From Caulobacter radicis (GTDB lineage: Bacteria; Pseudomonadota; Alphaproteobacteria; Caulobacterales; Caulobacteraceae): a stretch of DNA of 64,000 nucleotides. Positions 1-64,000 of this stretch are shown here, one piece after another. The DNA is taken from positions 1 to 64,000 of the forward strand of contig NZ_QDKO01000010.1 of the NCBI RefSeq assembly GCF_003094615.1, read 5' to 3'. How positions within the stretch are numbered: the stretch's first letter is position 1; each line of letters begins with the position of its first letter. The notes beneath the pieces are model-generated. The model was not told the origin of the DNA. It made no database searches and was given only the letters and a program-made list of their open reading frames with translations. The position numbers and the translations under genes are program-made.

Positions 1-110
1 GAGATCTTGCGCGGATCCTTGTCGATGCACGTCACCACGTGACCGAAGTCCGCAAAGCACGCCCCGGACACCAGGCCCACATAGCCCGTGCCAATCATCG
101 CTACGCGCAT
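1..110 (-). CDS. ugd: UDP-glucose 6-dehydrogenase, N-terminal fragment (cut by window edge)
   Basis: Only the first 36 or so codons are present; the gene continues beyond base 1. The N-terminus reads [19 protein letters not shown], the Rossmann dinucleotide-binding motif (GxGYVGL) typical of UDP-glucose/GDP-mannose dehydrogenases, followed by the acidic residue of the second strand in CIDKDPRKI. The enzyme oxidises UDP-glucose to UDP-glucuronate with two NAD+, supplying acidic sugar for surface polysaccharide. That fits the polysaccharide locus starting about 700 bases away on the other strand. The fragment does not exclude a related UDP-sugar or GDP-mannose dehydrogenase, but the motif is closest to Ugd. 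Confidence 0.85.
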
Positions 111-290
111 GGATGTCCTCTTTCCACGGATGGGGCGGCCGGCGGATCCGAACCTTCCGCCCGCTAATCGGCCAATCGCGGGCGCGAGACAAGACTTCGG
201 GTGCATGCGCCTTGGGCGCCGGCGCGAAAATGCTGGGCGACATCACGCGCGCGACCGATTTCAAACAAACAGTCACGTGCAGGTTGTAGG

Positions 291-425
291 GTGGTCGCAG
301 CCTGGAGTGGAAGCTTGCTGTTCGCCGCCGCCGTCATCGCCGTCCTGGTCGGTCTTCTGATCTGGCCCAGCCTCGAACGACCCCTGCGGCGAGAATTTCG
401 ACGACTGACGCGCCGTCGTCGTTGA
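291..425 (+). CDS. possible 44-residue single-span membrane protein
   Basis: A GTG-initiated frame gives a short N-terminus, one strongly hydrophobic segment (LLFAAAVIAVLVGLLIW, residues about 9-25) and a highly basic tail ending in RRRR. That is a plausible inner-membrane miniprotein with positive-inside topology. The only upstream SD-like bases are a weak GTAGGG immediately before the start. It lies alone between ugd (divergent) and the polysaccharide locus. A chance frame in GC-rich DNA remains quite possible. Confidence 0.25.
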   Translation: MVAAWSGSLLFAAAVIAVLVGLLIWPSLERPLRREFRRLTRRRR

Positions 426-777
426 ATCCGCAAGCTGATCAAATGATCGCTCTAGTATAACCCACGGTTGAATAAACTTGTTTCACTGTCGAGCTTGCTA
501 ATGGTGAAGCTTGTCAGGTGATGAAGACGCCCGGTCATCGGCGCCTGAAATATTCGTGCGAGAGGATAGATCGTGCGCCAGGGAGGCGATCGCGGCCTAT
601 GTCATGCTCGTGTCGTAAGATTTGATCTGATCCCAAGCAGACGGTCACGAAACTGTGCCGCTTGTGTGCAAAGTCGCAAGTCTGAGCGCTTCGATTAACG
701 CTTATAATAGTTTTAGGGCTGGAATACCCGGGATCGGGGGCTTATAGGGTGCTCGAATTCTTAACAGGGGGTAAGCC
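426..777 (+). promoter_or_regulatory. relatively AT-rich upstream region of the polysaccharide locus
   Basis: This stretch has no convincing gene. It is noticeably richer in A/T than its surroundings. A perfect TATAAT lies at 703-708 without a good -35 partner 17 bases upstream. The ribosome-binding site AGGGGG at 766-771 serves the gene starting at 778. Several TTAA/ATTAA words occur, but none forms a full CtrA-type TTAA-N7-TTAA pair. Promoter assignment is inference. Confidence 0.35.
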
Positions 778-1344
778 ATGTCATCGCGTTTCGTAGGCGC
801 AGTCGTCGCGGGCCTGGCCCTCGCCGTCGCGCCCTTCGTGTCGACCGCCGCCGCCGTCCAGGGCGGCGCCACGCCGGCCTCGACCGCGCCGCCCAGCGCG
901 GCCTCGCTGCAGGCCGTGATCGCCGCCGCCGCCCGCTCGGCCGCCGCCGATCCCAGCTTCGCGGCCAAGACCCCGGACGCCAAGCTCGAGGCCGTCCAGG
1001 CCTCGGTCGCCGCGGCCCTGGCCGCCAGCGGCGCTTCGCCCGAGGTGATCGCCGCCGCCCTGATCCAGGCCGTGGCCTCCAACGTCATCAGCGCCGGCGT
1101 GGCCCTCAAGGTCGCCGCCGCCGTCGCGCCGGGCATGGCCGCCACCGTGGCCAACGCTCCCGCCGTCGTCGCCCAGCTGAAGGCCACCGGCCAAACCGCC
1201 ACGGTCACCTCCTCGACCGCCGGCGGCTCGGTCAGCGTCCTGGTCAGCCTGTCGGGCTCGACCGGCGGCGGTGGCGACGGCGCCGCGCCGCCGGCGGCCT
1301 ACGACCCGTGCGCGGGCGTGACCGCCGACTACTGCGGCACCTAA
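778..1344 (+). CDS. secreted alanine-rich protein of unknown function
   Basis: 188 residues. The N-terminus is a classical Sec signal peptide (MSSRF, then a hydrophobic core, then a STAAA-type cleavage region near residue 24-26). The mature part is extremely rich in Ala, Val and Ser with small-residue helices, then a Gly-rich linker (GSTGGGGDG) and a short tail with two cysteines (CAGVTADYC) that could form a disulfide. A strong SD (AGGGGG) sits 6 bases before the ATG. It directly precedes the outer-membrane barrel gene but is separated from it by an intrinsic terminator, so it may be expressed at a different level. I do not recognise the family; position suggests a periplasmic accessory of the polysaccharide locus. 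Confidence 0.75.
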   Translation: MSSRFVGAVVAGLALAVAPFVSTAAAVQGGATPASTAPPSAASLQAVIAAAARSAAADPSFAAKTPDAKLEAVQASVAAALAASGASPEVIAAALIQAVASNVISAGVALKVAAAVAPGMAATVANAPAVVAQLKATGQTATVTSSTAGGSVSVLVSLSGSTGGGGDGAAPPAAYDPCAGVTADYCGT

Positions 1345-1371
1345 GACTCTACTACGCGTTAGACCTGCGCC

Positions 1372-1399
1372 GGGATGTCCGGCGCCGGATCCCTTTTTT
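1372..1399 (+). terminator. intrinsic terminator after the Ala-rich secreted protein gene
   Basis: Stem GGGA + TCCG, loop GCGC, then CGGA + TCCC (two-base TG bulge on the left arm), followed by six T at 1394-1399. It lies between the secreted protein gene and the barrel gene that follows on the same strand, so it would end or attenuate transcription there. Confidence 0.7.
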
Positions 1400-1451
1400 G
1401 TTTGTGTCGGGTTTCCGAGGGCGATCGAAGTCGCCGAACTGGGGATAGACC

Positions 1452-2726
1452 ATGAAGATACTCGCCTCGGCCGCGATCGCGGCTGTTCTCGTCGCGGCTG
1501 CGCCGCAGATCGCCTTTGCACAGAGCGACGCGTCCAGCTTCAAGCGCGACAAGCACACCAGCGTGCGTCAGCGGCCGCGCCCCGACTATGAAGCGGCCGG
1601 CGTGCGCCTGGGCGCCTTCATCGCCTATCCGCGCCTGACGGTGGACGTCGAGCGCGACGACAACATCTACGCCGTCGCCGCCGACGAGACCTCCGACACC
1701 ATCTGGCGCGTGAAGCCGGAAATCGCCCTGCGCTCGGACTGGTCGCGCCACTCGCTCAGCGCCTTCGCCTCGAGCTCGATCAACCGCTATTCGGACAAGG
1801 GCACGGAAGACAACGAGGAATACACCCTCGGTCTCAACGGCAAGCTCGACGTCGTCCGCGGCGCGTTCATCTCCGGCGGCCTGCAGTACCAGAAGCTGAC
1901 CGAGCCGCGCTCGGCCCCGACCGCGCCGACCGCCGCCCTGGCGCCGATCCAGTACGAACTGGTCACCGCCGCCCTGACCGGCGTGAAGGAATTCAACCGC
2001 CTGCGCCTGACCGGCGACCTCAGCAGCAAGTCCTACGACTACGAGGACGGCCGCAACATCGCCGGCGAGCTCGACCAGGACTTCCGCGACCGCGACCAGT
2101 ACCGCTACGGCGTCAAGGCCGACTACGCCGTCAGCCCCGACACCGCCTTCTACGTCTCGGTGACCGGCGACTCGCGCCGCTACGACAACGACTCGGCCCG
2201 CGACTCCGACGGCTACATCCTGTCGGCGGGCGTCGACTTCGAACTGGCCCAGGCCGTGCGCGGCCAGGTCGACGCCGGCTACATGAAGCAGACCTACGAC
2301 AACTTCGTCGTCAACGGCCGCCAGGTCAGCGACATCACCGGCTTCAGCACCAAGACCAAGGTCGAGTGGTTCCCCACCGAGCTGACCACGGTGACCTTCA
2401 ACGCCACCCGCAACATCGACGAATCCGTCGTGGCCGGCTCGCAGGGCTTCGTGGCGACCACCGGTTCGGTGGCCGTCGACCACGAGCTTCTGCGTAATGT
2501 CCTGCTGTCGGGTCAAGCCAACCTGGGCAATGACAAGTACAAGGGCATCGATCGCGAAGACAAGCGCACCGGAGCCAAGGCTTCGGTCTCATATCTGATG
2601 AACCGTCGCGTCGGCGTCTTCCTGACCTACACCTATCTCAAGCAGAAGTCCGAGGGCATTCCGAGCGATCGTGGCCGCAGCTTCACCGACAATAAGCTGG
2701 CCGCTTCGCTCGCCCTGCAATTCTAG
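1452..2726 (+). CDS. outer-membrane beta-barrel protein (BBP2-type) of the polysaccharide locus
   Basis: 424 residues with a Sec signal peptide (cleavage near AFA-Q, residue 23). The body is composed of alternating hydrophobic/polar strands with periodic Tyr/Asp/Arg turns (for example RDRDQYRYGVKADYAVS), and it ends with a C-terminal phenylalanine (LAASLALQF), the usual signal for Bam-dependent insertion. It resembles the putative beta-barrel porin-2 family often found in alphaproteobacterial exopolysaccharide clusters. SD GGGGAT lies 5 bases before the ATG. The gene is followed after about 60 bases by the Wzc-type gene on the same strand. Likely role (inference): an outer-membrane component of polymer secretion or anchoring, working with the Wza-type protein at 10 kb. 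Confidence 0.75.
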   Translation: MKILASAAIAAVLVAAAPQIAFAQSDASSFKRDKHTSVRQRPRPDYEAAGVRLGAFIAYPRLTVDVERDDNIYAVAADETSDTIWRVKPEIALRSDWSRHSLSAFASSSINRYSDKGTEDNEEYTLGLNGKLDVVRGAFISGGLQYQKLTEPRSAPTAPTAALAPIQYELVTAALTGVKEFNRLRLTGDLSSKSYDYEDGRNIAGELDQDFRDRDQYRYGVKADYAVSPDTAFYVSVTGDSRRYDNDSARDSDGYILSAGVDFELAQAVRGQVDAGYMKQTYDNFVVNGRQVSDITGFSTKTKVEWFPTELTTVTFNATRNIDESVVAGSQGFVATTGSVAVDHELLRNVLLSGQANLGNDKYKGIDREDKRTGAKASVSYLMNRRVGVFLTYTYLKQKSEGIPSDRGRSFTDNKLAASLALQF

Positions 2727-2741
2727 TCCAAAAAAGGTCGC

Positions 2742-2763
2742 GACCCTCCTCTAGCGGAGGGTC
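2742..2763. other. perfect 8-bp stem-loop between barrel and Wzc-type genes
   Basis: GACCCTCC, loop TCTAGC, GGAGGGTC. No T-run follows, so it is not a classical terminator. It lies in the presumed transcript between two genes and could be an mRNA-processing or stability element that sets different amounts of barrel and kinase. It ends 23 bases before the ATG at 2787. Confidence 0.45.
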
Positions 2764-2786
2764 ATCGACCACTGAGAGTGCGCATC

Positions 2787-5009
2787 ATGGACGGCTCGAC
2801 CTTCGAGACCCCGATCGCTGCGGCGTCCGACGCCGCGGCGCCCGCGTTTGACCTCAACGTCATCATCGCGATCTTCCGGCGGCGGCTGCGGCTGTTCGCG
2901 GCGGTGGCCCTGGCGATCTTCGTGGCCGTGGTGCTGTTCACCTTGCAGGAGACGCCGCGCTACTCGACCTCGGCCCAGGTCATGATCGACGTGCGCCAGG
3001 AGCAGGTGACGCCGGACATGAACGCCGTGCTGTCGGGCCTGCCCGCCGACAGCGCCGTGGTCGACACCGAGGTCGAGGTGTTGCGCTCGCGGTCGCTGGC
3101 CGGTCGCGTGGTCGACCAGCTCAAGCTCGACCAGGATCCGTACTACAATCCCAGCCTGGCCGGCGCGAAGGGCGTCAAGGCCTGGTTCCCCTTCCTGAAG
3201 AAGACGGTGGCCCCCGCCGCCGCCAACGACCCGGTCGTCGCCCAGCGCCTGCGCGAGCGCATCGTCGACCGCGTGCTCAGCGGCCTCAGCGTCCGCCGCG
3301 CGGGCGTCACCTACCTGATCACCGTGCAGTATACGCACGAGGACCCGGCCCAGGCAGCCCGCCTGGCCAACGCCTTCGCCGACCTCTACCTGACCGAACA
3401 GCTGGAGGCCAAGTTCGAGGCCACCAAGCAGGCCAACAGCTGGCTCGACACCCGCGTCGCCGACCTGCGCGGCCAGCTGCAGCAGGCCGAGGCCGACGTC
3501 CAGCAGTACAAGATCGCCAACAACCTGCTCAGCGCCCAGGGCGCGACCCTGACCGAGCAGGAGATCTCGGGCCTGAACCAGCAGCTGGCCACCGCCCGCG
3601 CCGAGCAGGCCGAGACCGACGCCCGCCTCAACATCGCCCGCAACCAGCTGGCCCGCGGCAGCAACGGCGAGGACCTGGGCGAGACCATGAGTTCGCCGGT
3701 CATCCAGCAACTGCGCAAGCAGCGCGCCGAAAAGAGCGCCCAGGTCAACTCGATGGCCGAGCGCTACGACGAGCGCTGGCCTGACCTGATCAAGGCCCGC
3801 CGCGAGCTGTCGGACATCGACGCCCAGATCCAGGCCGAGATCAAGCGCATCATCTCCAACCTCGAGGCCCAGGCCCAGATCTCGCGCCAGCGCACCGGTT
3901 CGGTCGCCGGCAGCGTCGGCACGGCCCGCGGGACCCTGGCCGGCAACAACCGCGCCGGCATCCGCCTGGCCGAGCTGGAGCGCAAGGCCGAGTCCGTCCG
4001 CACCCTCTATGAATCGCTGCTGGGCCGCTTCAAGCAGACCACGGCCCAGCAAGGCATCGAGCAGCCCGACGCCCGTGTCCTGTCGCGGGCCACGATCCCG
4101 AGCAAGCCCAGCGAGCCCAAGCCCTCGATCAACCTGATCCTGGGCCTGGTGGCCGCGCTCGGGGCCGGCGGCGCCGCCGTGGTGCTGGCCGAGATCCTGA
4201 TGGCGGGCCTGTTCACCGAGGACGAGGTCGAGCGTCGCCTGGGCGTGCCCTATCTGGGCTCGGTGCCGCTGCTCAGCTCCACCCTGGACGACGCCCGCGC
4301 CGCTCGCGGCCTGGCCCCGCCCGACTACCTGCTGAACAAGCCGCTCTCCAGCTTCGCCGAGAGCCTGCGCAAGCTTAGGGCGGCGATCCTGTTCTCCAAG
4401 GTCGGCGAGACGGTGAAGGTGATCGCCGTCACCTCGTCGCTGCCGGGCGAGGGCAAGACCACCACGACCTTCTCGCTGGGCCGCACCCTGGCCGCCTCGG
4501 GCGCCAATGTCGTGGTCGTCGACTGCGACCTGCGCCAGGGCGCGATCAACCGCTTCCTGCCCACCGCGCCCACCGTGGGCCTGATCGAGGTGCTGAACGG
4601 CGCGGCCACGCTGGACGAGGCGCTGTACGCCGACGAAAGCGGGGCCCGGGTCCTGCCGCTGACCAAGTCGGCCTACACGCCGCGCGACGTCTTCGGCTCG
4701 GCCGCCTTCCAGCGCCTGCTGGCCGAGCTGCGCCAGCGCTTCGACGTGGTGCTGCTCGACACCGCCCCGCTGCTGGCCATCGCCGACACCCGCATCCTGG
4801 CGCCGCACGCCGACGCCGTCGTCATGCTGGCCCGCTGGAAGCGCACTCCGGTCAAGGCCATCACCTCGGCGCTGTCGCTGTTGCAGGGCCGTGGCGTGTT
4901 CCTGGCCGGCGTGGCCCTGACCCAGATGGATCTCAAGGCCCAGTCCCGCTACGGCTACGGCGACGCCGGCTACTACTACAAGAGCTACCGAAAGTATTAT
5001 GCGGACTGA
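2787..5009 (+). CDS. wzc: Wzc-type polysaccharide co-polymerase with BY-kinase domain
   Basis: 740 residues from the ATG at 2787; an in-frame GTG lies 9 bases upstream, but GAGAG at 2774-2778 is better spaced for the ATG. Order: N-terminal Wzz domain with a first membrane span (residues about 30-55), long periplasmic coiled-coil/GNVR region, second span (LILGLVAALGAGGAAVVLA, around 450), then a cytoplasmic BY-kinase with Walker A GEGKT (Lys557), Walker A' VVVVDCDLR, Walker B VVLLDTAP, and a C-terminal tyrosine cluster with eight Tyr in the last 20 residues. Such proteins regulate chain length and export through tyrosine autophosphorylation. The stop codon overlaps the start of the polymerase gene by 11 bases, implying one operon. 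No low-molecular-weight tyrosine phosphatase (Wzb) is visible in the window; see the phosphatase at 9153. Confidence 0.92.
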   Translation: MDGSTFETPIAAASDAAAPAFDLNVIIAIFRRRLRLFAAVALAIFVAVVLFTLQETPRYSTSAQVMIDVRQEQVTPDMNAVLSGLPADSAVVDTEVEVLRSRSLAGRVVDQLKLDQDPYYNPSLAGAKGVKAWFPFLKKTVAPAAANDPVVAQRLRERIVDRVLSGLSVRRAGVTYLITVQYTHEDPAQAARLANAFADLYLTEQLEAKFEATKQANSWLDTRVADLRGQLQQAEADVQQYKIANNLLSAQGATLTEQEISGLNQQLATARAEQAETDARLNIARNQLARGSNGEDLGETMSSPVIQQLRKQRAEKSAQVNSMAERYDERWPDLIKARRELSDIDAQIQAEIKRIISNLEAQAQISRQRTGSVAGSVGTARGTLAGNNRAGIRLAELERKAESVRTLYESLLGRFKQTTAQQGIEQPDARVLSRATIPSKPSEPKPSINLILGLVAALGAGGAAVVLAEILMAGLFTEDEVERRLGVPYLGSVPLLSSTLDDARAARGLAPPDYLLNKPLSSFAESLRKLRAAILFSKVGETVKVIAVTSSLPGEGKTTTTFSLGRTLAASGANVVVVDCDLRQGAINRFLPTAPTVGLIEVLNGAATLDEALYADESGARVLPLTKSAYTPRDVFGSAAFQRLLAELRQRFDVVLLDTAPLLAIADTRILAPHADAVVMLARWKRTPVKAITSALSLLQGRGVFLAGVALTQMDLKAQSRYGYGDAGYYYKSYRKYYAD

Positions 5010-6903
5010 CGGGCGTCGGACCCGGCGGCTCGCGGGGTCCGAAACCGCCGCCTGCGCGGGCCTGACGGCGCTGGTCTACGGCGCCGTCCTGGCCTTCGGC
5101 GCCAGCGACACGGCCGTGGCGGCCGTGTTCGCCGGGCTCTACGCCCTGTCCCTCGTCATCCTGCTGGCCGCCTGCGGCTGGGCCCGCCGCGACCTCGCGC
5201 GGCTGGGCGGCTGGACGGTTCCGGCCGTGCTGGCCGGCCTGCTTCTGGCCGCCGTCCTGGTTCCGCTGACGCCGTGGAGCCCCGACGGCCCGCATCCGGT
5301 CTGGACCTTCCTGCCCGACGGCCCGGCCGCCTCGACCCTCGACCGCTCGGCGGTGCTGCTCAACGTCCTGAACCTGCTGGGGCTCTTCTGCCTCTATGTC
5401 GCCGCCCGGGTGGTCGCCGCCTCGCAGACGCGCGGCCGCCGGTTGCTGGCCTTCATGCTGTGGGGGCTGGGGATCTACGCCGCCGGCGCGCTCGTCCATC
5501 ATGTCGGCCTGCGCGGCGAGGGCCGCATGGCCGCCACCCTGCTGGGGCCCAACAGCGCCGCCACCGTGTTCGCCGCCGGCGTGGTGATGGCCGCCGCCGC
5601 CCTGGCCCAGCGCCTGCGCCGGGGCGGCTCGGCCGCGCTGAAGAAGGGCGATCCGCGCGCCGTCGCCCTGGCCGGGCTGGTGGCCCTGCTGGTCGTCTGC
5701 CTGCTGATGACCGCCTCGCGCGGCGGGCTGATCGCGGGCGCGATCGGGGCCGCGATGTTCACGGTCTGGCAGGTCTTCGCCGGCCGCCGGATGACGCGCG
5801 GCGGCGTCCTTTTCATCGGCGGCGCGGCCGTATTGCTGGCGGTCGCCCTGGGCCTCAACGGCGCGGGCCTGGTGGTCGAGCGCTTCGACCTGGCCCAGCA
5901 GGATCTCGACATCCGTCGACAGATCATCGTGCCGCACTGGCGGGCCTTCCTGTCCTCGCCGTGGTTCGGCTACGGCCTGGGCGCGTTTCCCTCGGTCAAC
6001 CAGATGCTGATGACCGAGGCGGCCCTGCGCGAGCTGCACAACGTGCGCGCCGTGCACAATCTCTATGTCCAGTGGCTGGAAGAGGCCGGCGTCGTCGGAG
6101 CCGCGCTGATGGCCGCCCTGCTGGGCGAGCGCCTGGCCCCGGTGGTCCGCGCCGCGTTCGGTTCCGGCGGCGTCGGGATCTGGGCCCGGGGCGCGGTATG
6201 CGCGGCGGCGGTGTTCCTGATCCACGGCCTGTCGGACTTCGCCCTGCAGGTGCCGGCTATCCAGGCCCTCGTCACCCTGGGCCTGGGCGCGCTGGGCGGC
6301 CTGGTTTCGCTGCGGGGCGAGACGCGCGGCGCCAGGCCCGATCGCGCGCCCGCCCGGCTGGCCGTGGCCGGCGGCGGCGCCTGCGCGCTCGTCGCCGTGC
6401 TGATGGCCGCGCCGCTGCTGGCGGCCAAGGTCGGGGGCGACCTGTCGGCCTGGCCCACCGCGCCGGCCGACGCCCTGGCGGTGAGCATCGAGCGCGGCCT
6501 GGCGCGCAAGGATCTTTCGAAGACGGAGTTGGCGCGCCTGGACGGTCTCAGCCGCCGAGAGTTGGCGTCACGTCCAGGATCCGGATCGGCCTGGCTGCGC
6601 CTGGCGGCGGTCGACGCCGCGGCGGGTCTCGACGGGCCCTCGGCCCTGGCGCTGGAGCGCTCGTTCACGGTGGCGCCGCTGCAGACCAGCCTGTTCAGCG
6701 CCCGCACGCGGTTCGCCTACGAGCGCTGGGACCGGCTGACGCCGGCGGCGCGGGCGCAGACGATCGAGCAGCTCAGCGCCGAATGGCGCCGCGCGAACTG
6801 GAAGCGCAAGGAAATGGTGCGACTGGCCAACGACATCCGCAACCCGGCGGGCCGGGTGGGGCTGGCGCTGCAACTGACCGTGCTGCGGCTGCGGCAGCCC
6901 TGA
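4999..6903 (+). CDS. Wzy-type O-antigen/capsule polymerase-ligase
   Basis: 634 residues, with about ten or more hydrophobic spans in the first 475 residues and a large loop containing the O-antigen ligase-like region (SSPWFGYGLGAFPSVNQ and VHNLYVQWLEEAGVVG, around residues 320-365), as in the Wzy_C family. The last 160 residues are soluble and helical with a TPR-like feel. It joins undecaprenyl-linked repeat units in the periplasm. Its ATG overlaps the end of the Wzc-type gene, which indicates translational coupling. Whether it is a polymerase or a ligase cannot be decided from sequence alone; the Wzc neighbour favours polymerase. Confidence 0.85.
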   Translation: MRTDGRRTRRLAGSETAACAGLTALVYGAVLAFGASDTAVAAVFAGLYALSLVILLAACGWARRDLARLGGWTVPAVLAGLLLAAVLVPLTPWSPDGPHPVWTFLPDGPAASTLDRSAVLLNVLNLLGLFCLYVAARVVAASQTRGRRLLAFMLWGLGIYAAGALVHHVGLRGEGRMAATLLGPNSAATVFAAGVVMAAAALAQRLRRGGSAALKKGDPRAVALAGLVALLVVCLLMTASRGGLIAGAIGAAMFTVWQVFAGRRMTRGGVLFIGGAAVLLAVALGLNGAGLVVERFDLAQQDLDIRRQIIVPHWRAFLSSPWFGYGLGAFPSVNQMLMTEAALRELHNVRAVHNLYVQWLEEAGVVGAALMAALLGERLAPVVRAAFGSGGVGIWARGAVCAAAVFLIHGLSDFALQVPAIQALVTLGLGALGGLVSLRGETRGARPDRAPARLAVAGGGACALVAVLMAAPLLAAKVGGDLSAWPTAPADALAVSIERGLARKDLSKTELARLDGLSRRELASRPGSGSAWLRLAAVDAAAGLDGPSALALERSFTVAPLQTSLFSARTRFAYERWDRLTPAARAQTIEQLSAEWRRANWKRKEMVRLANDIRNPAGRVGLALQLTVLRLRQP

Positions 6904-6916
6904 TCGTGCCGGCCGA

Positions 6917-7069
6917 TCAGATGAGGGCGCGGAAAAGTTCCAGGGCGGCGACCCACAGGCCGGCCGAAACCAGGGCGGCCAGGCCCAGGCCGACGGCGCG
7001 CGGCAGGCGGCGCGTGGCGGCCGGAACGGCGTCGGCGACGTTGCTCATCGAGAGGTCGGCGTGCGGCAT
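6917..7069 (-). CDS. possible 50-residue single-span membrane protein
   Basis: A minus-strand frame of 50 codons starts MPHADLSMSN, carries a basic patch (RRLPR), then a hydrophobic segment (AVGLGLAALVSAGLWVAAL, residues about 25-43) and ends ELFRALI. GAAGGGG lies 11 bases upstream of the ATG. It is convergent with the polymerase gene and divergent from the sugar transferase gene. The positive-inside layout and SD-like bases favour a real gene, but conservation is not testable here. Confidence 0.45.
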   Translation of the reverse strand: MPHADLSMSNVADAVPAATRRLPRAVGLGLAALVSAGLWVAALELFRALI

Positions 7070-7293
7070 GAAACTCAAGGCCCCTTCAGCGCAGCTTCGT
7101 CATCTGCGCGAATATAAGCTTAGCTTTTCACCCCTAAGCCCTAGTGAAGGAACAGGGTTTACGCAAAATGACTGTATTTTATGGTTAAGTATCAGTTTCC
7201 GCGCGACGTCGTCGGAGAGTTGCATTAGGTAGTTAGAGACGAAGTGGGGTGGCTTCGTTCCTTTTTGTGTGTCGTGGGATAGGGGGTTACGCT
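7070..7293 (+). promoter_or_regulatory. AT-rich upstream region of the sugar transferase gene
   Basis: About 220 bases with much lower GC than the flanks, including GCTTAGCTTTTCACC and TTATGGTTAAGTATCAG. It holds no gene and probably the promoter of the sugar transferase gene plus that of the small minus-strand frame at 6917-7069. The TTAA at 7173-7176 has no matching second half-site at CtrA spacing. The SD AGGGGG at 7281-7286 decides the GTG start at 7294. Confidence 0.4.
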
Positions 7294-7947
7294 GTGAGCG
7301 GAAGCTCGAACACCGAAACCATGAACGCCGTCGCGGGCGAGATTCTTGCTCGTGTCGCCGTGGATCCCGGCAAGCGCTTCATCGATGTCGTCGTTGCTGC
7401 CCTTGCCTTGGTCTTCTTCGCGCCCGTGCTTCTGCTCGCGGCGCTCTGGATCAAATTGGAGTCGCCCGGACCGGTGCTGTTCCGCCAGACGCGGGGCGGC
7501 CTGAACGGTCGAACCTTCACCATCTACAAGCTGCGCTCGATGCGATGCGAGGAGAACGGCGACAAGGTCACCCAGGCCCGTCGCGACGACGATCGCATCA
7601 CCAAGTCGGGCAAGCTGTTGCGCACCACCAGCATCGACGAGCTGCCCCAGCTGCTCAACGTGCTGAAGGGCGACATGTCGCTGGTGGGCCCGCGCCCGCA
7701 CGCCATGGCGCACGACGCCTATTACGGCGCGCTGATCTCGACCTACAACATGCGCTTCCAGGCCAAGCCCGGCCTTACGGGCCTGGCCCAGATCCGCGGC
7801 CTGCGCGGCGGCACGACCGACGTCGAGGACATGGCGGCCCGCATCAAGGCCGACATCGCCTATATCGACGGCTGGTCGCTGATGAGCGACATCCGCATCC
7901 TGTTGCTGACGGTGCCGCACCTGCTGATGGCGGAAAACGCTTACTAA
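7294..7947 (+). CDS. pssY: PssY-type polyprenyl-phosphate sugar-1-phosphate transferase
   Basis: 217 residues from a GTG start (7 bases after AGGGGG); an upstream in-frame start at 7249 lacks an SD. The protein has one N-terminal hydrophobic hairpin (IDVVVAALALVFFAPVLLLAALW) followed by the bacterial sugar transferase core with KLRSM, the RTTSIDELPQLLNVLKGDMSLVG signature and PGLTGLAQI. These enzymes start repeat-unit assembly by moving a hexose-1-phosphate onto undecaprenyl phosphate at the inner membrane. The short form without a multi-span N-terminus is the kind represented in C. crescentus by HfsE/PssY/PssZ. I chose pssY because of its place in this locus beside hvyA; the paralog assignment is inference. 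Confidence 0.85.
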   Translation: MSGSSNTETMNAVAGEILARVAVDPGKRFIDVVVAALALVFFAPVLLLAALWIKLESPGPVLFRQTRGGLNGRTFTIYKLRSMRCEENGDKVTQARRDDDRITKSGKLLRTTSIDELPQLLNVLKGDMSLVGPRPHAMAHDAYYGALISTYNMRFQAKPGLTGLAQIRGLRGGTTDVEDMAARIKADIAYIDGWSLMSDIRILLLTVPHLLMAENAY

Positions 7948-7972
7948 GCAGGCAATACTGTCTGAATACGGA

Positions 7973-8007
7973 AAAGGCCTCGCTTCTGTTCGAAGCGAGG
8001 CCTTTTT
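7973..8007. terminator. bidirectional intrinsic terminator between the sugar transferase and hvyA genes
   Basis: A perfect 12-bp stem (AGGCCTCGCTTC, loop TGTTC, GAAGCGAGGCCT) has an A-run on its left and a T-run on its right. It therefore terminates both the plus-strand sugar transferase gene and the convergent minus-strand hvyA-like gene. Confidence 0.92.
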
Positions 8008-8024
8008 ACTTCCAGGGCGCGTGG

Positions 8025-8894
8025 TCAGCCGATCGTCACCCAGGCGGCCGAGCCGGGGGCCTGGCGCTCGATCCAGCGATAGTTCAGCTCGCTCCAAGGC
8101 GTGGCCCAGGGGGTCAGGTTGTCGAGCACCCAGTCGCCCTGTTCCATGGCCACCACCAGCACGGCGTGGCTTTCGCCGCGGGCGGTCACCGCCACGGCCA
8201 TCGACAGGGCCGCGGCCGGCACGCCGGCCTCGATCAGCCGGCGGCGCTTCTCCAGCGCGTAGTCCTCGCAGTCGCCGTACATCTTGCCGTCGATGACGCG
8301 CGGCAGGCTCCAATACTCGATCATGCCGTACAGATCGAAGTCGTCGGCCTTCTGCACCTCGCGATTTACGCGGCGATTGATGTCGTTGAGCAGCTTCATC
8401 TGGTCGCGCGACAGGCGCGGAAGCTCGCCCTCGGCCGAGGCCAGGCCGACCGTCCGGGTCGTGTTCGGCGACAGGGCGGCGGCCATCGCCGCTTCCGGCG
8501 AGACCAGGGCGAAGGCGGTGTCCAGGCGCAGGGCTTGAAGGGTTTCCACTGTCAGGGCGGAGACCGCGTCTTCGTCTTCAGCGTCGGTTTCGGCGGCGAT
8601 CGCCTGGGCCTGGGCGGCGAAGGTCAGGCGGCGACCGCCGGTCCAGGCGGTCGAGGTCGACGAGGTGGCGATGCCGGGAGCCGGTTGCGGCGCCTGGCCG
8701 GTCAGGGCGGCGATCTCGTGCGCGGCCGCGCCGCAGCTGTCGAGGTCGCGCTGGCAAAGGTCGGTGAACCCCGGCGGGGCGGCGGCGGGCGCGCCCATCG
8801 GCATGAACGCCGGCGCCGGCCCGGCCAGGGCCGGGGCGGCGGCCATCAGGCCAAGACTGGCGATGGCGGTTCCGAGAAAGGCGGTGATCTTCAT
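8025..8894 (-). CDS. hvyA: HvyA-like transglutaminase-fold (BTLCP) protein, capsulation regulator candidate
   Basis: 289 residues: Sec signal peptide (MKITAFLGTAIASLGLMAAAPALA), a variable Ala-rich region, then a bacterial transglutaminase-like cysteine proteinase domain. The triad is visible as Cys209 (YGDCEDYA), His243 (ESHAVLVV) and Asp258 (VLDNLTPW), all in the canonical context, so the fold should be competent. In C. crescentus the homologous HvyA, encoded in the capsule locus, blocks capsule formation in swarmer cells and is under CtrA/SciP/MucR control (established knowledge). Here the gene is also opposite in strand to the polysaccharide genes and has its own promoter region with a CtrA-like box. 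The exact ortholog assignment is by domain and synteny. Confidence 0.82.
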   Translation of the reverse strand: MKITAFLGTAIASLGLMAAAPALAGPAPAFMPMGAPAAAPPGFTDLCQRDLDSCGAAAHEIAALTGQAPQPAPGIATSSTSTAWTGGRRLTFAAQAQAIAAETDAEDEDAVSALTVETLQALRLDTAFALVSPEAAMAAALSPNTTRTVGLASAEGELPRLSRDQMKLLNDINRRVNREVQKADDFDLYGMIEYWSLPRVIDGKMYGDCEDYALEKRRRLIEAGVPAAALSMAVAVTARGESHAVLVVAMEQGDWVLDNLTPWATPWSELNYRWIERQAPGSAAWVTIG

Positions 8895-8965
8895 GACGGG
8901 CTCGCGAAGTTCGTGAGCTCATCATCGGGATATCCATTGAATTCGAGGTCAAAATGCTTGGTGTT

Positions 8966-8980
8966 TTAACGTCTAATCAA
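8966..8980 (-). promoter_or_regulatory. CtrA-like box upstream of hvyA
   Basis: TTAA-CGTCTAA-TCAA matches the CtrA consensus TTAA-N7-TTAA at seven of eight positions and lies 72-86 bases before the hvyA ATG, in an AT-rich gap (8895-9152) that otherwise shows no gene. CtrA control of hvyA is known in C. crescentus; the site here is a sequence match only. The rest of the gap also holds the promoter of the divergent phosphatase gene. Confidence 0.45.
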
Positions 8981-9152
8981 TCTGGTTTATTTGGAGTTAT
9001 TGGTAATGGAGGGTGAATATTCAGGGTTAAATCGCTATCGAGAATCTCGGTTTATTTATCGTAAATGGGCGCGGTGCAGGTTGAAGGGGCCTTGCGCGTA
9101 AGGCATTTTGGCCATTGGTCCCGTTTCGTCCTCCTCCATCCTGTTCAGGTCC

Positions 9153-9950
9153 ATGGTCTTCGGCTTCCTGCGTCCCAAGTCTCGATCCAAGTCGCAAACC
9201 GCCTCCGCCGACGGCCGAGTGGTTTACGGCGTCGGCGACATCCACGGCCGTCTCGACCTGCTCGACCAGCTGCTCGACGCCGTGGCGGCCGACTTCGCCG
9301 CGCTCGGCCGAACCGACCGGCCGGTGATCGTGTTCGTCGGCGACTATGTCGACCGTGGTCCGGAGTCGGCGGGGGTGATCGAGCGCATCGCCGCCCTGAA
9401 GGCCGCCTCGGGCGGGCCTTCGGGCTTCGAGGTCCGCGCCCTGATGGGCAATCACGAGCAGACCCTGCTGCAATTCCTCGACAGTCCCGAGGGCGGGCCG
9501 GTCTGGGCCGAGTTCGGCGGCGGCGAGACCCTGGCTTCCTACGGCGTGGCGCGGCCCGCGGGGCGCGACCCCGAGGCCTGGCGCGCGGCCCAGGAGCAGT
9601 TCCAGCGCAACCTGCCCCTGCGCCACCTGAACTTCCTGCGCCAGCTGGAGCTGACCGCCGCCTATGGCGACTACCTGTTCGTCCACGCCGGCGTGCGCCC
9701 GGGCCGGTCACTGGTCGAGCAGGACCCGCAGGACCTGCTGTGGATCCGCGGCGATTTCCTGCACCAGCCGCATGGCCTGGGCATGGTCGTCGTCCACGGC
9801 CACACCCCCGACGAGGAGCCGTTCCTGGGCCGTGACCGGATCAATGTCGACACCGGAGCCTATGCGACGGGCGTTCTGACCGCCGTCCGGGTGGGCGAGG
9901 GCGCGCCGGCCATGCTGCAAGCGCGAAAACGGCGTCCCGTTCCGGGGTGA
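9153..9950 (+). CDS. PPP-family serine/threonine phosphatase (metallophosphoesterase) of the polysaccharide locus
   Basis: 265 residues from ATG 9153; a TTG 45 bases upstream in frame is less likely. All metal-binding signatures of the PPP family are present: GDIHGR (Asp29, His31), GDYVDRG (63-69), GNHE (99-102), and later histidines in FVHAGVRPG and VVHGHTPDE. The closest described relatives are bacterial PrpA/PrpB-like phosphatases. No signal peptide is visible, so it is probably cytoplasmic. It is followed after about 70 bases by the Wza-type gene. It may act on the Wzc-type kinase or another locus protein in place of a Wzb tyrosine phosphatase (inference). Confidence 0.85.
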   Translation: MVFGFLRPKSRSKSQTASADGRVVYGVGDIHGRLDLLDQLLDAVAADFAALGRTDRPVIVFVGDYVDRGPESAGVIERIAALKAASGGPSGFEVRALMGNHEQTLLQFLDSPEGGPVWAEFGGGETLASYGVARPAGRDPEAWRAAQEQFQRNLPLRHLNFLRQLELTAAYGDYLFVHAGVRPGRSLVEQDPQDLLWIRGDFLHQPHGLGMVVVHGHTPDEEPFLGRDRINVDTGAYATGVLTAVRVGEGAPAMLQARKRRPVPG

Positions 9951-10017
9951 AGCTTGTGACGCCCGGGTCTCCATGCGATGAGACCAGGGAGGGATGCAGC
10001 CGAGAGACGTGACGAGA

Positions 10018-10650
10018 ATGATTACCGTTCGACGCCTTATTCGGGCGGCTTCGATCTGCCTGGCCCTCGCCGCGGCCACGCCGATCGCCCAGGCTCAGGA
10101 CGCCCTTCCGCCGCCTCCCGCCGCCGCTGCTGCGGCGCCGCAAACCGCGCCCGTCGCGCCGTCGGCGGCCGCGCCCGCCGCCCCGGTCGATCCCGACTAC
10201 CAGCTGGGTTCGGGCGACAAGGTCCGTGTCACCGTCTTCGGCGAGCCGACCCTGTCGGGCGAGTTCTATGTCACCGGCTCGGGCCTGGTGTCCCTGCCGC
10301 TGCTGGGCGAGGTCAAGGCCGCCGGCCTCAGCGTCCGCCAGTTCCAGGAGACGGTCGAGACCGCCCTGCGCAACGGCTATCTCAAGCAGCCGCGCGTCAG
10401 CGCCGAGGTGCTGAACTTCCGTCCGTTCTACATCCTGGGCGAGGTCAGCAAGCCGGGCACCTATCCCTATACCTCGGGCCTGACCGTCCAGAACGCCGTG
10501 GCCACCGCCGGCGGCTACACCTACCGGGCCGACAAGAACAAGGTCTACATCAAGCGTCTTGGCGAAGAGAAAGAGACCAAGATGAGCCTGACCCCGTCGA
10601 CCCAGGTCGCGCCGGGCGACACCGTGCGTATCGGCGAGCGCTTCTTTTAA
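10018..10650 (+). CDS. short Wza-type polysaccharide export protein
   Basis: 210 residues starting at ATG 10018 (an ATG at 9994 is in frame, but its SD-like AGGGAGGG abuts the codon). It has a Sec signal peptide ending IAQA-Q near residue 26, a Pro/Ala-rich linker, the polysaccharide export domain (YQLGSGDKVRVTVFGEPTLS, GSGLVSLPLLGEVKAAG) and one SLBB domain (FYILGEVSKPGTYPY). There is no lipobox cysteine, unlike E. coli Wza, and the protein is roughly half its length; short forms of this sort are usual in alphaproteobacteria. It would form or contribute to the outer-membrane export channel together with the Wzc-type protein and possibly the barrel at 1452. It closes the locus. Confidence 0.85.
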   Translation: MITVRRLIRAASICLALAAATPIAQAQDALPPPPAAAAAAPQTAPVAPSAAAPAAPVDPDYQLGSGDKVRVTVFGEPTLSGEFYVTGSGLVSLPLLGEVKAAGLSVRQFQETVETALRNGYLKQPRVSAEVLNFRPFYILGEVSKPGTYPYTSGLTVQNAVATAGGYTYRADKNKVYIKRLGEEKETKMSLTPSTQVAPGDTVRIGERFF

Positions 10651-10657
10651 GAGCTCA

Positions 10658-10695
10658 AATGCAGACGAGGCGCCTTTCGGCGTCTCGCCGGCATT
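10658..10695 (+). terminator. hairpin after the Wza-type gene
   Basis: Core stem GAGGCGCC / GGCGTCTC with loop TTTC and one G-T wobble, flanked by an outer AATGC / GCATT pairing. No T-run follows, so it is either a weak terminator or an mRNA 3' end stabiliser closing the polysaccharide locus. Confidence 0.45.
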
Positions 10696-10819
10696 AAGAT
10701 CCGATTCACCACGGCGCGCGGCGATAGGTCGCGCTTTCGACTACCTGGCCGCGTAATAGAAACCATTTTTTTGTATCTTTCCGCACAGAGTGGCGCCGTA
10801 CCACTCTGGGGGAACGCCT

Positions 10820-13225
10820 TTGTTGAAGGTTCTGACCTGCCTGACGGGGCAGCATGACTTCAGGCTCGTGCTCGTCGCCGGCCTCGTCTGCTTCGCCGCC
10901 TGCTTCACGGCGTTCCGGCTCTTTTCACGCCTGCGCGGCGCGCGCGGCCTGGTCCGCGGGGCCTGGCTGCTGCTGACCGGCCTGGTCGCCGGCTCGGGCG
11001 TCTGGGCCACCCACTTCATCGCCATGGTCGCCTACGACCCGGGCCTGAAGACCGGCTACAGCCCGGCCGGCACCCTGCTGTCGCTGATGATCGCGGTGCT
11101 GTTCATGGCCGCCGGCTTCGCCGTGGCCTCGGCCGAGCGCACCCGCACCAACGACTGCGCCGGCGGCCTGCTGCTGGGCCTGGGCATCGGCGCGATGCAC
11201 TACACCGGCATGTCGGCCTTCGTGACCCAGGGCTACGTGCTGTGGGAGCAGGCCACCGTCGCCGCCTCGGTCGTCATCGGCGTGTCCTTCTCGGCCATCG
11301 CCCTGGTCATCGCCGGTCGCGCCCGCTCGCTGACCAAGCAGCTGATCGGCGGCACGGTGCTGACGCTGGGCGTCTGCGGCCTGCACTTCACCGGCATGGG
11401 CGCGGTGACCATCATGCCCGACGTCAATGTCGTGGTGCCCGAGCAGCTGCTGTCGGGCGCCATGCTGACCCTGGCGGTGACCGCCATCACCGGCCTGATC
11501 ATCCTGGGCGGCCTGGGCGCGGTGACCATCGAGTCCTCGACCAGCCGCTCGGCCCTCGACCGCATCCGCCGCCTGGCCAACGCCGCCTACGAAGGCATCG
11601 TCGTGGTCCAGGACGGCCGCATCAACGACGCCAACGCCGCCTTCTGCGAACTGGCCGGCGCCTCGCTGGGCGACCTGGTCGGCAAGCCGCTCTACACCGC
11701 CATGCTCACCTTCGACGGCAAGGAAGCCGCCCGCGAGGGCGTGCGCCGCGAAGGGCTTCTCCAGCCGCTCGAAGGCGGCCGCGCCATTCCGGTCGAGGTG
11801 TTCTCGCGCCTGATGGACGACGGCGCCCGCACCGAGACCTCGGGCCTGACCGTGCTGGCCATCCGCGACCTGCGCGAGCGCCGCTCGGCCGAGGAAAAGA
11901 TCCGCTATCTGGCCGAGCACGACGGCCTTACCGGCCTGCCCAACCGCAACTCGCTGCAGGCCCGCCTGGCCGCCGCCCTCGAGCGCGTCGAGGCGTCCGG
12001 TGAAACGCTGTCGCTGGTCTGCATCGACCTGGATCACTTCAAGGAAGCCAACGACCTGCACGGCCACCTGGCCGGCGACGCCCTGCTGGTCGAGGCCGCC
12101 CGCCGCCTGCAGGACTCGGTCGTCGCCCCGTCCTTCGCCGCGCGTCTGGGCGGCGACGAATTCATCCTCGTGCAGATCGCCGCCGGCGACCAGCCCGCCG
12201 CCGCCGCCGAACTGGCCGGCCGCGTGCTCGAGCAGCTGTCGGTCCCGGCCGTCTACGAGGGCCAGGACCTGGCCATGGGCGCCAGCCTGGGCGTCTCGCT
12301 GTTTCCCGACGACGGCCGCACCGCCGAGGCCCTGCTGGCCAACGCCGACATGGCCCTCTATCGCGCCAAGGAAAGCGGCCGCGGCGTCTATCGCTTCTTC
12401 AAGCGCGAGATGGACGAGACCATCCGTGAACGCCGCACCATGGCCCGCGAGCTGCGTCAGGCGATCACCGACGAGGAGTTGGTGGTGTTCTACCAGCCGC
12501 TCGCCCGCGCCGCCGACGGCGAGGTCTGCGGCTTCGAGGCCCTGGTCCGCTGGAAGCACCCGGTGCGCGGCATGGTCCCGCCGCTGGAGTTCATCCCGGT
12601 GGCCGAGGAGAACGGCCTGATCACCCAGCTGGGCGAATGGGTCCTGCGCCGCGCCTGCGCCGACGCCGCCAGCTGGGACCGCCCGCTGCGCATCGCCGTC
12701 AACCTGTCGCCGCTGCAGCTGAACCAGCCCAACCTGCCGACCCTGGTGCACGAGGTGCTGATCGCCACGGGCCTGTCGCCCTCGCGGCTGGAGCTGGAGA
12801 TCACCGAAAGCGCCCTGTTCAAGGACTACCAGCGCGCGCTCGACAACCTGCGCCGCCTGAAGGCCCTGGGCGTGCGCATCGCCATGGACGACTTCGGCAC
12901 CGGCTTCTCGTCTCTGTCGACCCTGCAGTCGTTCCCGTTCGACAAGATCAAGATCGACAAGAGCTTCGTCGAGAACATCCACCGTCACGACCGCGCCACC
13001 GTCATCGTGCGCGCCGTGCTGGGCCTGGGCCGCAGCCTGGAGATCCCGGTCGTGGCCGAGGGCGTCGAGACCCAGGAGCAGATCGACTTCCTGCGCGGCG
13101 AGTCCTGCGCCGAGCTGCAAGGCTACGCCATCGGCCGTCCGGGCCCGATCGACAGTCTGTCGGCCTGGACCCTGGCCCGCGCCGCCGCCGCCAACGTCGA
13201 GACCAAGGCCCGCGGCGCGGCCTGA
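10820..13225 (+). CDS. MHYT-GGDEF-EAL membrane c-di-GMP protein
   Basis: About 801 residues from TTG 10820, giving MLKVLTCLTGQHD; GGGGGA sits 6 bases upstream, whereas the upstream GTG at 10790 has no SD. Order: MHYT sensor with seven hydrophobic spans and the repeated motifs THFIAM, MHYTGM and HFTGMG (predicted metal/gas sensing), a PAS-like segment (residues about 235-345), GGDEF (intact GGDEF at 444-448) and EAL (intact EAL at 573-575, with DDFGTG downstream). The RxxD inhibitory site is absent (VAPS at that position). Both catalytic signatures are intact, so synthesis, hydrolysis or both are possible. It follows the polysaccharide genes but has its own upstream region; a link to matrix output is only suggestive. 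Confidence 0.92.
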   Translation: MLKVLTCLTGQHDFRLVLVAGLVCFAACFTAFRLFSRLRGARGLVRGAWLLLTGLVAGSGVWATHFIAMVAYDPGLKTGYSPAGTLLSLMIAVLFMAAGFAVASAERTRTNDCAGGLLLGLGIGAMHYTGMSAFVTQGYVLWEQATVAASVVIGVSFSAIALVIAGRARSLTKQLIGGTVLTLGVCGLHFTGMGAVTIMPDVNVVVPEQLLSGAMLTLAVTAITGLIILGGLGAVTIESSTSRSALDRIRRLANAAYEGIVVVQDGRINDANAAFCELAGASLGDLVGKPLYTAMLTFDGKEAAREGVRREGLLQPLEGGRAIPVEVFSRLMDDGARTETSGLTVLAIRDLRERRSAEEKIRYLAEHDGLTGLPNRNSLQARLAAALERVEASGETLSLVCIDLDHFKEANDLHGHLAGDALLVEAARRLQDSVVAPSFAARLGGDEFILVQIAAGDQPAAAAELAGRVLEQLSVPAVYEGQDLAMGASLGVSLFPDDGRTAEALLANADMALYRAKESGRGVYRFFKREMDETIRERRTMARELRQAITDEELVVFYQPLARAADGEVCGFEALVRWKHPVRGMVPPLEFIPVAEENGLITQLGEWVLRRACADAASWDRPLRIAVNLSPLQLNQPNLPTLVHEVLIATGLSPSRLELEITESALFKDYQRALDNLRRLKALGVRIAMDDFGTGFSSLSTLQSFPFDKIKIDKSFVENIHRHDRATVIVRAVLGLGRSLEIPVVAEGVETQEQIDFLRGESCAELQGYAIGRPGPIDSLSAWTLARAAAANVETKARGAA

Positions 13226-13269
13226 TCGCACGCACGCCCAATGTCGCCTCTGTGGAACCTCTGCCGTGC

Positions 13270-13292
13270 GGCGACGTTTGCAAGGCGTCGCC
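13270..13292 (+). terminator. stem-loop after the GGDEF-EAL gene
   Basis: GGCGACG, 9-base loop, CGTCGCC, located 45 bases past the stop codon and 36 bases before the next gene. No T-run follows, so it could be a weak terminator or a processing site. Confidence 0.35.
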
Positions 13293-13327
13293 GGCGGGGG
13301 TGCGCCTGGTGACGCGGGGCTAGCGTA

Positions 13328-15655
13328 ATGGGCCAGTTTCTCAGTCGGGCGACGATCCGGTTCGCATCGTCGGTCGACCGCCCGGTTCTTCGGTTCTGCC
13401 TGGCCGGCGCGGCCGTGGGCCTGGCTGTCGCCGCCCGTTTCGGCGCGGCCAGCCTGACCGACCATCCCAGCAACTTCCCGCCGTTCTTCGTCGCCGTCAT
13501 GCTGGCCGCCCTGGTCGGCGGGCTGTGGGCGGGCCTGGTGTCGGTGCTGGCCAGCGCCCTGATCGTCCGCCTGCTGTGGATGAGCGGGCCGCTCGACACC
13601 CCCCAGGCCGCGCAGCTGGCCACCTTCGCCCTGAGCAGCGGCCTGATCGTGCTGTTCGTCGCCGCCCTGCGGCTGGCCGTGCGCAGCGGTCTGGCCGCCG
13701 AGGAGCGGTTCCGCATCGCCCAGGACGCCTCGCTCGACGCCTTCGTGATCCTCGAGCCCGTGCGGCGCGGCGGCCAGGTCGCCGACTTCCGCTGGACCTA
13801 CGCCAACCCCGCCGCCCAGGCCCTGCGGCCGCGCGGCGTCTCAACCCTGATCGGCCGCCGGGTGCGCGACGTGTTCCGCGACGAGACCGGCCAGCAGATG
13901 ATCGAGCGCCTGACGCGGCTGCTCGACGAGGGCGGTCCCGACGACCTGGAGGTGCGGCGGGTGATCGACGACGAGGAGCACTGGGTGCGCTCCAGCGGCG
14001 TTCGCATCACCGAGGGCCTGGCGGTGACCTTTCGCGACGTGACCCGCGAGCGCCGCGCCCAGGCCGCCCTGCGCACCAGCGAGGAGCAGTTCCGCGGCGT
14101 GGCCAACGCCGCCCCGGTGATGATCTGGATCTCGGGCGTCGACGGGGCCTGCATCTGGTTCAACGACGCCTGGCTGAAGTTCACCGGCCGCAGCATGGAC
14201 GAGGAGCTGGGGCGCGGCTGGGCCGCCGGCGTCCATCCCGATGACCTCGACGCCGCCGAGGCCGAAGCCGCCGCCGCCATCGCGGCCCGCCGCCCGTTCC
14301 GCGCCGCCTTCCGCCTGCGCCGGGCCGACGGCGCCTGGCGCTGGATCAGCAGCGCCGGCGCCCCGCGCCACGACGCCTACGGCCAGTTCCAGGGCTATAT
14401 CGGCAGCTGCTTCGACAATACCGAGGTCGTGGAGACGACGCTCGAACTCGAAGACCGCGTCGCCGAGCGCACCGCCGCCCTGGAGGCCAGCATCGCCGAG
14501 CGGGCCAAGACCGAGGCGGCCCTGGCCCAGTCCCAGCGGCTGGAGACCGTCGGCCGGCTGACCGGCGGCGTCGCCCACGACTTCAACAACCTGCTGACGG
14601 TGATGGTCGGCGGGCTCGACATGATCCTCAAGCGGCCCGACGACGTGGCCCGCGTGCGGCGCCTGGGCGAGGCGGCCCTGGCCGCCGGCCAGCGCGGCGA
14701 GCGCCTGACCCGCCAGCTCCTGGCCTTCTCGCGCAGCCAGGAACTCAAGCTCGAAGTCGTCGACATCGCCGGCCTGATCCTGCAGGTCGAGCCCCTGGTC
14801 CGCCGCGCGGTCGGCGACGCCAAGAGCCTGGAGGTCCGCGCCGACCGCGAGGCCGGCTCCAGCCGCGTCGACGCCGCCCAGTTCGAGGCCGCCCTGCTCA
14901 ATCTCGTCGTCAACGCCGTCGACGCCACGCCCGACCACGGGACCATCACCGTCGAGGTCACGGCCGAGCGGCTGGAGGACGGCCAGGCGGGCGAGGCCCC
15001 GGCCGGCGACTATGTCCGCGTCGCGGTGTCCGACACTGGCCATGGCATGTCGCCCGAGGTCCTGGGGCGGGTGTTCGAGCCGTTCTTCACCACCAAGGAG
15101 GTCGGCAAGGGCACGGGTCTTGGCCTGGCCCAGGTCTACGGCTTCGTGCGCCAGTGCGGCGGGGCGGTGACCATCGACAGCCAGGAGGACAGGGGCACGA
15201 CGGTGTCGCTGCACCTGCCGGCCGCGGTTTCCGACGGCGTCGCGGTGGAACGGTCCGAAGGCGCCCCGATCGCCGACCTTTCCGGCGTGCGGGTGCTGCT
15301 GGTCGAGGACGACGCCAGCGTCCGGGCCATCACCGAGGGCGCGCTGACCGAACTGGGCTGCGTCGTCGTCACCGCCGAGCACGGCCGCGCGGCCCTGGTC
15401 CGGCTGGAGGCCGAGCCGGACTTCGACGTCCTGCTGTCGGATCTCGTCATGCCCGGCGGCGTCAGCGGCGTCGAGCTGGGCCGCATCGTCGCCGACCGCG
15501 CGCCCGGCACCGCCGTCCTGCTGACCACCGGCTACGCCGGCGACCGTCTCGCCGCCGCCCTGGAAGACCTGCCCTGGCCGGTGCTGCGCAAGCCGTTCCG
15601 CATCGAGCAACTGCATAGGGCGCTGGCCGAGGCGGTGCGGGGCGGACCAAGATGA
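13328..15655 (+). CDS. membrane hybrid histidine kinase with PAS domains and receiver
   Basis: 775 residues. An N-terminal membrane module of about four spans (residues 20-120, DUF4118/MASE-like) is followed by a PAS-like segment, a PAS-PAC ([10 protein letters not shown] to GYIGSCFDN), a coiled coil, a HisKA phospho-acceptor in GGVAHDFNN (His417), a HATPase with [13 protein letters not shown], and a C-terminal receiver with EDD and Asp705 ([10 protein letters not shown]). This is the soluble-PAS hybrid kinase type common in Caulobacterales. No DNA-binding output or partner regulator is adjacent, so its phosphorelay partner is unknown. The stop codon coincides with the first base of the family A inverted repeat. 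Confidence 0.88.
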
Positions 15656-16182
15656 TCCCTCTCTCTTAGAGAGAGGGAGGGGCCCGCCGCGCAGCGGTGG
15701 GAGGGTGAGTGGTTTCGCCCTCCCAGGAAAATCCCGATTCCTCTGATTGAGAACGCAGGAACGCCATGCCCAGCTTTGCTGATGGACAGGACCGCCTACG
15801 CCCGCCGCCTACGCCAAAGCCAAACCCTGGCGGAAAAGACGCTTTGGACCCTTGTCCGCAACCGCCGCCTCTCAGGCTTCAAGTTCATGCGGCAGATTGC
15901 GATCGACCGCTATTTCGCGGACTTCGTCTGCGAGGCGGGCAAGCTGATCGTGGAGCTCGACGGCGCGGCTCATGACGGTCGCGAGGACTATGACGACCAG
16001 CGCACCGAAACCTTGGAGCAGCTTGGATACGTGGTGTTGAGGTTCCGCAACGAGCGGGTCCTGGCCGATCCCGGCGGGACCGCCGACGAGATCCTGTCCG
16101 CGCTCCGATCGGCCAGGTCGTAACCACTCACCCTCCCACGCCTTGCGGCGCGGGCCCCTCCCTCTCTCTAAGAGAGAGGGAT
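15655..16182. repeat. family A element: 60-bp inverted repeats enclosing a DUF559 gene
   Basis: The left arm (15655-15714) and right arm (16122-16182) are near-perfect reverse complements over about 60 bases. Each starts at its outer end with a 25-base palindrome (ATCCCTCTCTCT, TAGAGAGAGGGA type), then AGGGGCCCGC, a small variable hairpin, GGGAGGGTGAGTGGTT. The two arms differ mainly in the hairpin (GCCGCGCAGCGG versus GCGCCGCAAGGCG). The interior is taken up by the DUF559 gene, whose stop codon lies in the right arm. Other family A copies in the window are at 25618-25642, 27559-27890 and 45713-45874. Mobility is inference; no target-site duplication is evident by eye. Confidence 0.85.
15782..16123 (+). 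CDS. DUF559 protein, Vsr/restriction-endonuclease-like fold
   Basis: 113 residues. The sequence has the DUF559 pattern: an N-terminal Arg-rich helix (YARRLRQSQTLAEKTLW), FKFMRQIAIDRYFADFVCE, then LIVELDGAAH and DQRTETLEQLGYVVLRF. The Asp, the ELDG Glu/Asp and the His fit the PD-(D/E)xK core shared with Vsr nucleases. Function in this family is not established; nuclease activity is a fold-based prediction. No clear SD precedes the ATG. An alternative TTG lies 6 bases upstream. The whole gene sits inside family A inverted repeats, with its stop codon inside the right arm. Confidence 0.85.
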   Translation: MDRTAYARRLRQSQTLAEKTLWTLVRNRRLSGFKFMRQIAIDRYFADFVCEAGKLIVELDGAAHDGREDYDDQRTETLEQLGYVVLRFRNERVLADPGGTADEILSALRSARS

Positions 16183-16191
16183 TCCGGACGC

Positions 16192-17733
16192 CTACCGCCT
16201 CCGGCTCAATCCCCCCAGCAGCCCGCGCATGATCTCCCGCCCCGCCTGGCTGGCCACCGTCCGCAGCAGCGACTTGGCGAAGGTCTCGGCCATGCCCTGG
16301 CGGCTGGACGAGGCGCGGGGGCGGGAGGCGCGGGCGTCTTCGCGTTCCTCGCGGGCCCGTTCGCGTTCGCGCACCTTCTCCTCCGCCGCCCGCTGGCGCT
16401 CGGCCTCGGCGGCGGATGCGGCGGCGGCCGCGTCCTTCTGGGCCTGGGCGGCGCGGCCTTGCAGGGTCTCGTAGGCCGAGGCGCGGTCCTGGGCGGTGTC
16501 GTAGAGGCCGGCCACCGGGCTCCTGGCGATGGCGGCGGCGCGCTCTTCCGGCGTCAGCGGGCCCAGGCGCGAGGCCGGCGGCCGGATCAGGGTCTTCTGC
16601 ACCACGCAGGGTGCGCCCTTGGCGTCGAGCACCGAGACCAGGGCCTCGCCCACGCCCAGGGCCTGGATCGTCTCGGCGGTGTCGAAGGCCGGATTGACCC
16701 GGAACGACTGGGCCGCCGCCTTCAGCCCTTTCTGGTCGGCCGGGGTGTAGGCGCGCAGGGCGTGCTGCACGCGCGCGCCCAGCTGGCCCAGCACCGCGTC
16801 GGGAATGTCGGCCGGGTTCTGGGTGACGAAATAGATGCCCACGCCCTTGGAGCGGATCAGGCGCACCACCTGCTCGATCTTCTCCAGCAGCGGTTTCGGC
16901 GCGTCGTTGAACAGCAGGTGCGCCTCGTCGAAGAAGAACACCAGCTTGGGCTTTTCCGGATCGCCCACCTCGGGCAGCTCTTCGAACAGCTCCGACAGCA
17001 GCCACAGCAGGAAGGTCGAATAGAGCTTGGGCGACTGGATCAGCCTGTCGGCCGCCAGCACGTTGACATAGCCGCGCCCCGCCGTGTCGGTGCGCATGAT
17101 GTCGGCCAGGTTCAGGGCCGGCTCGCCGAAGAAGTGCTCGGCGCCCTGTGTCTGCAGCGTCAGCAGCTTGCGCTGGATCGTCCCGACGGTGGCGGCCGAG
17201 ACGTTGCCGTATTGGGTGCCGATCTCGCCCGCGTTGTCGGCCACGTATTTCAGCGCCGCCTGAAGGTCCTTCAGGTCGAGCAGCAGCAGGCCGTCCTTGT
17301 CGGCGACGTGGAAGGTGATGGTCAGCACCCCTTCCTGCACGTCGTTCAGCTCAAGCAGGCGCGAGAGCAGCAGCGGGCCCATCTCCGAGATGGTCGTGCG
17401 GATCGGGTGGCCCTTCTCGCCGAACAGGTCCCAGAAGATGGTCGGCGGCGCGGCCGGGGTCAGGGTGATGTCCATCGACGCGGCGCGGGCCTGCATCTTC
17501 TCGTTCGGCGTCCCCAGCGCGGCGACGCCGGAGAGGTCGCCCTTCACGTCGGCGGCGAACACCGGCACGCCCGCGTCGGCGAAGGCCTGGGCCATGACCT
17601 GCAGCGTCACCGTCTTGCCGGTGCCGGTGGCGCCGGCCACCACGCCGTGACGATTGGAGCGGTCCAGCCGCTGGGTGACGGGCCCTTCACCGAGCCCGAT
17701 CAGGATTTCACCTTCGCCGATCGCCAGGGTCAT
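16192..17733 (-). CDS. HerA-like ATPase (DUF853 family)
   Basis: 513 residues from ATG 17733, preceded by AGGGAAG with a 6-base gap; this start was preferred over an upstream extension to 17814. Walker A GATGTGKT is at 34-41, followed by [11 protein letters not shown], Walker B-like [12 protein letters not shown], and the arginine-finger type region [14 protein letters not shown]. The C-terminus is a charged Ala/Arg/Glu-rich helix followed by a hydrophobic conserved end ([22 protein letters not shown]). The family resembles the DNA-translocating HerA/FtsK superfamily, but its role is unknown. No NurA partner is visible. The gene is convergent with the DUF559 unit. Confidence 0.85.
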
Positions 17734-17841
17734 GCGCAACTTCCCTACATGATTGAGGCTTAAGCCTAGCTCTGGCCTTGTCCTTCGCCAATCGGGCTGA
17801 ACAATGGTCCCCAAGACTTACGCGAACAGAGATTCCCGTCG

Positions 17842-18969
17842 ATGACGACCTTCACGCCCTCGATCACCAGCCGCAACGCCGTCGTCTTCCTGGCGGTGGT
17901 CGCGGCGGGCGCGGCCCTCTACTACATGCGCGGCATCCTCACCCCGCTGGTCCTGGCCATCTTCCTGGCGGTGATGATCGACAGTTTCGCCCGCGTCTTG
18001 ACGGTGCGGGTGCCCAGGTTCCCCGAGAAGCTGGCCCTGCCGACGGCCATCGTGCTGTCGCTGCTGCTGTTCGGCGGCTCGGTGTGGATCGTGGTCGAGA
18101 ACGGCGCCGGGTTCGTGGGCCAGGCCAAGGCCTACGCCCCCCGCCTCAACGAGGTGATCGCCAAGATCGCCGGCCTGTTCGGGATCCGCGTCGCCCCCAC
18201 GCTCGACGACCTGATCGCCCAGCTCAATCCGCAGCAATATGTCGGCGCCATCGCCGGCAGCCTGCAGAACTTCGCCTCCAACGCCGTCCTGGTGCTGATC
18301 TATCTGGGCTTCATCATCGCCTCGCGCCGGGGCTTCTCGCGCAAGATCGTCGCCCTGTTCCCGCACCACGCCGAGCGCGACCAGTCGGTGGCCCTGTTCC
18401 AGCGCATCCGCAACGGGGTCGAGCAGTACCTGTGGATCCAGACCGTCACCGGCCTGATGATCGCCGTGGCCGCCTGGGCGGTGATGGCCCTGGTCGGGCT
18501 CGACAACGCCTTCTTCTGGGCCTTCCTGATCTTCATCGCCGCCTACATCCCGATCATCGGCGGAGCCATCGGCTGCATCCTGCCGCCGCTGTTTGCTCTG
18601 GTGCAGTTCCCCCACAGCCTGCTGCCGGCCCTGATCCTGGCCGGCTCGCTGCAGGTGATCTTCTTCGTCGTGGGCAATGTCGTGCTGCCGCGCATGCAGG
18701 GCGACAGCCTGAACATGGACCCCACCGTCGTGCTGCTGTCGCTGGCCGTCTGGGGCGCGCTGTGGGGCGGCATCGGCATGTTCCTGTCCACGCCCCTGAC
18801 CGTCGCCCTGATGCTGATCCTGGCCCAGTTCGACGGCACCCGCTGGATCGCCATCCTGCTGTCGGAAGACGGCGATCCGACCAGCGAGCGGGCCACCGGC
18901 CACGGGCCGGCCGGGGTCGCCAAACAGGGATCGGCGAGAAAAAAGCCAAGTTCGAAAAAAGGGACTTAA
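17842..18969 (+). CDS. AI-2E family (TqsA/PerM-type) transporter
   Basis: 375 residues with the family layout: two N-terminal spans (VVFLAVVAAGAALYYM, LVLAIFLAVMI), a third span, a long cytoplasmic amphipathic stretch, and then a C-terminal block of spans containing the conserved AYIPIIGGAIGCILP and LPRMQGDSLNMDP segments. The family includes exporters of autoinducer-2 and Na+/H+ antiporter-like members; the substrate cannot be assigned here. The C-terminal tail is hydrophilic and Lys-rich. It is divergent from the HerA-like gene. Confidence 0.87.
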   Translation: MTTFTPSITSRNAVVFLAVVAAGAALYYMRGILTPLVLAIFLAVMIDSFARVLTVRVPRFPEKLALPTAIVLSLLLFGGSVWIVVENGAGFVGQAKAYAPRLNEVIAKIAGLFGIRVAPTLDDLIAQLNPQQYVGAIAGSLQNFASNAVLVLIYLGFIIASRRGFSRKIVALFPHHAERDQSVALFQRIRNGVEQYLWIQTVTGLMIAVAAWAVMALVGLDNAFFWAFLIFIAAYIPIIGGAIGCILPPLFALVQFPHSLLPALILAGSLQVIFFVVGNVVLPRMQGDSLNMDPTVVLLSLAVWGALWGGIGMFLSTPLTVALMLILAQFDGTRWIAILLSEDGDPTSERATGHGPAGVAKQGSARKKPSSKKGT

Positions 18970-18993
18970 AATTCCTGGAAGCGCTCCTATCTA
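18966..18993 (+). promoter_or_regulatory. possible promoter of the structured RNA
   Basis: TTAAAA at 18966-18971 and TATCTA at 18988-18993 are separated by 16 bases and would start transcription near 19000, just before the first C-rich hairpin. Each box matches the sigma-70 consensus at four or five of six positions. The -35 box overlaps the end of the transporter gene. Confidence 0.35.
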
Positions 18994-18995
18994 GG

Positions 18996-19135
18996 TCTGG
19001 TGCCGGGAGCCCCCCAATCCCGGTCCCGCGCGACGCCGGCCTGCTTTACCTGGCGCGTCGAACGCGGAAAACGCCCGCCGCTCCCCCCAAGGCGGGCCTG
19101 CGCCGCCGGTCTCCCCCCACCGGCGGCGCTTCCGT
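18996..19135 (+). ncRNA. candidate sRNA or 5' leader with three C-rich hairpin loops
   Basis: The 340-base gap between the transporter gene and gdhZ holds four consecutive hairpins. H1 19003-19023: CCGGGA, loop GCCCCCCAA, TCCCGG. H2 about 19031-19060: CGACGC / GCGTCG. H3 19073-19097: GCCCGCC, loop GCTCCCCCCAA, GGCGGGC. H4 19101-19128: CGCCGCCGG, loop TCTCCCCCCA, CCGGCGGCG. The loops share CCCCCCA while the stems differ in sequence, as expected for RNA-level selection. C-rich loops that pair with Shine-Dalgarno sequences are a known feature of some alphaproteobacterial sRNAs. No T-run terminator follows H4, so it may instead be the leader of gdhZ, whose ATG is 182 bases downstream. Confidence 0.45.
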
Positions 19136-19309
19136 GTCCGGAGCAGCGTTTCCGAACAATCCTCGGCCAGGGCGTCCGGATAGAAATGTGGGTGGCGCTT
19201 CCTTCGGAATTCAGCAGTTTAGGCAAAATATTGTTCGGTTCTCGGGCGTGTCGGTTGAACGCGCACGGGAAAGGGCTAGGTTGTCGCCAAAAATTCGCGA
19301 GGAAATCCC

Positions 19310-22300
19310 ATGGTCGGCGATAGTGACCGCAAGGCGAACCAACAGACGTCCAGCGCCCAGGGCACGGCTCTGAGCGCGGCTCTGGAAACGGCTTTCGGCG
19401 GTGCGCTCACCCCTGCCCAGGCCCAGTTCGCGGCGCTGGCCGCCGAAGACTGGTCGGCCGAAGAACTGCCCGCCGTCGAGGCCGGCGACGTGGCCGCCGA
19501 GCTGGCCGCCCTCTACCGTTTCGCCGAAGCTTCGGCCAACGAGGCCCTGGCCCTGCGCGTGCGCACCGCCAAGGGCGGCGACGTCCTCGAGATCGTCCAG
19601 CCCGACCGTCCCTTCCTCGTCGATTCGATCATGGGCGCCATCGCCGAGACCGGCTTCTCGGTGCGGGCCATGTTCCACCCGATGGTCGAGCTCGCCGGAC
19701 AGCGCCGGTCGCTGATCCAGGTGTGGCTCGAGCCCGTCGGCCAGGACCGTGAAGAGGCCCTGCTGACCGCCGTCCGCGACGCCCTGGCCGACGCCCACCG
19801 CGCCGTCGACGACTTCGACGCCATGCGCGCCCTGATGCGCCGCACGATCGACGAGCTGCGCGGCGCCCAGGTCGACATCCCCGCCGAAGAGCGCGCCGAG
19901 GGCGTCGACTTCCTCGACTGGCTGGAAGGCGACCACTTCGTGTTCCTGGGCGCGCGGGTCTACGACTATCCGCGCACCGCCGACGGCGGCTATGCCGCCG
20001 AGGAGCCGCTCTATCAGCCCGAAGGCAGCCTGGGCGTCCTGCGCGACCAGACCCGCACCGTCCTGCGCCGCGAAAGCGAGCCGGCGATCCTGTCGCCGCA
20101 GGTGCGCGACCACCTGCTGCTGGGCGCCCCGCTGGTCGTGGCCAAGTCGAACCTGCGCTCCAAGGTCCACCGCCGCGGCTACATGGACTACGTCGGCGTG
20201 CGCCGCTACGGCGCCGACGGCAAGCCCTCGGGCGAGGTCCGCTTCGTGGGCCTGTTCACCGCCGAGGCCTATGAGACCCCCGCCCACGAGGTGCCGCTGA
20301 TCCGCCGCAAGGTCGAGCACGTGCTGGACCGGGCCGGCAAGGATCCCGACAGCCACAACGGCAAGCGTCTGCGCAACATCCTCGAGACCTGGCCGCGCGA
20401 CGAGCTGTTCCAGATCGAGGAGGGCGACCTGCTCTCCATGGCGCTGGGCGTGCTGCACCTCTACGACCGCCCGCGCGTGCGCCTGTTCACCCGCCGCGAC
20501 CCGTTCGACCGCTTCATCTCGGCCCTGCTGTTCGTGCCGCGCGAGCGCTATGACTCGGGCGTGCGCCAGCGCGCCGGCGACCTGCTCAGCCAGGCCTTCG
20601 ACGGCCGCGTCTCGGCCTATTATCCCAGCTTCTCCGACGCGCCCCTGGCCCGGGTGCACTACATCCTCGGCGTCAAGCCGGGCGCCCATCCCGAGCCGGA
20701 CCTGGCCGCGCTGGAAGCGGCCATCGCCGAGACCACCCGCACCTGGGACGACCGCTTCGAGGCCATCGTCCGCGAGCGCGGCGCCACCCGCCCGGTGGTC
20801 GACACCCTGTCGCGCTGGGCCGGCGCCTTCCCGCCCGGCTACCGCGACCAGTACGACGCGCCCGAGGCCCTGGCCGACATCGCCGTCGTCGACGACCTGA
20901 AGGCCGGCGAGGCCGTGCGCGTGCGGGCCTTCCGCCGCGACGGCGACGACGCCATGACCTTCCGCTTCAAGCTGTATCGTCCGGGCGCGGCCGCGCCGCT
21001 GGCCGACGTGCTGCCGATCCTCGAGCACATGGGCCTGAAGGCCCTGATCGAGGACGGCTTCAAGCTGAAGCCCACCATCGACGCCCTCAAGGCCCCGACC
21101 TGGGTGCACGAATTCGTGCTGCGCGACGAGCAGGGCGAGCACCTGTCCTTCGCCGACATCAAGTCGGCCTTCGAGGCCGCCTTCGTCGCCATCTGGACCG
21201 GCCGCGCGGAAAGCGACGGCTTCAACCGCCTGGTGCTGGAGCTGGGCGTCGACTGGCGCGAGGCCGCCCTGGTGCGCGCCCTGGCCCGCTATCGCCAGCA
21301 GACGGGCCTCGACCCCTCGCAGGCCGTGCAGGAAGCCGCCCTGGCCGACAATCCGGGCGTCGCGCGCCTGATCCTGGATCTCTTCCGCATCAAGTTCGAC
21401 CCGGCCATCGCCGCCGACCTGGCCGCCCGCAAGGCGCAGGCCGCCGCCGTCGCCGAGAAGATCACCGAGGCCCTGCAGGCGGTCGAAAGCCTGGACGCAG
21501 ACCGGGCCCTGCGCCGCATCGCCGCCCTGGTCGGCGCCATCCAGCGCACCAACTTCTACCAGGCCGGCGAGGATGGGGCCGCCAAGCCGCACATCAGCTT
21601 CAAGATCGCCTCGCGCGAACTGGCCGACCTGCCCGCGCCCAAGCCCTACCGCGAGATCTTCGTCTCGGCCCCGCACGTCGAGGGCGTGCACCTGCGCTTT
21701 GGTCCCGTCGCCCGCGGCGGCCTGCGCTGGTCCGACCGCCGCGACGACTTCCGCACCGAAGTGCTCGGCCTGGTCAAAGCCCAGCAGGTCAAGAACGCGG
21801 TCATCGTGCCGGTCGGCTCGAAGGGCGGCTTCTATCCCAAGCAACTGCCGCGCGGCGGCGACCGCGACGCCATCCAGGCCGAGGCCATCCGCGCCTACAA
21901 GACCTTCCTGTCGGGCCTCTTGGACATCACCGACAATATCGACGCCGACAACCAGGTGATCGCCCCGCCGGCCGTGGTCGCCCACGACGGCGAGGATCCC
22001 TACCTGGTCGTCGCCGCCGACAAGGGCACGGCCACCTTCTCCGACATCGCCAACGGCCTGGCCGAGAGCTACGGCTTCTGGCTGGGCGACGCGTTCGCTT
22101 CAGGGGGATCGGTGGGCTACGACCACAAGGTCATGGGCATCACCGCCCGCGGCGCCTGGGAAGCGGTCAAGCGCCACTTCCGCGAGCTGGGCAAGGATAT
22201 CCAGGCCGAGCCGTTCACCGTGGTCGGCGTCGGCGACATGTCGGGCGACGTGTTCGGCAACGGCATGCTGCTGTCCAAGCAGACCAAGCTCCTGGCCGCC

Positions 22301-24136
22301 TTCGACCACCGTCACATCTTCCTCGATCCCGATCCGGATCCGGCCGTCTCGTGGGCCGAACGCGACCGCATGTTCAAGCTGCCGCGCTCGTCCTGGGCCG
22401 ACTATGACGCCAGCAAGCTCTCCAAGGGCGGCGCCATCGTGCCGCGGAACCAGAAGGAGATCCCGCTGTCGCCCGAGGTCCAGGCCATGCTCGATCTCAA
22501 GGCCGCCAGCGTCTCGCCGGCCGAGCTGATGACCGCGATCCTCAAGTCGCGCGCCGAGCTGCTCTATCTCGGCGGCATCGGCACCTATGTGAAGGCCAAG
22601 GGCGAGACCAACGCCGAGGCCGGCGACAAGGCCAACGACGCCATCCGCGTCAACGGCGCCGACCTGCGGGTCAAGGTCGTGGGCGAGGGCGCCAATCTGG
22701 GCCTGACCCAGGCCGGCCGCATCGAGTTCGCGCAGGCTGCTGGCCATCTCAACACCGACGCCATCGACAACAGCGCCGGCGTCGACAGCTCCGACCACGA
22801 GGTCAACATCAAGATCCTCACGGGCCTGCTGGAACGTTCGGGCGAGCTGACCCGCCCGGACCGCAACACGCTGCTGGCCTCGATGACCGACGACGTCGCC
22901 CATCACGTGCTGGAGCACAACTACGACCAGACCCTGGCGCTCACCTTGCTTGAAAGCGACAGCGTCGAGGAGCTGGAGGCCCATGCCCGCTTCATGAGCG
23001 AGCTGGAGGCCCGCGGGCGCCTGGACCGCAAGGTCGAGGGCCTGCCCGAGGCCGCCGTCCTGGCCGACCGCGCCCAGGCCAAGAAGGGCCTGACCCGTCC
23101 GGAACTGGCCGTGCTGCTGGCCTACGGCAAGCTCGACCTGTTCGACGACATCATCGCCTCGCGCGCGCCGGACGATCCCTGGTTCGAGACCACCCTGCGC
23201 GGCTACTTCCCGCAGGCGCTCGGCAAGTATGCCGACGCCATGCAGAAGCACCGCCTCAAGCGCGAGATCATCGCCACGGTGGTCGGCAACCAGATGGTCA
23301 ACATGTGCGGCCCGACCTTCCCGAGCCGCCTGAAGGCCGCCGCCGGCTGCGACGTCGAGGCCCTGGTGGTCGGCTTCGCCGCCGCCCGCGAGATCCTGGG
23401 CGTCGACGCCCTGTGGGACCAGGTCTCGGCGCTGGACAACCAGGCCGAGGCCGAGGGCCAGACCGCCCTCTACAAGGCCCTGGCCTACGCCCTGCGCAGC
23501 CTGACCTTCTGGCTGGCCCGGCGGGCCTTCCGCGACAAGTCCAGCGTGCAGCAACTGGTCGAGGCCTATGGCCCGTCGGTGGCGGCTCTCAAGAGCAAGA
23601 CCCCGGCCATCCTGTCGGCCTTCGAGCAGAAGACCACGGCCAAGCGCGCCAAGGCCTATGTCGCCGACGGCGCCCCGCAGGCCCTGGCCGAAGCGGTCGC
23701 GGCCCTGCAGCCGGTGACCACGGCCGCCGACCTCGTCGACCTGGGCAACGCGTCCAGCTGGTCGGTCGAGAATGTCGCGCGCCTCTATCACCAGGTCGGC
23801 GCGGCCCTGGGCTTCGACCGCCTGCGCTGGGCGGCCGGCCAGTTCGTCGGCGGCGACAGCTTCGAGCGCCTGGCGGTGCGTCGCCTGATCGAGGACCTGC
23901 TGCTCGAACAGGCCGCCATCACCCAGGCGGTGCTGAAGTTCTCGGCCAACGCCCAAGCCGGCGACGACGAGGCTTCGGCCAAGCAGGCTGTGGCCTCCTG
24001 GGCCGCCCTGCGCGCCGACCGCGTCAAGGCCGCCAAGCGCACGGTGGAAGACATCGAGCAGGCCGGCGGCGGCTGGACCTTCGCCAAGCTCACCATCGCC
24101 AACGCGGCGTTGCGCGAGCTGTCGGTGCAGGGCTGA
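19310..24136 (+). CDS. gdhZ: large NAD-dependent glutamate dehydrogenase (GdhZ type)
   Basis: 1608 residues, the length of the L_180-type NAD-GDH class. The catalytic region in the middle carries RGGLRWSDRRDDFRTEVLGL, the conserved lysine block PVGSKGGFYPKQLP, the nucleotide-binding GVGDMSGDVFGNGML and the VVGEGANLGLTQAGR segment. It oxidatively deaminates glutamate to 2-oxoglutarate with NAD+. In C. crescentus GdhZ also stimulates FtsZ disassembly together with KidO, linking catabolism to division (known for the ortholog). The weak SD is GAGGAAA about 5 bases before the ATG. The long upstream gap with C-rich hairpins suggests post-transcriptional control. The last 60 codons show no oddities. 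Confidence 0.95.
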   Translation: MVGDSDRKANQQTSSAQGTALSAALETAFGGALTPAQAQFAALAAEDWSAEELPAVEAGDVAAELAALYRFAEASANEALALRVRTAKGGDVLEIVQPDRPFLVDSIMGAIAETGFSVRAMFHPMVELAGQRRSLIQVWLEPVGQDREEALLTAVRDALADAHRAVDDFDAMRALMRRTIDELRGAQVDIPAEERAEGVDFLDWLEGDHFVFLGARVYDYPRTADGGYAAEEPLYQPEGSLGVLRDQTRTVLRRESEPAILSPQVRDHLLLGAPLVVAKSNLRSKVHRRGYMDYVGVRRYGADGKPSGEVRFVGLFTAEAYETPAHEVPLIRRKVEHVLDRAGKDPDSHNGKRLRNILETWPRDELFQIEEGDLLSMALGVLHLYDRPRVRLFTRRDPFDRFISALLFVPRERYDSGVRQRAGDLLSQAFDGRVSAYYPSFSDAPLARVHYILGVKPGAHPEPDLAALEAAIAETTRTWDDRFEAIVRERGATRPVVDTLSRWAGAFPPGYRDQYDAPEALADIAVVDDLKAGEAVRVRAFRRDGDDAMTFRFKLYRPGAAAPLADVLPILEHMGLKALIEDGFKLKPTIDALKAPTWVHEFVLRDEQGEHLSFADIKSAFEAAFVAIWTGRAESDGFNRLVLELGVDWREAALVRALARYRQQTGLDPSQAVQEAALADNPGVARLILDLFRIKFDPAIAADLAARKAQAAAVAEKITEALQAVESLDADRALRRIAALVGAIQRTNFYQAGEDGAAKPHISFKIASRELADLPAPKPYREIFVSAPHVEGVHLRFGPVARGGLRWSDRRDDFRTEVLGLVKAQQVKNAVIVPVGSKGGFYPKQLPRGGDRDAIQAEAIRAYKTFLSGLLDITDNIDADNQVIAPPAVVAHDGEDPYLVVAADKGTATFSDIANGLAESYGFWLGDAFASGGSVGYDHKVMGITARGAWEAVKRHFRELGKDIQAEPFTVVGVGDMSGDVFGNGMLLSKQTKLLAAFDHRHIFLDPDPDPAVSWAERDRMFKLPRSSWADYDASKLSKGGAIVPRNQKEIPLSPEVQAMLDLKAASVSPAELMTAILKSRAELLYLGGIGTYVKAKGETNAEAGDKANDAIRVNGADLRVKVVGEGANLGLTQAGRIEFAQAAGHLNTDAIDNSAGVDSSDHEVNIKILTGLLERSGELTRPDRNTLLASMTDDVAHHVLEHNYDQTLALTLLESDSVEELEAHARFMSELEARGRLDRKVEGLPEAAVLADRAQAKKGLTRPELAVLLAYGKLDLFDDIIASRAPDDPWFETTLRGYFPQALGKYADAMQKHRLKREIIATVVGNQMVNMCGPTFPSRLKAAAGCDVEALVVGFAAAREILGVDALWDQVSALDNQAEAEGQTALYKALAYALRSLTFWLARRAFRDKSSVQQLVEAYGPSVAALKSKTPAILSAFEQKTTAKRAKAYVADGAPQALAEAVAALQPVTTAADLVDLGNASSWSVENVARLYHQVGAALGFDRLRWAAGQFVGGDSFERLAVRRLIEDLLLEQAAITQAVLKFSANAQAGDDEASAKQAVASWAALRADRVKAAKRTVEDIEQAGGGWTFAKLTIANAALRELSVQG

Positions 24137-24141
24137 GGCTC

Positions 24142-24263
24142 CACCCCTCCCCCTTGATGGGGGAGGGGCAGGGGCGGGGGTGAACACGGCGGCGGACGCC
24201 TGCGCCGTGGCCAACTCAGCAACCACCCCCATTCCCGACCCTTCCCCCATCAAGGGGGAAGGG
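24142..24263. repeat. family D inverted-repeat element between gdhZ and the DUF418 gene
   Basis: The left arm begins CACCCCTCCCCCTTGATGGG and continues to GGGGCGGGGGTG; the right arm (about 24221-24263) is its reverse complement with a few changes and ends in CCCATCAAGGGGGAAGG. Each arm itself folds (CCCCCTTGATGGGGG). About 40 bases of unrelated sequence lie between the arms. The element starts 6 bases past the gdhZ stop codon. Confidence 0.8.
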
Positions 24264-24328
24264 AGAACGGGGACTACCCGCCGCCCGCGACGCAGGCCAC
24301 CATCCCCCCGCCGAATCCCGGGGGATCC

Positions 24329-25516
24329 ATGGCCGCTGACAAAGACCGCATCATCCTGCTCGACGCCCTGCGGGGGCTGGGCGTGCTGGGCATACTGCTG
24401 TGCAATGCGCCGGGCTTCGCCTTCCCGATGGCGCTCAGCGACAGCGTCCGCGCCTGGCCGTTCGGGACGGGACCCGAGACGATGTCGGTGTGGCTGGTCA
24501 CCCAGTGGCTGTTCCAGCGCAAGTTCGTCACCCTGTTCTCGATGCTGTTCGGGATCTCGATGTTCCTGGTCGGCGGCGAGAAGGGCCCCGTTTCGCAAGG
24601 CGGGGCGGGGAAGGGCGGGATGCTCTACCGCCGTCTGGGCTGGCTTCTGGTGTTCGGGATCGTCCACGGCTTCGCCATCTGGTGGGGCGACGTGCTGCTG
24701 AGCTACGCCCTGGCCGGCTTCGCCGTGGCCCAGGCCCGCTCGTGGCCGGCCCGCAAGCTGCTGTCCTGGGGGATCGGCCTGTGGGTCGCCTTCTCGGCGA
24801 TGATCATCCTGAGCCTTGGCCTGCTGGCCTTCGCCCCGTCGACCGTCGCCGCCGCCGAGGCCGCCGGGGGCGCGGCCGCCATCGCCGCCTATCGCGGCGA
24901 CTTCATGCAGTCGCTGGCTATCAACGCCGGCGAGCGGCTGGAGAACCTGCCCTACGAGCCGATCATCTTCCTGCTGACGACCGCGCTGATGATGATCGGC
25001 CTGGGCGCCTACAAGAAGGGCGTGTTCACCGGGGCGGCCTCGGGGCGGACCTACGGCGTGCTGATCGCCGTCGGCCTGGCCGCCCTGGCCCTGGTCGGCT
25101 GGCCGCATTTCGCCTTCGTGCTGAACGGCATGCAGGAGCGCGACCTGCGCCTGGCCGAGGGGCTGCAGACGGTCACCGCGCCGCTGACCACCCTGGCCTA
25201 TGTCGGGCTGATGGCGCTGGCGGCGCGCTCGACGGGTTTCTGGCGCAAGATCCCCGCCGTCCTGGCGCCGGTCGGCCAGATGGCCTTCACCAACTACATC
25301 GCCCAGTCGCTGGTGATGACCGCCATCTTCTACGGCGGCCGCGGCCTTGGCCTCTATGCCCGCCTCGACCGCCCGGCCCTGGCCCTGATCGTCGTCGCCC
25401 TCTGGATCGCCCAGGTGCTGTGGTCGCGCTGGTGGCTCGCGCGCTTCTCCATGGGACCGCTGGAGTGGGTCTGGCGGCGGCTGTATCGCGGGCCGACGCG
25501 GTTGCGGCGCTCATAA
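24329..25516 (+). CDS. DUF418 membrane protein (YeiB-like)
   Basis: 395 residues. The N-terminus RIILLDALRGLGVLGILLCN matches the start of DUF418/acyltransferase-related proteins, then about ten spans, with KFVTLFSMLFGISMFL and GRMAFTNY-like GQMAFTNYIAQS, and the closing GPLEWVWRRLYRG that is hallmark C-terminal sequence of this family. The biochemical role is unknown; relation to membrane acyltransferases suggests a surface or small-molecule acyl-transfer job. SD GGGGGAT is adjacent to the ATG. It is alone between two repeat elements. Confidence 0.87.
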   Translation: MAADKDRIILLDALRGLGVLGILLCNAPGFAFPMALSDSVRAWPFGTGPETMSVWLVTQWLFQRKFVTLFSMLFGISMFLVGGEKGPVSQGGAGKGGMLYRRLGWLLVFGIVHGFAIWWGDVLLSYALAGFAVAQARSWPARKLLSWGIGLWVAFSAMIILSLGLLAFAPSTVAAAEAAGGAAAIAAYRGDFMQSLAINAGERLENLPYEPIIFLLTTALMMIGLGAYKKGVFTGAASGRTYGVLIAVGLAALALVGWPHFAFVLNGMQERDLRLAEGLQTVTAPLTTLAYVGLMALAARSTGFWRKIPAVLAPVGQMAFTNYIAQSLVMTAIFYGGRGLGLYARLDRPALALIVVALWIAQVLWSRWWLARFSMGPLEWVWRRLYRGPTRLRRS

Positions 25517-25520
25517 ACTC

Positions 25521-25642
25521 CCGTCATTCCCCCCTTGTGGCGGGAACCCCTGGTTCAGCTGACACGTGAGACGTAAGCGGCGCGCCGAATTCCGCTAAGG
25601 GAGGGGCCGGACATCAAATCCCTCTCTCTAAGAGAGAGGGAT
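25521..25642. repeat. chimeric repeat: half a family F element joined to a family A palindrome
   Basis: 25521-25608 matches the left half of family F (CCGTCATTCC, TTGTGGCGGGAACCCCTGGTT, then the same interior as the copy at 54262). Instead of the expected right arm, the sequence passes into AGGGAGGGGCC and then the exact 25-base family A palindrome at 25618-25642 (ATCCCTCTCTCT / AGAGAGAGGGAT). The remainder of the gap to 25849 shows one further 8-bp hairpin (GCATTCCC / GGGAATGC, 25698-25725) and no gene. Confidence 0.7.
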
Positions 25643-25849
25643 TCTGGACGGCGCCAACTTCCGCATCGGGTCCAAGTCCGCGTCTGCTGGCAGCGGCGCA
25701 TTCCCCGCCACATGCGCGGGAATGCCGGGGTGATCCTTGAGGCAATAACGCCAGCTTCCCCGAATAACCGCGTGCGTCATATGGTTGTCGCCGGGCGGGA
25801 CTAACGCGACCACGAGACGTCGCGGGCGTCCAGTCGGGGAGTGCGTTGC

Positions 25850-27553
25850 ATGAAGATCGATCGTCGCGGGCTTCTGGCCCTGCTCGGCTCCGGCGCGGCC
25901 ACGCCGGTGGCGGCCGCCGCGTCCAAGACCTTCGACGGCGAGGTTCGCTTCGCCCACGGCCTGGCCTCGGGCGATCCGCTGGCCGACCGGGTGATCCTGT
26001 GGACCCGCGTCACCGCCGAGGGCGCCGCCGCGCCCGTCGCCCTGCGCTGGGAAGTCGCCACCGACGAAGACTTCAAGACCATCGTCGCCCAGGGCCAGAC
26101 CCAGACGGACGCCGGCCGCGACTGGACGGTCAAGGTCGACGCCGCGGGCCTGAAGCCGGGCACGGACTATCACTTCCGCTTCCGTCCGCTGAAGGCCGGC
26201 AAGCCGGTCGGCGAGGGGATCACCGGCCGCACCCGCACCCTGCCGCAGGGGTCGGTGAAGGACGTGGTCCTGGCCGTGGCCTCGTGCTCGCTCTATCCGA
26301 ACGGCTACTTCACCGCCTACGACGCCATCGCCAGGCTGCCGCGCGTCGACGCGGTGCTGCACCTGGGCGACTACATCTACGAGTACGGCGGCGGTCCCAA
26401 GGACTACGGCATGAACTCGCCGGTCGCCGCCCAGCGCCAGCCGGATCCGCCGCACGAGATCGTCAGCCTGTCGGACTATCGCCGCCGCCACGCGATCTAC
26501 AAGACCGACCCGATGCTGCAGGCCGCCCACGCCCGCGCGCCGTGGATCGTGGTCTGGGACGACCACGAGACCGCCAACGACAGCTGGGTCGGCGGGGCCG
26601 AGAACCATGATCCTGAAAAGGGCGAAGGCGACTGGGCCGCGCGCAAGGCCGCCGCCCTGAAGGCCTATTACGAGTGGATGCCGATCCGCGAGCCTTCGGC
26701 CGGCGCCCTGCCGGAAGCCGCCTGGCGCCGCTTCCAGTTCGGCGACGTCGCCACCCTCCTGATGGTCGAGACCCGCCTCACCGCCCGCACCGAGCAGCTG
26801 GACTACGCCAGGGACCTGGCCTTCTCGGCCGACGGCAAGCCGCAGGTCGAGGCCTTCGTCGCCAAGTGGAAGGACCCCGCCCGCCGGATGATGGGCGAGG
26901 GCCAGGAGCAGTGGCTGGCCCGCGAGGTCGACGCCTCGGTCAAGGCCGGCACCGCCTGGCAGGTGCTGGGCAACCAGGTGGTGATGGCCCGCGTCGCCGC
27001 CCCCAACCTCAAGGCCACCATGGGCGCGGAGAAGTTCGACGCCATGGTCGCGGCCCTGCCCGACTACGCCAGGGGCCGGGTGGCCAAGGGCGTGGCCATG
27101 TCGGCCTTCGACATCCCGTCCAACCTCGACGCCTGGGACGGCTATCCGGTCGACCGCCAGCGGGTCTACGACATCTTCAAGGCCAGCAAGGCCGCCCCGA
27201 TCGTGCTGGCCGGCGACAGCCACATGTTCTGGGCCAACGAGCTGTGGGACGACGCCGGCTCCACCCGCGTCGCCGCCGAGTTCGGCGCCACCTCGATCAC
27301 CTCGCCCGGCTATGGCGACCTGATGCCCGGCGCCCCGATCGGCGAGGCCTTCGTCCAGCGGAACAAGGAAGTGAAGTACGCCCACCCCAGCGCCAAGGGC
27401 TTCGTCCTGCTGACCCTGGAAAAGGGCCGCGCGACCGGGCAGCTGGTGGCCGTCTCGACCATCCTGTCGACCGACTACACGACCAGCGTGCTGAAGACCT
27501 TCGTGGTCACTCCGGCCGATGGCGGCGGGGTCAAGGCGCTGGCGGAGGGGTGA
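25850..27553 (+). CDS. phoD: PhoD-type alkaline phosphatase/phosphodiesterase
   Basis: 567 residues from ATG 25850, eight bases after GGGGAG. The N-terminus is a Tat signal (DRRGLLALLGSG, cleavage near AAA-S). The mature protein has the PhoD N-terminal domain (FAHGLASGDPLADRVILWTRV) and the metallophosphatase core: VASCSLYPNGYF, LHLGDYIYEYG, WDDHETANDSW, and near the C-terminus VLAGDSHMFWANEL. These carry the Fe/Ca-binding Asp, His and Asn residues. It cleaves phosphomono- and diesters in the periplasm or outside the cell, for phosphate acquisition. No clear Pho box was seen in the repeat-filled upstream gap. Confidence 0.92.
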   Translation: MKIDRRGLLALLGSGAATPVAAAASKTFDGEVRFAHGLASGDPLADRVILWTRVTAEGAAAPVALRWEVATDEDFKTIVAQGQTQTDAGRDWTVKVDAAGLKPGTDYHFRFRPLKAGKPVGEGITGRTRTLPQGSVKDVVLAVASCSLYPNGYFTAYDAIARLPRVDAVLHLGDYIYEYGGGPKDYGMNSPVAAQRQPDPPHEIVSLSDYRRRHAIYKTDPMLQAAHARAPWIVVWDDHETANDSWVGGAENHDPEKGEGDWAARKAAALKAYYEWMPIREPSAGALPEAAWRRFQFGDVATLLMVETRLTARTEQLDYARDLAFSADGKPQVEAFVAKWKDPARRMMGEGQEQWLAREVDASVKAGTAWQVLGNQVVMARVAAPNLKATMGAEKFDAMVAALPDYARGRVAKGVAMSAFDIPSNLDAWDGYPVDRQRVYDIFKASKAAPIVLAGDSHMFWANELWDDAGSTRVAAEFGATSITSPGYGDLMPGAPIGEAFVQRNKEVKYAHPSAKGFVLLTLEKGRATGQLVAVSTILSTDYTTSVLKTFVVTPADGGGVKALAEG

Positions 27554-27558
27554 GCGAG

Positions 27559-27890
27559 GACCCTCTCTCTTCGAGAGAGGGAGGGGCCCGCGCCGAAGGC
27601 GTGGGAGGGTGAGAGGTTACGCTCTCACCAGCAACGACACTCAATCATCGTCATCCCGGAAAGCCCGCAGGGCTTATCCGGGACCCAGGGGGACTGGGCT
27701 CAAAGCTTGGTTCAACATCCGGTGGTGGTCTCTGCATTGCGGTGGCCCCTGGGTCCCGGGTCTCCGCTTCGCTCCGCCCGGGATGACGGCATAGGGACGG
27801 AAGGAATCGAGATTTTCCGGCCAGGGGTGAAACCTCTCACCCTCCCACCGCTTCGCGGTGGGCCCCTCCCTCTCTCGAAGAGAGAGGGAT
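27559..27890. repeat. family A inverted-repeat pair enclosing a family B element
   Basis: The left arm 27559-27618 and right arm 27831-27890 are the same inverted repeat as around the DUF559 gene (outer CCCTCTCTCTTCGAGAGAGGG palindrome, GGGGCCC, a small hairpin, GGGAGGGTGAGAGGTT). The interior contains a complete family B element at 27649-27788 and no gene. The element starts 6 bases after the phoD stop codon and ends 8 bases before the lysE-like stop codon. Confidence 0.85.
27649..27788. repeat. family B inverted-repeat element (CGTCATCCCGG type)
   Basis: The left arm starts CGTCATCCCGG, contains a small hairpin (AGCCCGCAGGGCTT), and ends CCGGGACCCAGG. The right arm is CCTGGGTCCCGGG, a small hairpin (CGCTTCGCTCCG region), CCCGGGATGACG. 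It lies wholly inside a family A pair. A second copy is at 47520-47624. Confidence 0.82.
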
Positions 27891-27897
27891 CAGTTTC

Positions 27898-28524
27898 CTA
27901 CCGCCGCTCCAGCGCCAGCCTCAGGCCAAACGCGATGAACACGCCGCCGCTGATGCGGTCGAGCCAGCGGACCACGGCCGCCTCGCGCAGCAGGCCGGCC
28001 AGCGGCGCGGTGGCGGCGATCAGCAGGCCCGCCCAGGCCAGGCCCAGCAGCACGTGGATCCCGGCCAGCATCGTGCCGAACGCCGCGGGACTCGCGCCGG
28101 CGGGCGTGAACTGCGGCAGGAACGAGATGTAGAACACCCCGACCTTGGGATTGAGCAGGTTGGTGAACAGCCCGCGCCGAAACGAGTCCGCCATGCCGCC
28201 GCCGGTGGGCGAGACCGCGCCCGGCTCGAAGCGGTCGCGGGGCTTCCACAGCATCCTGACGCCCATCCAGACCAGATAGGCCGCGCCGGCCCACTTCAGG
28301 GCCGTGTAGGCCAGCTCCGAGGCGGTCAGCAGCGCTCCGGCCCCGAAGGCCGCGGCCATGCCCCAGACCAGGCAGCCCATCCCGATGCCCATGGCCGCCG
28401 CCGCCGCCCGGCGCGGCCCTTCGGTGGCGGCGCTGCGCAGCACCAGCGCGGTGTCGAGGCCCGGCGTGATGGTCAGAAGGCTGGCGGCCAGGGTGAAGGC
28501 CAGCAGGGCCTCAGGCGTGGTCAT
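27898..28524 (-). CDS. LysE/RhtB family translocator
   Basis: 208 residues starting at ATG 28524 ([30 protein letters not shown]). The N-terminal PGLDTALVL segment, two central span pairs and the [24 protein letters not shown] block are diagnostic for LysE/RhtB amino-acid exporters. It has about six spans. The substrate is undetermined (homoserine, threonine and other amino acids are typical). It overlaps the end of hisI by 14 bases, so the two are co-transcribed and translationally coupled. Confidence 0.87.
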
Positions 28525-28933
28525 GGACGTGCTCTTCTTCCCGCTCGACCAGCTGGCCGTTCTCCCAGACCCGATAGAAGCACGAGCGGAAGCCCACGTG
28601 GCAGGCCCCGCCGTCGCCCTGCGGCCGCACCTTGATGACCACGGCGTCCTGGTCGCAGTCGATGCGCACCTGCGTGACGATCTGCAGCTGGCCGCTGGTC
28701 TCGCCCTTCTTCCACAGGCCATTGCGCGAGCGGCTGAAATAGTGGGCCACGCCCGTGTCCAGCGTCAGCTTCAGGGCCTCGTCGTTCATCCAGGCCAGCA
28801 TCAGGATCTCGCCGGTGTCGGCGTGCTGGGCCACCGCCGCCACCAGGCCGTTGGCGTCGAAGCGCGGGGCGATGACGACGCCCCGTTCCAGGGCCTGCTT
28901 GTCGGGGGCGGCGGGGAAGATCTGGCTGGTCAT
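28511..28933 (-). CDS. hisI: phosphoribosyl-AMP cyclohydrolase
   Basis: 140 residues from ATG 28933 (ATG 28942 is also in frame; neither has a clear SD). Family signatures: [29 protein letters not shown], the metal-binding region [13 protein letters not shown], and [11 protein letters not shown] with the zinc-ligand cysteines. It catalyses the third step of histidine synthesis, opening the PRAMP ring. This is the stand-alone form without a HisE fusion, as usual in alphaproteobacteria. Overlap with the downstream exporter gene is unusual company for hisI. Confidence 0.93.
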
Positions 28934-29008
28934 CAAAGACATATGGCGCAAAGGGGGCAGTTCAGGCTAGCCTCCGCGCACCGGCGGGGGACGGGAACGA
29001 CAGGGACG

Positions 29009-29893
29009 ATGGACCTAAAGTCCAGGATCAAGGATGGCGTGGCGGCGCTGGACCGCCGGGCGCGTCCGTGGGCGCAGCGCTCGAAGGCCAACGAATGGGC
29101 CTACGAGTTCCTGCTGTTCGGCCTCAAGCAAGCCTGGGCCTGCCTGTTCGGCGGCCTGATGCTGGCGCTGCTGGTCGGCACCTACCTGTTCTGGCCGCAC
29201 GACGCGGCTCTCGCCCGCTACGACTTCCTCGTCATCGCCTCGGTCGCCATCCAGGCGATGCTGATCCTGCTCAAGCTCGAGCGCTGGGACGAGGCGGCGG
29301 TGATCGCCATCTTCCACCTGGTCGGCACGGCCATGGAGATCTTCAAGACCGCCCACGGCTCGTGGATCTATCCCGAGGCCAGCGTGCTGCGGATCGGCGA
29401 GGTGCCGCTGTTCACCGGCTTCATGTACGCCTGCGTGGGCAGCTACATCGCCCGTATCTGGCGGCTGTTCGACATCACCTTCATCCGCTACCCGCCGTTC
29501 TGGAGCGCCCACGTCCTGGCGGTGCTGATCTATCTGAATTTCTTCACCCACCACTATGTCACCGACATGCGGCTGGGGCTGTTCGCCCTGTCGGCCCTGC
29601 TGTTTGGCCGCACCTGGTTCGTGTTCACGCCCGACCGCGTGCAGCGCCGCATGCCGATGCTGCTGGGCCTGATGCTGGTGGCGCTGTTCATCTGGCTGGC
29701 CGAGAACCTCGGCACCGCCGCCGGCGCCTGGATCTATCCCAGCCAGCGCGAGGGCTGGCACATGGTGCCGATCGAGAAGCTGGGCGCCTGGTACCTCTTG
29801 ATGACCATCAGCTTCGTGCTGGTCAGCCTCGTCCACCGCCCGCTCGACGCCTGCGTCGAACGCCTGCGCGAAGGCATCCGGGCGGCGGTCTGA
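29009..29893 (+). CDS. DUF817 multi-span membrane protein
   Basis: 294 residues from ATG 29009, with AGGGA immediately upstream; a longer in-frame extension to 28358 is antisense to hisI and was discarded. Eight or so hydrophobic spans carry the DUF817 signatures: EFLLFGLKQAWACLFGG, HLVGTAMEIFKTAHGSW, SYIARIWRLFDI, WLAENLGTAAGAWIYP and SFVLVSLVH. Conserved histidines and glutamates in the membrane (FKTAHGSW, NFFTHHYVT) suggest a transport or redox role, but no function is established. It is divergent from hisI with a 75-base shared promoter region. Confidence 0.85.
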   Translation: MDLKSRIKDGVAALDRRARPWAQRSKANEWAYEFLLFGLKQAWACLFGGLMLALLVGTYLFWPHDAALARYDFLVIASVAIQAMLILLKLERWDEAAVIAIFHLVGTAMEIFKTAHGSWIYPEASVLRIGEVPLFTGFMYACVGSYIARIWRLFDITFIRYPPFWSAHVLAVLIYLNFFTHHYVTDMRLGLFALSALLFGRTWFVFTPDRVQRRMPMLLGLMLVALFIWLAENLGTAAGAWIYPSQREGWHMVPIEKLGAWYLLMTISFVLVSLVHRPLDACVERLREGIRAAV

Positions 29894-30102
29894 TCGCCGG
29901 AGAAACTTCGGCGGCGGCGCCCTGGACGTGCTATAAAGGGTCATGCGCCGGAGAGCGCTAGACGAGGTCCCGTTCGCGGCGCTCTCGACCTGCTCGGCGA
30001 TTTGTCGATCCCATCCGTTTCTGTTCATCGCCGCCGGCGTCCGGCGCGAAACCCCCGTTATCGGGGGCGCGACGAGGCCTGCGGCGCGCCTGGAGGACGT
30101 TC

Positions 30103-30399
30103 ATGTCCCACCCCAAGACGATCGACGAGCGCCCGCCGCGTCTGTCGCGCGACCTGCGCCTGCTGGCGCTCTCGGAGGCCTTGCGCCGCTACGCGGTCAG
30201 GCTCCAGCCCGACGTCAACGCGGCCGGCCTGCTGGTCCACCGCGCCTTCGCGGCGGCCTTCGCCAAGCCGGTGCGCCCCGGTGGCGGCGAGGCGGCCGGG
30301 ACGATGGAGGCCGGGCTGCGCGACCATGTCGACCGCAATCTGGCCGACGACGGCGCCAAGGCCTCCTCCAGTTCGGCGGCGCCTCATGACCGATCGTGA
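30103..30399 (+). CDS. 98-residue protein with a sigma-region-2-like segment, unknown function
   Basis: Starts at ATG 30103 after a good SD (GGAGG). Residues about 15-60 (LRLLALSEALRRYAVRLQPD followed by VNAAGLLVHRAFAAAFAKP) loosely resemble region 2 of ECF sigma factors, but there is no region 4; the C-terminus is a low-complexity Ser/Ala tail. A CCCCCG/CGGGGG hairpin at 30052-30067 sits in the leader. The end overlaps the next gene by 14 bases, starting a run of four tightly packed tiny genes (30103-31011). The sigma similarity is my impression only. Confidence 0.65.
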   Translation: MSHPKTIDERPPRLSRDLRLLALSEALRRYAVRLQPDVNAAGLLVHRAFAAAFAKPVRPGGGEAAGTMEAGLRDHVDRNLADDGAKASSSSAAPHDRS

Positions 30400-30646
30400 T
30401 CCTCCCCGTCGCCCGCCCTTCGGCCGTCATGACTACGAGCTGACCTACGGCTGGCGGGACGAGGCGCTGAACGTGACCATCGGCGGCAAGCTGGCGACCC
30501 CGCCCGTGATCGGCGACGTCTACACACTGGGTTCGCCGGGCGGCATCCAGGACTTCACCGTGGTGCATCTCAGTCGTGAGGGCGGTCGCGGCTGGCTGGC
30601 CCGCTGCACCGCCACGCCCTACGAGGGCCATGGAGGCGAGCGGTGA
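30386..30646 (+). CDS. 86-residue hypothetical protein
   Basis: ATG 30386 lies inside the preceding gene. The sequence begins MTDRDPPRRPPFGRHDYELT and continues as a predicted small beta-rich domain (YGWRDEALNVTIGG, PPVIGDVYTLG, FTVVHLSREGGRGWLARC). No family is recognised. The stop TGA shares bases with the GTG start of the next gene, consistent with coupled translation in a four-gene cassette. Confidence 0.65.
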   Translation: MTDRDPPRRPPFGRHDYELTYGWRDEALNVTIGGKLATPPVIGDVYTLGSPGGIQDFTVVHLSREGGRGWLARCTATPYEGHGGER

Positions 30647-30819
30647 GCGACGATCTCGAGCAACTGCGACGCGAGAACGAGTACCTCAAGCGCCGGAACG
30701 CCCAGCTGCAGGCCGAGGCCTCGGACCTGGCCAGCGAGGTTCTGCGGCTGCAGCAGCATCTCGGCCGTCTTGCGGTGCGCGCCGCCACGGCGCCCAATCC
30801 CCTGTCGGGAGGACAATAG
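30643..30819 (+). CDS. 58-residue coiled-coil protein
   Basis: GTG start overlaps the previous stop (GTGA) and is preceded by GGAGG with 6-base spacing. The protein is mostly one predicted coiled coil with heptad Leu/Ala pattern (LEQLRRENEYLKRRNAQLQA and LASEVLRLQQHL), then a short flexible tail ending SGGQ. It may pair with another product of this cassette. No family is recognised. Confidence 0.65.
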   Translation: MSDDLEQLRRENEYLKRRNAQLQAEASDLASEVLRLQQHLGRLAVRAATAPNPLSGGQ

Positions 30820-31011
30820 ATGGATCTGCCGCCACAGCACGTCTCGGCCCTGCGCAACCTGGCGCGCAAGAAGCTCGGCCATGATGTCGACTGGATCAAC
30901 ATCTCCGACGCTCGGGCCCTGACCGACCAGGGCCTGGCCGAACGCGGCCGCACCGGCTGGGTGATCACCCGGGCCGGCGAGGCGGCGCTGTCGGCGCACG
31001 AGCGGGGTTAG
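30820..31011 (+). CDS. 63-residue winged-helix-like protein
   Basis: ATG 30820 directly follows the preceding TAG and has GGGAGG upstream. Residues 10-60 have a helical pattern (ALRNLARKKLG, WINISDARALTDQGLAE) closing with RTGWVITRAGEAAL, a form reminiscent of the last strand-helix of small winged-helix proteins and of phage-type small ORFs. DNA binding is possible but unproven. It is the last gene of the cassette and is followed 7 bases later by a family C repeat. Confidence 0.65.
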   Translation: MDLPPQHVSALRNLARKKLGHDVDWINISDARALTDQGLAERGRTGWVITRAGEAALSAHERG

Positions 31012-31017
31012 GGCCAG

Positions 31018-31146
31018 ATCCTCCCCCTCTGGGGGAGGTGGCCCAAAGGGCCGGAGGGGGGACGTTTTCAGCCGCCGTGGCGTTGGCCGATTTCGCGGCC
31101 ACACCCCCCTCAGTCGCTTCGCGACAGCTCCCCCAGAGGGGGAGCA
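31018..31146. repeat. family C inverted-repeat element (CTCCCCC type)
   Basis: The left arm contains ATCCTCCCCCTCTGGGGGAGG then GGCCCAAAGGGCC and GGAGGGGGG. The right arm has CCCCCCTCAGTCGC, GCGACAG, CTCCCCCAGAGGGGGAG. Each arm folds into two hairpins. The copy lies between convergent genes (cassette and folE), 7 bases from one stop codon and 10 from the other. Other copies are at 50733-50878 and 60177-60298. Confidence 0.8.
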
Positions 31147-31156
31147 TCTTTGCGGC

Positions 31157-31792
31157 CTACTTCCTCACCAGGTCCATGAACCGCTGCTGCAGGACCTTGT
31201 CGGTCTTGAACACGCCGCGGAACTGGGTGGTGATGGTCGAGACGTCGTGGTGGTGCACGCCGCGGGTCGACATGCACTGGTGCTCGGCGTCGATCAGCAC
31301 GGCGACGCCGGCGGCCGAGAGGTGGTCCTCGATGGCGTCGGCGACCTGCATGGTCATGGTTTCCTGGGTCTGCAGGCGCTTGGCGTAGATTTCCACCAGG
31401 CGCGCCAGCTTCGACAGGCCCACGACCTTGCCGGTGGGCATGTAGGCCACCCAGGCCTTGCCCAGGAACGGCGCCATGTGGTGCTCGCAGTGGCTCTGCA
31501 CGTCGATGCCGCGCAGCATGACCATGTCGTCATAGCCCTGCACGTCCTCGAAGGTGCGCGACAGCTCCTTGGCCGGGTCGCCGTGATAGCCGGCGAACCA
31601 CTCGCCATAGGCGTCGACCACGCGCTGGGGCGTGTCGAGCAGGCCTTCGCGGTCGGGGTTGTCGCCCGCCCAGGCCAGCAGCGTGCGCACGGCGGCCATG
31701 GCTTCGTCGCGGGTGGGGCGCTGGGCGGGTTCAAGATCAAGAGCGGCGTCGTCGGAGCCGATCAGGGTTCGCTCGCGGGTCAGGGCGTCCAT
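31157..31792 (-). CDS. folE: GTP cyclohydrolase I
   Basis: 211 residues from ATG 31792 (MDALTRERTLIG). Signatures of the FolE-I fold: GLLDTPQRVVDAYGEWFAGY, the zinc ligands in VQSHCEHHMAPFLG (Cys102, His104/105) with the partner Cys in DAEHQCMSTRGV, and QTQETMTMQVADAIE. It converts GTP to dihydroneopterin triphosphate, the first step of folate synthesis. A longer N-terminal extension to 31864 has no SD and was rejected. It is convergent with the small-gene cassette and divergent from cysS. Confidence 0.95.
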   Translation of the reverse strand: MDALTRERTLIGSDDAALDLEPAQRPTRDEAMAAVRTLLAWAGDNPDREGLLDTPQRVVDAYGEWFAGYHGDPAKELSRTFEDVQGYDDMVMLRGIDVQSHCEHHMAPFLGKAWVAYMPTGKVVGLSKLARLVEIYAKRLQTQETMTMQVADAIEDHLSAAGVAVLIDAEHQCMSTRGVHHHDVSTITTQFRGVFKTDKVLQQRFMDLVRK

Positions 31793-31986
31793 GTTTTCGC
31801 GGGGTTTCTTTCCACGGGCTGAGTTGCGCCAGGACGCCTGTCGTCCTGGAATTACGCGTGCCACCCGTTAAAGGGCGCGCCCCTCACGTCGTTAAAGACG
31901 TGGTTCGAAGGCGCGCACCTCGCTATATGGGTCCGGTTTTTCGTTCCGACAACACCCTTCCGCTGCGTCAAGGCGACCGACTTTTC

Positions 31987-33378
<1,392 letters not shown>

Positions 33379-33386
33379 TCACGCAA

Positions 33387-33415
33387 AAGGCCCCCTCCAA
33401 CGAGGGGGCCTTTTT
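33387..33415 (+). terminator. intrinsic terminator of cysS
   Basis: Stem GGCCCCCTC (33389-33397), loop CAAC, GAGGGGGCC (33402-33410), then five T. An A-run precedes the stem, so it may also act on transcription from the right, although a family G element lies between it and the next convergent gene. Confidence 0.93.
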
Positions 33416-33420
33416 CTTAT

Positions 33421-33520
33421 CCGTAAAATCCCCGCGAAAACGGGGACCCAGGCTTTTTCTGAAACGCTTGGCGCTCGACGATAAAACACCTGGGCCCCCG
33501 CTTTCGCGGGGGTTTTACGG
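33421..33520. repeat. family G inverted-repeat element (CCGTAAAATCCC type)
   Basis: The left arm CCGTAAAATCCCCGCG, a small AAAA loop, CGGGGACCCAGG, and the right arm CCTGGGCCCCCGC, TTTCGCGGGGG, TTTTACGG are reverse complements except for minor changes. About 35 bases lie between the arms. It is placed 42 bases after the cysS stop codon and 27 before the end of the convergent glycosyltransferase gene. It is the only copy of this family in the window. Confidence 0.8.
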
Positions 33521-33546
33521 GTTTGGTGTTCCTCGCTCGCGAGCGC

Positions 33547-35130
33547 CTACCTAGCCGTCGATCCCGCATTCTCCGGATCCGGCGGCAGGCCGGTCTTCGG
33601 ATCGCGCGGCACGGGCGCGAAGCCCTCGGCGATGAACAGGTCGGTGCGGCGGTTGCGCTTGGCGTCCAGGCGCACGCGGACGATCTCGTCGCCCGAGTGG
33701 GCCTTGAAGTCCTGCTCGATCTTCGACCGGTAGACCCCCTCCAGGCTGGCGACCAGCGCCCGGCGGCCGTACTCGGCGGTCAGCGGGGCCTCGGTCTCGG
33801 CCTGGTTCTGCGGATGGGCCTCGTGCACCCAGATGCGCAGCGGCGGGGCGCCGAACGTGCCCCAGTAGTCGCGGCCGTAATAGGCCGCCACGTTGAACAG
33901 GAAGCGGTCGTCGACGGCCACGGCGCTCACGCCGACGCCGGCCTGCTCCTCGCGGGCCCGGTCGATGATCGCCTGCACCGTCTGGTCCCAGCCGCGCACC
34001 CGCTTGAAGCTGTTGGACAGGCCGATGTTGTCGGCCAGGCGCGGGTTGGTCAGGCAGGCCAGGAACAGGCCCGCGAACGCGCCCTGCACGGCCAGGCCCG
34101 CGATCAGCCACTTGCGCGCGCCCCAGCGCATCATCCAGCCGGCCGCCAGCACCGAGCCGGCGACATAGGCGGCGGCGGCCCAGTTGGCGTTGGCGCGGCT
34201 GACGAAGGCCTGGCCGGCCACGGTCAGCAGCGGCGGCAAAGCAAAGCACAGCAGCAGCACGTCGGCGGGTTGCAGCTTGCGGCGCGCCGCCAGCACGATC
34301 CCGCCGCCCAGCAGCACGCCGAAGGGCAGGGGGCCGAACACCCCGAACTGCGAGCCGATGAACTCGACCAGCTCACGCGGGTTGAACAGCGAGTGCGAGC
34401 CCCAGTTGGCGTTGGCGGCGGTGTGCTCGACCGTGGCGAACTTGTGGGCGGCGTTCCAGATCACGTTCGGCGCGAAGACGGCGATCAGTACGCCGAAGAA
34501 GGCCAGGGCCATCGGCCAGGTCCACGTCTTGCGGGCCTCTCGCGAGAGGGCAAGGTGCGCGCCGATGCTGAAGAGCACGTAGACGGCCGCGTACTTCGAC
34601 AGGAACGACAGCCCCAGCGCCGCGCCCAGGCCGGCGGCGACCAGCAGGCGCGGGCGACCGGCCTCCACGGCCGGCAGCGAGACATAGGCCCAGATCGTCA
34701 GGGCCAGGAAGAACAGCAGCGGCGCGTCGGTGCCGATCACCGCCGACGACAGGGCCACGCCCGGCATCAGGGCGTAGACCGCCGCGGCGGCCAGGCCCGT
34801 CCAGCCGCCGTAGAGCCGGCGGGCGATGCGATAGAGCACCAGGGCCGTGGCCCCGTGCAGCAGCGGCGCGCCGACCCGCAGCCAGGCCTCCTGGTCGCCG
34901 CCGATCTGGGTGGTCAGCCAGATCACCCAGGCCACCATCGGCGGCTTGGAGTAGTAGCCGAAGTCCAGGGTGCGCGACCAAAGCCAGTATTGGGCTTCGT
35001 CCGGGTACAACTCCAGCGGCGTCGAAAAAATCGCCAGAACCCGGACGATCGTCAAAAGGCCGACCGCGATCACGGTCAGGCGCCAGGCGCGGGCTTCGGA
35101 ATCCAAGGCGGACAAGGCGGCAGCGGTCAT
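33547..35130 (-). CDS. GT39-family (ArnT-like) membrane glycosyltransferase
   Basis: 527 residues; AAGGAGAGG sits 2-9 bases before the ATG at 35130. The first periplasmic loop has the catalytic acidic motif LYPDEAQYWLWSRTLDFGYYSKPP typical of PMT_2/ArnT-like polyprenyl-phosphate-sugar-using transferases (I quote only its key residues: Asp-Glu in YPDE, and GYYSKPP). About eleven spans occupy residues 15-400 and a soluble C-terminal domain of about 150 residues follows. Likely role: moving a sugar from a polyprenyl carrier onto lipid A, protein or another envelope acceptor. The acceptor cannot be told from sequence. It is divergent from the TonB receptor gene. Confidence 0.85.
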   Translation of the reverse strand: MTAAALSALDSEARAWRLTVIAVGLLTIVRVLAIFSTPLELYPDEAQYWLWSRTLDFGYYSKPPMVAWVIWLTTQIGGDQEAWLRVGAPLLHGATALVLYRIARRLYGGWTGLAAAAVYALMPGVALSSAVIGTDAPLLFFLALTIWAYVSLPAVEAGRPRLLVAAGLGAALGLSFLSKYAAVYVLFSIGAHLALSREARKTWTWPMALAFFGVLIAVFAPNVIWNAAHKFATVEHTAANANWGSHSLFNPRELVEFIGSQFGVFGPLPFGVLLGGGIVLAARRKLQPADVLLLCFALPPLLTVAGQAFVSRANANWAAAAYVAGSVLAAGWMMRWGARKWLIAGLAVQGAFAGLFLACLTNPRLADNIGLSNSFKRVRGWDQTVQAIIDRAREEQAGVGVSAVAVDDRFLFNVAAYYGRDYWGTFGAPPLRIWVHEAHPQNQAETEAPLTAEYGRRALVASLEGVYRSKIEQDFKAHSGDEIVRVRLDAKRNRRTDLFIAEGFAPVPRDPKTGLPPDPENAGSTAR

Positions 35131-35318
35131 GCCCTCTCCTTAGCCAAGTAAGTGAAATCTGACCAATCGTTCCGCAAACGACCGTCGTTGTGGCAGTTTC
35201 TGGGCGATCGTGGCGTTTCCGTCACCAAACCTTCGAAATGTTTCGCTAAACCCCCGGAACGATGCGGATTGATGCTCACCTTTAGGGCTCGCGTCAAAGA
35301 ATGAGGGGATCCTTCGAT

Positions 35319-37760
35319 ATGAACACGAAAAAAATCGCCTGCCTGGCGTCGACCGCGCTGGTCGGCAGCCTGCTGGCGGCGACCGCCGCTTTCGCCCAGT
35401 CGACCGGCACCGACGCCGTCGAGGCCATCGTCGTCACCGCCACCACCACCCGCAACCAGAACGGCGCGATCGTCTCGCAGACCGTTCCGAAGTCGCGTTC
35501 GACCATCACGCAGGAGTTCATCTCCCGCCAGGTTCCCGGCCAGACCATCCTGGACTCGCTGAACCTGATGCCGGGCGTCAACTTCACCAACAACGACGCT
35601 TTCGGTTCGGCCGGCGGCGACATCAACATTCGCGGCTTCGACAGCCAGCGCGTCGCCCTGTTGCAAGACGGCATCCCGCTGAACGACAGCGGCAACTACG
35701 CCATCTATCCGAACCAGCAGATGGACTCGGAGCTGATCTCCAAGGTCGACGTGAACCTGGGCACGACCGACGTCGACAGCCCGACGGCCGCGGCCGCCGG
35801 CGGCACCATCAACTACGTGACCCGCAAGCCGTCGGAAGACTTCGGCGCCACGATCGAGCTGCAAGGCGGTCAAGAAAACTTCCGCCGCTTCTTCGGCGTG
35901 ATCGACACCGGGGCCATCGGCCCGCTCGGCACCAGCGCCTGGATCAGCTACGCGGAGTCGAAGAACGACATCTTCAACGGCCCGGGCAAGATCCACAAGA
36001 AGCAGTTCAACGCCCGTATCTACCAGCCGATCGGCGACAACGGCGACTTCGTCAGCCTGATCGCCAACTACAACGAAAACCGCAACAACTTCATCAACCG
36101 CATGTCGCTGGCGGCCTTCCAGGCTGGCACCGGCGTCGGCTACAGCAGCGCGGTCTCGGGCACCACTGCGGCTGGCGCCTGTAACCGGGCCATGCCGGTC
36201 GTCGGCTCCGCCCAGGTCGATCTGAACACCGGCACCTGCTACAAGTACAACATCAACCCGTCGAACACGGGCAACATCCGCGGTCAGTCGCTGTTCCACA
36301 TCGGCGAGAACCTGATCATCACGGCCGACCCGTACTTCCAGTACACCCTGGCCAACGGCGGCGGTCGCGCCCTGTTCCGTGAAGACGGCACCGGCACCGG
36401 CAACGGCTTCATCCGCGGCTCGGCCCTGACCGGCGGCCTGGACCTGAACGGCGACGGCGACACGCTCGACACCGTCCTGCTGTACGGCCCCAACATCACC
36501 AACACCCGCCGCTACGGCGTGACCTCGTCGGCGATCTGGAAGTTCTCGGACAGCCAGAGCATCCGTGCGGCCTACACCTTCGACACGGCCAACCACCGTC
36601 AGACCGGTCAGTACACGAACTTCGACCTGCAGATGAACCCGGAGAACGTGTTCGGCGGCAAGGACGGCTACGGCCAGCCGATCAAGCTCTCGGACGGCAG
36701 CATCCTGCGTCGTCGCGACCGCGTTTCGGTGGCGACCCTGAACCAGTTCTCGGTGGAATACCGCGGCAAGTTCATGGACGACGCCCTGCTGGTGAACGTC
36801 GGCCTGCGCGCCCCGTTCTTCAAGCGCGAGCTGAACAACTTCTGCTACCAGGTCGACACGTTCAACGCCTACTGCACCAACCAGGCCCCGACCGCCGTTG
36901 CGGGCACTGACGACGGCAACGGCCAGACCCTGGTCACCCTGCCGGGTCAAGGTACGACCCAGTACGGCCGTCCGCGGAAGTTCAACCGCAAGTATGACGA
37001 CGTGCTGCCGAACTTCGGCGCCAGCTACAAGCTGACCGGCGCCCAGTCGGTCTACTTCAGCTACGCCCAGACCCTCTCGGCGCCGCGGACCGACGACCTG
37101 TACGACCGCAAGCTGACCGATCCGGATCCGGAAACCGCCAACGTCTACGACATCGGCTACCGCTACCAGAACTCGACGGTCCTGTTCGCGGCCTCGGCCT
37201 ACTACAACGACTTCACCAACCGCATCGAACGCGCGTTCAACGAGCAGGACAACATCGCCTTCTCGGTCAACGTCGGCGACGTGGTGCTGAAGGGCTTCGA
37301 CGCCCAGCTGGGCATTCGTCCGGCTGACTACATCGGCTTCTACGCTTCGTTCTCGTACGTCGACTCCGAGATCCAGTCGAACATCCCGGGCACCTCGGCC
37401 GGCACCACCCTGCCGACCAAGGGCAAGGAACTGTACGAAACCCCGAAGTACCAGGGCGGCCTCCGCGTCGACTGGGACATCACCGAGGCCTTCAGCGTCG
37501 GCGTCCAGGCCAAGTACGTCGGCGAGCGCTGGACCAACCTGACCAACACCGAAAAGGTGCCGAGCTACGCTCTGCTGGACCTGGACGCGCGCTACACGCT
37601 CGAACAGTTCGGCGCGAAGGGCTCGTACATCCAGCTGAACGTCAAGAACCTGTCGGACGAGAAGTACCTCGGCGACCTGTCGGTCAACCCGTCGGGCACC
37701 GGCACCGGTCAGCCGGGCTACCCGCGGACCGTCATGGTCACCCTGCACGCCAAGTTCTAA
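35319..37760 (+). CDS. TonB-dependent receptor
   Basis: 813 residues from ATG 35319 (AGGGG about 10 bases upstream). Sec signal peptide to residue 26 (TAAFAQ), TonB box-like EAIVVTAT, plug domain (DSLNLMPGVNFTN, GGDINIRGFDSQRVALLQDG, GTINYVTRKPSEDFG) and a 22-strand barrel ending in the C-terminal Phe (MVTLHAKF). It resembles FecA/siderophore-type receptors, but no substrate can be assigned; Caulobacter uses many such receptors for sugars and metals. Codon use favours CGT and other high-expression codons more than neighbouring genes, hinting at strong expression. It is monocistronic, with a strong terminator. Confidence 0.92.
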   Translation: MNTKKIACLASTALVGSLLAATAAFAQSTGTDAVEAIVVTATTTRNQNGAIVSQTVPKSRSTITQEFISRQVPGQTILDSLNLMPGVNFTNNDAFGSAGGDINIRGFDSQRVALLQDGIPLNDSGNYAIYPNQQMDSELISKVDVNLGTTDVDSPTAAAAGGTINYVTRKPSEDFGATIELQGGQENFRRFFGVIDTGAIGPLGTSAWISYAESKNDIFNGPGKIHKKQFNARIYQPIGDNGDFVSLIANYNENRNNFINRMSLAAFQAGTGVGYSSAVSGTTAAGACNRAMPVVGSAQVDLNTGTCYKYNINPSNTGNIRGQSLFHIGENLIITADPYFQYTLANGGGRALFREDGTGTGNGFIRGSALTGGLDLNGDGDTLDTVLLYGPNITNTRRYGVTSSAIWKFSDSQSIRAAYTFDTANHRQTGQYTNFDLQMNPENVFGGKDGYGQPIKLSDGSILRRRDRVSVATLNQFSVEYRGKFMDDALLVNVGLRAPFFKRELNNFCYQVDTFNAYCTNQAPTAVAGTDDGNGQTLVTLPGQGTTQYGRPRKFNRKYDDVLPNFGASYKLTGAQSVYFSYAQTLSAPRTDDLYDRKLTDPDPETANVYDIGYRYQNSTVLFAASAYYNDFTNRIERAFNEQDNIAFSVNVGDVVLKGFDAQLGIRPADYIGFYASFSYVDSEIQSNIPGTSAGTTLPTKGKELYETPKYQGGLRVDWDITEAFSVGVQAKYVGERWTNLTNTEKVPSYALLDLDARYTLEQFGAKGSYIQLNVKNLSDEKYLGDLSVNPSGTGTGQPGYPRTVMVTLHAKF

Positions 37761-37784
37761 TCGAACTTGGACGCGTAAGGACGG

Positions 37785-37818
37785 AAAGGGCGGCTCCTCG
37801 GAGCCGCCCTTTTTCTTT
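37785..37818 (+). terminator. intrinsic terminator of the TonB receptor gene
   Basis: GGGCGGCTC, loop CTCG (or a tighter loop), GAGCCGCCC, followed by T-rich TTTTTCTTTT. The stem starts 27 bases after the stop codon. Confidence 0.93.
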
Positions 37819-37903
37819 TGTCGCAGCAATTTGCTAGAAGGCGCGCTTGACCCCCGGGCCATCCGGGGCCATCTGCGCCCCTCGTTTTGACCAGGTTTCG
37901 AAA

Positions 37904-38908
37904 ATGACCCTCACCGTTCCCGCCGAGTGGGCTCCGCACCGCGCCATGTGGCTGGGCTTCCCGAGCCATGGCGAGCATTGGAAGGAAGACCTCGAGCAGG
38001 CCCAGAAGGAGGTCGCCGACCTCGCCCGCGCCCTGGCCGGTCCTGGCGGCGAGCGCGTGCGCCTGATGGTCGTCGGCGACGAGGCCGAGGCCGCCGCCCA
38101 GGCCCTGCTGTCCGACACCAGCGTCGAGATCGTCCGCGGCCAGTTCGGCGACATCTGGCTGCGCGACACCGGCCCGATCTTCACCGAGACCGCCCAGGGC
38201 GCCTCGGCGGCCGGCTTCAAGTTCAACGGCTGGGGCGGCAAGTACGAACTGGAGGGCGACGAGATCGTCGCCGAGCAGATCGCCGCCGCCTCGGGCGCGC
38301 CGCTGGTCCGCAACGACTTCGTGCTCGAAGGCGGCTCGCTTGATCACGACGGCCTGGGCACGGTGCTGACCACCCGCCAGTGCGTGCTGAACGACAACCG
38401 CAACCCGGGCATGGACGAGGCCGCCATCACCGCCGCCTTCGCCGCCTCGATGGGGATCAAGAAGGTGCTGTGGCTGGGCGACGGCCTGCTCAACGACCAC
38501 ACCGACGGCCACGTCGACAACCTGGCCCGCTTCGTCGCGCCGGGCGTGGTGGCCTGCCCGATGGCCTTCGGCGCCGACGACCCCAACGCCGAGGTCTATG
38601 CCGAGACCGCCCGCCTGCTGGGGGCCATGACCGACAGCCGCGGCTCGCCGCTGCAGGTCGTGCGCATCCCCTCGCCGGGCCGCATCCTCGATGAGGACGG
38701 CGAGCCGATCCCGGCCTCGCACATGAACTTCCTGATCGCCAACGAGGCCGTGATCGTCCCGATCTACGCCGAGGAGTCGGGCGCCTTCGCCGTCGAGGTG
38801 ATCAAGGGCCTGTTCCCCGAGCGCCAGGTCATCGGCCTGCCCTCGACCGCGATCCTCACCGGCGGTGGCTCGTTCCACTGCATCAGCCAGCAAGAACCCG
38901 GGGAGTAA
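37904..38908 (+). CDS. aguA: agmatine deiminase
   Basis: 334 residues from ATG 37904. Guanidino-group-modifying enzyme signatures: WAPHRAMWLGFPSHGEHW at the N-terminus, GQFGDIWLRDTGPIF, DHTDGHVDNLARFV with the catalytic His, and the C-terminal nucleophile Cys326 in GGGSFHCIS. It hydrolyses agmatine to N-carbamoylputrescine and ammonia in the arginine-decarboxylase route to putrescine. The next gene starts 6 bases after the stop and encodes the following step, so the pair forms an operon. No arginine decarboxylase gene is present in the window. Confidence 0.94.
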   Translation: MTLTVPAEWAPHRAMWLGFPSHGEHWKEDLEQAQKEVADLARALAGPGGERVRLMVVGDEAEAAAQALLSDTSVEIVRGQFGDIWLRDTGPIFTETAQGASAAGFKFNGWGGKYELEGDEIVAEQIAAASGAPLVRNDFVLEGGSLDHDGLGTVLTTRQCVLNDNRNPGMDEAAITAAFAASMGIKKVLWLGDGLLNDHTDGHVDNLARFVAPGVVACPMAFGADDPNAEVYAETARLLGAMTDSRGSPLQVVRIPSPGRILDEDGEPIPASHMNFLIANEAVIVPIYAEESGAFAVEVIKGLFPERQVIGLPSTAILTGGGSFHCISQQEPGE

Positions 38909-38914
38909 GTCGAC

Positions 38915-39796
38915 ATGACCCGCACGCTCAGCGTCGCCGCCATCCAGACCTCCTACGGCCTCGACCTCGAGGCCAACATCAAGAAGACGGAAGCCTTCAT
39001 CCGCGAGGCCGCCGCCGGCGGCGCGCAGGTGATCCTGCCTTCGGAGCTGTTCCAGGGGCCGTATTTCTGCGTCACCCAGGAAGAGCGGTGGTTTGCGCAA
39101 GCCCATCCGTGGCGCGAGCACCCGGTGGTCAAGGCCATCGCCCCCCTGGCCGGCGAGCTGGGCGTGGTCATCCCGATCTCGATCTTCGAGCGCGAGGGTC
39201 CGCACTACTTCAACAGCCTGGTGATGGCCGACGCCGACGGCTCGATGCTGGGCCTCTACCGCAAGAGCCACATTCCCGACGGCCCCGGCTATCAGGAGAA
39301 GTATTACTTCCGCCCCGGCGACACCGGCTTCAAGGTCTGGGACACGCGTTTTGGCCGCATCGGCGTCGGCATCTGCTGGGACCAGTGGTACCCCGAGGCC
39401 GCCCGCGCCATGGCCCTGATGGGCGCCGAGGCCCTGTTCTATCCCACCGCCATCGGCAGCGAGCCGCATGACCCGACCCTGATCACCACCAAGCCGTGGC
39501 AGCGGGCGATGCAGGGCCACGCGGTCAGCAACGTGATCCCGGTGATCGGCGCCAACCGCATCGGCTTCGAGCCGTGGGAGAACTATCCCACCGGCGGCCA
39601 GACCTTCTACGGCTCGTCCTTCGTGGCCGACCATCGCGGCGACCTGGTCAGCGAACTGGGCACCAGCGACGAGGGCCTCGTCACCGGGACCTTCGACCTC
39701 GACTACCTGACCACCCACCGCGCCGCCTGGGGCTTCTTCCGCGACCGCCGCCCGGACCTCTACACCAGCCTGGCGAGCCCGCGCCCGACGGCGTGA
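38915..39796 (+). CDS. aguB: N-carbamoylputrescine amidase
   Basis: 293 residues of the nitrilase superfamily, with the Glu-Lys-Cys triad visible as Glu44 (LPSELFQGPYF), Lys117 (YRKSHIPDG) and Cys154 (GICWDQWYPE). FFRDRRPDLY at the C-terminus is typical for the plant-like AguB branch. It converts N-carbamoylputrescine to putrescine, CO2 and ammonia, completing the pathway started by aguA immediately upstream. Confidence 0.94.
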   Translation: MTRTLSVAAIQTSYGLDLEANIKKTEAFIREAAAGGAQVILPSELFQGPYFCVTQEERWFAQAHPWREHPVVKAIAPLAGELGVVIPISIFEREGPHYFNSLVMADADGSMLGLYRKSHIPDGPGYQEKYYFRPGDTGFKVWDTRFGRIGVGICWDQWYPEAARAMALMGAEALFYPTAIGSEPHDPTLITTKPWQRAMQGHAVSNVIPVIGANRIGFEPWENYPTGGQTFYGSSFVADHRGDLVSELGTSDEGLVTGTFDLDYLTTHRAAWGFFRDRRPDLYTSLASPRPTA

Positions 39797-39818
39797 GATC
39801 CCTGTCGGGCGGCGCGCC

Positions 39819-40652
39819 TCAGGCCGCCGCCCGCTTGGCCAGAGCCAAGGCCAGGGACGGCCGATAGCGCCGGCTGGCGGTCACCCGCCCGCCGTCGCTG
39901 AGCACCAGCACCGCGTCGCCCGCCGGCAGGTTCTCCACCGCCGCCACGGCCGTCATGTTGACCAGCCGCGAGCGATGCACGCGCAGGAAGCCCGCCGCCT
40001 CCAGCCGCTGGGCCAGGTTCGCCAGCGTGGCCCGCATCAGCACCTTGCGCCCGCCCGCGACGTTCAGCTCCACATAGTTCCCCGCCGCCTCGGCCCACAG
40101 GATCTCGCCCACGGGCAGATACCGGGTCTGGGCGCCGTCGCGCACCTCCAGTACGTCGGGGGCGGGGGCCGGCGTTTCTCGCGCCTTGGCCCGCGCGGCC
40201 AGCAGCGCGCCCGCGCCCCAGCACACCAGTCCCAGCAGCAGATAGGTCAGGACGTCGCGATAGAGGTCGGCCAGATAGCCGTCCCACGACAGGTCGAGGC
40301 GCTGATCCAGCCCCATCGCCAGATAGGCGGGAATCCGCAGCAGCCGGGTCAGGCCGTAGTGGACCAGCGAGGCGATGCTGGCCAGGACCACGTGCAGGGC
40401 GATGGCGGCCGGCAGCGGCGCGCGGGGCGGGCGCAGGGCGGCGAAGGCTCGCGCGATCAGCGGGGCCAGGGCCAGCCAGACCAGGGCGCTGCTAATCTCG
40501 TCGACCAGAGGAACCTGCGGCGACACCGGCTCGCCGGCGCGCAGCTGCCGGTCCAGCGCCGCGGCCAGGTTGCCCGCCACGGCCACCGCCAGCAGTCCCG
40601 CCGCGATCGCGTAGGGCCCCCAGCGTCCCCGCCTGTCGCCGTCGTTCGTCAC
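39819..40652 (-). CDS. membrane-bound LytTR-domain transcription regulator
   Basis: 277 residues from GTG 40652, with GGAGCGGGC upstream. Four hydrophobic spans (residues about 12-30, 50-70, 80-100, 135-155) are followed by a linker and a C-terminal LytTR DNA-binding domain (EILWAEAAGNYVELNVAGG, FLRVHRSRLVNM and ASRRYRPSLALAL). There is no receiver domain. Such proteins act as one-component membrane-anchored regulators. It is divergent from a TonB-receptor-like gene with about 130 bases between, suggesting that it controls that gene (inference). It is convergent with aguB. Confidence 0.85.
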   Translation of the reverse strand: MTNDGDRRGRWGPYAIAAGLLAVAVAGNLAAALDRQLRAGEPVSPQVPLVDEISSALVWLALAPLIARAFAALRPPRAPLPAAIALHVVLASIASLVHYGLTRLLRIPAYLAMGLDQRLDLSWDGYLADLYRDVLTYLLLGLVCWGAGALLAARAKARETPAPAPDVLEVRDGAQTRYLPVGEILWAEAAGNYVELNVAGGRKVLMRATLANLAQRLEAAGFLRVHRSRLVNMTAVAAVENLPAGDAVLVLSDGGRVTASRRYRPSLALALAKRAAA

Positions 40653-40783
40653 GCCCGCTCCACCGCTCGTCCCATCCCCTCGACCGCTCGTCCCGACGGC
40701 GCCCCGGCGCACCCCTTGGCGATGGCGCGCCGTCGGCCGGTGTCTATCTCGCGGCGCTGCGAAACAACAAGGGACGCAGCGCG

Positions 40784-42766
40784 ATGTTCTTTCAACCCTT
40801 CCCCGACGCCCCTCCGGCCCAGGTCGTGACGGCTCAAGTCGCGCCAGCGGGCGTCGAGACCTACCCGGCCGCCTTCTTCGTCCCCTTCGCGCCGCAGACC
40901 GCGCTCGACATGGCCCGCCGCGTGCCTGGCTTCCGTCTGGACCTCGGCGACGAGGGCGTGCGCGGATTGGGCGAGGCCGGTGGCAACGTGCTTGTCGACG
41001 GACGGCCCCCGGCGGCCAAGACCGGCGGTCTGGCGGCGGTGCTCGCGGCCATCCCGGCCGGCCAGGTGGTCCGCATCGAGATCCTGCGCGGCGGGGCGGC
41101 GGGCGGCGATCCGCTGGGACGGGGCGTCGTGGCCAACATAGTTCGTGCGCCGCGCCCGGCCGGTCTTTCCGCCGAGGCGCGCGCCACGCTTGCCGACGGC
41201 GACTGGCTGGGCGGCGCCGTGCTCACTCTGTCGCGGTCGGCCGCCGGCCTGGACCTGTCCGCCACCACCACGCTGGACATGACCGGCGAGCGTTCGCACG
41301 GTGAGCGCGTTCAGGCCGATCTCGCCGGCGCCCGCGCCGGCCGCCAGGCCCTGGACTACCGCACCGACTATCCCGAGCTGTCTCAGCGCCTGGCGATCGA
41401 CGGCGCCTTGGCCGGCGGGCGGCTTAAGGCCAGCGCCACCCTCGCTGGGGCCCGCCTGTCCGAAGCCTTCGCCTTCGCCGAACCTGGAGCGGCCAGCCGC
41501 TTTCCCAAGGACACCCGCCGCTGGCGCGGCGAGCTTGGCGGCGACTGGAGCCGGACCGTGGGGGAGGGACGGGCGCTGAAGCTGGCCGGCCTGGCCCGGT
41601 TCACCGACCTCGACGCGCGCTCCGACAGCCTGCTCGGGCCCGCCCCCCAGGCCCTGGCGGTGGCCGACCGGTTCGAGAGCCGCTCCCGCTCGCGCGAGGC
41701 CGTGCTGCGCGCCAGCCTGGCGGGCGAAGGCGCCTGGCGGCCGCAGGTTGGGCTCGAGGCGGCCTGGAACGATCTCGACAGCGATGCCGTCACCACCCTC
41801 TTCGGGGCCCGGCCGGGCCGTTCGGCGCGAGCGGTCGTGGTGTCCGAGCTGCGAGGCGAGGCGTTCGCCAGCCTCGACGGTCGCCTCTCGCCGCGTTGGA
41901 CGGTGAGCCTGGGCGCGGCCTATGAGGCCTCGTCGGTTCGTGCGCGGGCCGAAGGGCTCGACCGTCGCGCCTTCGGCTTTCTCAAGCCGCGCCTGGTTCT
42001 CGCCTGGAAGCCCGACGCACGCGCCGACCTGCGGCTGTCCCTGCGCCGCAACGTGGGCCAGTTGTCGTTCGGTGACTTCGCCGCTTCGGCCAACCTCGCG
42101 GAGGGCACGGCCGCGTCCGGCAACACTCGCCTGGGTCCCGACCACCGGATCACCGTCGACCTGACCTACGAGCGGCGCTTCGGCGCGCGGGGCGCGTTCA
42201 CCCTGTCGGCCGCGCACGACTGGCGAGGCGACGTGCTGGAGGACGCGGTGCTGCCGTCGGGCGACTTCGGGCTCGTCAATGTCGACAAGGCCCGCGCCTG
42301 GCGGCTGTCGGCCGATATCGATCTGCCGGTCGACGCCGTCCTGTCCGGCGGCCTGGTCAAGCTCGGCTATGTCCGGCGTGGCTCGGACCTGCGCGACCCG
42401 GTCACGGGCGAGCGGCGGCGTCTCGACGACGAGCAACCCGCGACCCTGACCGCCTCCCTGCGCCAGGACCTGCCCGGCGCGCGCCTGTCCTGGGGGATCG
42501 ACTACGCCGATGGCTACCGGCTGCGGTCCTACTACGCCAACGAGGTCCGCCTGCAGCGCCACGCCGCCGACCTCGGGGCCTTCTTCGAGACCACCCGCCT
42601 GGCCGGAACCCGCCTGCGCCTGCGTGTCGACGGCCTGACCGGCGCCCGCAACACCTTCGTCCGCCGCCTGCACGCCGGCAGCCGCGCCGGCCCGGCCGCG
42701 TCGCGCGAAACCTGGGACATCCACACCCCGGCCACCGTCACTCTTTCCGCCAGCAGGGCGTTCTGA
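40784..42766 (+). CDS. TonB-dependent-receptor-like protein without visible signal peptide
   Basis: 660 residues. The plug-like region is recognisable (ALDMARRVPGFRL, NVLVDGRPPAAKT, IPAGQVVRIEILRGGAAGG) and the rest has barrel strands ending in a C-terminal Phe (TVTLSASRAF). The region SFGDFAASANLAEGTAASGN and FETTRLAGTRLRLRVDGL recalls receptors of the kind described as outer-membrane receptor/TonB-like in Caulobacter. The N-terminus MFFQPFPDAPPAQ has no hydrophobic signal, and in-frame sequence upstream does not supply one. Either the true start differs, the signal was lost, or it is a decaying gene. The reading frame itself is intact. The divergent LytTR gene is its probable regulator. Confidence 0.75.
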   Translation: MFFQPFPDAPPAQVVTAQVAPAGVETYPAAFFVPFAPQTALDMARRVPGFRLDLGDEGVRGLGEAGGNVLVDGRPPAAKTGGLAAVLAAIPAGQVVRIEILRGGAAGGDPLGRGVVANIVRAPRPAGLSAEARATLADGDWLGGAVLTLSRSAAGLDLSATTTLDMTGERSHGERVQADLAGARAGRQALDYRTDYPELSQRLAIDGALAGGRLKASATLAGARLSEAFAFAEPGAASRFPKDTRRWRGELGGDWSRTVGEGRALKLAGLARFTDLDARSDSLLGPAPQALAVADRFESRSRSREAVLRASLAGEGAWRPQVGLEAAWNDLDSDAVTTLFGARPGRSARAVVVSELRGEAFASLDGRLSPRWTVSLGAAYEASSVRARAEGLDRRAFGFLKPRLVLAWKPDARADLRLSLRRNVGQLSFGDFAASANLAEGTAASGNTRLGPDHRITVDLTYERRFGARGAFTLSAAHDWRGDVLEDAVLPSGDFGLVNVDKARAWRLSADIDLPVDAVLSGGLVKLGYVRRGSDLRDPVTGERRRLDDEQPATLTASLRQDLPGARLSWGIDYADGYRLRSYYANEVRLQRHAADLGAFFETTRLAGTRLRLRVDGLTGARNTFVRRLHAGSRAGPAASRETWDIHTPATVTLSASRAF

Positions 42767-42828
42767 GCGCGCGAAGGAGCGCGGGGCGGCGTCGGCCCGT
42801 GCGGATTATCGATGTCTGGAAAAGTCCT

Positions 42829-42904
42829 TGGTGGAGCCGAGGGGAATCGAACCCCTGACCTCCTCATTGCGAACGAGGCGCTCTACCATCTGAGCTACGG
42901 CCCC
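42829..42904 (-). tRNA. tRNA-Ala(CGC)
   Basis: On the minus strand, 76 bases folding into a full cloverleaf: acceptor GGGGCCG / CGGCTCC, D-arm GCTC...GAGC, anticodon stem CCTCG / TGAGG with loop TTCGCAA (anticodon CGC, reading GCG), T-arm AGGGG-TTCGATT-CCCCT, and encoded CCA. The rest of the 380-base gap between the receptor gene and yggT shows no other gene. Confidence 0.97.
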
Positions 42905-43145
42905 AAGGAAGCGCGGAGATACGGTGGCCGGGAGCGTCCGTCAAGCGGCAGTTGCGAGGCCTCGCGAAAACAGCGCGGCCTTGCCAGGGCGGGCGGGGGC
43001 GGGCAAGAAGCGGGGAGCTGGAGCCCGCCTGGTCCCGACGGTTCGTCGAAACCGGGCTGGCGGCTTCAAATCCGACATCCGGAGCATGGCGGGCGGCGCA
43101 AAGCGCCCATACATTCGTATCGCCACGCTCTAGCCTGGAACCCAC

Positions 43146-43460
43146 ATGGCCCCGCTGATCAATTTCGTCTTCTTCATCCTCGGCTCGCTTCTGGAGCTGC
43201 TCAAGTGGGCGGTGATCATCAGCGCCATCATCAGCTGGCTGGTGGCCTTCGACGTCATCAACCTGCGCAACCAGGCGGTCTATTCGATCAGCCGCTTCCT
43301 CGACGCGGTGACCCGTCCGCTGCTGGCCCCGCTGCGCCGGGTGATCCCGCCGCTGGGCGGCGTCGACATCACTCCGATCGTGCTGATCCTGATCATCGTC
43401 GGCGTGCAGAGCTTCCTGCTCGACCCGCTGCACCGGACGATGCTGAACATCCTCGGCTGA
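43146..43460 (+). CDS. YggT family membrane protein
   Basis: 104 residues with two hydrophobic hairpins (FVFFILGSLLELLKWAVIISAI and IVLILIIVGVQSFLL regions) and the conserved interior VTRPLLAPLRRVIPPLGGVDITP. YggT proteins (CCB3/YlmG family) are linked to osmotic tolerance and division or chromosome-segregation contexts; the biochemical role is unclear. The next gene (DUF167) follows after 7 bases, the usual yggT-yggU pairing. Confidence 0.9.
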   Translation: MAPLINFVFFILGSLLELLKWAVIISAIISWLVAFDVINLRNQAVYSISRFLDAVTRPLLAPLRRVIPPLGGVDITPIVLILIIVGVQSFLLDPLHRTMLNILG

Positions 43461-43467
43461 TCCCGTC

Positions 43468-43755
43468 GTGAGCTCCGCCGTCCTGGCCGTGCGCCTGACC
43501 CCGCGCGGCGGGCGCGACGCCATCGACGGCTGGGCGGCCGACGCCGACGGCCGGCCCTATCTGAAGGTGCGGGTCAGCGCCCCGCCGGTCGAGGGCGAGG
43601 CCAACGCCGCCCTCGTCGCCCTGATGGCCAAGCGCCTGGGCCTGTCGCGCTCGGCCGTGCGCGTGGCCGGCGGCGCGACCGCCCGCCTCAAGCGCCTGGA
43701 GATCGAGGGCCTGTCGCCCGGGGATCTCGACCGCCTGCTCGGCGTTCCCGGCTGA
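43468..43755 (+). CDS. DUF167 (YggU-like) protein
   Basis: 95 residues from GTG 43468. The family signatures are VRLTPRGGRDAIDG, YLKVRVSAPPVEGEANAALVALMAKRLG and the closing KRLEIEGL. It is a small soluble alpha/beta fold of unknown function, commonly encoded next to yggT as here. Confidence 0.9.
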   Translation: MSSAVLAVRLTPRGGRDAIDGWAADADGRPYLKVRVSAPPVEGEANAALVALMAKRLGLSRSAVRVAGGATARLKRLEIEGLSPGDLDRLLGVPG

Positions 43756-43925
43756 CCGTTTCCCGGGCGGGGGTGCGACCAATCGCCCGGCAGCCCCTTA
43801 CCGTCCTCGCCAAGCCCCGCTTCGGCGTGCCATTGAGAGAATGGCGTTCTTTCACGCCCTTTTAGCGTCTGTCGCCCATAGTGCGGGCAAGAAATTCCAG
43901 GTTTCGGGCCAGCGGGGGCCGCGCC

Positions 43926-45686
43926 ATGAGCGCCAGGGCCATTAACGTCAAGGATCGGCAAGCGGCGATCGTGCACGCCGCCGCGGCGCGGCGGGGTAAT
44001 GTCTATCTGCGCCTGGTCGCCACCTTCTCCATCGCCGCCATCCTGCATGTCTTCATCGGCATGCGGTGGGTCTGGGCCTGGGCGGCGATCTATACCGCGG
44101 CCCAGGTCTTCGAGCTTTGGCTGTTCCGGAAGCTGAAGGCCGCGCCCGAGCGGTTCCTGACCGGCTGGCGGGCCTGGTCGCTGGCGATCATGCCGGCGGT
44201 CACCTCGATCATCTTCGGGGCCCTGGCCCTGCCGCTGTTCGCCTCGCACCAGCGCTTCGCCCCCACCCTGGGCGGCATGCTGCTGGCCGGGGCGCTGCTC
44301 AACGTCATCGTCGTCAATGTCAGCCTGCGGTCGGCGACCCTGGCGGCGGCGGCGCCGCACGTCGTCTACCTGCTGATCGCGCCGTTCATCGGCCGGGCGG
44401 CCAATCCCGAGGCCCCGCTGGCCAACGCCCTGTGGTTCGGGGTGCTGCTGCTGATCGTCTCGGTCACGGTCGCCGCCCGCACCCTGGAGGCCGCGCTGAG
44501 GGCCGAGGAGGCCGCCAAGGCCGAGGCCGAACGCCGCCGCCACGAGGCGGAGGAAGCCGTGGCCGCCAAGAGCGCCTTCGTCGCCATGATCAGCCACGAG
44601 CTGCGCACCCCGATCAGCGCCATCCTGGCCGGCGCGGCGCGCCTGCACAGCGAGGTTCCCGAGGCCAGCGCGAAGGTTCACGCCCAGCTGATCGCCGACG
44701 CCGGCGACATGATGCGCACCCTGCTCAACGACCTGCTGGACTTCTCGCGGCTGGAGGCCGGCCGCATGGCGGTCGAGCGCGCGCCCTACGACCTGCGCCA
44801 GGCCCTGGCCGACACCCTGCGCCTGTGGCGGCCCGAGGTGCAGAAGAAGGGCCTGCGGCTGCGGATCGAAGGGGGCGCTGGCCTGCCGCGCTGGGTGTCG
44901 GGCGACGCCTTGCGGCTGCGCCAGGTGCTCAACAACCTCTTGTCCAATGCCATCAAGTTCACCGAGCGCGGCGAGATCGTCGTCAGTCTGGCCGCCCATC
45001 GCCAGGGCGAGGGCTGGACGCTGGAGATCGCCATCGCCGACACCGGCCGGGGCATCGAGCCGGAGGCCCTGCCGCGCCTGTTCACCCCCTTCGACCAGCT
45101 GTCCGCCGAGGTCGTGCGCCGGCACGGCGGCTCGGGCCTGGGCCTGGTGATCAGCCGCGAGCTGGCCCGGCTGATGGGCGGCGACATCACCGTGGCCAGC
45201 GAGGGCCTGGGCAAGGGCGCGACCCTGCGCCTGACCGTGCGGGTCGACGAGGCCCAGGCCCCGCCGGCCCAGGCCAGCGCCGCCTCGATCGCCGGGGCGC
45301 GGGTGCTGGTGGTCGACGACCACGTGGTCAACCGCCGCGCCGTCGAGCTCGTCCTGCAGACCTTCGGCGTCGCGCCGGTGCTGGCCGAGTCCGGCGAGCG
45401 GGCCCTGGAGCTGCTGGGCGCGGGCGGCTTCGACGTGGTGCTGATGGACGTCTACATGCCGGGCCTGGGCGGGCGCGAGACCACCCGCATCCTGCGCGGC
45501 GAGGCCGGCCCCAACCGCGAGGTGCCGGTGATCGCGGTGACCGCCTCCTCGACCTCCAAGGACTGGGACGCCTGCCGCGCCGCCGGCATGGACGCCCATG
45601 TGGCCAAGCCCATCGACCCGGCCCAGCTGCACGCGGCCCTGGTCGAGGTGCTGTCGAGCCCGCCGGCCCGCACGGCGGCCGCTTAG
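43926..45686 (+). CDS. membrane hybrid histidine kinase with receiver
   Basis: 586 residues from ATG 43926. Five or six N-terminal spans (residues 25-195) form a membrane sensor of unknown type, then a coiled-coil helix (RAEEAAKAEAERRRHEAEEA), HisKA with His224 in FVAMISHELRTPISA, HATPase (LNNLLSNAIKFTE, DTGRGIEPE, GGSGLGLVISRELA) and a C-terminal receiver with VDDH and Asp508 (DVVLMDVYMPG). No PAS domain. It is a separate transcription unit and no response-regulator partner is adjacent. The signal is unknown. Confidence 0.88.
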   Translation: MSARAINVKDRQAAIVHAAAARRGNVYLRLVATFSIAAILHVFIGMRWVWAWAAIYTAAQVFELWLFRKLKAAPERFLTGWRAWSLAIMPAVTSIIFGALALPLFASHQRFAPTLGGMLLAGALLNVIVVNVSLRSATLAAAAPHVVYLLIAPFIGRAANPEAPLANALWFGVLLLIVSVTVAARTLEAALRAEEAAKAEAERRRHEAEEAVAAKSAFVAMISHELRTPISAILAGAARLHSEVPEASAKVHAQLIADAGDMMRTLLNDLLDFSRLEAGRMAVERAPYDLRQALADTLRLWRPEVQKKGLRLRIEGGAGLPRWVSGDALRLRQVLNNLLSNAIKFTERGEIVVSLAAHRQGEGWTLEIAIADTGRGIEPEALPRLFTPFDQLSAEVVRRHGGSGLGLVISRELARLMGGDITVASEGLGKGATLRLTVRVDEAQAPPAQASAASIAGARVLVVDDHVVNRRAVELVLQTFGVAPVLAESGERALELLGAGGFDVVLMDVYMPGLGGRETTRILRGEAGPNREVPVIAVTASSTSKDWDACRAAGMDAHVAKPIDPAQLHAALVEVLSSPPARTAAA

Positions 45687-45712
45687 AGGCCCCTTTCCCG
45701 CCCTTGATCAAC

Positions 45713-45874
45713 CTCTCCCAGAGGGAGAGGGAGGGGCCCATGCGCAGCATGGGAGGGTGAGGGGTTTCAGACTTTCCGGATGGGGCAGGGACGAGGGGCC
45801 GGACGGCCAACGGCGTACCCCCTCACCCTCCCGTCGCTATGCGCCGGGCCCCTCCCTCTCCCCATGGGAGAGGG
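45713..45874. repeat. family A inverted-repeat pair running into the vsr coding region
   Basis: The left arm 45713-45770 (CTCTCCCAGAGGGAGAGGGAGGGGCCC, hairpin, GGGAGGGTGAGGGG) and right arm 45818-45874 (CCCCTCACCCTCCC, hairpin, GGGCCCCTCCCTCTCCCATGGGAGAGGG type) follow the family A pattern with a diverged outer palindrome. I give the arms as patterns, not full sequence. The right arm overlaps the last 12 codons of the vsr gene on the minus strand. Confidence 0.78.
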
Positions 45875-46274
45875 TCAGCTTCAAGCGCTCCACCAGCGCG
45901 GCCTCGTCCTTCATCTGGCATTCCCAGATCGTCTCGACCCGCCAGCCGGCCTGGGCGAGCGCGGCCTCGTTGCGCTCGTCGCGGGCCTTGTTCCTGGCCA
46001 CCTTGGCCAGCCAGTAGTCGCGGTTGGCCTTGGGCACGCGCGATCCGCGCGCGCAGTCGTGACCGTGCCAGAAGCAGCCGTGGACGAAGAACACCAGCTT
46101 TCGTCCCGGCATCACCAGGTCGGGCGAGCCGGGCAGGTCCTTCCGGTGCAGGCGATAGCGCGCGCCCAGGCCGGTGAGCAGCCGCCGCAGGGTCTTCTCC
46201 GGCGTGGTGCCGGTGCTCCTGACCCTGGCCATCACGGCCGAGCGCTTGGCGGGGTCGAAGACGTCGGTGGTCAT
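45837..46274 (-). CDS. vsr: very-short-patch-repair (Vsr) DNA mismatch endonuclease
   Basis: 145 residues from ATG 46274. Signatures: MARVRSTGTTPEKTLRRLL, LPGSPDLVMPGRKLVFFVHG (catalytic Asp52), CFWHGHDC (His70 and zinc-type ligands), and WRVETIWECQ. It nicks next to T:G mismatches made by deamination of 5-methylcytosine. The start overlaps the stop of the monooxygenase gene (ATGA), so translation is coupled. A Dcm-type methyltransferase gene lies about 2.4 kb upstream on the same strand. The last 12 residues (TLSHGEREGPGA) are encoded by a family A repeat arm and look like an acquired tail. Confidence 0.92.
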   Translation of the reverse strand: MTTDVFDPAKRSAVMARVRSTGTTPEKTLRRLLTGLGARYRLHRKDLPGSPDLVMPGRKLVFFVHGCFWHGHDCARGSRVPKANRDYWLAKVARNKARDERNEAALAQAGWRVETIWECQMKDEAALVERLKLTLSHGEREGPGA

Positions 46275-47473
46275 GGCCTCGTAACGCGCGGGAAGCGGCC
46301 CAGGCGCAGCGTGCCGGTCAGCAGCCTCACGCCAACCTGCTTGAAGCCCGGCAGGCGCGAGGTCGGGGTGAAGGCGAAGGTGCGAACCGCCGGCCAGAAC
46401 CAGCCGCGCGACTGGAACAGCGGGGTCAGGGCCTTGGAGGCCAGCTGGTAGAGGCCGGTATGGCGCCGCCGGTCGGCCTGCCAGCCCTTCAGCGCGGCGG
46501 GCGAGGGCGTCGCGGCCAGCCGATCGGCCAGCTCCACGGCGTCGACCAGGGCCAGGTTGCCGCCCTGGCCCAGCTGGGGACTGGTGCCGTGGGCCGCGTC
46601 GCCGATCAGGGCGCAGGCCCCGGCGTCCCAGCGCCCCACCGAGACGTCGCGATAGATCGCCCGGGAAAAGCCGCTCCAGTCGTCGTGCCCGGCGAAGGCC
46701 TGGGCCAGCTGCGGCCACAGCGGGGCCAGGCGCTGGTCGCGCCACTGGGCGAAGTCGCCGGCCAGGAAATCGTCGATGCCGGCCACCGGAACCGACCAGA
46801 ACACCGCCGTGCAGTTCTCCTCGCCGTCGGGGCCCCGGCCCACCGGCAGGGCGCCGCACATCACCTCGGCCCGGTGATAGACCTGCCGCAGGGCGCCGGC
46901 GAAGCGGCCGTCGGGGTCGGCCAGGTTGGTCCACACCGCGCCCCACGGATAGACCGGGGCGCGAGCCCCGGGCCGCAGCGTCGCGCGCAAGGCCGAGGCC
47001 GAGCCGTCGGCGACCAGCACGATGTCGAAGGGGCCGAAGGCGCGTCCGGCCGCGTCGTGCAGCGCCGGCCGCGCCGTGTTCTCCAGCCGGGTGATCCGCG
47101 CGCCGGTGACGATCTCCACCCCGGCCGGGGCCAGGGGGGCGTGCAGGGCGTCGAACAGCGCCGCGCGGTGGATGCCCACCCCGTGCGCGCCGGGCCGCCA
47201 GTCGCCGTAGTCCAGCGCCATGACCCGCCGGCCCCGGCTGTCGTGGCCGATCAGCGCCTGGACGGCTGCGCCGGCGGCGCGGACGGCGTCTTCCAGGCCA
47301 AGCGCACGCAAGGCCGCCAGGCCGGTCGGCTGAAGCAGCAGGCCCGAGCCCACCGGCCGAGCCTGCTCGAACGCCTCCAGCAGCGTCACGGCATGGCCTT
47401 GGCGGGCGAGCGCGAGGGCGGCGGCCATGCCGCCGACCCCGCAGCCGACGATGCCGATCTTCAGGGTGGTCAT
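46271..47473 (-). CDS. FAD-dependent aromatic monooxygenase (PHBH/UbiH fold)
   Basis: 400 residues. FAD-binding signatures of the class A flavoprotein monooxygenases: GIVGCGVGGMAAALALA with the dinucleotide motif (10-15), the DG motif in DIVLVADGSASALRATL, and the GD motif in ALIGDAAHGTSPQLGQGGN. The C-terminal region is membrane-associated in character (SRGWFWPAVRTFAF). The substrate is unknown; relatives hydroxylate ubiquinone precursors, aromatic acids or antibiotics. It overlaps vsr by 4 bases, an odd partnership of a flavoenzyme with a repair nuclease. Confidence 0.85.
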   Translation of the reverse strand: MTTLKIGIVGCGVGGMAAALALARQGHAVTLLEAFEQARPVGSGLLLQPTGLAALRALGLEDAVRAAGAAVQALIGHDSRGRRVMALDYGDWRPGAHGVGIHRAALFDALHAPLAPAGVEIVTGARITRLENTARPALHDAAGRAFGPFDIVLVADGSASALRATLRPGARAPVYPWGAVWTNLADPDGRFAGALRQVYHRAEVMCGALPVGRGPDGEENCTAVFWSVPVAGIDDFLAGDFAQWRDQRLAPLWPQLAQAFAGHDDWSGFSRAIYRDVSVGRWDAGACALIGDAAHGTSPQLGQGGNLALVDAVELADRLAATPSPAALKGWQADRRRHTGLYQLASKALTPLFQSRGWFWPAVRTFAFTPTSRLPGFKQVGVRLLTGTLRLGRFPRVTRP

Positions 47474-47519
47474 GCTGGGACGATACGCGCCGCGAGAACC
47501 ATCAAGTCCCCAAAGCTCT

Positions 47520-47624
47520 CGTCATCCCGGCCGCAGCGCGAAGCGCGGAGAGCCGGGACCCAGGAGCCGCCGCACCGCCGTCGCCCCTGGGTCCCGGATC
47601 GGCCTTCGGCCGTCCGGGATGACG
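47520..47624. repeat. family B inverted-repeat element
   Basis: The left arm CGTCATCCCGG, small hairpin (CGCAGCGCGAAGCGCG), CCGGGACCCAGG, and the right arm CCTGGGTCCCGG, small hairpin (CGGCCTTCGGCCG), CCGGGATGACG. Same family as 27649-27788. It lies between cysK and the monooxygenase gene, 46 bases upstream of the latter's ATG and 14 bases past the cysK stop codon. Confidence 0.82.
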
Positions 47625-47638
47625 ATATTGAAATAGGC

Positions 47639-48625
47639 CTACAGCCCCTCGAACAGGGCGGTCGACAGGTAGCGTTCGGCGAAGCTGGGGATGATCGCCA
47701 CGATCAGCTTGCCGGCGTATTCGTCGCGCAGGGCCAGGTCGAAGGCGGCGGTCAGGGCCGCGCCCGAGCTGATGCCCACCGGCAGGCCTTCGGTGGACGC
47801 CGCGCGGCGGGCCATGGCGAAGGCGTCGTCGTTGTTCACCTGGACGATGTCGTCGATGACGCCGCGATCCAGGATCCCCGGCACGAAGCCCGCGCCGATG
47901 CCCTGGATCTTGTGCGGACCCGGCTGGCCGCCCGACAGAACGGCGCTGGCTTCCGGCTCGACGGCCACCATCTTCAGGCCCGGCTTGCGGGCCTTCAGCA
48001 CCTGGCCGACGCCGCTGATCGTGCCGCCGGTGCCCACGCCCGAGACCACGGCGTCGACGGCGCCGGCGGTGTCGTTCCAGATCTCTTCCGCGGTCGAGAC
48101 GCGGTGGATCAGCGGGTTGGCGGTGTTCTCGAACTGCTGGGGCATCACCGCGCCGGGGGTGGCGTCGACGATCTCCTGGGCGCGGGCCACGGCGCCGCGC
48201 ATGCCCTTCTCGGCCGGGGTCAGCTCAAGCTTGGCGCCGAGCAGCAGCAGCATCTTGCGGCGCTCGATCGACATGCTTTCCGGCATCACCAGGGTCAGCT
48301 TGTAGCCCTTGGCGGCGGCCACGAAGGCCAGGGCGATGCCGGTATTGCCGCTGGTCGGCTCGACGATCGAACCGCCCGGCTTCAGCAGGCCCTTGGCCTC
48401 GAGATACTCGATCATCGCCACGCCGATGCGGTCCTTGACCGAGGCCAGCGGGTTGAAGAACTCGAGCTTGGCCACGACCTCGCCCTTGGGCTTCAGCTCG
48501 GCCGACAGGCGCGGCAGACGGATCAGCGGGGTGTCGCCGACGGTGTCGATGATGGAGTCGTAGATCTTGCCCCGGCCGGCGCGCTTGAAGCGCGCGGCGT
48601 CGTACAGGCTGGAAGCGTCGTCCAT
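47639..48625 (-). CDS. cysK: cysteine synthase A (O-acetylserine sulfhydrylase)
   Basis: 328 residues. PLP-enzyme signatures: [15 protein letters not shown] with the Schiff-base Lys64, [35 protein letters not shown] and GISSGAAL. It makes cysteine from O-acetylserine and sulfide. It lies downstream of dcm (75-base gap) and upstream of the monooxygenase and vsr genes on the same strand. The N-terminal 20 residues before the canonical start of the fold are slightly longer than in E. coli CysK. Confidence 0.94.
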
Positions 48626-48700
48626 GGTGATCTCTCGGGGATGAAAAGCAGGCCCTAGGTGATCTCCACCTTAAGCCGTGGGAATTGGGCTGTCAGCGAC

Positions 48701-49828
48701 CTATTCGGCCGCCAGGGCCGCAGTTTTCCTGGCAGCGAGCGGAGTCAACAGATGCTCGGCCAGCCAGCGCACGGCCGGGGCGGCCACGCCGTCGCCGATC
48801 ACGTGCAGGCCGGCCGTGGCGCTTTTGGGCAGGGCGTAGCTGTCGGGCAGGCCCATCAGCCGGGCGCCTTCGCGGGGGCTGACCAGGCGCGAGCGCACGG
48901 TTCCCTTGTCGATGACGAGAAGGGTCTGCCGCGAGGAGCCGCCGCGCGGGGTGCGCAGGCAGCCGGCCAGGCCGTCGAACCGCACCTCGGCGCGCTGTTC
49001 GCCGCCGCGCATGCGCCGGAAGACGCCGCCGACCGCGCGCTCTCCGCTGGCGATCCGGGCGTCCACCGAGGCGCGGTGGGCCGGGGCCATCAGCTCCAGC
49101 AGGGCCTGGGTGGCCTCGTCGCCGCGCCATTCGACGGCGTCGTCGGGCTCGAGCACGGTGGAAAGGTCGGTGTTGCGGGCCGGCGGGGCGGGCAGGGCCC
49201 ACCACAGCCAGCGGTCCTTCAGCGCCTGGGGCAGGCGGGCGGCGGCCTCGCGCACGGCGCGGCTGTGGAACGGTCCCTGGCCGGTCAGGCCGTCGGTGAG
49301 CGCGCGGGTGGCGACCACGAAGACGCGCGGCCGCGACTGGGGCGTGAAGTTCGCCGCGTCGATTTCCAGAGCCCCGAACCGGTAGCCCTGGTCGGCCAGG
49401 GCCTGGCACAGGGCCGTGAAGTCCTCGCCGCGGTGCGAGGTGAGCAGGCCCACCACGTTCTCGATGACGATGGTGGTCGGGGCGCGGCCCTCGTCCTCCA
49501 GCGCCTCGATCAGCCGCCAGAAGCCGAAGAAGGCCGACGAGCGCCCGCCGTGCAGGCCCGCCCGGGCGCCGGCCAGGCTGAAGTCCTGGCAGGGGCTCGA
49601 GGCCCAGGCCAGGTCCGCCTGCCCCGGCAGGTCGGCCGCCTCCAGCTTGAAGACGTCGCCGGTGTGGAAGTGGTCGTCCGCGCCTTCGAAATTGGCGCGG
49701 TAGGTCTGCGCCTTCACCGGGTCGAAATCGTTGGCGAAGGCGCAGGTCCAGCCTTCGCCGAGGCCGATGCGGGCCATGCCGCCGCCGGCGAAGAATTCAT
49801 AGAAGACGGGGCGGGCGTTGTGATTCAT
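48701..49828 (-). CDS. C5-cytosine DNA methyltransferase (Dcm family)
   Basis: 375 residues from ATG 49828. The conserved motifs are in order: I (EFFAGGGMARIGLGEGW), IV with catalytic Cys80 (SSPCQDFSLAG), VI (VIENVVGLLTS, Glu123), VIII (TPQSRPRVFVVATR), a variable target-recognition region at about residues 190-300, then IX-X (RLVSPREGARLMGLPD, IGDGVAAPAVRWLAEHL). It makes 5-methylcytosine; the target cannot be read from the sequence. No restriction endonuclease gene is adjacent, so it looks solitary, and a vsr gene sits further along the same strand. Confidence 0.92.
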   Translation of the reverse strand: MNHNARPVFYEFFAGGGMARIGLGEGWTCAFANDFDPVKAQTYRANFEGADDHFHTGDVFKLEAADLPGQADLAWASSPCQDFSLAGARAGLHGGRSSAFFGFWRLIEALEDEGRAPTTIVIENVVGLLTSHRGEDFTALCQALADQGYRFGALEIDAANFTPQSRPRVFVVATRALTDGLTGQGPFHSRAVREAAARLPQALKDRWLWWALPAPPARNTDLSTVLEPDDAVEWRGDEATQALLELMAPAHRASVDARIASGERAVGGVFRRMRGGEQRAEVRFDGLAGCLRTPRGGSSRQTLLVIDKGTVRSRLVSPREGARLMGLPDSYALPKSATAGLHVIGDGVAAPAVRWLAEHLLTPLAARKTAALAAE

Positions 49829-49876
49829 CGTGCTTGGCAGATTAGCTTGAGCCGCCGCTTCGAGGATAGCGCCCGC

Positions 49877-50344
49877 ATGATCCGATCCACCGTCGTCGTC
49901 GTCGCCTGCGTGCTTCTGGCCGGATGCGGCGACGGTCCGCTGGGCGCCGCCGAGGGCGCGGCCTCCGCGCCCGCCGACGCCCCGGCCGGCGTCGCCGCCG
50001 GTCCCGACTACGCCGGCGACTTCGACCTGGTGGGAACCGAGCCTTTCTGGGCGGGCAAGGTGCGGGCCGAGACCATCACGCTCGACCGCATGGAGGGCGG
50101 CGCGGTCGCCCTGCCCAATCCCGGCGTGCGCATCGACGGCGAGCAGGGCGTCTGGGACGCCGAGCAGCCGGGCGAGGCGGGGGCAGAGGGTCATCGCCTG
50201 GTCTTCCGCCTGACCCCGCGGCCGTGCTCGGACGGCATGTCGGATCGCGTGTTCAGCCACGCGGCCGAGGTCTGGCTGGACGGAACCACCTTCAAGGGCT
50301 GCGCGGCGCGGACCGAAGACCTGGCCAGGCAGGGGCGGCCTTAG
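49877..50344 (+). CDS. lipoprotein, COG3650-like domain
   Basis: 155 residues from ATG 49877. Lipoprotein signal with lipobox LLAGC (Cys at about residue 17), then an Ala/Pro-rich tether and a compact domain with GTEPFWAGKV at its start and PCSDGMSDRVFSH followed by FKGCAA. The GTEPFW and DGMSD elements with the two distal cysteines recall the COG3650 type of small envelope proteins. No function is known. It is divergent from dcm. Confidence 0.78.
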   Translation: MIRSTVVVVACVLLAGCGDGPLGAAEGAASAPADAPAGVAAGPDYAGDFDLVGTEPFWAGKVRAETITLDRMEGGAVALPNPGVRIDGEQGVWDAEQPGEAGAEGHRLVFRLTPRPCSDGMSDRVFSHAAEVWLDGTTFKGCAARTEDLARQGRP

Positions 50345-50352
50345 GAGGAGCG

Positions 50353-50440
50353 AAATCCTCGTCCTTCGACAGGCTCAGGATGAGGATTTCGACTGCGCGG
50401 CCTATGGTTTGGTCCTCACCCTGAGCTTGTCGAAGGGCGG
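50353..50440. repeat. family E inverted-repeat element (CCTTCGACAGGCTCAGGAT type)
   Basis: The left arm has ATCCTCGTCCTTCGACAGG and CTCAGGATGAGGAT, which folds on itself. The right arm (about 50411-50440) is CCTCACCCTGAGCTTGTCGA then AGGGCGGGG. A better preserved copy is at 53208-53298. This sequence type is frequent between genes of Caulobacterales and sphingomonads in my experience. Confidence 0.78.
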
Positions 50441-50491
50441 GGACCACGCAGGGCGGCTCCTAGCCGCCCTTGATGTCGCCTGAGGGCGGCG

Positions 50492-50629
50492 TCAGCCGCC
50501 CTTGATGTCGATGGTCTCGATCTGCGACTGGGTCGCCTCGGCCTTGTGGGAGCGGCCCGGGATGGGCAGCAGCAGGCCGACGGCGATGGCCGCGACGATG
50601 GCGAGAGCGATGAGGGCCTTGGCCGCCAT
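50492..50629 (-). CDS. 45-residue single-span membrane protein
   Basis: Minus-strand frame from ATG 50629: short basic start (MAAK), hydrophobic span (ALIALAIVAAIAVGLLLPIP), then a polar tail ending IETIDIKGG. The stop codon sits in an AGGGCGGC-TGAC-GCCGCCCT hairpin. A 17-base copy of the gene's end (AGCCGCCCTTGATGTCG as read on the plus strand) recurs at 50462-50478, 32 bases from the original at 50494-50510. Upstream SD is weak. The amino-acid pattern is strongly like a real membrane miniprotein. Confidence 0.5.
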   Translation of the reverse strand: MAAKALIALAIVAAIAVGLLLPIPGRSHKAEATQSQIETIDIKGG

Positions 50630-50732
50630 GGCGTGTTTCTGGTCCGTTTCGGGTCTGTAAATTCAGCGCCCGTGCCCGACATATGGTTCCGCCCGCGGAG
50701 CTTGCAAGGGCGCCGATGAACGGCGGTATCGC

Positions 50733-50878
50733 GACCCTCTCCCTGAAGGGAGAGGTGTCCGCGAAGCGGACGGAGAGGGAAGCGACCTCCGGGTCGGCCA
50801 GCGTCTCAGAAGCTGAAAACGACCCCCCTCCGGCCCTCCGGCCCTCCGGGCCACCTCCCCCAGGAGGGGGGAGGATCC
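50733..50878. repeat. family C inverted-repeat element, diverged
   Basis: The left half has CCCTCTCCCTGAAGGGAGAGG and GTCCGCGAAGCGGAC hairpins. The right half has GAAGCTGAAAACGACCCCCC, a duplicated GGCCCTCC, then CCACCTCCCCCAGGAGGGGG. The right half is nearly identical to that of the element at 60177-60298. The element ends at the stop codon of the next minus-strand gene. Confidence 0.75.
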
Positions 50879-51183
50879 TACAGCCGCCCGCGCGCCCCGC
50901 CTTTCAGGGCGTCGATCTTGCGTTCGGGTCGCGGCGCGGTTTCCGCCTCCAGCGTCGGGAGGGACCAGCCGCCGGCCGGCCGCGCCGCGCGCTCGGGCGG
51001 CAGGGCCTGGACGATCTTGCGCACCGTGCCGGCCATCTGGCCCAGCAGCCGCACCTTGTCGGACGCCTTGCGGAACGCCTCGCGGTCGAGGCCCTCCTCC
51101 ATAGCGGCCCACAGCTCATCCATCGCCGCCATCAGCCGCTGCTGGATCTTCGCGCACCAGGCGCGGGAGGTTTCGCTGGTCAT
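50878..51183 (-). CDS. 101-residue helical hypothetical protein
   Basis: Start at ATG 51183 (MTSETSRAWCAKIQQRL); an ATG four codons upstream is possible. The first 65 residues are amphipathic helix (AAMDELWAAMEEGLDREAF, SDKVRLLGQMAGTVRKIV), and the tail is Arg/Pro-rich. It is soluble and probably all-helical, perhaps an oligomeric or DNA-associated protein. I do not recognise a family. It is flanked on both sides by repeat elements. Confidence 0.6.
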   Translation of the reverse strand: MTSETSRAWCAKIQQRLMAAMDELWAAMEEGLDREAFRKASDKVRLLGQMAGTVRKIVQALPPERAARPAGGWSLPTLEAETAPRPERKIDALKGGARGRL

Positions 51184-51309
51184 GCCTGGAAGCATGGGGC
51201 CGGTTTCAGGGTGTCGGATAAGAAACGTGTGTTTTCGTGTAGGGCGTTGAATTCGTTGAAGGTGAGGTGAAGATTAGCGGGGATAGACACCGCCCGCCCC
51301 CCCACCTCC

Positions 51310-51440
51310 CGTCATTCCCGCCCTTGTGGCGGGAACCCCTCTATCAGCCGCAAGGGCAGGAGGGGCGGATCGCTGGCGATCCGCTGGCGCTTCACCTGCG
51401 AACGGAACCTGGGGTTCCCGCCACGAGGGCGGGAATGACG
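51310..51440. repeat. family F inverted-repeat element (CGTCATTCCCGCC type)
   Basis: The left arm CGTCATTCCCGCCCTTGTGG, CGGGAACCCC and the right arm GGGGTTCCCGCC, ACGAGGGCGGGAATGACG are reverse complements. The interior of about 70 bases includes GCTGGCGATCCGCTGGC. It lies in the 300-base gap between the 101-residue protein gene and the cupin gene; the rest of that gap shows nothing. Confidence 0.82.
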
Positions 51441-51484
51441 AGCGAAAAGGAAGGTCCTGTGGATAACTTTCGCCCCTTCACCCC

Positions 51485-51964
51485 CTACCGCTTGCGCCCA
51501 CTGTCCGCCACGTACGGCGTCCCGTCCCGGTGGCGATAGGTCTCCTCGCCCGGATGAATGACGAGATCGAGGTCGGGATAGTCGCAGCCGTCCTCGTCGG
51601 GCCGGCGCGAGCCCATCTCCAGCAGCACGGCCGGCTTGTCCGAGCGGTTCTGGATCTGGTGGCCGTTGGGCACGCCGGCCTTGAAGCCCGCGCAGTCGCC
51701 GGCCTTGAGGATCGTCTCGCCCCCATTCTCGACCAGCACCACCTCGCCCTCGACCACCCAGACGAACTCGTCTTCCGCCGTGTGCCAGTGGCGCTGGCTG
51801 GACCAGGTTCCGGGCTCCAGCCGCATCAGGTTGACCCCGAACTGGGTCAGGCCGACGGCGTCGCCCAGCTTCCAGCGCTTGCGCGCCCGGCAGGGCAGGT
51901 CGAAGGGCGCGGGATAGGCCGTGCCGTGACGGGTGGGCGCCTGGTCGATGTCGATCTTGGGCAT
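51485..51964 (-). CDS. cupin-domain protein
   Basis: 159 residues. A single conserved-barrel cupin: motif 1 [20 protein letters not shown] with the His and Glu metal ligands, motif 2 [11 protein letters not shown] with the distal His. Conserved regions before and after ([25 protein letters not shown]) match the family of small cupins with unknown substrate found in proteobacteria, sometimes annotated as transcription-linked or sugar-binding. It is divergent from dapE. Confidence 0.85.
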
Positions 51965-52040
51965 GGTCGGCCTTGACAGAATTCAGAGAAGGATCGTGCT
52001 GGGTTTGCGTCCCGCCAATGGGAAGCCTAAAGCCTGCAAC

Positions 52041-53204
52041 ATGACCAGCCCCGCGCCCGTTTCCGTCAGCATCGACCCCGTCGAGCTCGCCCAGGCCCTG
52101 ATCCGCCGCCCCTCCGTCACCCCCGCCGACGAGGGCGCGATGGACGTGCTGCAGCGACAGCTGGAAGGCCTTGGGTTCGACTGCCGCCGCATGAGGTTCG
52201 GCGAGATCGAGAACCTCTATGCCCGGCGCGGCGCGGCCCGGCCCAACCTCTGCTTCGCCGGCCACACCGACGTGGTGCCGGTGGGCGACGACGCGGCCTG
52301 GACCGCCGGGCCGTTCGAGGCCGAGATCAAGGACGGGGTGCTGTACGGCCGCGGCGCGGTCGACATGAAGTCGGCCATCGCCGCCTTCGTCTCGGCCGTG
52401 GCCCATACCGAGGAGGTCCCCGGTTCGATCAGCTTCCTGATCACCGGCGACGAGGAGGGCGTGGCCGAGGACGGCACGGTCAAGGTCGTCGAGGCCCTGG
52501 CCGCCGAGGGCGAGATCATCGACCACTGCATCGTCGGCGAGCCGACCAGCGCCAGCCTGCTGGGCGACATGGTCAAGATCGGCCGGCGGGGCAGCATCAA
52601 CGCCTGGATCGCCGTCGACGGCCGTCAGGGCCACGTGGCCTATCCGCACCGCGCCGCCAACCCGATCCCGGTGATGGTCGACATCCTCTCGCGCCTGCAG
52701 AGCCGGGTGCTGGACGAGGGCTATACCGGCTTCCAGCCGTCGAACCTGGAGATCACCACGGTCGACGTCGGCAATCCGGCCACCAACGTCATTCCCGCCA
52801 GCGCCAAGGCCCGCATCAACATCCGCTTCAACCCGGCCCACAAGGGCAAGGACCTGGCCGCCTGGATCGAGCACGAGTGCCGCGAGGCCGCCGAGGGCTT
52901 CTCGGGCCGCGTCGAGGCCCTGTGCAAGATCAGCGGCGAGGCGTTCCTGACCGAGCCTGGCCCCTTCACCGACGTCATCGTCGGCGCGGTGGGCGACGCC
53001 ACCGGCCGCGTGCCCGAGCTGTCGACCACCGGCGGCACCAGCGACGCGCGCTTCATCCGCGCCCTCTGCCCGGTGGTCGAGTTCGGCCTGGTGGGCTCGA
53101 CCATGCACCAGGTCGACGAGCGCGTGCCCGTGGAAGAAGTCCGCCAGCTGGCCGGCGCCTATACCGCGCTGATCCGGCGCTATTTCGAGGCGTTTTCGGG
53201 GTAG
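52041..53204 (+). CDS. dapE: succinyl-diaminopimelate desuccinylase
   Basis: 387 residues from ATG 52041. M20 metallopeptidase signatures: [12 protein letters not shown] (His75, Asp77), [14 protein letters not shown] (bridging Asp108), TGDEEG (catalytic Glu138, metal ligand Glu139), and the closing GGTSDARFI and [11 protein letters not shown]. It releases succinate from N-succinyl-LL-diaminopimelate for lysine and peptidoglycan synthesis. dapD of the same pathway lies 5.5 kb downstream on the other strand. No SD is obvious. Confidence 0.95.
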
Positions 53205-53207
53205 GGC

Positions 53208-53298
53208 AAAATCCTCGTCCTTCGACAGGCTCAGGATGAGGATTTTGGCTGACCGACCCGCGCAATAGCCCTCATCCTGAGCTTGTCGAAGGACGAGG
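53208..53298. repeat. family E inverted-repeat element, well preserved
   Basis: Two arms of about 29 bases each (left from 53213, right from 53270) are reverse complements with one mismatch and each contains a CTTCGACAGG/CTTGTCGAAG and CTCAGGATGAGG word. About 28 bases lie between. It starts 3 bases past the dapE stop codon and ends 25 bases before the glsA ATG. Confidence 0.85.
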
Positions 53299-53323
53299 GC
53301 GGCCCCGCTGACGGAACCGAGCC

Positions 53324-54244
53324 ATGAACGAGCTCTCCATCGACGAAGTCCTCGCCGAGGTCGCCGTGCTGGTGAAGCCGCACTTCGGCAAGGGCCGCGC
53401 GGCCGACTACATCCCCCAGCTGGCCGGCGTGCCGGGGACGAAGTTCGGCATGGCCGTGCGCACGGTCGACGGCGGCGAGCATGTGATCGGCGACGCCGAC
53501 GAGGGCTTTTCCGTCCAGAGCATCACCAAGGTGCTGAGCCTGGGCCTGGCGCTCAACCGCATCGGCGACGAGGTCTGGACCCGGGTGGGCAAGGAGCCCT
53601 CGGGCACGCCGTTCAACCACCTGTCGCTGCTGGAGGCCGAGGGCGGCTTCCCGCGCAACCCCTTCATCAACGCCGGCGCCCTGGCGGTGACCGACATCCT
53701 GCTCGACAAGGTGCGCGACCCGGCCGCCCTGGTCAGCGGCTTCGCCGGTTTCCTCGCCGACGGCCCGGTGGAAATCGACGAGGCGGTGGCCGCCTCCGAG
53801 CTCGACAACGCCTGGCAGAACCGCGCCATCGCCAACCTGATGCGCGGCAAGGGCACGGTGCGCCACGATCCCGAGGCCGTGGTCGCCGCCTATTGCCGCC
53901 AGTGCGCCCTGACCATGAGCTGCCGCCAGCTGGCCCGCGCCTTCCTGCCGCTGGCGGCCGGCGGCTTCTCGCCGGTGGTCGAGGAGACCATCTTCCCCGA
54001 GCGCCTGACCCGGCGCCTCAACGCCTTGCTGCTGACCTGCGGGATCTATGACAGCGTCGGCAGCTTCGCCTACCGCGTCGGCCTGCCGGCCAAGAGCGGC
54101 GTCGGCGGCGGCATCGTCGCCGTCGTGCCGGGCAAGGCGACGGTGGCCGTCTGGTCGCCCGAGCTCGACCGCTTCGGCACCTCGGTGGTGGGGGCCAGCG
54201 CGCTGGAGGCGTTCGCCCAGCTGACCAACTGCTCGGTGCTGTAG
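53324..54244 (+). CDS. glsA: glutaminase A
   Basis: 306 residues. Serine-dependent beta-lactamase-like glutaminase with the SxxK nucleophile in SVQSITKV (Ser66, Lys69), ADYIPQLAG, NPFINAGALAVTD, SCRQLARAFLPLAAGG and KSGVGGGIVAVVPG. It hydrolyses glutamine to glutamate and ammonia; in this window it complements gdhZ in glutamine/glutamate catabolism. It has no other genes in its unit. Confidence 0.95.
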   Translation: MNELSIDEVLAEVAVLVKPHFGKGRAADYIPQLAGVPGTKFGMAVRTVDGGEHVIGDADEGFSVQSITKVLSLGLALNRIGDEVWTRVGKEPSGTPFNHLSLLEAEGGFPRNPFINAGALAVTDILLDKVRDPAALVSGFAGFLADGPVEIDEAVAASELDNAWQNRAIANLMRGKGTVRHDPEAVVAAYCRQCALTMSCRQLARAFLPLAAGGFSPVVEETIFPERLTRRLNALLLTCGIYDSVGSFAYRVGLPAKSGVGGGIVAVVPGKATVAVWSPELDRFGTSVVGASALEAFAQLTNCSVL

Positions 54245-54261
54245 AGCCCCCTCCTATTCTC

Positions 54262-54395
54262 CCGTCATTCCCGCCCTTGTGGCGGGAGCCCCTGGTTCCG
54301 CTGGTACGTGAGGCGCAAGCGGCGTGCTGAGCACGCCGCCCCTCCCGCCCTTGCGGCCGAAAGAGAGGTTCCCGCCACAAGGGCGGGAATGACGG
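54262..54395. repeat. family F inverted-repeat element
   Basis: The left arm CCGTCATTCCCGCCC, TTGTGGCGGGAGCCCC and the right arm GGTTCCCGCCAC, AAGGGCGGGAATGACGG. The interior GTACGTGAGGCGCAAGCGG matches that of the truncated copy at 25521. It begins 18 bases after the glsA stop codon and ends 16 bases before the FNR-like box. Confidence 0.82.
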
Positions 54396-54410
54396 GCGGA
54401 TCAAGGGCCT

Positions 54411-54424
54411 TTGACACAGATCAA
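54411..54424 (+). promoter_or_regulatory. FNR/FixK-type box
   Basis: TTGAC-ACAG-ATCAA fits the FNR/FixK palindrome TTGAT-N4-ATCAA at nine of ten positions. The centre is 61 bases before the ATG of the small membrane protein; with class II geometry (-41.5) transcription would start near 54459, leaving a 20-base leader. Function is inferred from the motif and spacing. Confidence 0.6.
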
Positions 54425-54478
54425 GGCGCCCCGTCGCCCGCCGACGCACCCTCCATCCGTTCCCCGATGGAGCCCGCC

Positions 54479-54586
54479 ATGCCGATCGCCCAGCTCGCCT
54501 ATCTCGGTTTCGTCCTCGCCGCCTTCGGCGTGTTCATGCTGGCGCTGGGATCGGTCTGGATCGCCGAGCGCGCTTCGGACGACTGA
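54479..54586 (+). CDS. 35-residue membrane protein, predicted oxygen-regulated
   Basis: ATG 54479 is preceded by ATGGAG at a 6-base gap; an ATG 12 bases upstream is also in frame. The protein is one hydrophobic span (LAYLGFVLAAFGVFMLALGSV, residues 6-26) with a short acidic tail (WIAERASDD). Size and topology recall small subunits of terminal oxidases such as CydX or other miniproteins, but no homology is claimed. It has its own FNR/FixK-like box and a terminator-like hairpin after it, which argues for a genuine independently regulated gene. Confidence 0.6.
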   Translation: MPIAQLAYLGFVLAAFGVFMLALGSVWIAERASDD

Positions 54587-54596
54587 CCGTTTCGAG

Positions 54597-54624
54597 AGTC
54601 CCGGTTCCCTCCACCCACGGGACT
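54597..54624 (+). terminator. hairpin after the 35-residue membrane protein gene
   Basis: AGTCCCG, 14-base loop, CGGGACT followed by TT. It lies 10 bases after the stop codon. The T-run is short, so termination is probable rather than certain. Confidence 0.5.
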
Positions 54625-54711
54625 TTCACCCGGAGACCGATGTCGGTCGGCCTCCGGTTCCTCGCGGCCTTCGCCGGATGTCGAGCCGGCGAGGGCCGCG
54701 GGCCCTGGCCT

Positions 54712-55455
54712 TCAGTCCTCGTAACCCACGCCCACCAGGTAGAGCCCGTCGGCCGGGGCCACCGGTCCGCAGGCGCGGCGATCCTTCGCCTCCAGGGCTT
54801 TCCTGACGTCGCCGGGCTCCCAGCGGCCGGCGCCCACCTCGACCAGCGTGCCCGTCATCGAGCGCACCTGGCGGTGCAGGAACGAGCGCGCCTCGAAGTC
54901 GAGGTGGATCTCCTCGCCCACCCGCCGCACGCGGGCCACGTCGAGGGTCTTCATCGGGCTCTGGGCCTGGCAGTGCATGTCGCGGAAGGTGGTGAAGTCG
55001 TGCAGGCCGACCAGCGCCTGGGCCGCCGCATGCATGGCCTCGTGGTCGAGGTCCTTCTTCATGTGCCAGACCTTGCCCTTGTCGAGGGCCGGCGGGGCGC
55101 GGCGGTTGAGGATCCGGTAGAGGTAGCGCCGCTCGTTGGCCGAGAACCGCGCGTGCCAGCCCTCCGGCGCGACGGCCGCGTCCAGGATCGACACCGCCTC
55201 GCGGGTCAGGTGGGCGTTCAGGGCGTTCATCACCGTCTGGGCCGGCCAGTCGCGCTCGAGGTCGACATGCACCACCTGGCCCGTCGCATGCACGCCGGTG
55301 TCGGTGCGGCCGGCCGCGGCGATGCGCAGCTCCTGTCCTGAGAAGGCCTTCACCGCCGCCTCGATCGCCCCCTGCACGCTGGGCAGGGTCGCCTGGGCCT
55401 GGAAGCCCGAATAGGGACGGCCGTCGTATTCGACGAGGAGGCGGTAGCGAGGCAT
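54712..55455 (-). CDS. truA: tRNA pseudouridine(38-40) synthase
   Basis: 247 residues. Catalytic Asp52 lies in [17 protein letters not shown], with [37 protein letters not shown] and [17 protein letters not shown] following. It modifies U38-U40 in the anticodon arm of many tRNAs. Its ATG overlaps the fmt stop by one base (TGATG), so it is translationally coupled to fmt. Confidence 0.95.
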
Positions 55456-56393
55456 CAGGCCAGGACCGTCCCGGCCGCCAGCGGGAAGCCGCGCACGAAG
55501 ACCTCGGCCTCCTGCACGCCCTTGCCCTCGCGCTGGGCCTTGAGCAGGCGGACGGAGCCTTCACCGCAGGCGATCAGCAGGGCGTCGTCGAGCACGGTTC
55601 CGGCCGCGCCCCCATCGTGATTGGCGGCGTCTTCCACCTTCGACAGCAGCGCCTTCACCCGCACCGGGCCCTTGTCCGACGGGGCCTCGAACCAGGCGCC
55701 GGGGAAGGGCGACAGGCCGCGGATGTGGCGGTCGACCTCGGCGGCGGTGCGGCTCCAGTCGATACGGGCCTCGGCCGGCTTGATCTTCTTGGCGTAGGTG
55801 ACGCCGTCCTGGCTCTGCTGGGTCTCGACCGCGCCGCCGCGCTCGATGGCGGCCAGGGCCACGGGCAGCAGGCGCGCGCCCACGGCGGCCAGGCGGTCGT
55901 GTAGGCTGGCCACGGTGTCCAGCGCGTCGATGCGCACGCTCTCCGACAGCAGCACCGGGCCTTCGTCCAGGCCCTCGCTCATCCGCATCACCTGGACGCC
56001 CGTCACGGGATCCCCGGCCATGATCGCCCGCTGGATCGGCGCGGCGCCCCGCCAGCGGGGCAGCAGGCTGGCGTGCAGGTTGAAGCAGCCCAGCTTGGGC
56101 GCCTCCAGCACCTCCTTCACGAGGATCTGGCCGAAGGCGACGACGACGGCGGCGTCGAGGTCCAGGGCCTTGAAGGCCTCGATCTCCTCGGGGGTCTTCA
56201 TCGACGCCGGCGTGCGCACCGGCAGCCCCAGGCCTTCGGCGAAGGCGTGGACCGGCGAGGGCTTCAGCTCCTGGCCGCGACCGCGCGGGGCCGGCGGCTG
56301 GGAATATACGGCGACGATCTCGTGGCCGCTGGCGACCAGCTCGGCCAGGCAGGCGACGGCGAAATCGGGAGTTCCGAGAAAGGCGATGCGCAT
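55455..56393 (-). CDS. fmt: methionyl-tRNA formyltransferase
   Basis: 312 residues. Signatures: [59 protein letters not shown] (catalytic Asn-His) and [10 protein letters not shown]. The C-terminal domain is complete. It formylates initiator Met-tRNA. The usual upstream partner def (peptide deformylase) is not adjacent here; the upstream gene is a divergent lipoprotein. Confidence 0.95.
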
Positions 56394-56530
56394 GGCGGGG
56401 GTTTAGCGGTCGGAAGGCCCGGGGGAAAGCCGTGCGGGCGCCAGAGTCGGAACCTCGACCTTGGCCGCGCCGTTCTCTGCTCGACCTGTATCAACCAAGA
56501 TCGTCGCCAAGTTCGTCGGAGGAACACCAG

Positions 56531-56887
56531 ATGCGCACCCTCGCCCTGATCGCCGTCTCGGCCCTAGCCCTGTCGGCCGCCGCCTGCTCGGACCAGCACG
56601 CTCAGCAGATCAAGGAAGGCGCCAGCGCCGCCGGCCAGGACATCAAGGACGCCGCCAACGAGATCAAGAACGATCCGGACGTCAAGGAAGCCGGCACGGC
56701 GCTGAAGGAAAGCAGCAAGGAGACCGCCGCCGAGCTGAAGGCCGCCGCGGGCGACGCCGTCGACGCGGCCAAGGTGGCCGGAGCCAAGGCCGGCGACGCC
56801 GCCCAGGAAGCCGGCAAGGACATCACCCGCGAGAGCAAGGAAGCCGGCTCGGCCGCCAAGAAGGAAGTCCACGAGGCCACCCGCTAG
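56531..56887 (+). CDS. Ala/Lys-rich lipoprotein with LEA-like helical repeats
   Basis: 118 residues from ATG 56531, 8 bases after GGAGG. Signal peptide with a lipobox (LSAAAC, Cys around residue 19). The mature part is a long charged amphipathic helix with 11-residue-like repeats rich in Ala, Lys, Glu and Asp (GASAAGQDIKDAANEIKND, KESSKETAAELKAAAGDAVD), resembling late-embryogenesis-abundant or YtxH-type stress proteins. It is possibly a periplasmic desiccation or envelope-stress lipoprotein; the function is unproven. It is convergent with the DUF805 gene. Confidence 0.75.
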   Translation: MRTLALIAVSALALSAAACSDQHAQQIKEGASAAGQDIKDAANEIKNDPDVKEAGTALKESSKETAAELKAAAGDAVDAAKVAGAKAGDAAQEAGKDITRESKEAGSAAKKEVHEATR

Positions 56888-56895
56888 GGGTGGCC

Positions 56896-57345
56896 TCAGC
56901 GCCGCGCGGGTTCGGCCCCATAGCGGTTGTCGCCCCGCGTGCCGCGCAGGAAGCCCAGCTCCACCCACGCCCAGATCGACAGGGCCAGGGCCGCCAGGGC
57001 CAGCAGCGGCGCGGCCAGGATCAGCACGGAGTCGCCCGCGTATAGCCCGCTGGCCAGGCCGCTGAGCGCATAGGGGCCGACGGCGAAGACGGCCATCCAC
57101 CAGGCCGTCTTGCCCCGGTCATGCAGGCGGCGCACCGCCACGCAGACGCCGGCCGCCAGCACCGGCAGGAACAGCAGGCACGGAACCGCGCCCAGCCAGC
57201 CGCCGGCCTGGGTGGCCAGCACCGTCAGGGTCAGCACCAGGGCGGTGGCCAGGGCCAGTCCGGCCTGCGTGCGCCAGTAGTCCAGCCGCGAGGCGCGGCC
57301 GGAAAGGGCGAAGATCGGCTTCAGTCGGTGGAAAAGGCCCCGCAT
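56896..57345 (-). CDS. DUF805 membrane protein
   Basis: 149 residues, with four hydrophobic spans and the DUF805 signatures at the N-terminus (FALSGRASRLDYWRTQ) and after the second span (VAVRRLHDRGKTAWWM), ending in WVELGFLRGTRGDNRYG. Small inner-membrane family of unknown role. It follows the LRR-kinase gene on the same strand after a 27-base gap. Confidence 0.88.
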   Translation of the reverse strand: MRGLFHRLKPIFALSGRASRLDYWRTQAGLALATALVLTLTVLATQAGGWLGAVPCLLFLPVLAAGVCVAVRRLHDRGKTAWWMAVFAVGPYALSGLASGLYAGDSVLILAAPLLALAALALSIWAWVELGFLRGTRGDNRYGAEPARR

Positions 57346-57372
57346 GCGGAGACTAGAGCCTGTGTCGGGCGA

Positions 57373-58653
57373 TCAGGAAAGGGCCGCCAGGACCTCGGCC
57401 ATCGACGGACGCGCCGCGCCGTCGGGCTGGACGCAGGTCGCCTCCAGCGCGCGCAGGGCCGCCGGAGCCTGGCCGTCGAGGCGGTCCAGCAGCTCGCCCA
57501 GCAGCAGGCCGAAGGCCCGCACGTCCAGCGGCGTCCAGCGGCCTTCCTCGCCGGCCGGCAGGAACGCTGCCGCGCCGAAATCGCTGAGCACGGCCGCGCC
57601 CATGTCGCCGTCCCACAGCACATTGTGTGCGTAGAGATCGCCATGCTGCAAACCTCGCCCATGCAGGTGGGCCGCGCCGGCGGCCACGTCGCGGGCGATG
57701 CGGCGGGCCGTGTCGAGCGGGAAGGCCTGGCCGGGCGCATAGACGTCGCGGCTACAGCTCTGCGCGCTGGGCGGACCGGCCAGGACGCGCCAGCTTTCCG
57801 GCAGCAGCGGCATCAGCAGGCCATCGGCGCCGTCGGGATGCCCCTCGATCCGCCCCAGGGCGCCCGTCAGGTTGGGGTGCTCGCCGGCGGCCAGGCAGGC
57901 GGCCATCTCGCGCTCGGGCAGGCCATCGCTGGTCATGGTCCCGCGAAACAGCTTCAGGGCCGCCGGGCGGCCGTTCCAGGCGGTCTCGAAGACGTCGCCC
58001 GAGGCGCCGCGCCCCAGCGGGCGGCCCAGCGACAGCGCGCTCCAGGCCACGGGCGGCGCGGCGGCTCCCGTCGCGGTGTCGAACGGATTGCCGGCCCAGG
58101 CCAGCCAGGCCAGCGCCGGCAGGTCGGCCAGCCAGCCGGGCAGGGCTTCGAAGCGGTTGGCGGCGATGCGCAGCAGTTCAAGGTTCGAGGCCTGACCCAG
58201 GCTTTCGGGCAGGGTCGACAGGCGGTTGCCGGCCAGCATCACCTTCTGAAGCGCCGGGCGTTCGCCCAGGGCGGCGGGCAGGGTCTCGATGCGGTTGTCG
58301 GTCAGGGTCAGCCAGCGCAGGGCCGGCGACAGCGCCTCGCCGGGGATCGTCTCGATCCCGCAGCCCCGGAAGCCGACCTGGCTGAGCGCCGGCAGGTCGC
58401 CCAGAACCTCCGGCAGCGCGCCAAACGGCGCGCCCGAGGCGAACAGCACCGTCAGGCGCCTGAGGCGGGAAAAGTCATGGGGCAGGGCCGAAATCCGGGT
58501 GCGGCCGATGTCCAGCACCTCCAGCGTGTCGGCAAGGGCGAAGACCTCCGGCGGGACCTGCGTGAGGTCCGCGCCGGAAAGGTCCAGCCTGGTCGCGCCG
58601 GCCAGGTCGCCGGCGCGCAGGGCGGCCAGTGTCTTGTCAACGGCCGCCCCCAT
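57373..58653 (-). CDS. leucine-rich-repeat protein kinase
   Basis: 426 residues. Residues 20-190 hold about seven LRR units (TRLDLSGADLTQVPPEVF, LRWLTLTDNRIETLPAAL, LQKVMLAGNRLSTLPESL). Residues 205-426 form a protein-kinase fold: glycine loop LGRGASGDVF (213-222), Lys234 in AALKLFRG, catalytic loop HGDLYAHN (Asp339, Asn344) in place of HRDLKxxN, and DFG at 358-360. The residues needed for phosphotransfer are present, so it may be active. No signal peptide or span is visible, so it is cytoplasmic. It begins 7 bases after dapD on the same strand, so it is likely co-transcribed. Targets are unknown. Confidence 0.88.
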   Translation of the reverse strand: MGAAVDKTLAALRAGDLAGATRLDLSGADLTQVPPEVFALADTLEVLDIGRTRISALPHDFSRLRRLTVLFASGAPFGALPEVLGDLPALSQVGFRGCGIETIPGEALSPALRWLTLTDNRIETLPAALGERPALQKVMLAGNRLSTLPESLGQASNLELLRIAANRFEALPGWLADLPALAWLAWAGNPFDTATGAAAPPVAWSALSLGRPLGRGASGDVFETAWNGRPAALKLFRGTMTSDGLPEREMAACLAAGEHPNLTGALGRIEGHPDGADGLLMPLLPESWRVLAGPPSAQSCSRDVYAPGQAFPLDTARRIARDVAAGAAHLHGRGLQHGDLYAHNVLWDGDMGAAVLSDFGAAAFLPAGEEGRWTPLDVRAFGLLLGELLDRLDGQAPAALRALEATCVQPDGAARPSMAEVLAALS

Positions 58654-58660
58654 CGCGCGA

Positions 58661-59506
58661 TCAGTCGCGCAGCAGGTCGTTGATCGAGGTCTTCGAGCGG
58701 GTCTGGGCGTCGACCGTCTTGACGATCACGGCGCAGTAGAGGCTCGGACCGCCGTTCTTGTCGGGCAGGCTGCCCGGCACCACGACGCTGTAGGGCGGCA
58801 CCTTGCCGACGTGGATCTCGCCGGTCTTGCGGTCGACGATCTTGGTCGAGGCCGACAGGTAGACGCCCATCGACAGGACCGAGCCCTCGCCGACGACCAC
58901 GCCCTCGACCACTTCCGAGCGGGCGCCGATGAAGCAGTTGTCCTCGATGATGGTCGGGTTGGCCTGCAGCGGCTCCAGCACGCCGCCGATGCCGACGCCG
59001 CCCGACAGGTGGACGTGCTTGCCGATCTGGGCGCACGAACCGACCGTGACCCAGGTGTCGACCATGGTGCCCTCGTCGACGAAGGCGCCGATGTTCACGA
59101 ACGACGGCATCAGGATGACGTTCTTGGCCACGTGCGAGCCGCGGCGGACGATGGCGCCCGGCACGGCGCGGAAGCCGGCGGCCTCGAACTGCGGGGCTTC
59201 CCAGCCGTCGAACTTGTTGGGAACCTTGTCCCACCACGGACCGACGCCGCCGCCGAGCGTGCCGGCGCGCATGACGCTGTTGGGGTTCAGGCGGAACGAC
59301 AGCAGCACGGCCTTCTTCAGCCACTGGTGGGTGGTCCACGCGCCGTCGATCTTTTCCGAGACGCGGGCCTTGCCGCTGTCGAGCAGCAGCAGGGCTTCTT
59401 CCACGGCGGTGCGGACCGGGCCGGTGGTGGCGGTCGAGACGCCGTCGCGGGCTTCCCAGGCGGCTTCGATCTCGGTCTGCAGGTCGGCGAGGGTCAGGGC
59501 GGTCAT
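58661..59506 (-). CDS. dapD: tetrahydrodipicolinate N-succinyltransferase
   Basis: 281 residues. N-terminal helical domain with [13 protein letters not shown], then a left-handed beta-helix of hexapeptide repeats ([55 protein letters not shown]). It uses succinyl-CoA in the succinylase branch of lysine/diaminopimelate synthesis; dapE in this window acts later in the same branch. It starts within the stop of the HAD phosphatase gene (ATGA). Confidence 0.95.
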
Positions 59507-60168
59507 TGGTCGGATCCCTTCAGGCGCGCCGAGCTCAGGAACCCGGCGAGGTCGTTGGTGCGATGATGGACGTGTTCGGAGGTCGAGGCGGCCGCGTGGG
59601 CGCCGACCAGGACGGTGGTCATGCCCAGCCGCGCGGCGGGGACGAGGTTCTTCTCGCTGTCCTCGAAGAAGGCCGTGGTCGGCGGATCGATGGCGTGCAG
59701 CTTGGTGATCTTGTCGAAGGTCGCCAGCGAGGGCTTGGGGATGTAGTCGGCCGTCTCGATCGCGAAGACGTCCTCGAACAGGTCCCGCAGCCCCAGGTGG
59801 CCCAGCACCCGTTCGGCATGGCCCAGCGAGCCGTTGGTGAACACCAGCCGGCGGCCGGGCAGGGCGTTGATGGCGTCATGCAGCGCCTGGTCGGGGACCA
59901 GGTTCTCCATCGACACGTCGTGCACCTCCTCCAGGAACTGGGCGGGGTCCATGCCGTGATAGGTCATCAGCCCGGCCAGGGTGGTGCCGTGCTCGAGGTA
60001 GTATTTCTTCTGCAACGCCCGGGCCTCCTCGCGGGGCAGGCCCGTGAAGCGCTCGACGAAGTCGGTCATCCGGCCCTCGATCAGGCCCATGAACTGGGTC
60101 TCGGCCGGATAGAGGGTGTTGTCGAGGTCGAACAGCCAGGTGTCGACGTGGGTGAGGTCGATGGTCAT
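59503..60168 (-). CDS. HAD-superfamily pyrimidine 5'-nucleotidase-like phosphatase
   Basis: 221 residues from ATG 60168; an upstream extension to 60276 only reads through the repeat. HAD motif I is [10 protein letters not shown] (Asp14, Asp16), motif II FTNGS, motif III with Lys in [10 protein letters not shown], motif [11 protein letters not shown]. It belongs to the SDT1-like pyrimidine 5'-nucleotidase group usual in alphaproteobacteria. The stop overlaps the dapD start by 4 bases (ATGA), implying coupled translation. The substrate in vivo is unknown. Confidence 0.9.
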
Positions 60169-60176
60169 GGCTGGAA

Positions 60177-60298
60177 CCTCCCCCTGTGGGGGAGGCGATC
60201 GCGGAGCGATCGGTGGGGGGAGGGACCTTGGCGCGGCGGAAGCTGAGAACGGCCCCCCTCCGGCCCTTCGGGCCACCTCCCCCAGAGGGGGAGGATCC
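60177..60298. repeat. family C inverted-repeat element
   Basis: The left half CCTCCCCCTGTGGGGGAGG, GATCGCGGAGCGATC, GGTGGGGGGAGGG. The right half GCCCCCCTCC-type, GGCCCTTCGGGCC, CCTCCCCCAGAGGGGGAGG. It fills the gap between argB and the HAD phosphatase gene. Confidence 0.82.
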
Positions 60299-60304
60299 TG
60301 TCGA

Positions 60305-61219
60305 TCATTTCGAGATCAGCGTGCCCGCGCCGTGCTCGCTGAACAGCTCCACCAGCATGGCGTGCGGGCGGCGGCCGTCGAGGATGACCACGGCTTCGAC
60401 GCCGCTCTCCACGGCGTGGATGGCGTTCTCGAGCTTGGGGATCATGCCGCCGGTGGCCACGCCGTCGGCGATCAGCTGGCGGGCCTGCTCGATGGTCATC
60501 TCGCGGATCAGCTCGCCGTCGGCGTCCAGCACGCCCTTGATGTCGGTCAGCATCAGCATCCGCTTGGCCTTCAGGGCGCCCGCCAGGGCGCCGGCGACCG
60601 TGTCGGCGTTGATGTTGAAGGTCTCGCCCTGCTCGGAGACGCCGATCGGGGCGATCACCGGGATGTAGTCGGTTTCCGAGGTCAGCAGCGCCTGGATCAG
60701 GTGCGGGTCGACCTTGGTCGGCTCGCCCACGAAGCCCAGGTCGACGGCCTGCTCGATGTTGCTGTCCGGATCCTTCTTGGTCCGGGTCACCTTCTCGGCG
60801 GTGATCAGGCGGGCGTCCTTGCCCGACAGGCCCACGCCGCGCACGTCGGCCTCGGCGCCGGCGAGCGTGATCCAGTTGGCGATTTCCTTGTTGATGGCCC
60901 CCGACAGGACCATCTCGGCCACTTCCATCGTGGCCTCGTCGGTGACGCGCAGGCCGTCGATGAAGGTCGACTTCACGCCGGCCTTGTCGAGCATGCGGCT
61001 GATCTGCGGACCGCCGCCGTGAACCACCACGGGATGCACGCCCAGCAGCTTCAGCAGCACGGCGTCGGCCGCGAACAGCTTGGCCACCTCTTCCTGGCCC
61101 ATGGCGTGGCCGCCGTATTTGATCACGACCGTCTCGCGGTCGTAGATCTGGATATAGGGCAGGGCCTCGGCCAAAGTCTTGGCGGTGGCCCAGCCAGCTT
61201 CCTCGGCGACGTTGGTCAA
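60305..61219 (-). CDS. argB: N-acetylglutamate kinase
   Basis: 304 residues. Amino-acid-kinase signatures: [55 protein letters not shown] and [13 protein letters not shown]. It phosphorylates N-acetylglutamate in arginine synthesis. The N-terminal helix before residue 28 is the type found in arginine-sensitive, hexameric forms. It lies upstream of the HAD phosphatase, dapD and LRR-kinase genes on the same strand, with a family C element between. Confidence 0.95.
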
Positions 61220-61280
61220 AGGCGGTGGTCCTGGTGCGCGAAAATAGGCGCGCCTCGATAGCGGACCCCGCCCCCCCTGT

Positions 61281-61360
61281 CACCCTTTGACTAGGTTCAC
61301 CCTTTGACTAGGTTCACCCTTTGACTAGGTTCACCCTTTGACTAGGTTCACCCTTTGACG
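61281..61360. repeat. 17-bp tandem repeat array, 4.7 copies
   Basis: Unit CACCCTTTGACTAGGTT: exact copies start at 61281, 61298, 61315 and 61332, and a 12-base partial copy starts at 61349. The array lies between argB and the SemiSWEET gene. Its right end encodes the last three codons and the stop of SemiSWEET (minus strand: GTC AAA GGG TGA). Perfect identity of all full copies indicates recent expansion by slippage. Confidence 0.97.
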
Positions 61361-61644
61361 TCGTTCCCGGATCGTCCGCGTCCGTAGCGCCATTTGAGCG
61401 CGAGCACCGCGGCCGACATCGCAAGGCAGGCGAGGTTCGAGGCCGCCACCGGCCAGGCCTTGATCATCAGGCCGTAGGCCAGCCAGCAGGCGAAGCCCGT
61501 CACGGTCACCACATAGGTCCGCAGCGACACCGACGAGGCGTCCTTCTCGCGCAGGATCTTGACGATCTGCGGGGCGAAGCTGGCGATGGAAAGCAGGGCC
61601 GCGGCCGTGCCGACGAAGACGGCGACCGGGTGGACGTCGGCCAT
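61348..61644 (-). CDS. SemiSWEET-type (MtN3/PQ-loop) transporter
   Basis: 98 residues with three spans: AVFVGTAAALLSIASFAPQIVKIL carries the PQ motif (FAPQIVK) in span 1, then SSVSLRTYVVTVTGFACWLAYG and a third span. It is one triple-helix bundle, as in bacterial SemiSWEETs, which dimerise and move small sugars. The start overlaps the lovR stop by one base (TGATG), so it should be translationally coupled to the light-signalling pair. The C-terminal VKG plus stop come from the tandem repeat array. Confidence 0.88.
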   Translation of the reverse strand: MADVHPVAVFVGTAAALLSIASFAPQIVKILREKDASSVSLRTYVVTVTGFACWLAYGLMIKAWPVAASNLACLAMSAAVLALKWRYGRGRSGNDVKG

Positions 61645-62108
61645 CAGGCCGAGCGAGGCATTTCGGTCAGGCCCCAGAGCTGGGCATAGGCCGGCGCCAG
61701 CTCCAGCCCGACGGGCGGCAGGCCCGGCGCGCGGCCCTCTCTCAGGCAGACGGCCAGATAGGCCAGGGCGGTCTTCACGCCATGCTCGGAATAGGGCTTG
61801 CCGATTACCCCGCAGGCGCCGGCGAAGTCGTCCGGCAGGCGCTTGACGTTGGCGGTCATGAACAGGGCCACGCAGCCGCAGTCGTCGTGGATCCTGCGCA
61901 CCACCTCCACGCCCGTGGGGCCGTCGCGCAGGTGGACGTCGACGAGGGCCAGATCGGGATGCAGCGACCTGGCCAGGTCGACCGCCTCGTCCGAGCTCAT
62001 GGCGCAGCCCACGGAGTGGTAGCCGGCTTCCTGGACCAGGAACTCCAGCTCGGTGGCCAGGAGGACCTCGTCCTCGACGATCAACACATCCAACGCGCGC
62101 CCGGGCAT
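61644..62108 (-). CDS. lovR: single-domain response regulator LovR
   Basis: 154 residues: a receiver domain (VEDEVLLATELEFLVQEAG, phospho-acceptor Asp57 in LALVDVHLRDG, switch Lys in VIGKPYSEHG) with a short C-terminal extension and no output domain. It starts 13 bases after lovK. In C. crescentus LovR works with LovK as a phosphorelay or phosphate sink that tunes cell attachment and the general stress response (established for the ortholog). Confidence 0.9.
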   Translation of the reverse strand: MPGRALDVLIVEDEVLLATELEFLVQEAGYHSVGCAMSSDEAVDLARSLHPDLALVDVHLRDGPTGVEVVRRIHDDCGCVALFMTANVKRLPDDFAGACGVIGKPYSEHGVKTALAYLAVCLREGRAPGLPPVGLELAPAYAQLWGLTEMPRSA

Positions 62109-62121
62109 GGGTTACTGGTTC

Positions 62122-63231
62122 CTAGTGATGCGCGCCGTTGACGGGCAGGTTGACGACGACGCGGGTTCCGGGCTCGGCCGCCGTGGTCTCGGACCGCGCC
62201 TTGAGCTGCTGGCAGAGCAACTGGACGATGGTCAGTCCGAAACCCGATGTCCGGGCCCCTTCAGCCATTCCAACGCCGTCATCGGCGATTTCGATCCGAA
62301 ACTCGCCATTTGTGCGAGTGATCGATACCGAGACGTGGCCCGCGCGCCTCTCCGGGAAGGCGTGGCGCAGGGCGTTGGAGAACAGCTCGCTGATCACCAG
62401 GGCCAGGGGCGCGGCCTTCGAGGCCGGCACGTCCACCCGCTCCAGGTCCAGGCTGACGCGCACCTCGTCGCGGGCCGCGGTCCCAGCCATGTCCGACACC
62501 AGGTCGCGCACGAAGGCCGAGACGTCGAAGCGCTCGACGTCCTCGCTCTGGAACAGGCGGCGGTGGACGGTGGCGATGGCGTTCACCCGCTCCAGCATGC
62601 CGCGCAGGCTGTGCTTGACCGCCGGCTCCTTCTCGCGCCGGTTCTGCAGCAGCAGCAGGGACGAGATGAGCTGCAGGTTGTTCTTCACCCGGTGGTCGAC
62701 CTCGTGCAGCAGGGCGGTCTTCTGCTCCAGGGCCAGGGACAGCTCGCGGGTGCGCGCCTCGACGGCGTCCTCCAGGTCGCTGCGGGTCTCGCGCAGGTGC
62801 TGCTCGGTCTGCTTCTTCTCGCTGACGTCCAGCTGCGAGCCGAAGAAGTAGATGATCTGCCCCAGCTTGTTACGCACGGGCGAGAGGTACAGCGCGTTCC
62901 AGAACGTGCTGCCGTCCTTGCGGTAGTTGAGGATGTCGATGGCGATGTCGTCGCCGTCGGCGATCGCGCCGCGCAGTTCGCCGATGGCGACCGGGCTGGT
63001 GTCGGGCCCTTGCAGGAAGCGGCAGTTGCGGCCGATCACCTCCGAACGGGCATAGCCGGTCAGCCGCAGGAAGGCGTCGTTGGCGAAGATGATCGGATTG
63101 TCGGCCTGGGTGGCGTCGGTGACGATCATCGCCATGCGGGTGGCGCGGATGGCGGCCGCGAAGGGGTCGTCGATGCCGTGCTCGGCCGCGAGCTGATCGC
63201 TCGCCCGCTGAGACTTCAGATAATCCGTCAT
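62122..63231 (-). CDS. lovK: LOV-domain blue-light histidine kinase LovK
   Basis: 369 residues. The N-terminal LOV domain has the flavin-adduct motif GRNCRFLQG with Cys70 and FANDAFLRLTGY, NALYLSPVRNKLGQIIYFFG. A linker helix leads to a HWE/HisKA_2-type kinase with His180 in EVDHRVKNNLQLISS and an HATPase (ELFSNALRHAFPE, DDGVGMAEG, GFGLTIVQLLCQQL). Residue numbers Cys70 and His180 equal those of C. crescentus LovK. It is a soluble blue-light and redox sensor. It is first of a three-gene unit lovK-lovR-SemiSWEET. Confidence 0.95.
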   Translation of the reverse strand: MTDYLKSQRASDQLAAEHGIDDPFAAAIRATRMAMIVTDATQADNPIIFANDAFLRLTGYARSEVIGRNCRFLQGPDTSPVAIGELRGAIADGDDIAIDILNYRKDGSTFWNALYLSPVRNKLGQIIYFFGSQLDVSEKKQTEQHLRETRSDLEDAVEARTRELSLALEQKTALLHEVDHRVKNNLQLISSLLLLQNRREKEPAVKHSLRGMLERVNAIATVHRRLFQSEDVERFDVSAFVRDLVSDMAGTAARDEVRVSLDLERVDVPASKAAPLALVISELFSNALRHAFPERRAGHVSVSITRTNGEFRIEIADDGVGMAEGARTSGFGLTIVQLLCQQLKARSETTAAEPGTRVVVNLPVNGAHH

Positions 63232-63330
63232 TCCTGAGCCCGACCCCGGCTTTGTTCTATGGACGCCCCGTCAACGGCTGAACGCCTCGTCTTGGGTCGG
63301 GTTCCCGACCAAGCTTCGGCGTGGGAACGC

Positions 63331-63361
63331 AAAACGCGGCGGCCCCATGGGGACCGCCGCG
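63331..63361 (-). terminator. intrinsic terminator of the sulfate-binding protein gene
   Basis: On the minus strand: CGCGGCGG, TCCCCATGGGG loop region, CCGCCGCG followed by TTTT. The stem ends 33 bases past the stop codon of the ABC transporter gene. The remainder of the gap to lovK has no further feature. Confidence 0.8.
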
Positions 63362-63393
63362 CCTGCAATGGTCAAGTTTTGAAAGGGCGGGCC

Positions 63394-64000
63394 CTATTTC
63401 GGACGGTAGATGCGGTCGAAGACGCCGCCGTCGGCGAAGTGCGTGGCCTGGGCCTTCTTCCAGCCGCCGAAGGTGTCGTCGATGGTCGACAGCGGGATCT
63501 GCTTGAACTTGCCGGCGTACTTCTTGGCTACGGCCGCATTGCGCGGGCGGTAGTGGTGCTTGGCGATCAGGTCCTGGGCCAGCGGGCTGTAGAGGAAGTT
63601 GAGGTACCCCGTGGCGGCCAGGCGGGTCTTGTGGCGGTCGACGTTCTTGTCGACAAGGGCCACCGGCGGTTCGGCCAGGATCGAACGCGAGGGCACGACG
63701 ATCTCGAATTGGCCCGGCAGTTCCTCCAGCGCCAGGAACGCCTCGTTCTCCCAGGCCAGCAGCACGTCGCCGATGCCGCGCTGGGTGAAGGTGGTGGTGG
63801 CGCCGCGCGCGCCCGTGTCGAGCACCGGCACGTGGGCGAACAGGTCCTTCAGATAGGCCTCGGCCTTGGCCGGATTGCCGCCCGGCTGCTTCAGCGCCCA
63901 GGCCCAGGCGGCCAGATAGTTCCAGCGCGCCCCGCCCGAGGTCTTCGGGTTGGGGGTGATGACGCCGACGCCCGGCTTCACCAGGTCGGCCCAGTCGGCG
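63394..64000 (-). CDS. sulfate/thiosulfate ABC transporter substrate-binding protein, C-terminal part
   Basis: The gene runs off the right edge; about 202 codons are visible. [20 protein letters not shown] and ARWNYLAAW are the anion-binding SBP signature, followed by [18 protein letters not shown], and a C-terminal lobe ending [20 protein letters not shown]. It is the periplasmic receptor of a CysTWA-type sulfate importer. Its signal peptide and start are outside the window. Confidence 0.93.

Follow-up and report, generated by a model that had tools for sequence, protein, structure and literature searches.

The BoxC/PIT/TM repeats of E. coli came to notice in the 1990s and were found anew in 2000 and again in 2015, with no known function and no known mover, and the DUF559 proteins are still labelled a family of "unknown function". 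Treating these repeats as TMECO, Holder et al. (2015, PMC4666352) describe oligonucleotides that form a triplex in vitro, on isolated single strands, and report that no support was found for a stable triplex in vivo. By the same account the E. coli repeats stand in inverted pairs, type A with type B, and no mobility genes or activities had ever been found near them; its main text does not name ycjD, which in K-12 is a DUF559 gene.

Two other systems bear on the locus described here. In the REPIN/RAYT system, as presented by Bertels and Rainey (2011, PMC3116915), the repeats form inverted extragenic doublets with gene-less copies, singlets are left through loss, and a cognate nuclease gene varies with the repeats. 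On the protein side, EDxHD homing endonucleases (I-Bth0305I) are described as intron- or intein-linked and as having long DNA-binding parts (PMC3943268), while the C. crescentus DUF559 protein VsrA is described as required for the SOS response in cells without cytosine methyltransferase, is proposed as a mismatch-repair enzyme and is encoded by a gene unlinked to that of its methyltransferase (PMC12907096).

In the window, by which we mean the whole 64,000-nucleotide stretch of Caulobacter radicis DNA that was analysed, a 528-bp unit at 15655-16182 (locus L001, with L001 L and L001 R as its left and right arms) consists of a DUF559 gene enclosed by two inverted arms. The features of this unit and of its relatives in the window are as follows:

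15655..15712, plus strand: left arm, third strand fitting the purine stem at 10/10 positions
15656-15678, plus strand: outer palindrome of the left arm, with stem TCCCTCTCTC (15656-15665), loop TTA and purine stem GAGAGAGGGA (15669-15678)
15702-15711, plus strand: third strand of the left arm, AGGGTGAGTG, following the inner hairpin
15776..16123, plus strand: DUF559 gene (PF04480, E=2.7e-44; model pLDDT 91.5)
16115..16182, minus strand: right arm (inverted), containing the stop codon, third strand fitting at 10/10 positions
16160-16180 and 16125-16134, minus strand: outer palindrome and third strand of the right arm
25618..25642, no strand assigned: lone outer palindrome of the same family as the window arms, with no arm cores beside it
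27561..27890, no strand assigned: gene-less unit, its two arms enclosing a palindromic repeat of another kind
45713..45874, no strand assigned: gene-less unit of a sub-family with a CTCCC/GGGAG stem

The preliminary description had called the arms nearly identical. This was borne out for an outer stretch (15655-15693 against 16144-16182, 39 nt, 95% complementary) and an inner one (15697-15721 against 16115-16139, 25 nt, 92% complementary), and when both stretches are aligned as one, with gaps, the inverted repeat has a length of 67-68 nt and scores 98; it was not borne out for the inner hairpin, which is where the arms differ (GCCGCGCAGCGGT on the left, GCGCCGCAAGGCGT on the right). The stop codon does lie inside the right arm, as had been proposed: the TAA at 16121-16123 lies near the inner edge of that arm, within a GGTTAC tail common to other arms. 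The reading frame has 115 codons from the TTG at 15776 and 113 from the ATG at 15782, the latter being the more likely start. As for the same arms occurring elsewhere in the window without the gene, two gene-less units and a lone palindrome are indeed present, with the corrections that the unit at 45713 belongs to the CTCCC/GGGAG sub-family and that the unit given as 27559-27890 is present as 27561-27890 with an extra palindromic repeat of another kind between its arms.

Read from the outside inwards, each arm opens with a pyrimidine-rich stem, joined by a short loop to its purine complement; an inner hairpin follows, and then a purine-rich strand mirroring the purine stem, with G facing G and A facing A or T. 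This is the general plan of a purine-motif intrastrand triplex (Y stem, R stem, mirrored third strand), and both window arms fit it in full (10/10). The BoxC/PIT/TM repeats are similar in that they combine a hairpin with a mirrored purine third strand, are intergenic, stand in inverted pairs of two unlike types and vary among strains. However, the literal TMECO pattern CCCTCNCCCN3-6GGGNGAGGGN3GGGNGAGGG is not matched by the window arms, in which there is an inner hairpin and the third strand starts 23-24 bases after the stem, whereas TMECO has a 3-base second loop; the window repeats also enclose a nuclease gene, unlike TMECO as Holder et al. describe it (PMC4666352).

A Pfam scan of the window protein gave DUF559 (PF04480), together with MTES_1575 below the cut-off, and nothing else. 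Its fold matches 3hrl, the homing endonuclease I-Bth0305I (PDB 3r3p) and Vsr, and as modelled it is a nuclease-like protein of the EDxHD/Vsr fold. Residues D49, D62, H66 and D73 are invariant in 52 relatives and E20 is kept in at least 90%, and the spacing E20-D49-D62-H66 is the same as that of E73-D102-D115-H119, named for VsrA (PMC12907096); assigned by this spacing, putative residues of the active-site type are present. Among the pairs listed, dN/dS was 0.05-0.31. The protein consists of one catalytic domain of about 115 residues, in which no extra DNA-binding domain was found, and this bare domain lying between intergenic repeats sets the element apart from the intron- or intein-linked EDxHD homing endonucleases. 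It differs also from Vsr repair, as no methyltransferase gene lies beside the window gene, and perhaps in the arms that flank the gene. The protein did not match a known defence protein (0 PADLOC families at E up to 0.01).

An analogy with REP sequences and RAYT transposases had been drawn in the preliminary description. It holds for the plan, which comprises paired inverted repeats, many gene-less copies and a nuclease gene that varies with the repeats, but it does not extend to membership, as the protein here is an EDxHD/Vsr nuclease rather than an HUH/Y1 transposase and the arms follow an intrastrand-triplex plan, which the preliminary description had not noticed; moreover, RAYTs are described as single-copy (PMC3116915), whereas several near-identical full DUF559 elements occur per genome. 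Insertion sequences and MITEs share with the element terminal inverted repeats and the coexistence of full and gene-less copies, but the encoded protein belongs to no DDE or other known transposase family and no target duplication was seen at four sites, where the ends are approximate. The nearest analogue is REPIN/RAYT in plan and the EDxHD homing endonucleases in fold, and by these comparisons the element falls into neither. We judge it to be of a new kind because, as far as literature searches extend, we know of no element class that joins an EDxHD/Vsr-type nuclease to triplex-plan ends. Nothing on a link between DUF559 and triplex repeats was found in searches of the open-licence literature of PubMed Central.

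PF04480 was present in 76 of 99 genomes of the family (Caulobacteraceae). The family sample comprised 96 loci: all seven from the C. radicis genome, one (the best) from each of 29 other genomes, and 60 from further down the listing. Three at contig ends were dropped and 93 scored. An inverted repeat around the DUF559 gene reached a score of at least 45 in 75 of these loci and at least 60 in 66, with 18 falling below 45; HNH loci taken as controls in these same genomes never reached 45 (0 of 29, one short locus being left out). The two outcomes that the preliminary description had named as signs of chance linkage, DUF559 genes elsewhere with no association with the arms and arms equally frequent around unrelated genes, were looked for in this way and not observed. 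Positions sliding through syntenic DNA reached 45 in 2 of 1562 cases, both on a DUF559 element, and among 313 pseudo-gene positions in the window one exceeded a score of 36, this being the window unit itself. Wrongly paired flanks of different family loci scored 60 in 15% of 1056 pairs, because arm families are common to several loci. In 21 of 33 loci the left flank matched its own right flank better than it matched all, or all but a few, of the foreign ones.

A wider scan of named genomes covered at least 596 stretches, and the best 80 of at least 316 relatives gave 69 full loci; these loci were not sampled at random but picked for their similarity to four proteins of the Caulobacteraceae. 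Within it, the score was at least 45 in 44 of the 69 loci and at least 60 in 27, with 25 below 45, whereas shuffled flanks gave a maximum of 34 in 345 and wrongly paired loci reached 45 in 4%. Outside the Alphaproteobacteria, 14 of 25 loci among these best 80 of at least 316 relatives had arms, in Pseudoxanthomonas, Lysobacter, Thiothrix, Betaproteobacteria, Planctomycetes, Chloroflexi, Prevotellaceae (Bacteroidetes) and Uhrbacteria (CPR). Chance, or a common placement of repeats and DUF559 genes in the same intergenic spaces, might be argued from the abundance of arms in these genomes and from the other repeats that occupy such spaces, but given the HNH, sliding-position, pseudo-gene and shuffled-flank controls and the preference of left flanks for their own right flanks, we regard it as scarcely credible.

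A hairpin could be parsed in 147 of 150 arms from the 75 armed family elements, giving 49 distinct purine stems, and the third-strand fit was perfect in 108 of the 147 arms and in none after the downstream bases were shuffled. When each stem was represented by a single arm (22 of these 49 arms having a perfect fit of their own), none of 10,000 re-pairings of stems with third strands fitted as well as the observed pairs. In this genome, where a variable stem position is A, the third strand has A or T there in 69 of 70 arms; where it is G, the third strand has G in 29 of 29. The stems differ by arm family (CCCTCTCTC, CCCTCTCCC, CCTTCTCCC, CCCTTCCCCC, CCCCTCCCC, CCTCCCCC and others), with third strands that differ in step with them. 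For the 14 loci outside the Alphaproteobacteria (again from the best 80 of at least 316 relatives), 26 of 28 arms were parsable and 10 of the 26 had a perfect triplet fit, compared with none on shuffling; in L261 and L300 the arms are turned round, the palindrome being on the inner side of the third strand. Judged from sequence, the conserved property of the arms is the three-strand match, while the sequence of the stem varies.

Arm similarity rises with protein identity, both across the 75 elements (r=0.65) and for 56 same-genome pairs (r=0.87), with 0 of 5000 permutations in each case. The correlation shows that arm and gene stay together; it does not by itself prove that the protein reads the arm, because inheritance as one unit gives the same pattern. 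Gene-less copies also track the arm family. In a comparison based on some of the DUF559 genes of each genome, at least three family-A cores were present in 12 of 15 genomes whose fetched DUF559 has family-A arms and in 6 of 84 others; for family B the figures were 14 of 15 and 29 of 84. At least five copies of families A and B together occurred in 40 of 76 genomes with DUF559 and in 3 of 23 without (p=0.0007, relatedness ignored). The three exceptions among the 23 DUF559-free genomes are G007, G055 and G081, the last with 99 copies in a 460-contig assembly and many arms at contig ends. The claim that these results support most strongly is that in many bacteria DUF559 and triplex-type arms evolve together as a single unit, which has gene-less relatives.

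In the 5.57-Mb assembly, the arm core GGGAGGGGCCCN{8,20}GGGAGGGTGAG has 108 matches (52 forward, 56 reverse) and the reversed control pattern has none, an abundance far beyond chance. All seven DUF559 places in the C. radicis genome, one of them a partly deleted gene, have arms, and these belong to four arm families. The arms converge in all 40 paired units with exact cores, whose inner lengths are at most 268 bp except in the DUF559 elements (417-421 bp). Of the 26 units typed on both sides, 24 have unlike inner hairpins, a result matched by 1 of 20,000 re-pairings. Several other repeats share intergenic spaces with the arms. Internal deletion of the full element is mostly unsupported as the source of the gene-less units: among 34 tested of 37 found, with the 99% level of random pieces of the window as threshold, 8 had a 5'-like and 2 a 3'-like inner end, and clear matches were confined to L007/L073, a DUF559 copy with part of the gene deleted, and to the 27561 unit at its right end.

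By a frame heuristic (n=39), 20 units lie between convergent genes, 18 between tandem genes and 1 between divergent genes. This position near gene ends, together with the requirement for VsrA in the SOS response and its proposed part in mismatch repair (PMC12907096), would suit a repair-type nuclease gene such as that of VsrA residing in a repeat that is moved otherwise, or arms that are used as transcript ends. However, the same pairing is found with different arms in several phyla, the arms follow the protein within one genome, and no gene-sized insert other than DUF559 was seen among the 40 paired units with exact cores. We therefore consider it improbable that DUF559 is a passenger or a household gene.

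Comparison of orthologous sites showed considerable turnover. At the site of the window unit, the full element is present in the C. radicis window genome and in G099, lone palindromes in G086 (same family) and G064 (another family), gene-less units of other families in G056, G124 and G103, and a different repeat in G100. The site of the 27561 unit holds a lone palindrome of the same family in G056, and that of the 45713 unit lone palindromes in G086 and G064; among relatives, both gene-less window sites are occupied by lone palindromes, by different units or by different repeats. The 528-bp element itself gave a single-block match in many congeners, and the flanks of 13 such loci are unrelated except for L003 and L154, which are the same site in two genomes, and for one 29-base match. 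The copies at unrelated sites in one genome (L001 and L003) are 94.9% identical, whereas L003 and L154 are 92.0% identical with flanks that are 94.7 and 97.6% identical. This single case points to probable copying or conversion between sites.

Since units are often reduced to lone palindromes, a host or selfish nuclease might be thought to trim repeats that form triplexes or palindromes and to be retained beside its target without moving it. But near-identical elements at unrelated sites and 108 arm cores indicate spread and not removal alone, and recombination suffices for the lone palindromes, and we think this slightly less probable than a passenger gene. Cutting of the hairpin loop was likewise rejected as the source of lone palindromes, as the E. 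coli loci L217 and L218 carry either the left or the right loop, as expected for plain recombination. Ordinary recombination between outer palindromes explains the lone palindromes, and they were for this reason not used as evidence for the nuclease. The clean insertion sites with target duplications suggested as a check were not found: no direct repeat adjoined the four elements inspected, the ends of which are placed approximately, and no clean before-and-after pair was seen among congeners.

Taken as a whole, the reading we favour, and which is probably correct, is that the unit is a mobile element whose DUF559 nuclease recognises its own triplex-plan arms and spreads them, gene-less ones included, through cutting and host repair copying. 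The parts of this reading differ in strength. It is very probable that the unit is a mobile element and that DUF559 is the protein belonging to it, and there is a good likelihood that the enzyme acts, as predicted, on the arms; homing-like copying rather than single-strand transposition is a tentative choice, to which we would give slightly less than an even chance. Mobility is what we infer from the association as its likeliest explanation. In such a scheme, the arms would fold on single-stranded DNA, for example on the lagging-strand template, and the DUF559 protein would bind and nick the folded arms; a cut at a matching palindrome would then be repaired from another copy, and lone palindromes would arise by loss of the unit between its two outer palindromes. 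Single-strand transposition would fit the REPIN-like plan of extragenic inverted doublets with a cognate nuclease (PMC3116915), the two unlike ends, and the retention by the arms of a fold that requires a single strand. It seems unlikely, however, as the DUF559 protein is a hydrolytic nuclease of the Vsr/EDxHD type and not one of the HUH/Y1 enzymes, which retain a covalent link, and no excision junctions were seen besides lone palindromes.

We favour the mobile-element reading because of the matched arms in the family and the wider scan, the mirroring by the third strand and the joint variation of arm and protein; because gene-less copies track the arm family, the units have two unlike ends and the sites turn over; and because of the L001/L003 identity, the invariant residues, the dN/dS values and the fold shared with a homing endonuclease and Vsr. 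Counted against it were the sub-threshold loci, the lack of a target duplication or clean insertion, the gene-less units that mostly do not have the inner ends of the element, the copies in G007, G055 and G081 without DUF559, co-inheritance as an explanation of the correlation, a degenerate motif at a single end of K-12 ycjD, recombination as an explanation of solo palindromes, the turned-round arms of L261 and L300, and the absence of an extra DNA-binding domain.

In E. coli K-12, motif no. 9 of the 23 published (PMC4666352) lies 168 bp from the end of ycjD. The 3' end of ycjD is overlapped by a complete motif in strain 10035776-3, an arrangement like that of the window gene; in K-12 this motif is degenerate, and none was seen at the 5' end of the gene. 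The order fabI-ycjD-sapF, at least 80% covered, was found in 3330 of 5426 E. coli genomes. The outer bases of 13 of the 23 K-12 motifs were inspected, with GTC outside type A in 8 of 8 and TTTTC outside type B in 4 of 5. At hrpB-mrcB, two of the strains examined do not have the pair seen in MG1655 and two others have a lone palindrome there. At alx-sstT, a lone palindrome takes the place of the pair in two strains and other sequence does so in a third. The one palindrome-free site differs from the filled one by further bases. It is conceivable, at nearly even odds, that the whole BoxC/PIT/TM world owes its mobility to DUF559 proteins as dedicated enzymes, forming a bacteria-wide class with ends set by triplex formation instead of a constant sequence, in which every nuclease would read its own family's triplex and ycjD would serve BoxC. 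A cognate nuclease would, if this is true, explain the copy number, two unlike ends, strain turnover and decay to lone hairpins of BoxC/PIT/TM, would give DUF559 a role, and would establish a class of element whose hallmark is a three-stranded form of DNA and whose nuclease has about 115 residues. Usual annotation overlooks the element because its parts are filed separately.

With regard to origin and surroundings, a phage source was not supported, as one scan for close relatives of the window protein gave no confirmed match in viral_contigs; distant DUF559 matches were found in 3 of 50,697 phage records. At the gathering score tRNA was the one RNA family matched in window positions 14000-48000, so the arms do not correspond to a known RNA family. 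A DUF559 relative was present in 39 of 72,556 plasmid records, all below 60% identity. The neighbours of the window DUF559 gene, by a Pfam scan of both, encode a hybrid histidine kinase and a HerA-like ATPase.

In the family genome G081, arms of families A and B were present in 99 copies, and no DUF559 match was found in its 460-contig assembly. Many of these arms had a contig end within about 150 bases, and so the elements of this genome may have been lost at assembly breaks. The copy of the window element found at an unrelated site of the same genome (L003; G000:C41:66604-66873) matched the DUF559 profile at positions 19-108 only, despite the element being full length (528 bp). The N-terminal part of this copy looks frame-shifted. 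At two further DUF559 loci (L261 and L300) the arms seem to be reversed in orientation, with the third strand facing outward and the palindrome inward.

At the 3' end of ycjD in E. coli 10035776-3 (L220), the repeat itself encodes the C-terminal tail of the protein, SPSPQPSP; similar protein tails may therefore betray hidden arms. The fabI-sapF locus, at which K-12 (L038) has ycjD, was compared with that of one examined strain, FDAARGOS_536 (L219), where the genes following fabI code for a TetR-type regulator and for RND efflux. Thus, the locus has alternative contents.

Different palindromic repeats were also present in the intergenic spaces orthologous to those at window positions 15655 and 27561, and one such repeat was nested inside a gene-less two-arm unit of the window:

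L144, L138, L148 and the interior of the window unit at 27561-27890: palindromic repeats of other kinds, whose ends are CCCGTCATTCCCGCC or CATCCTGAGG or TCATCCCGG
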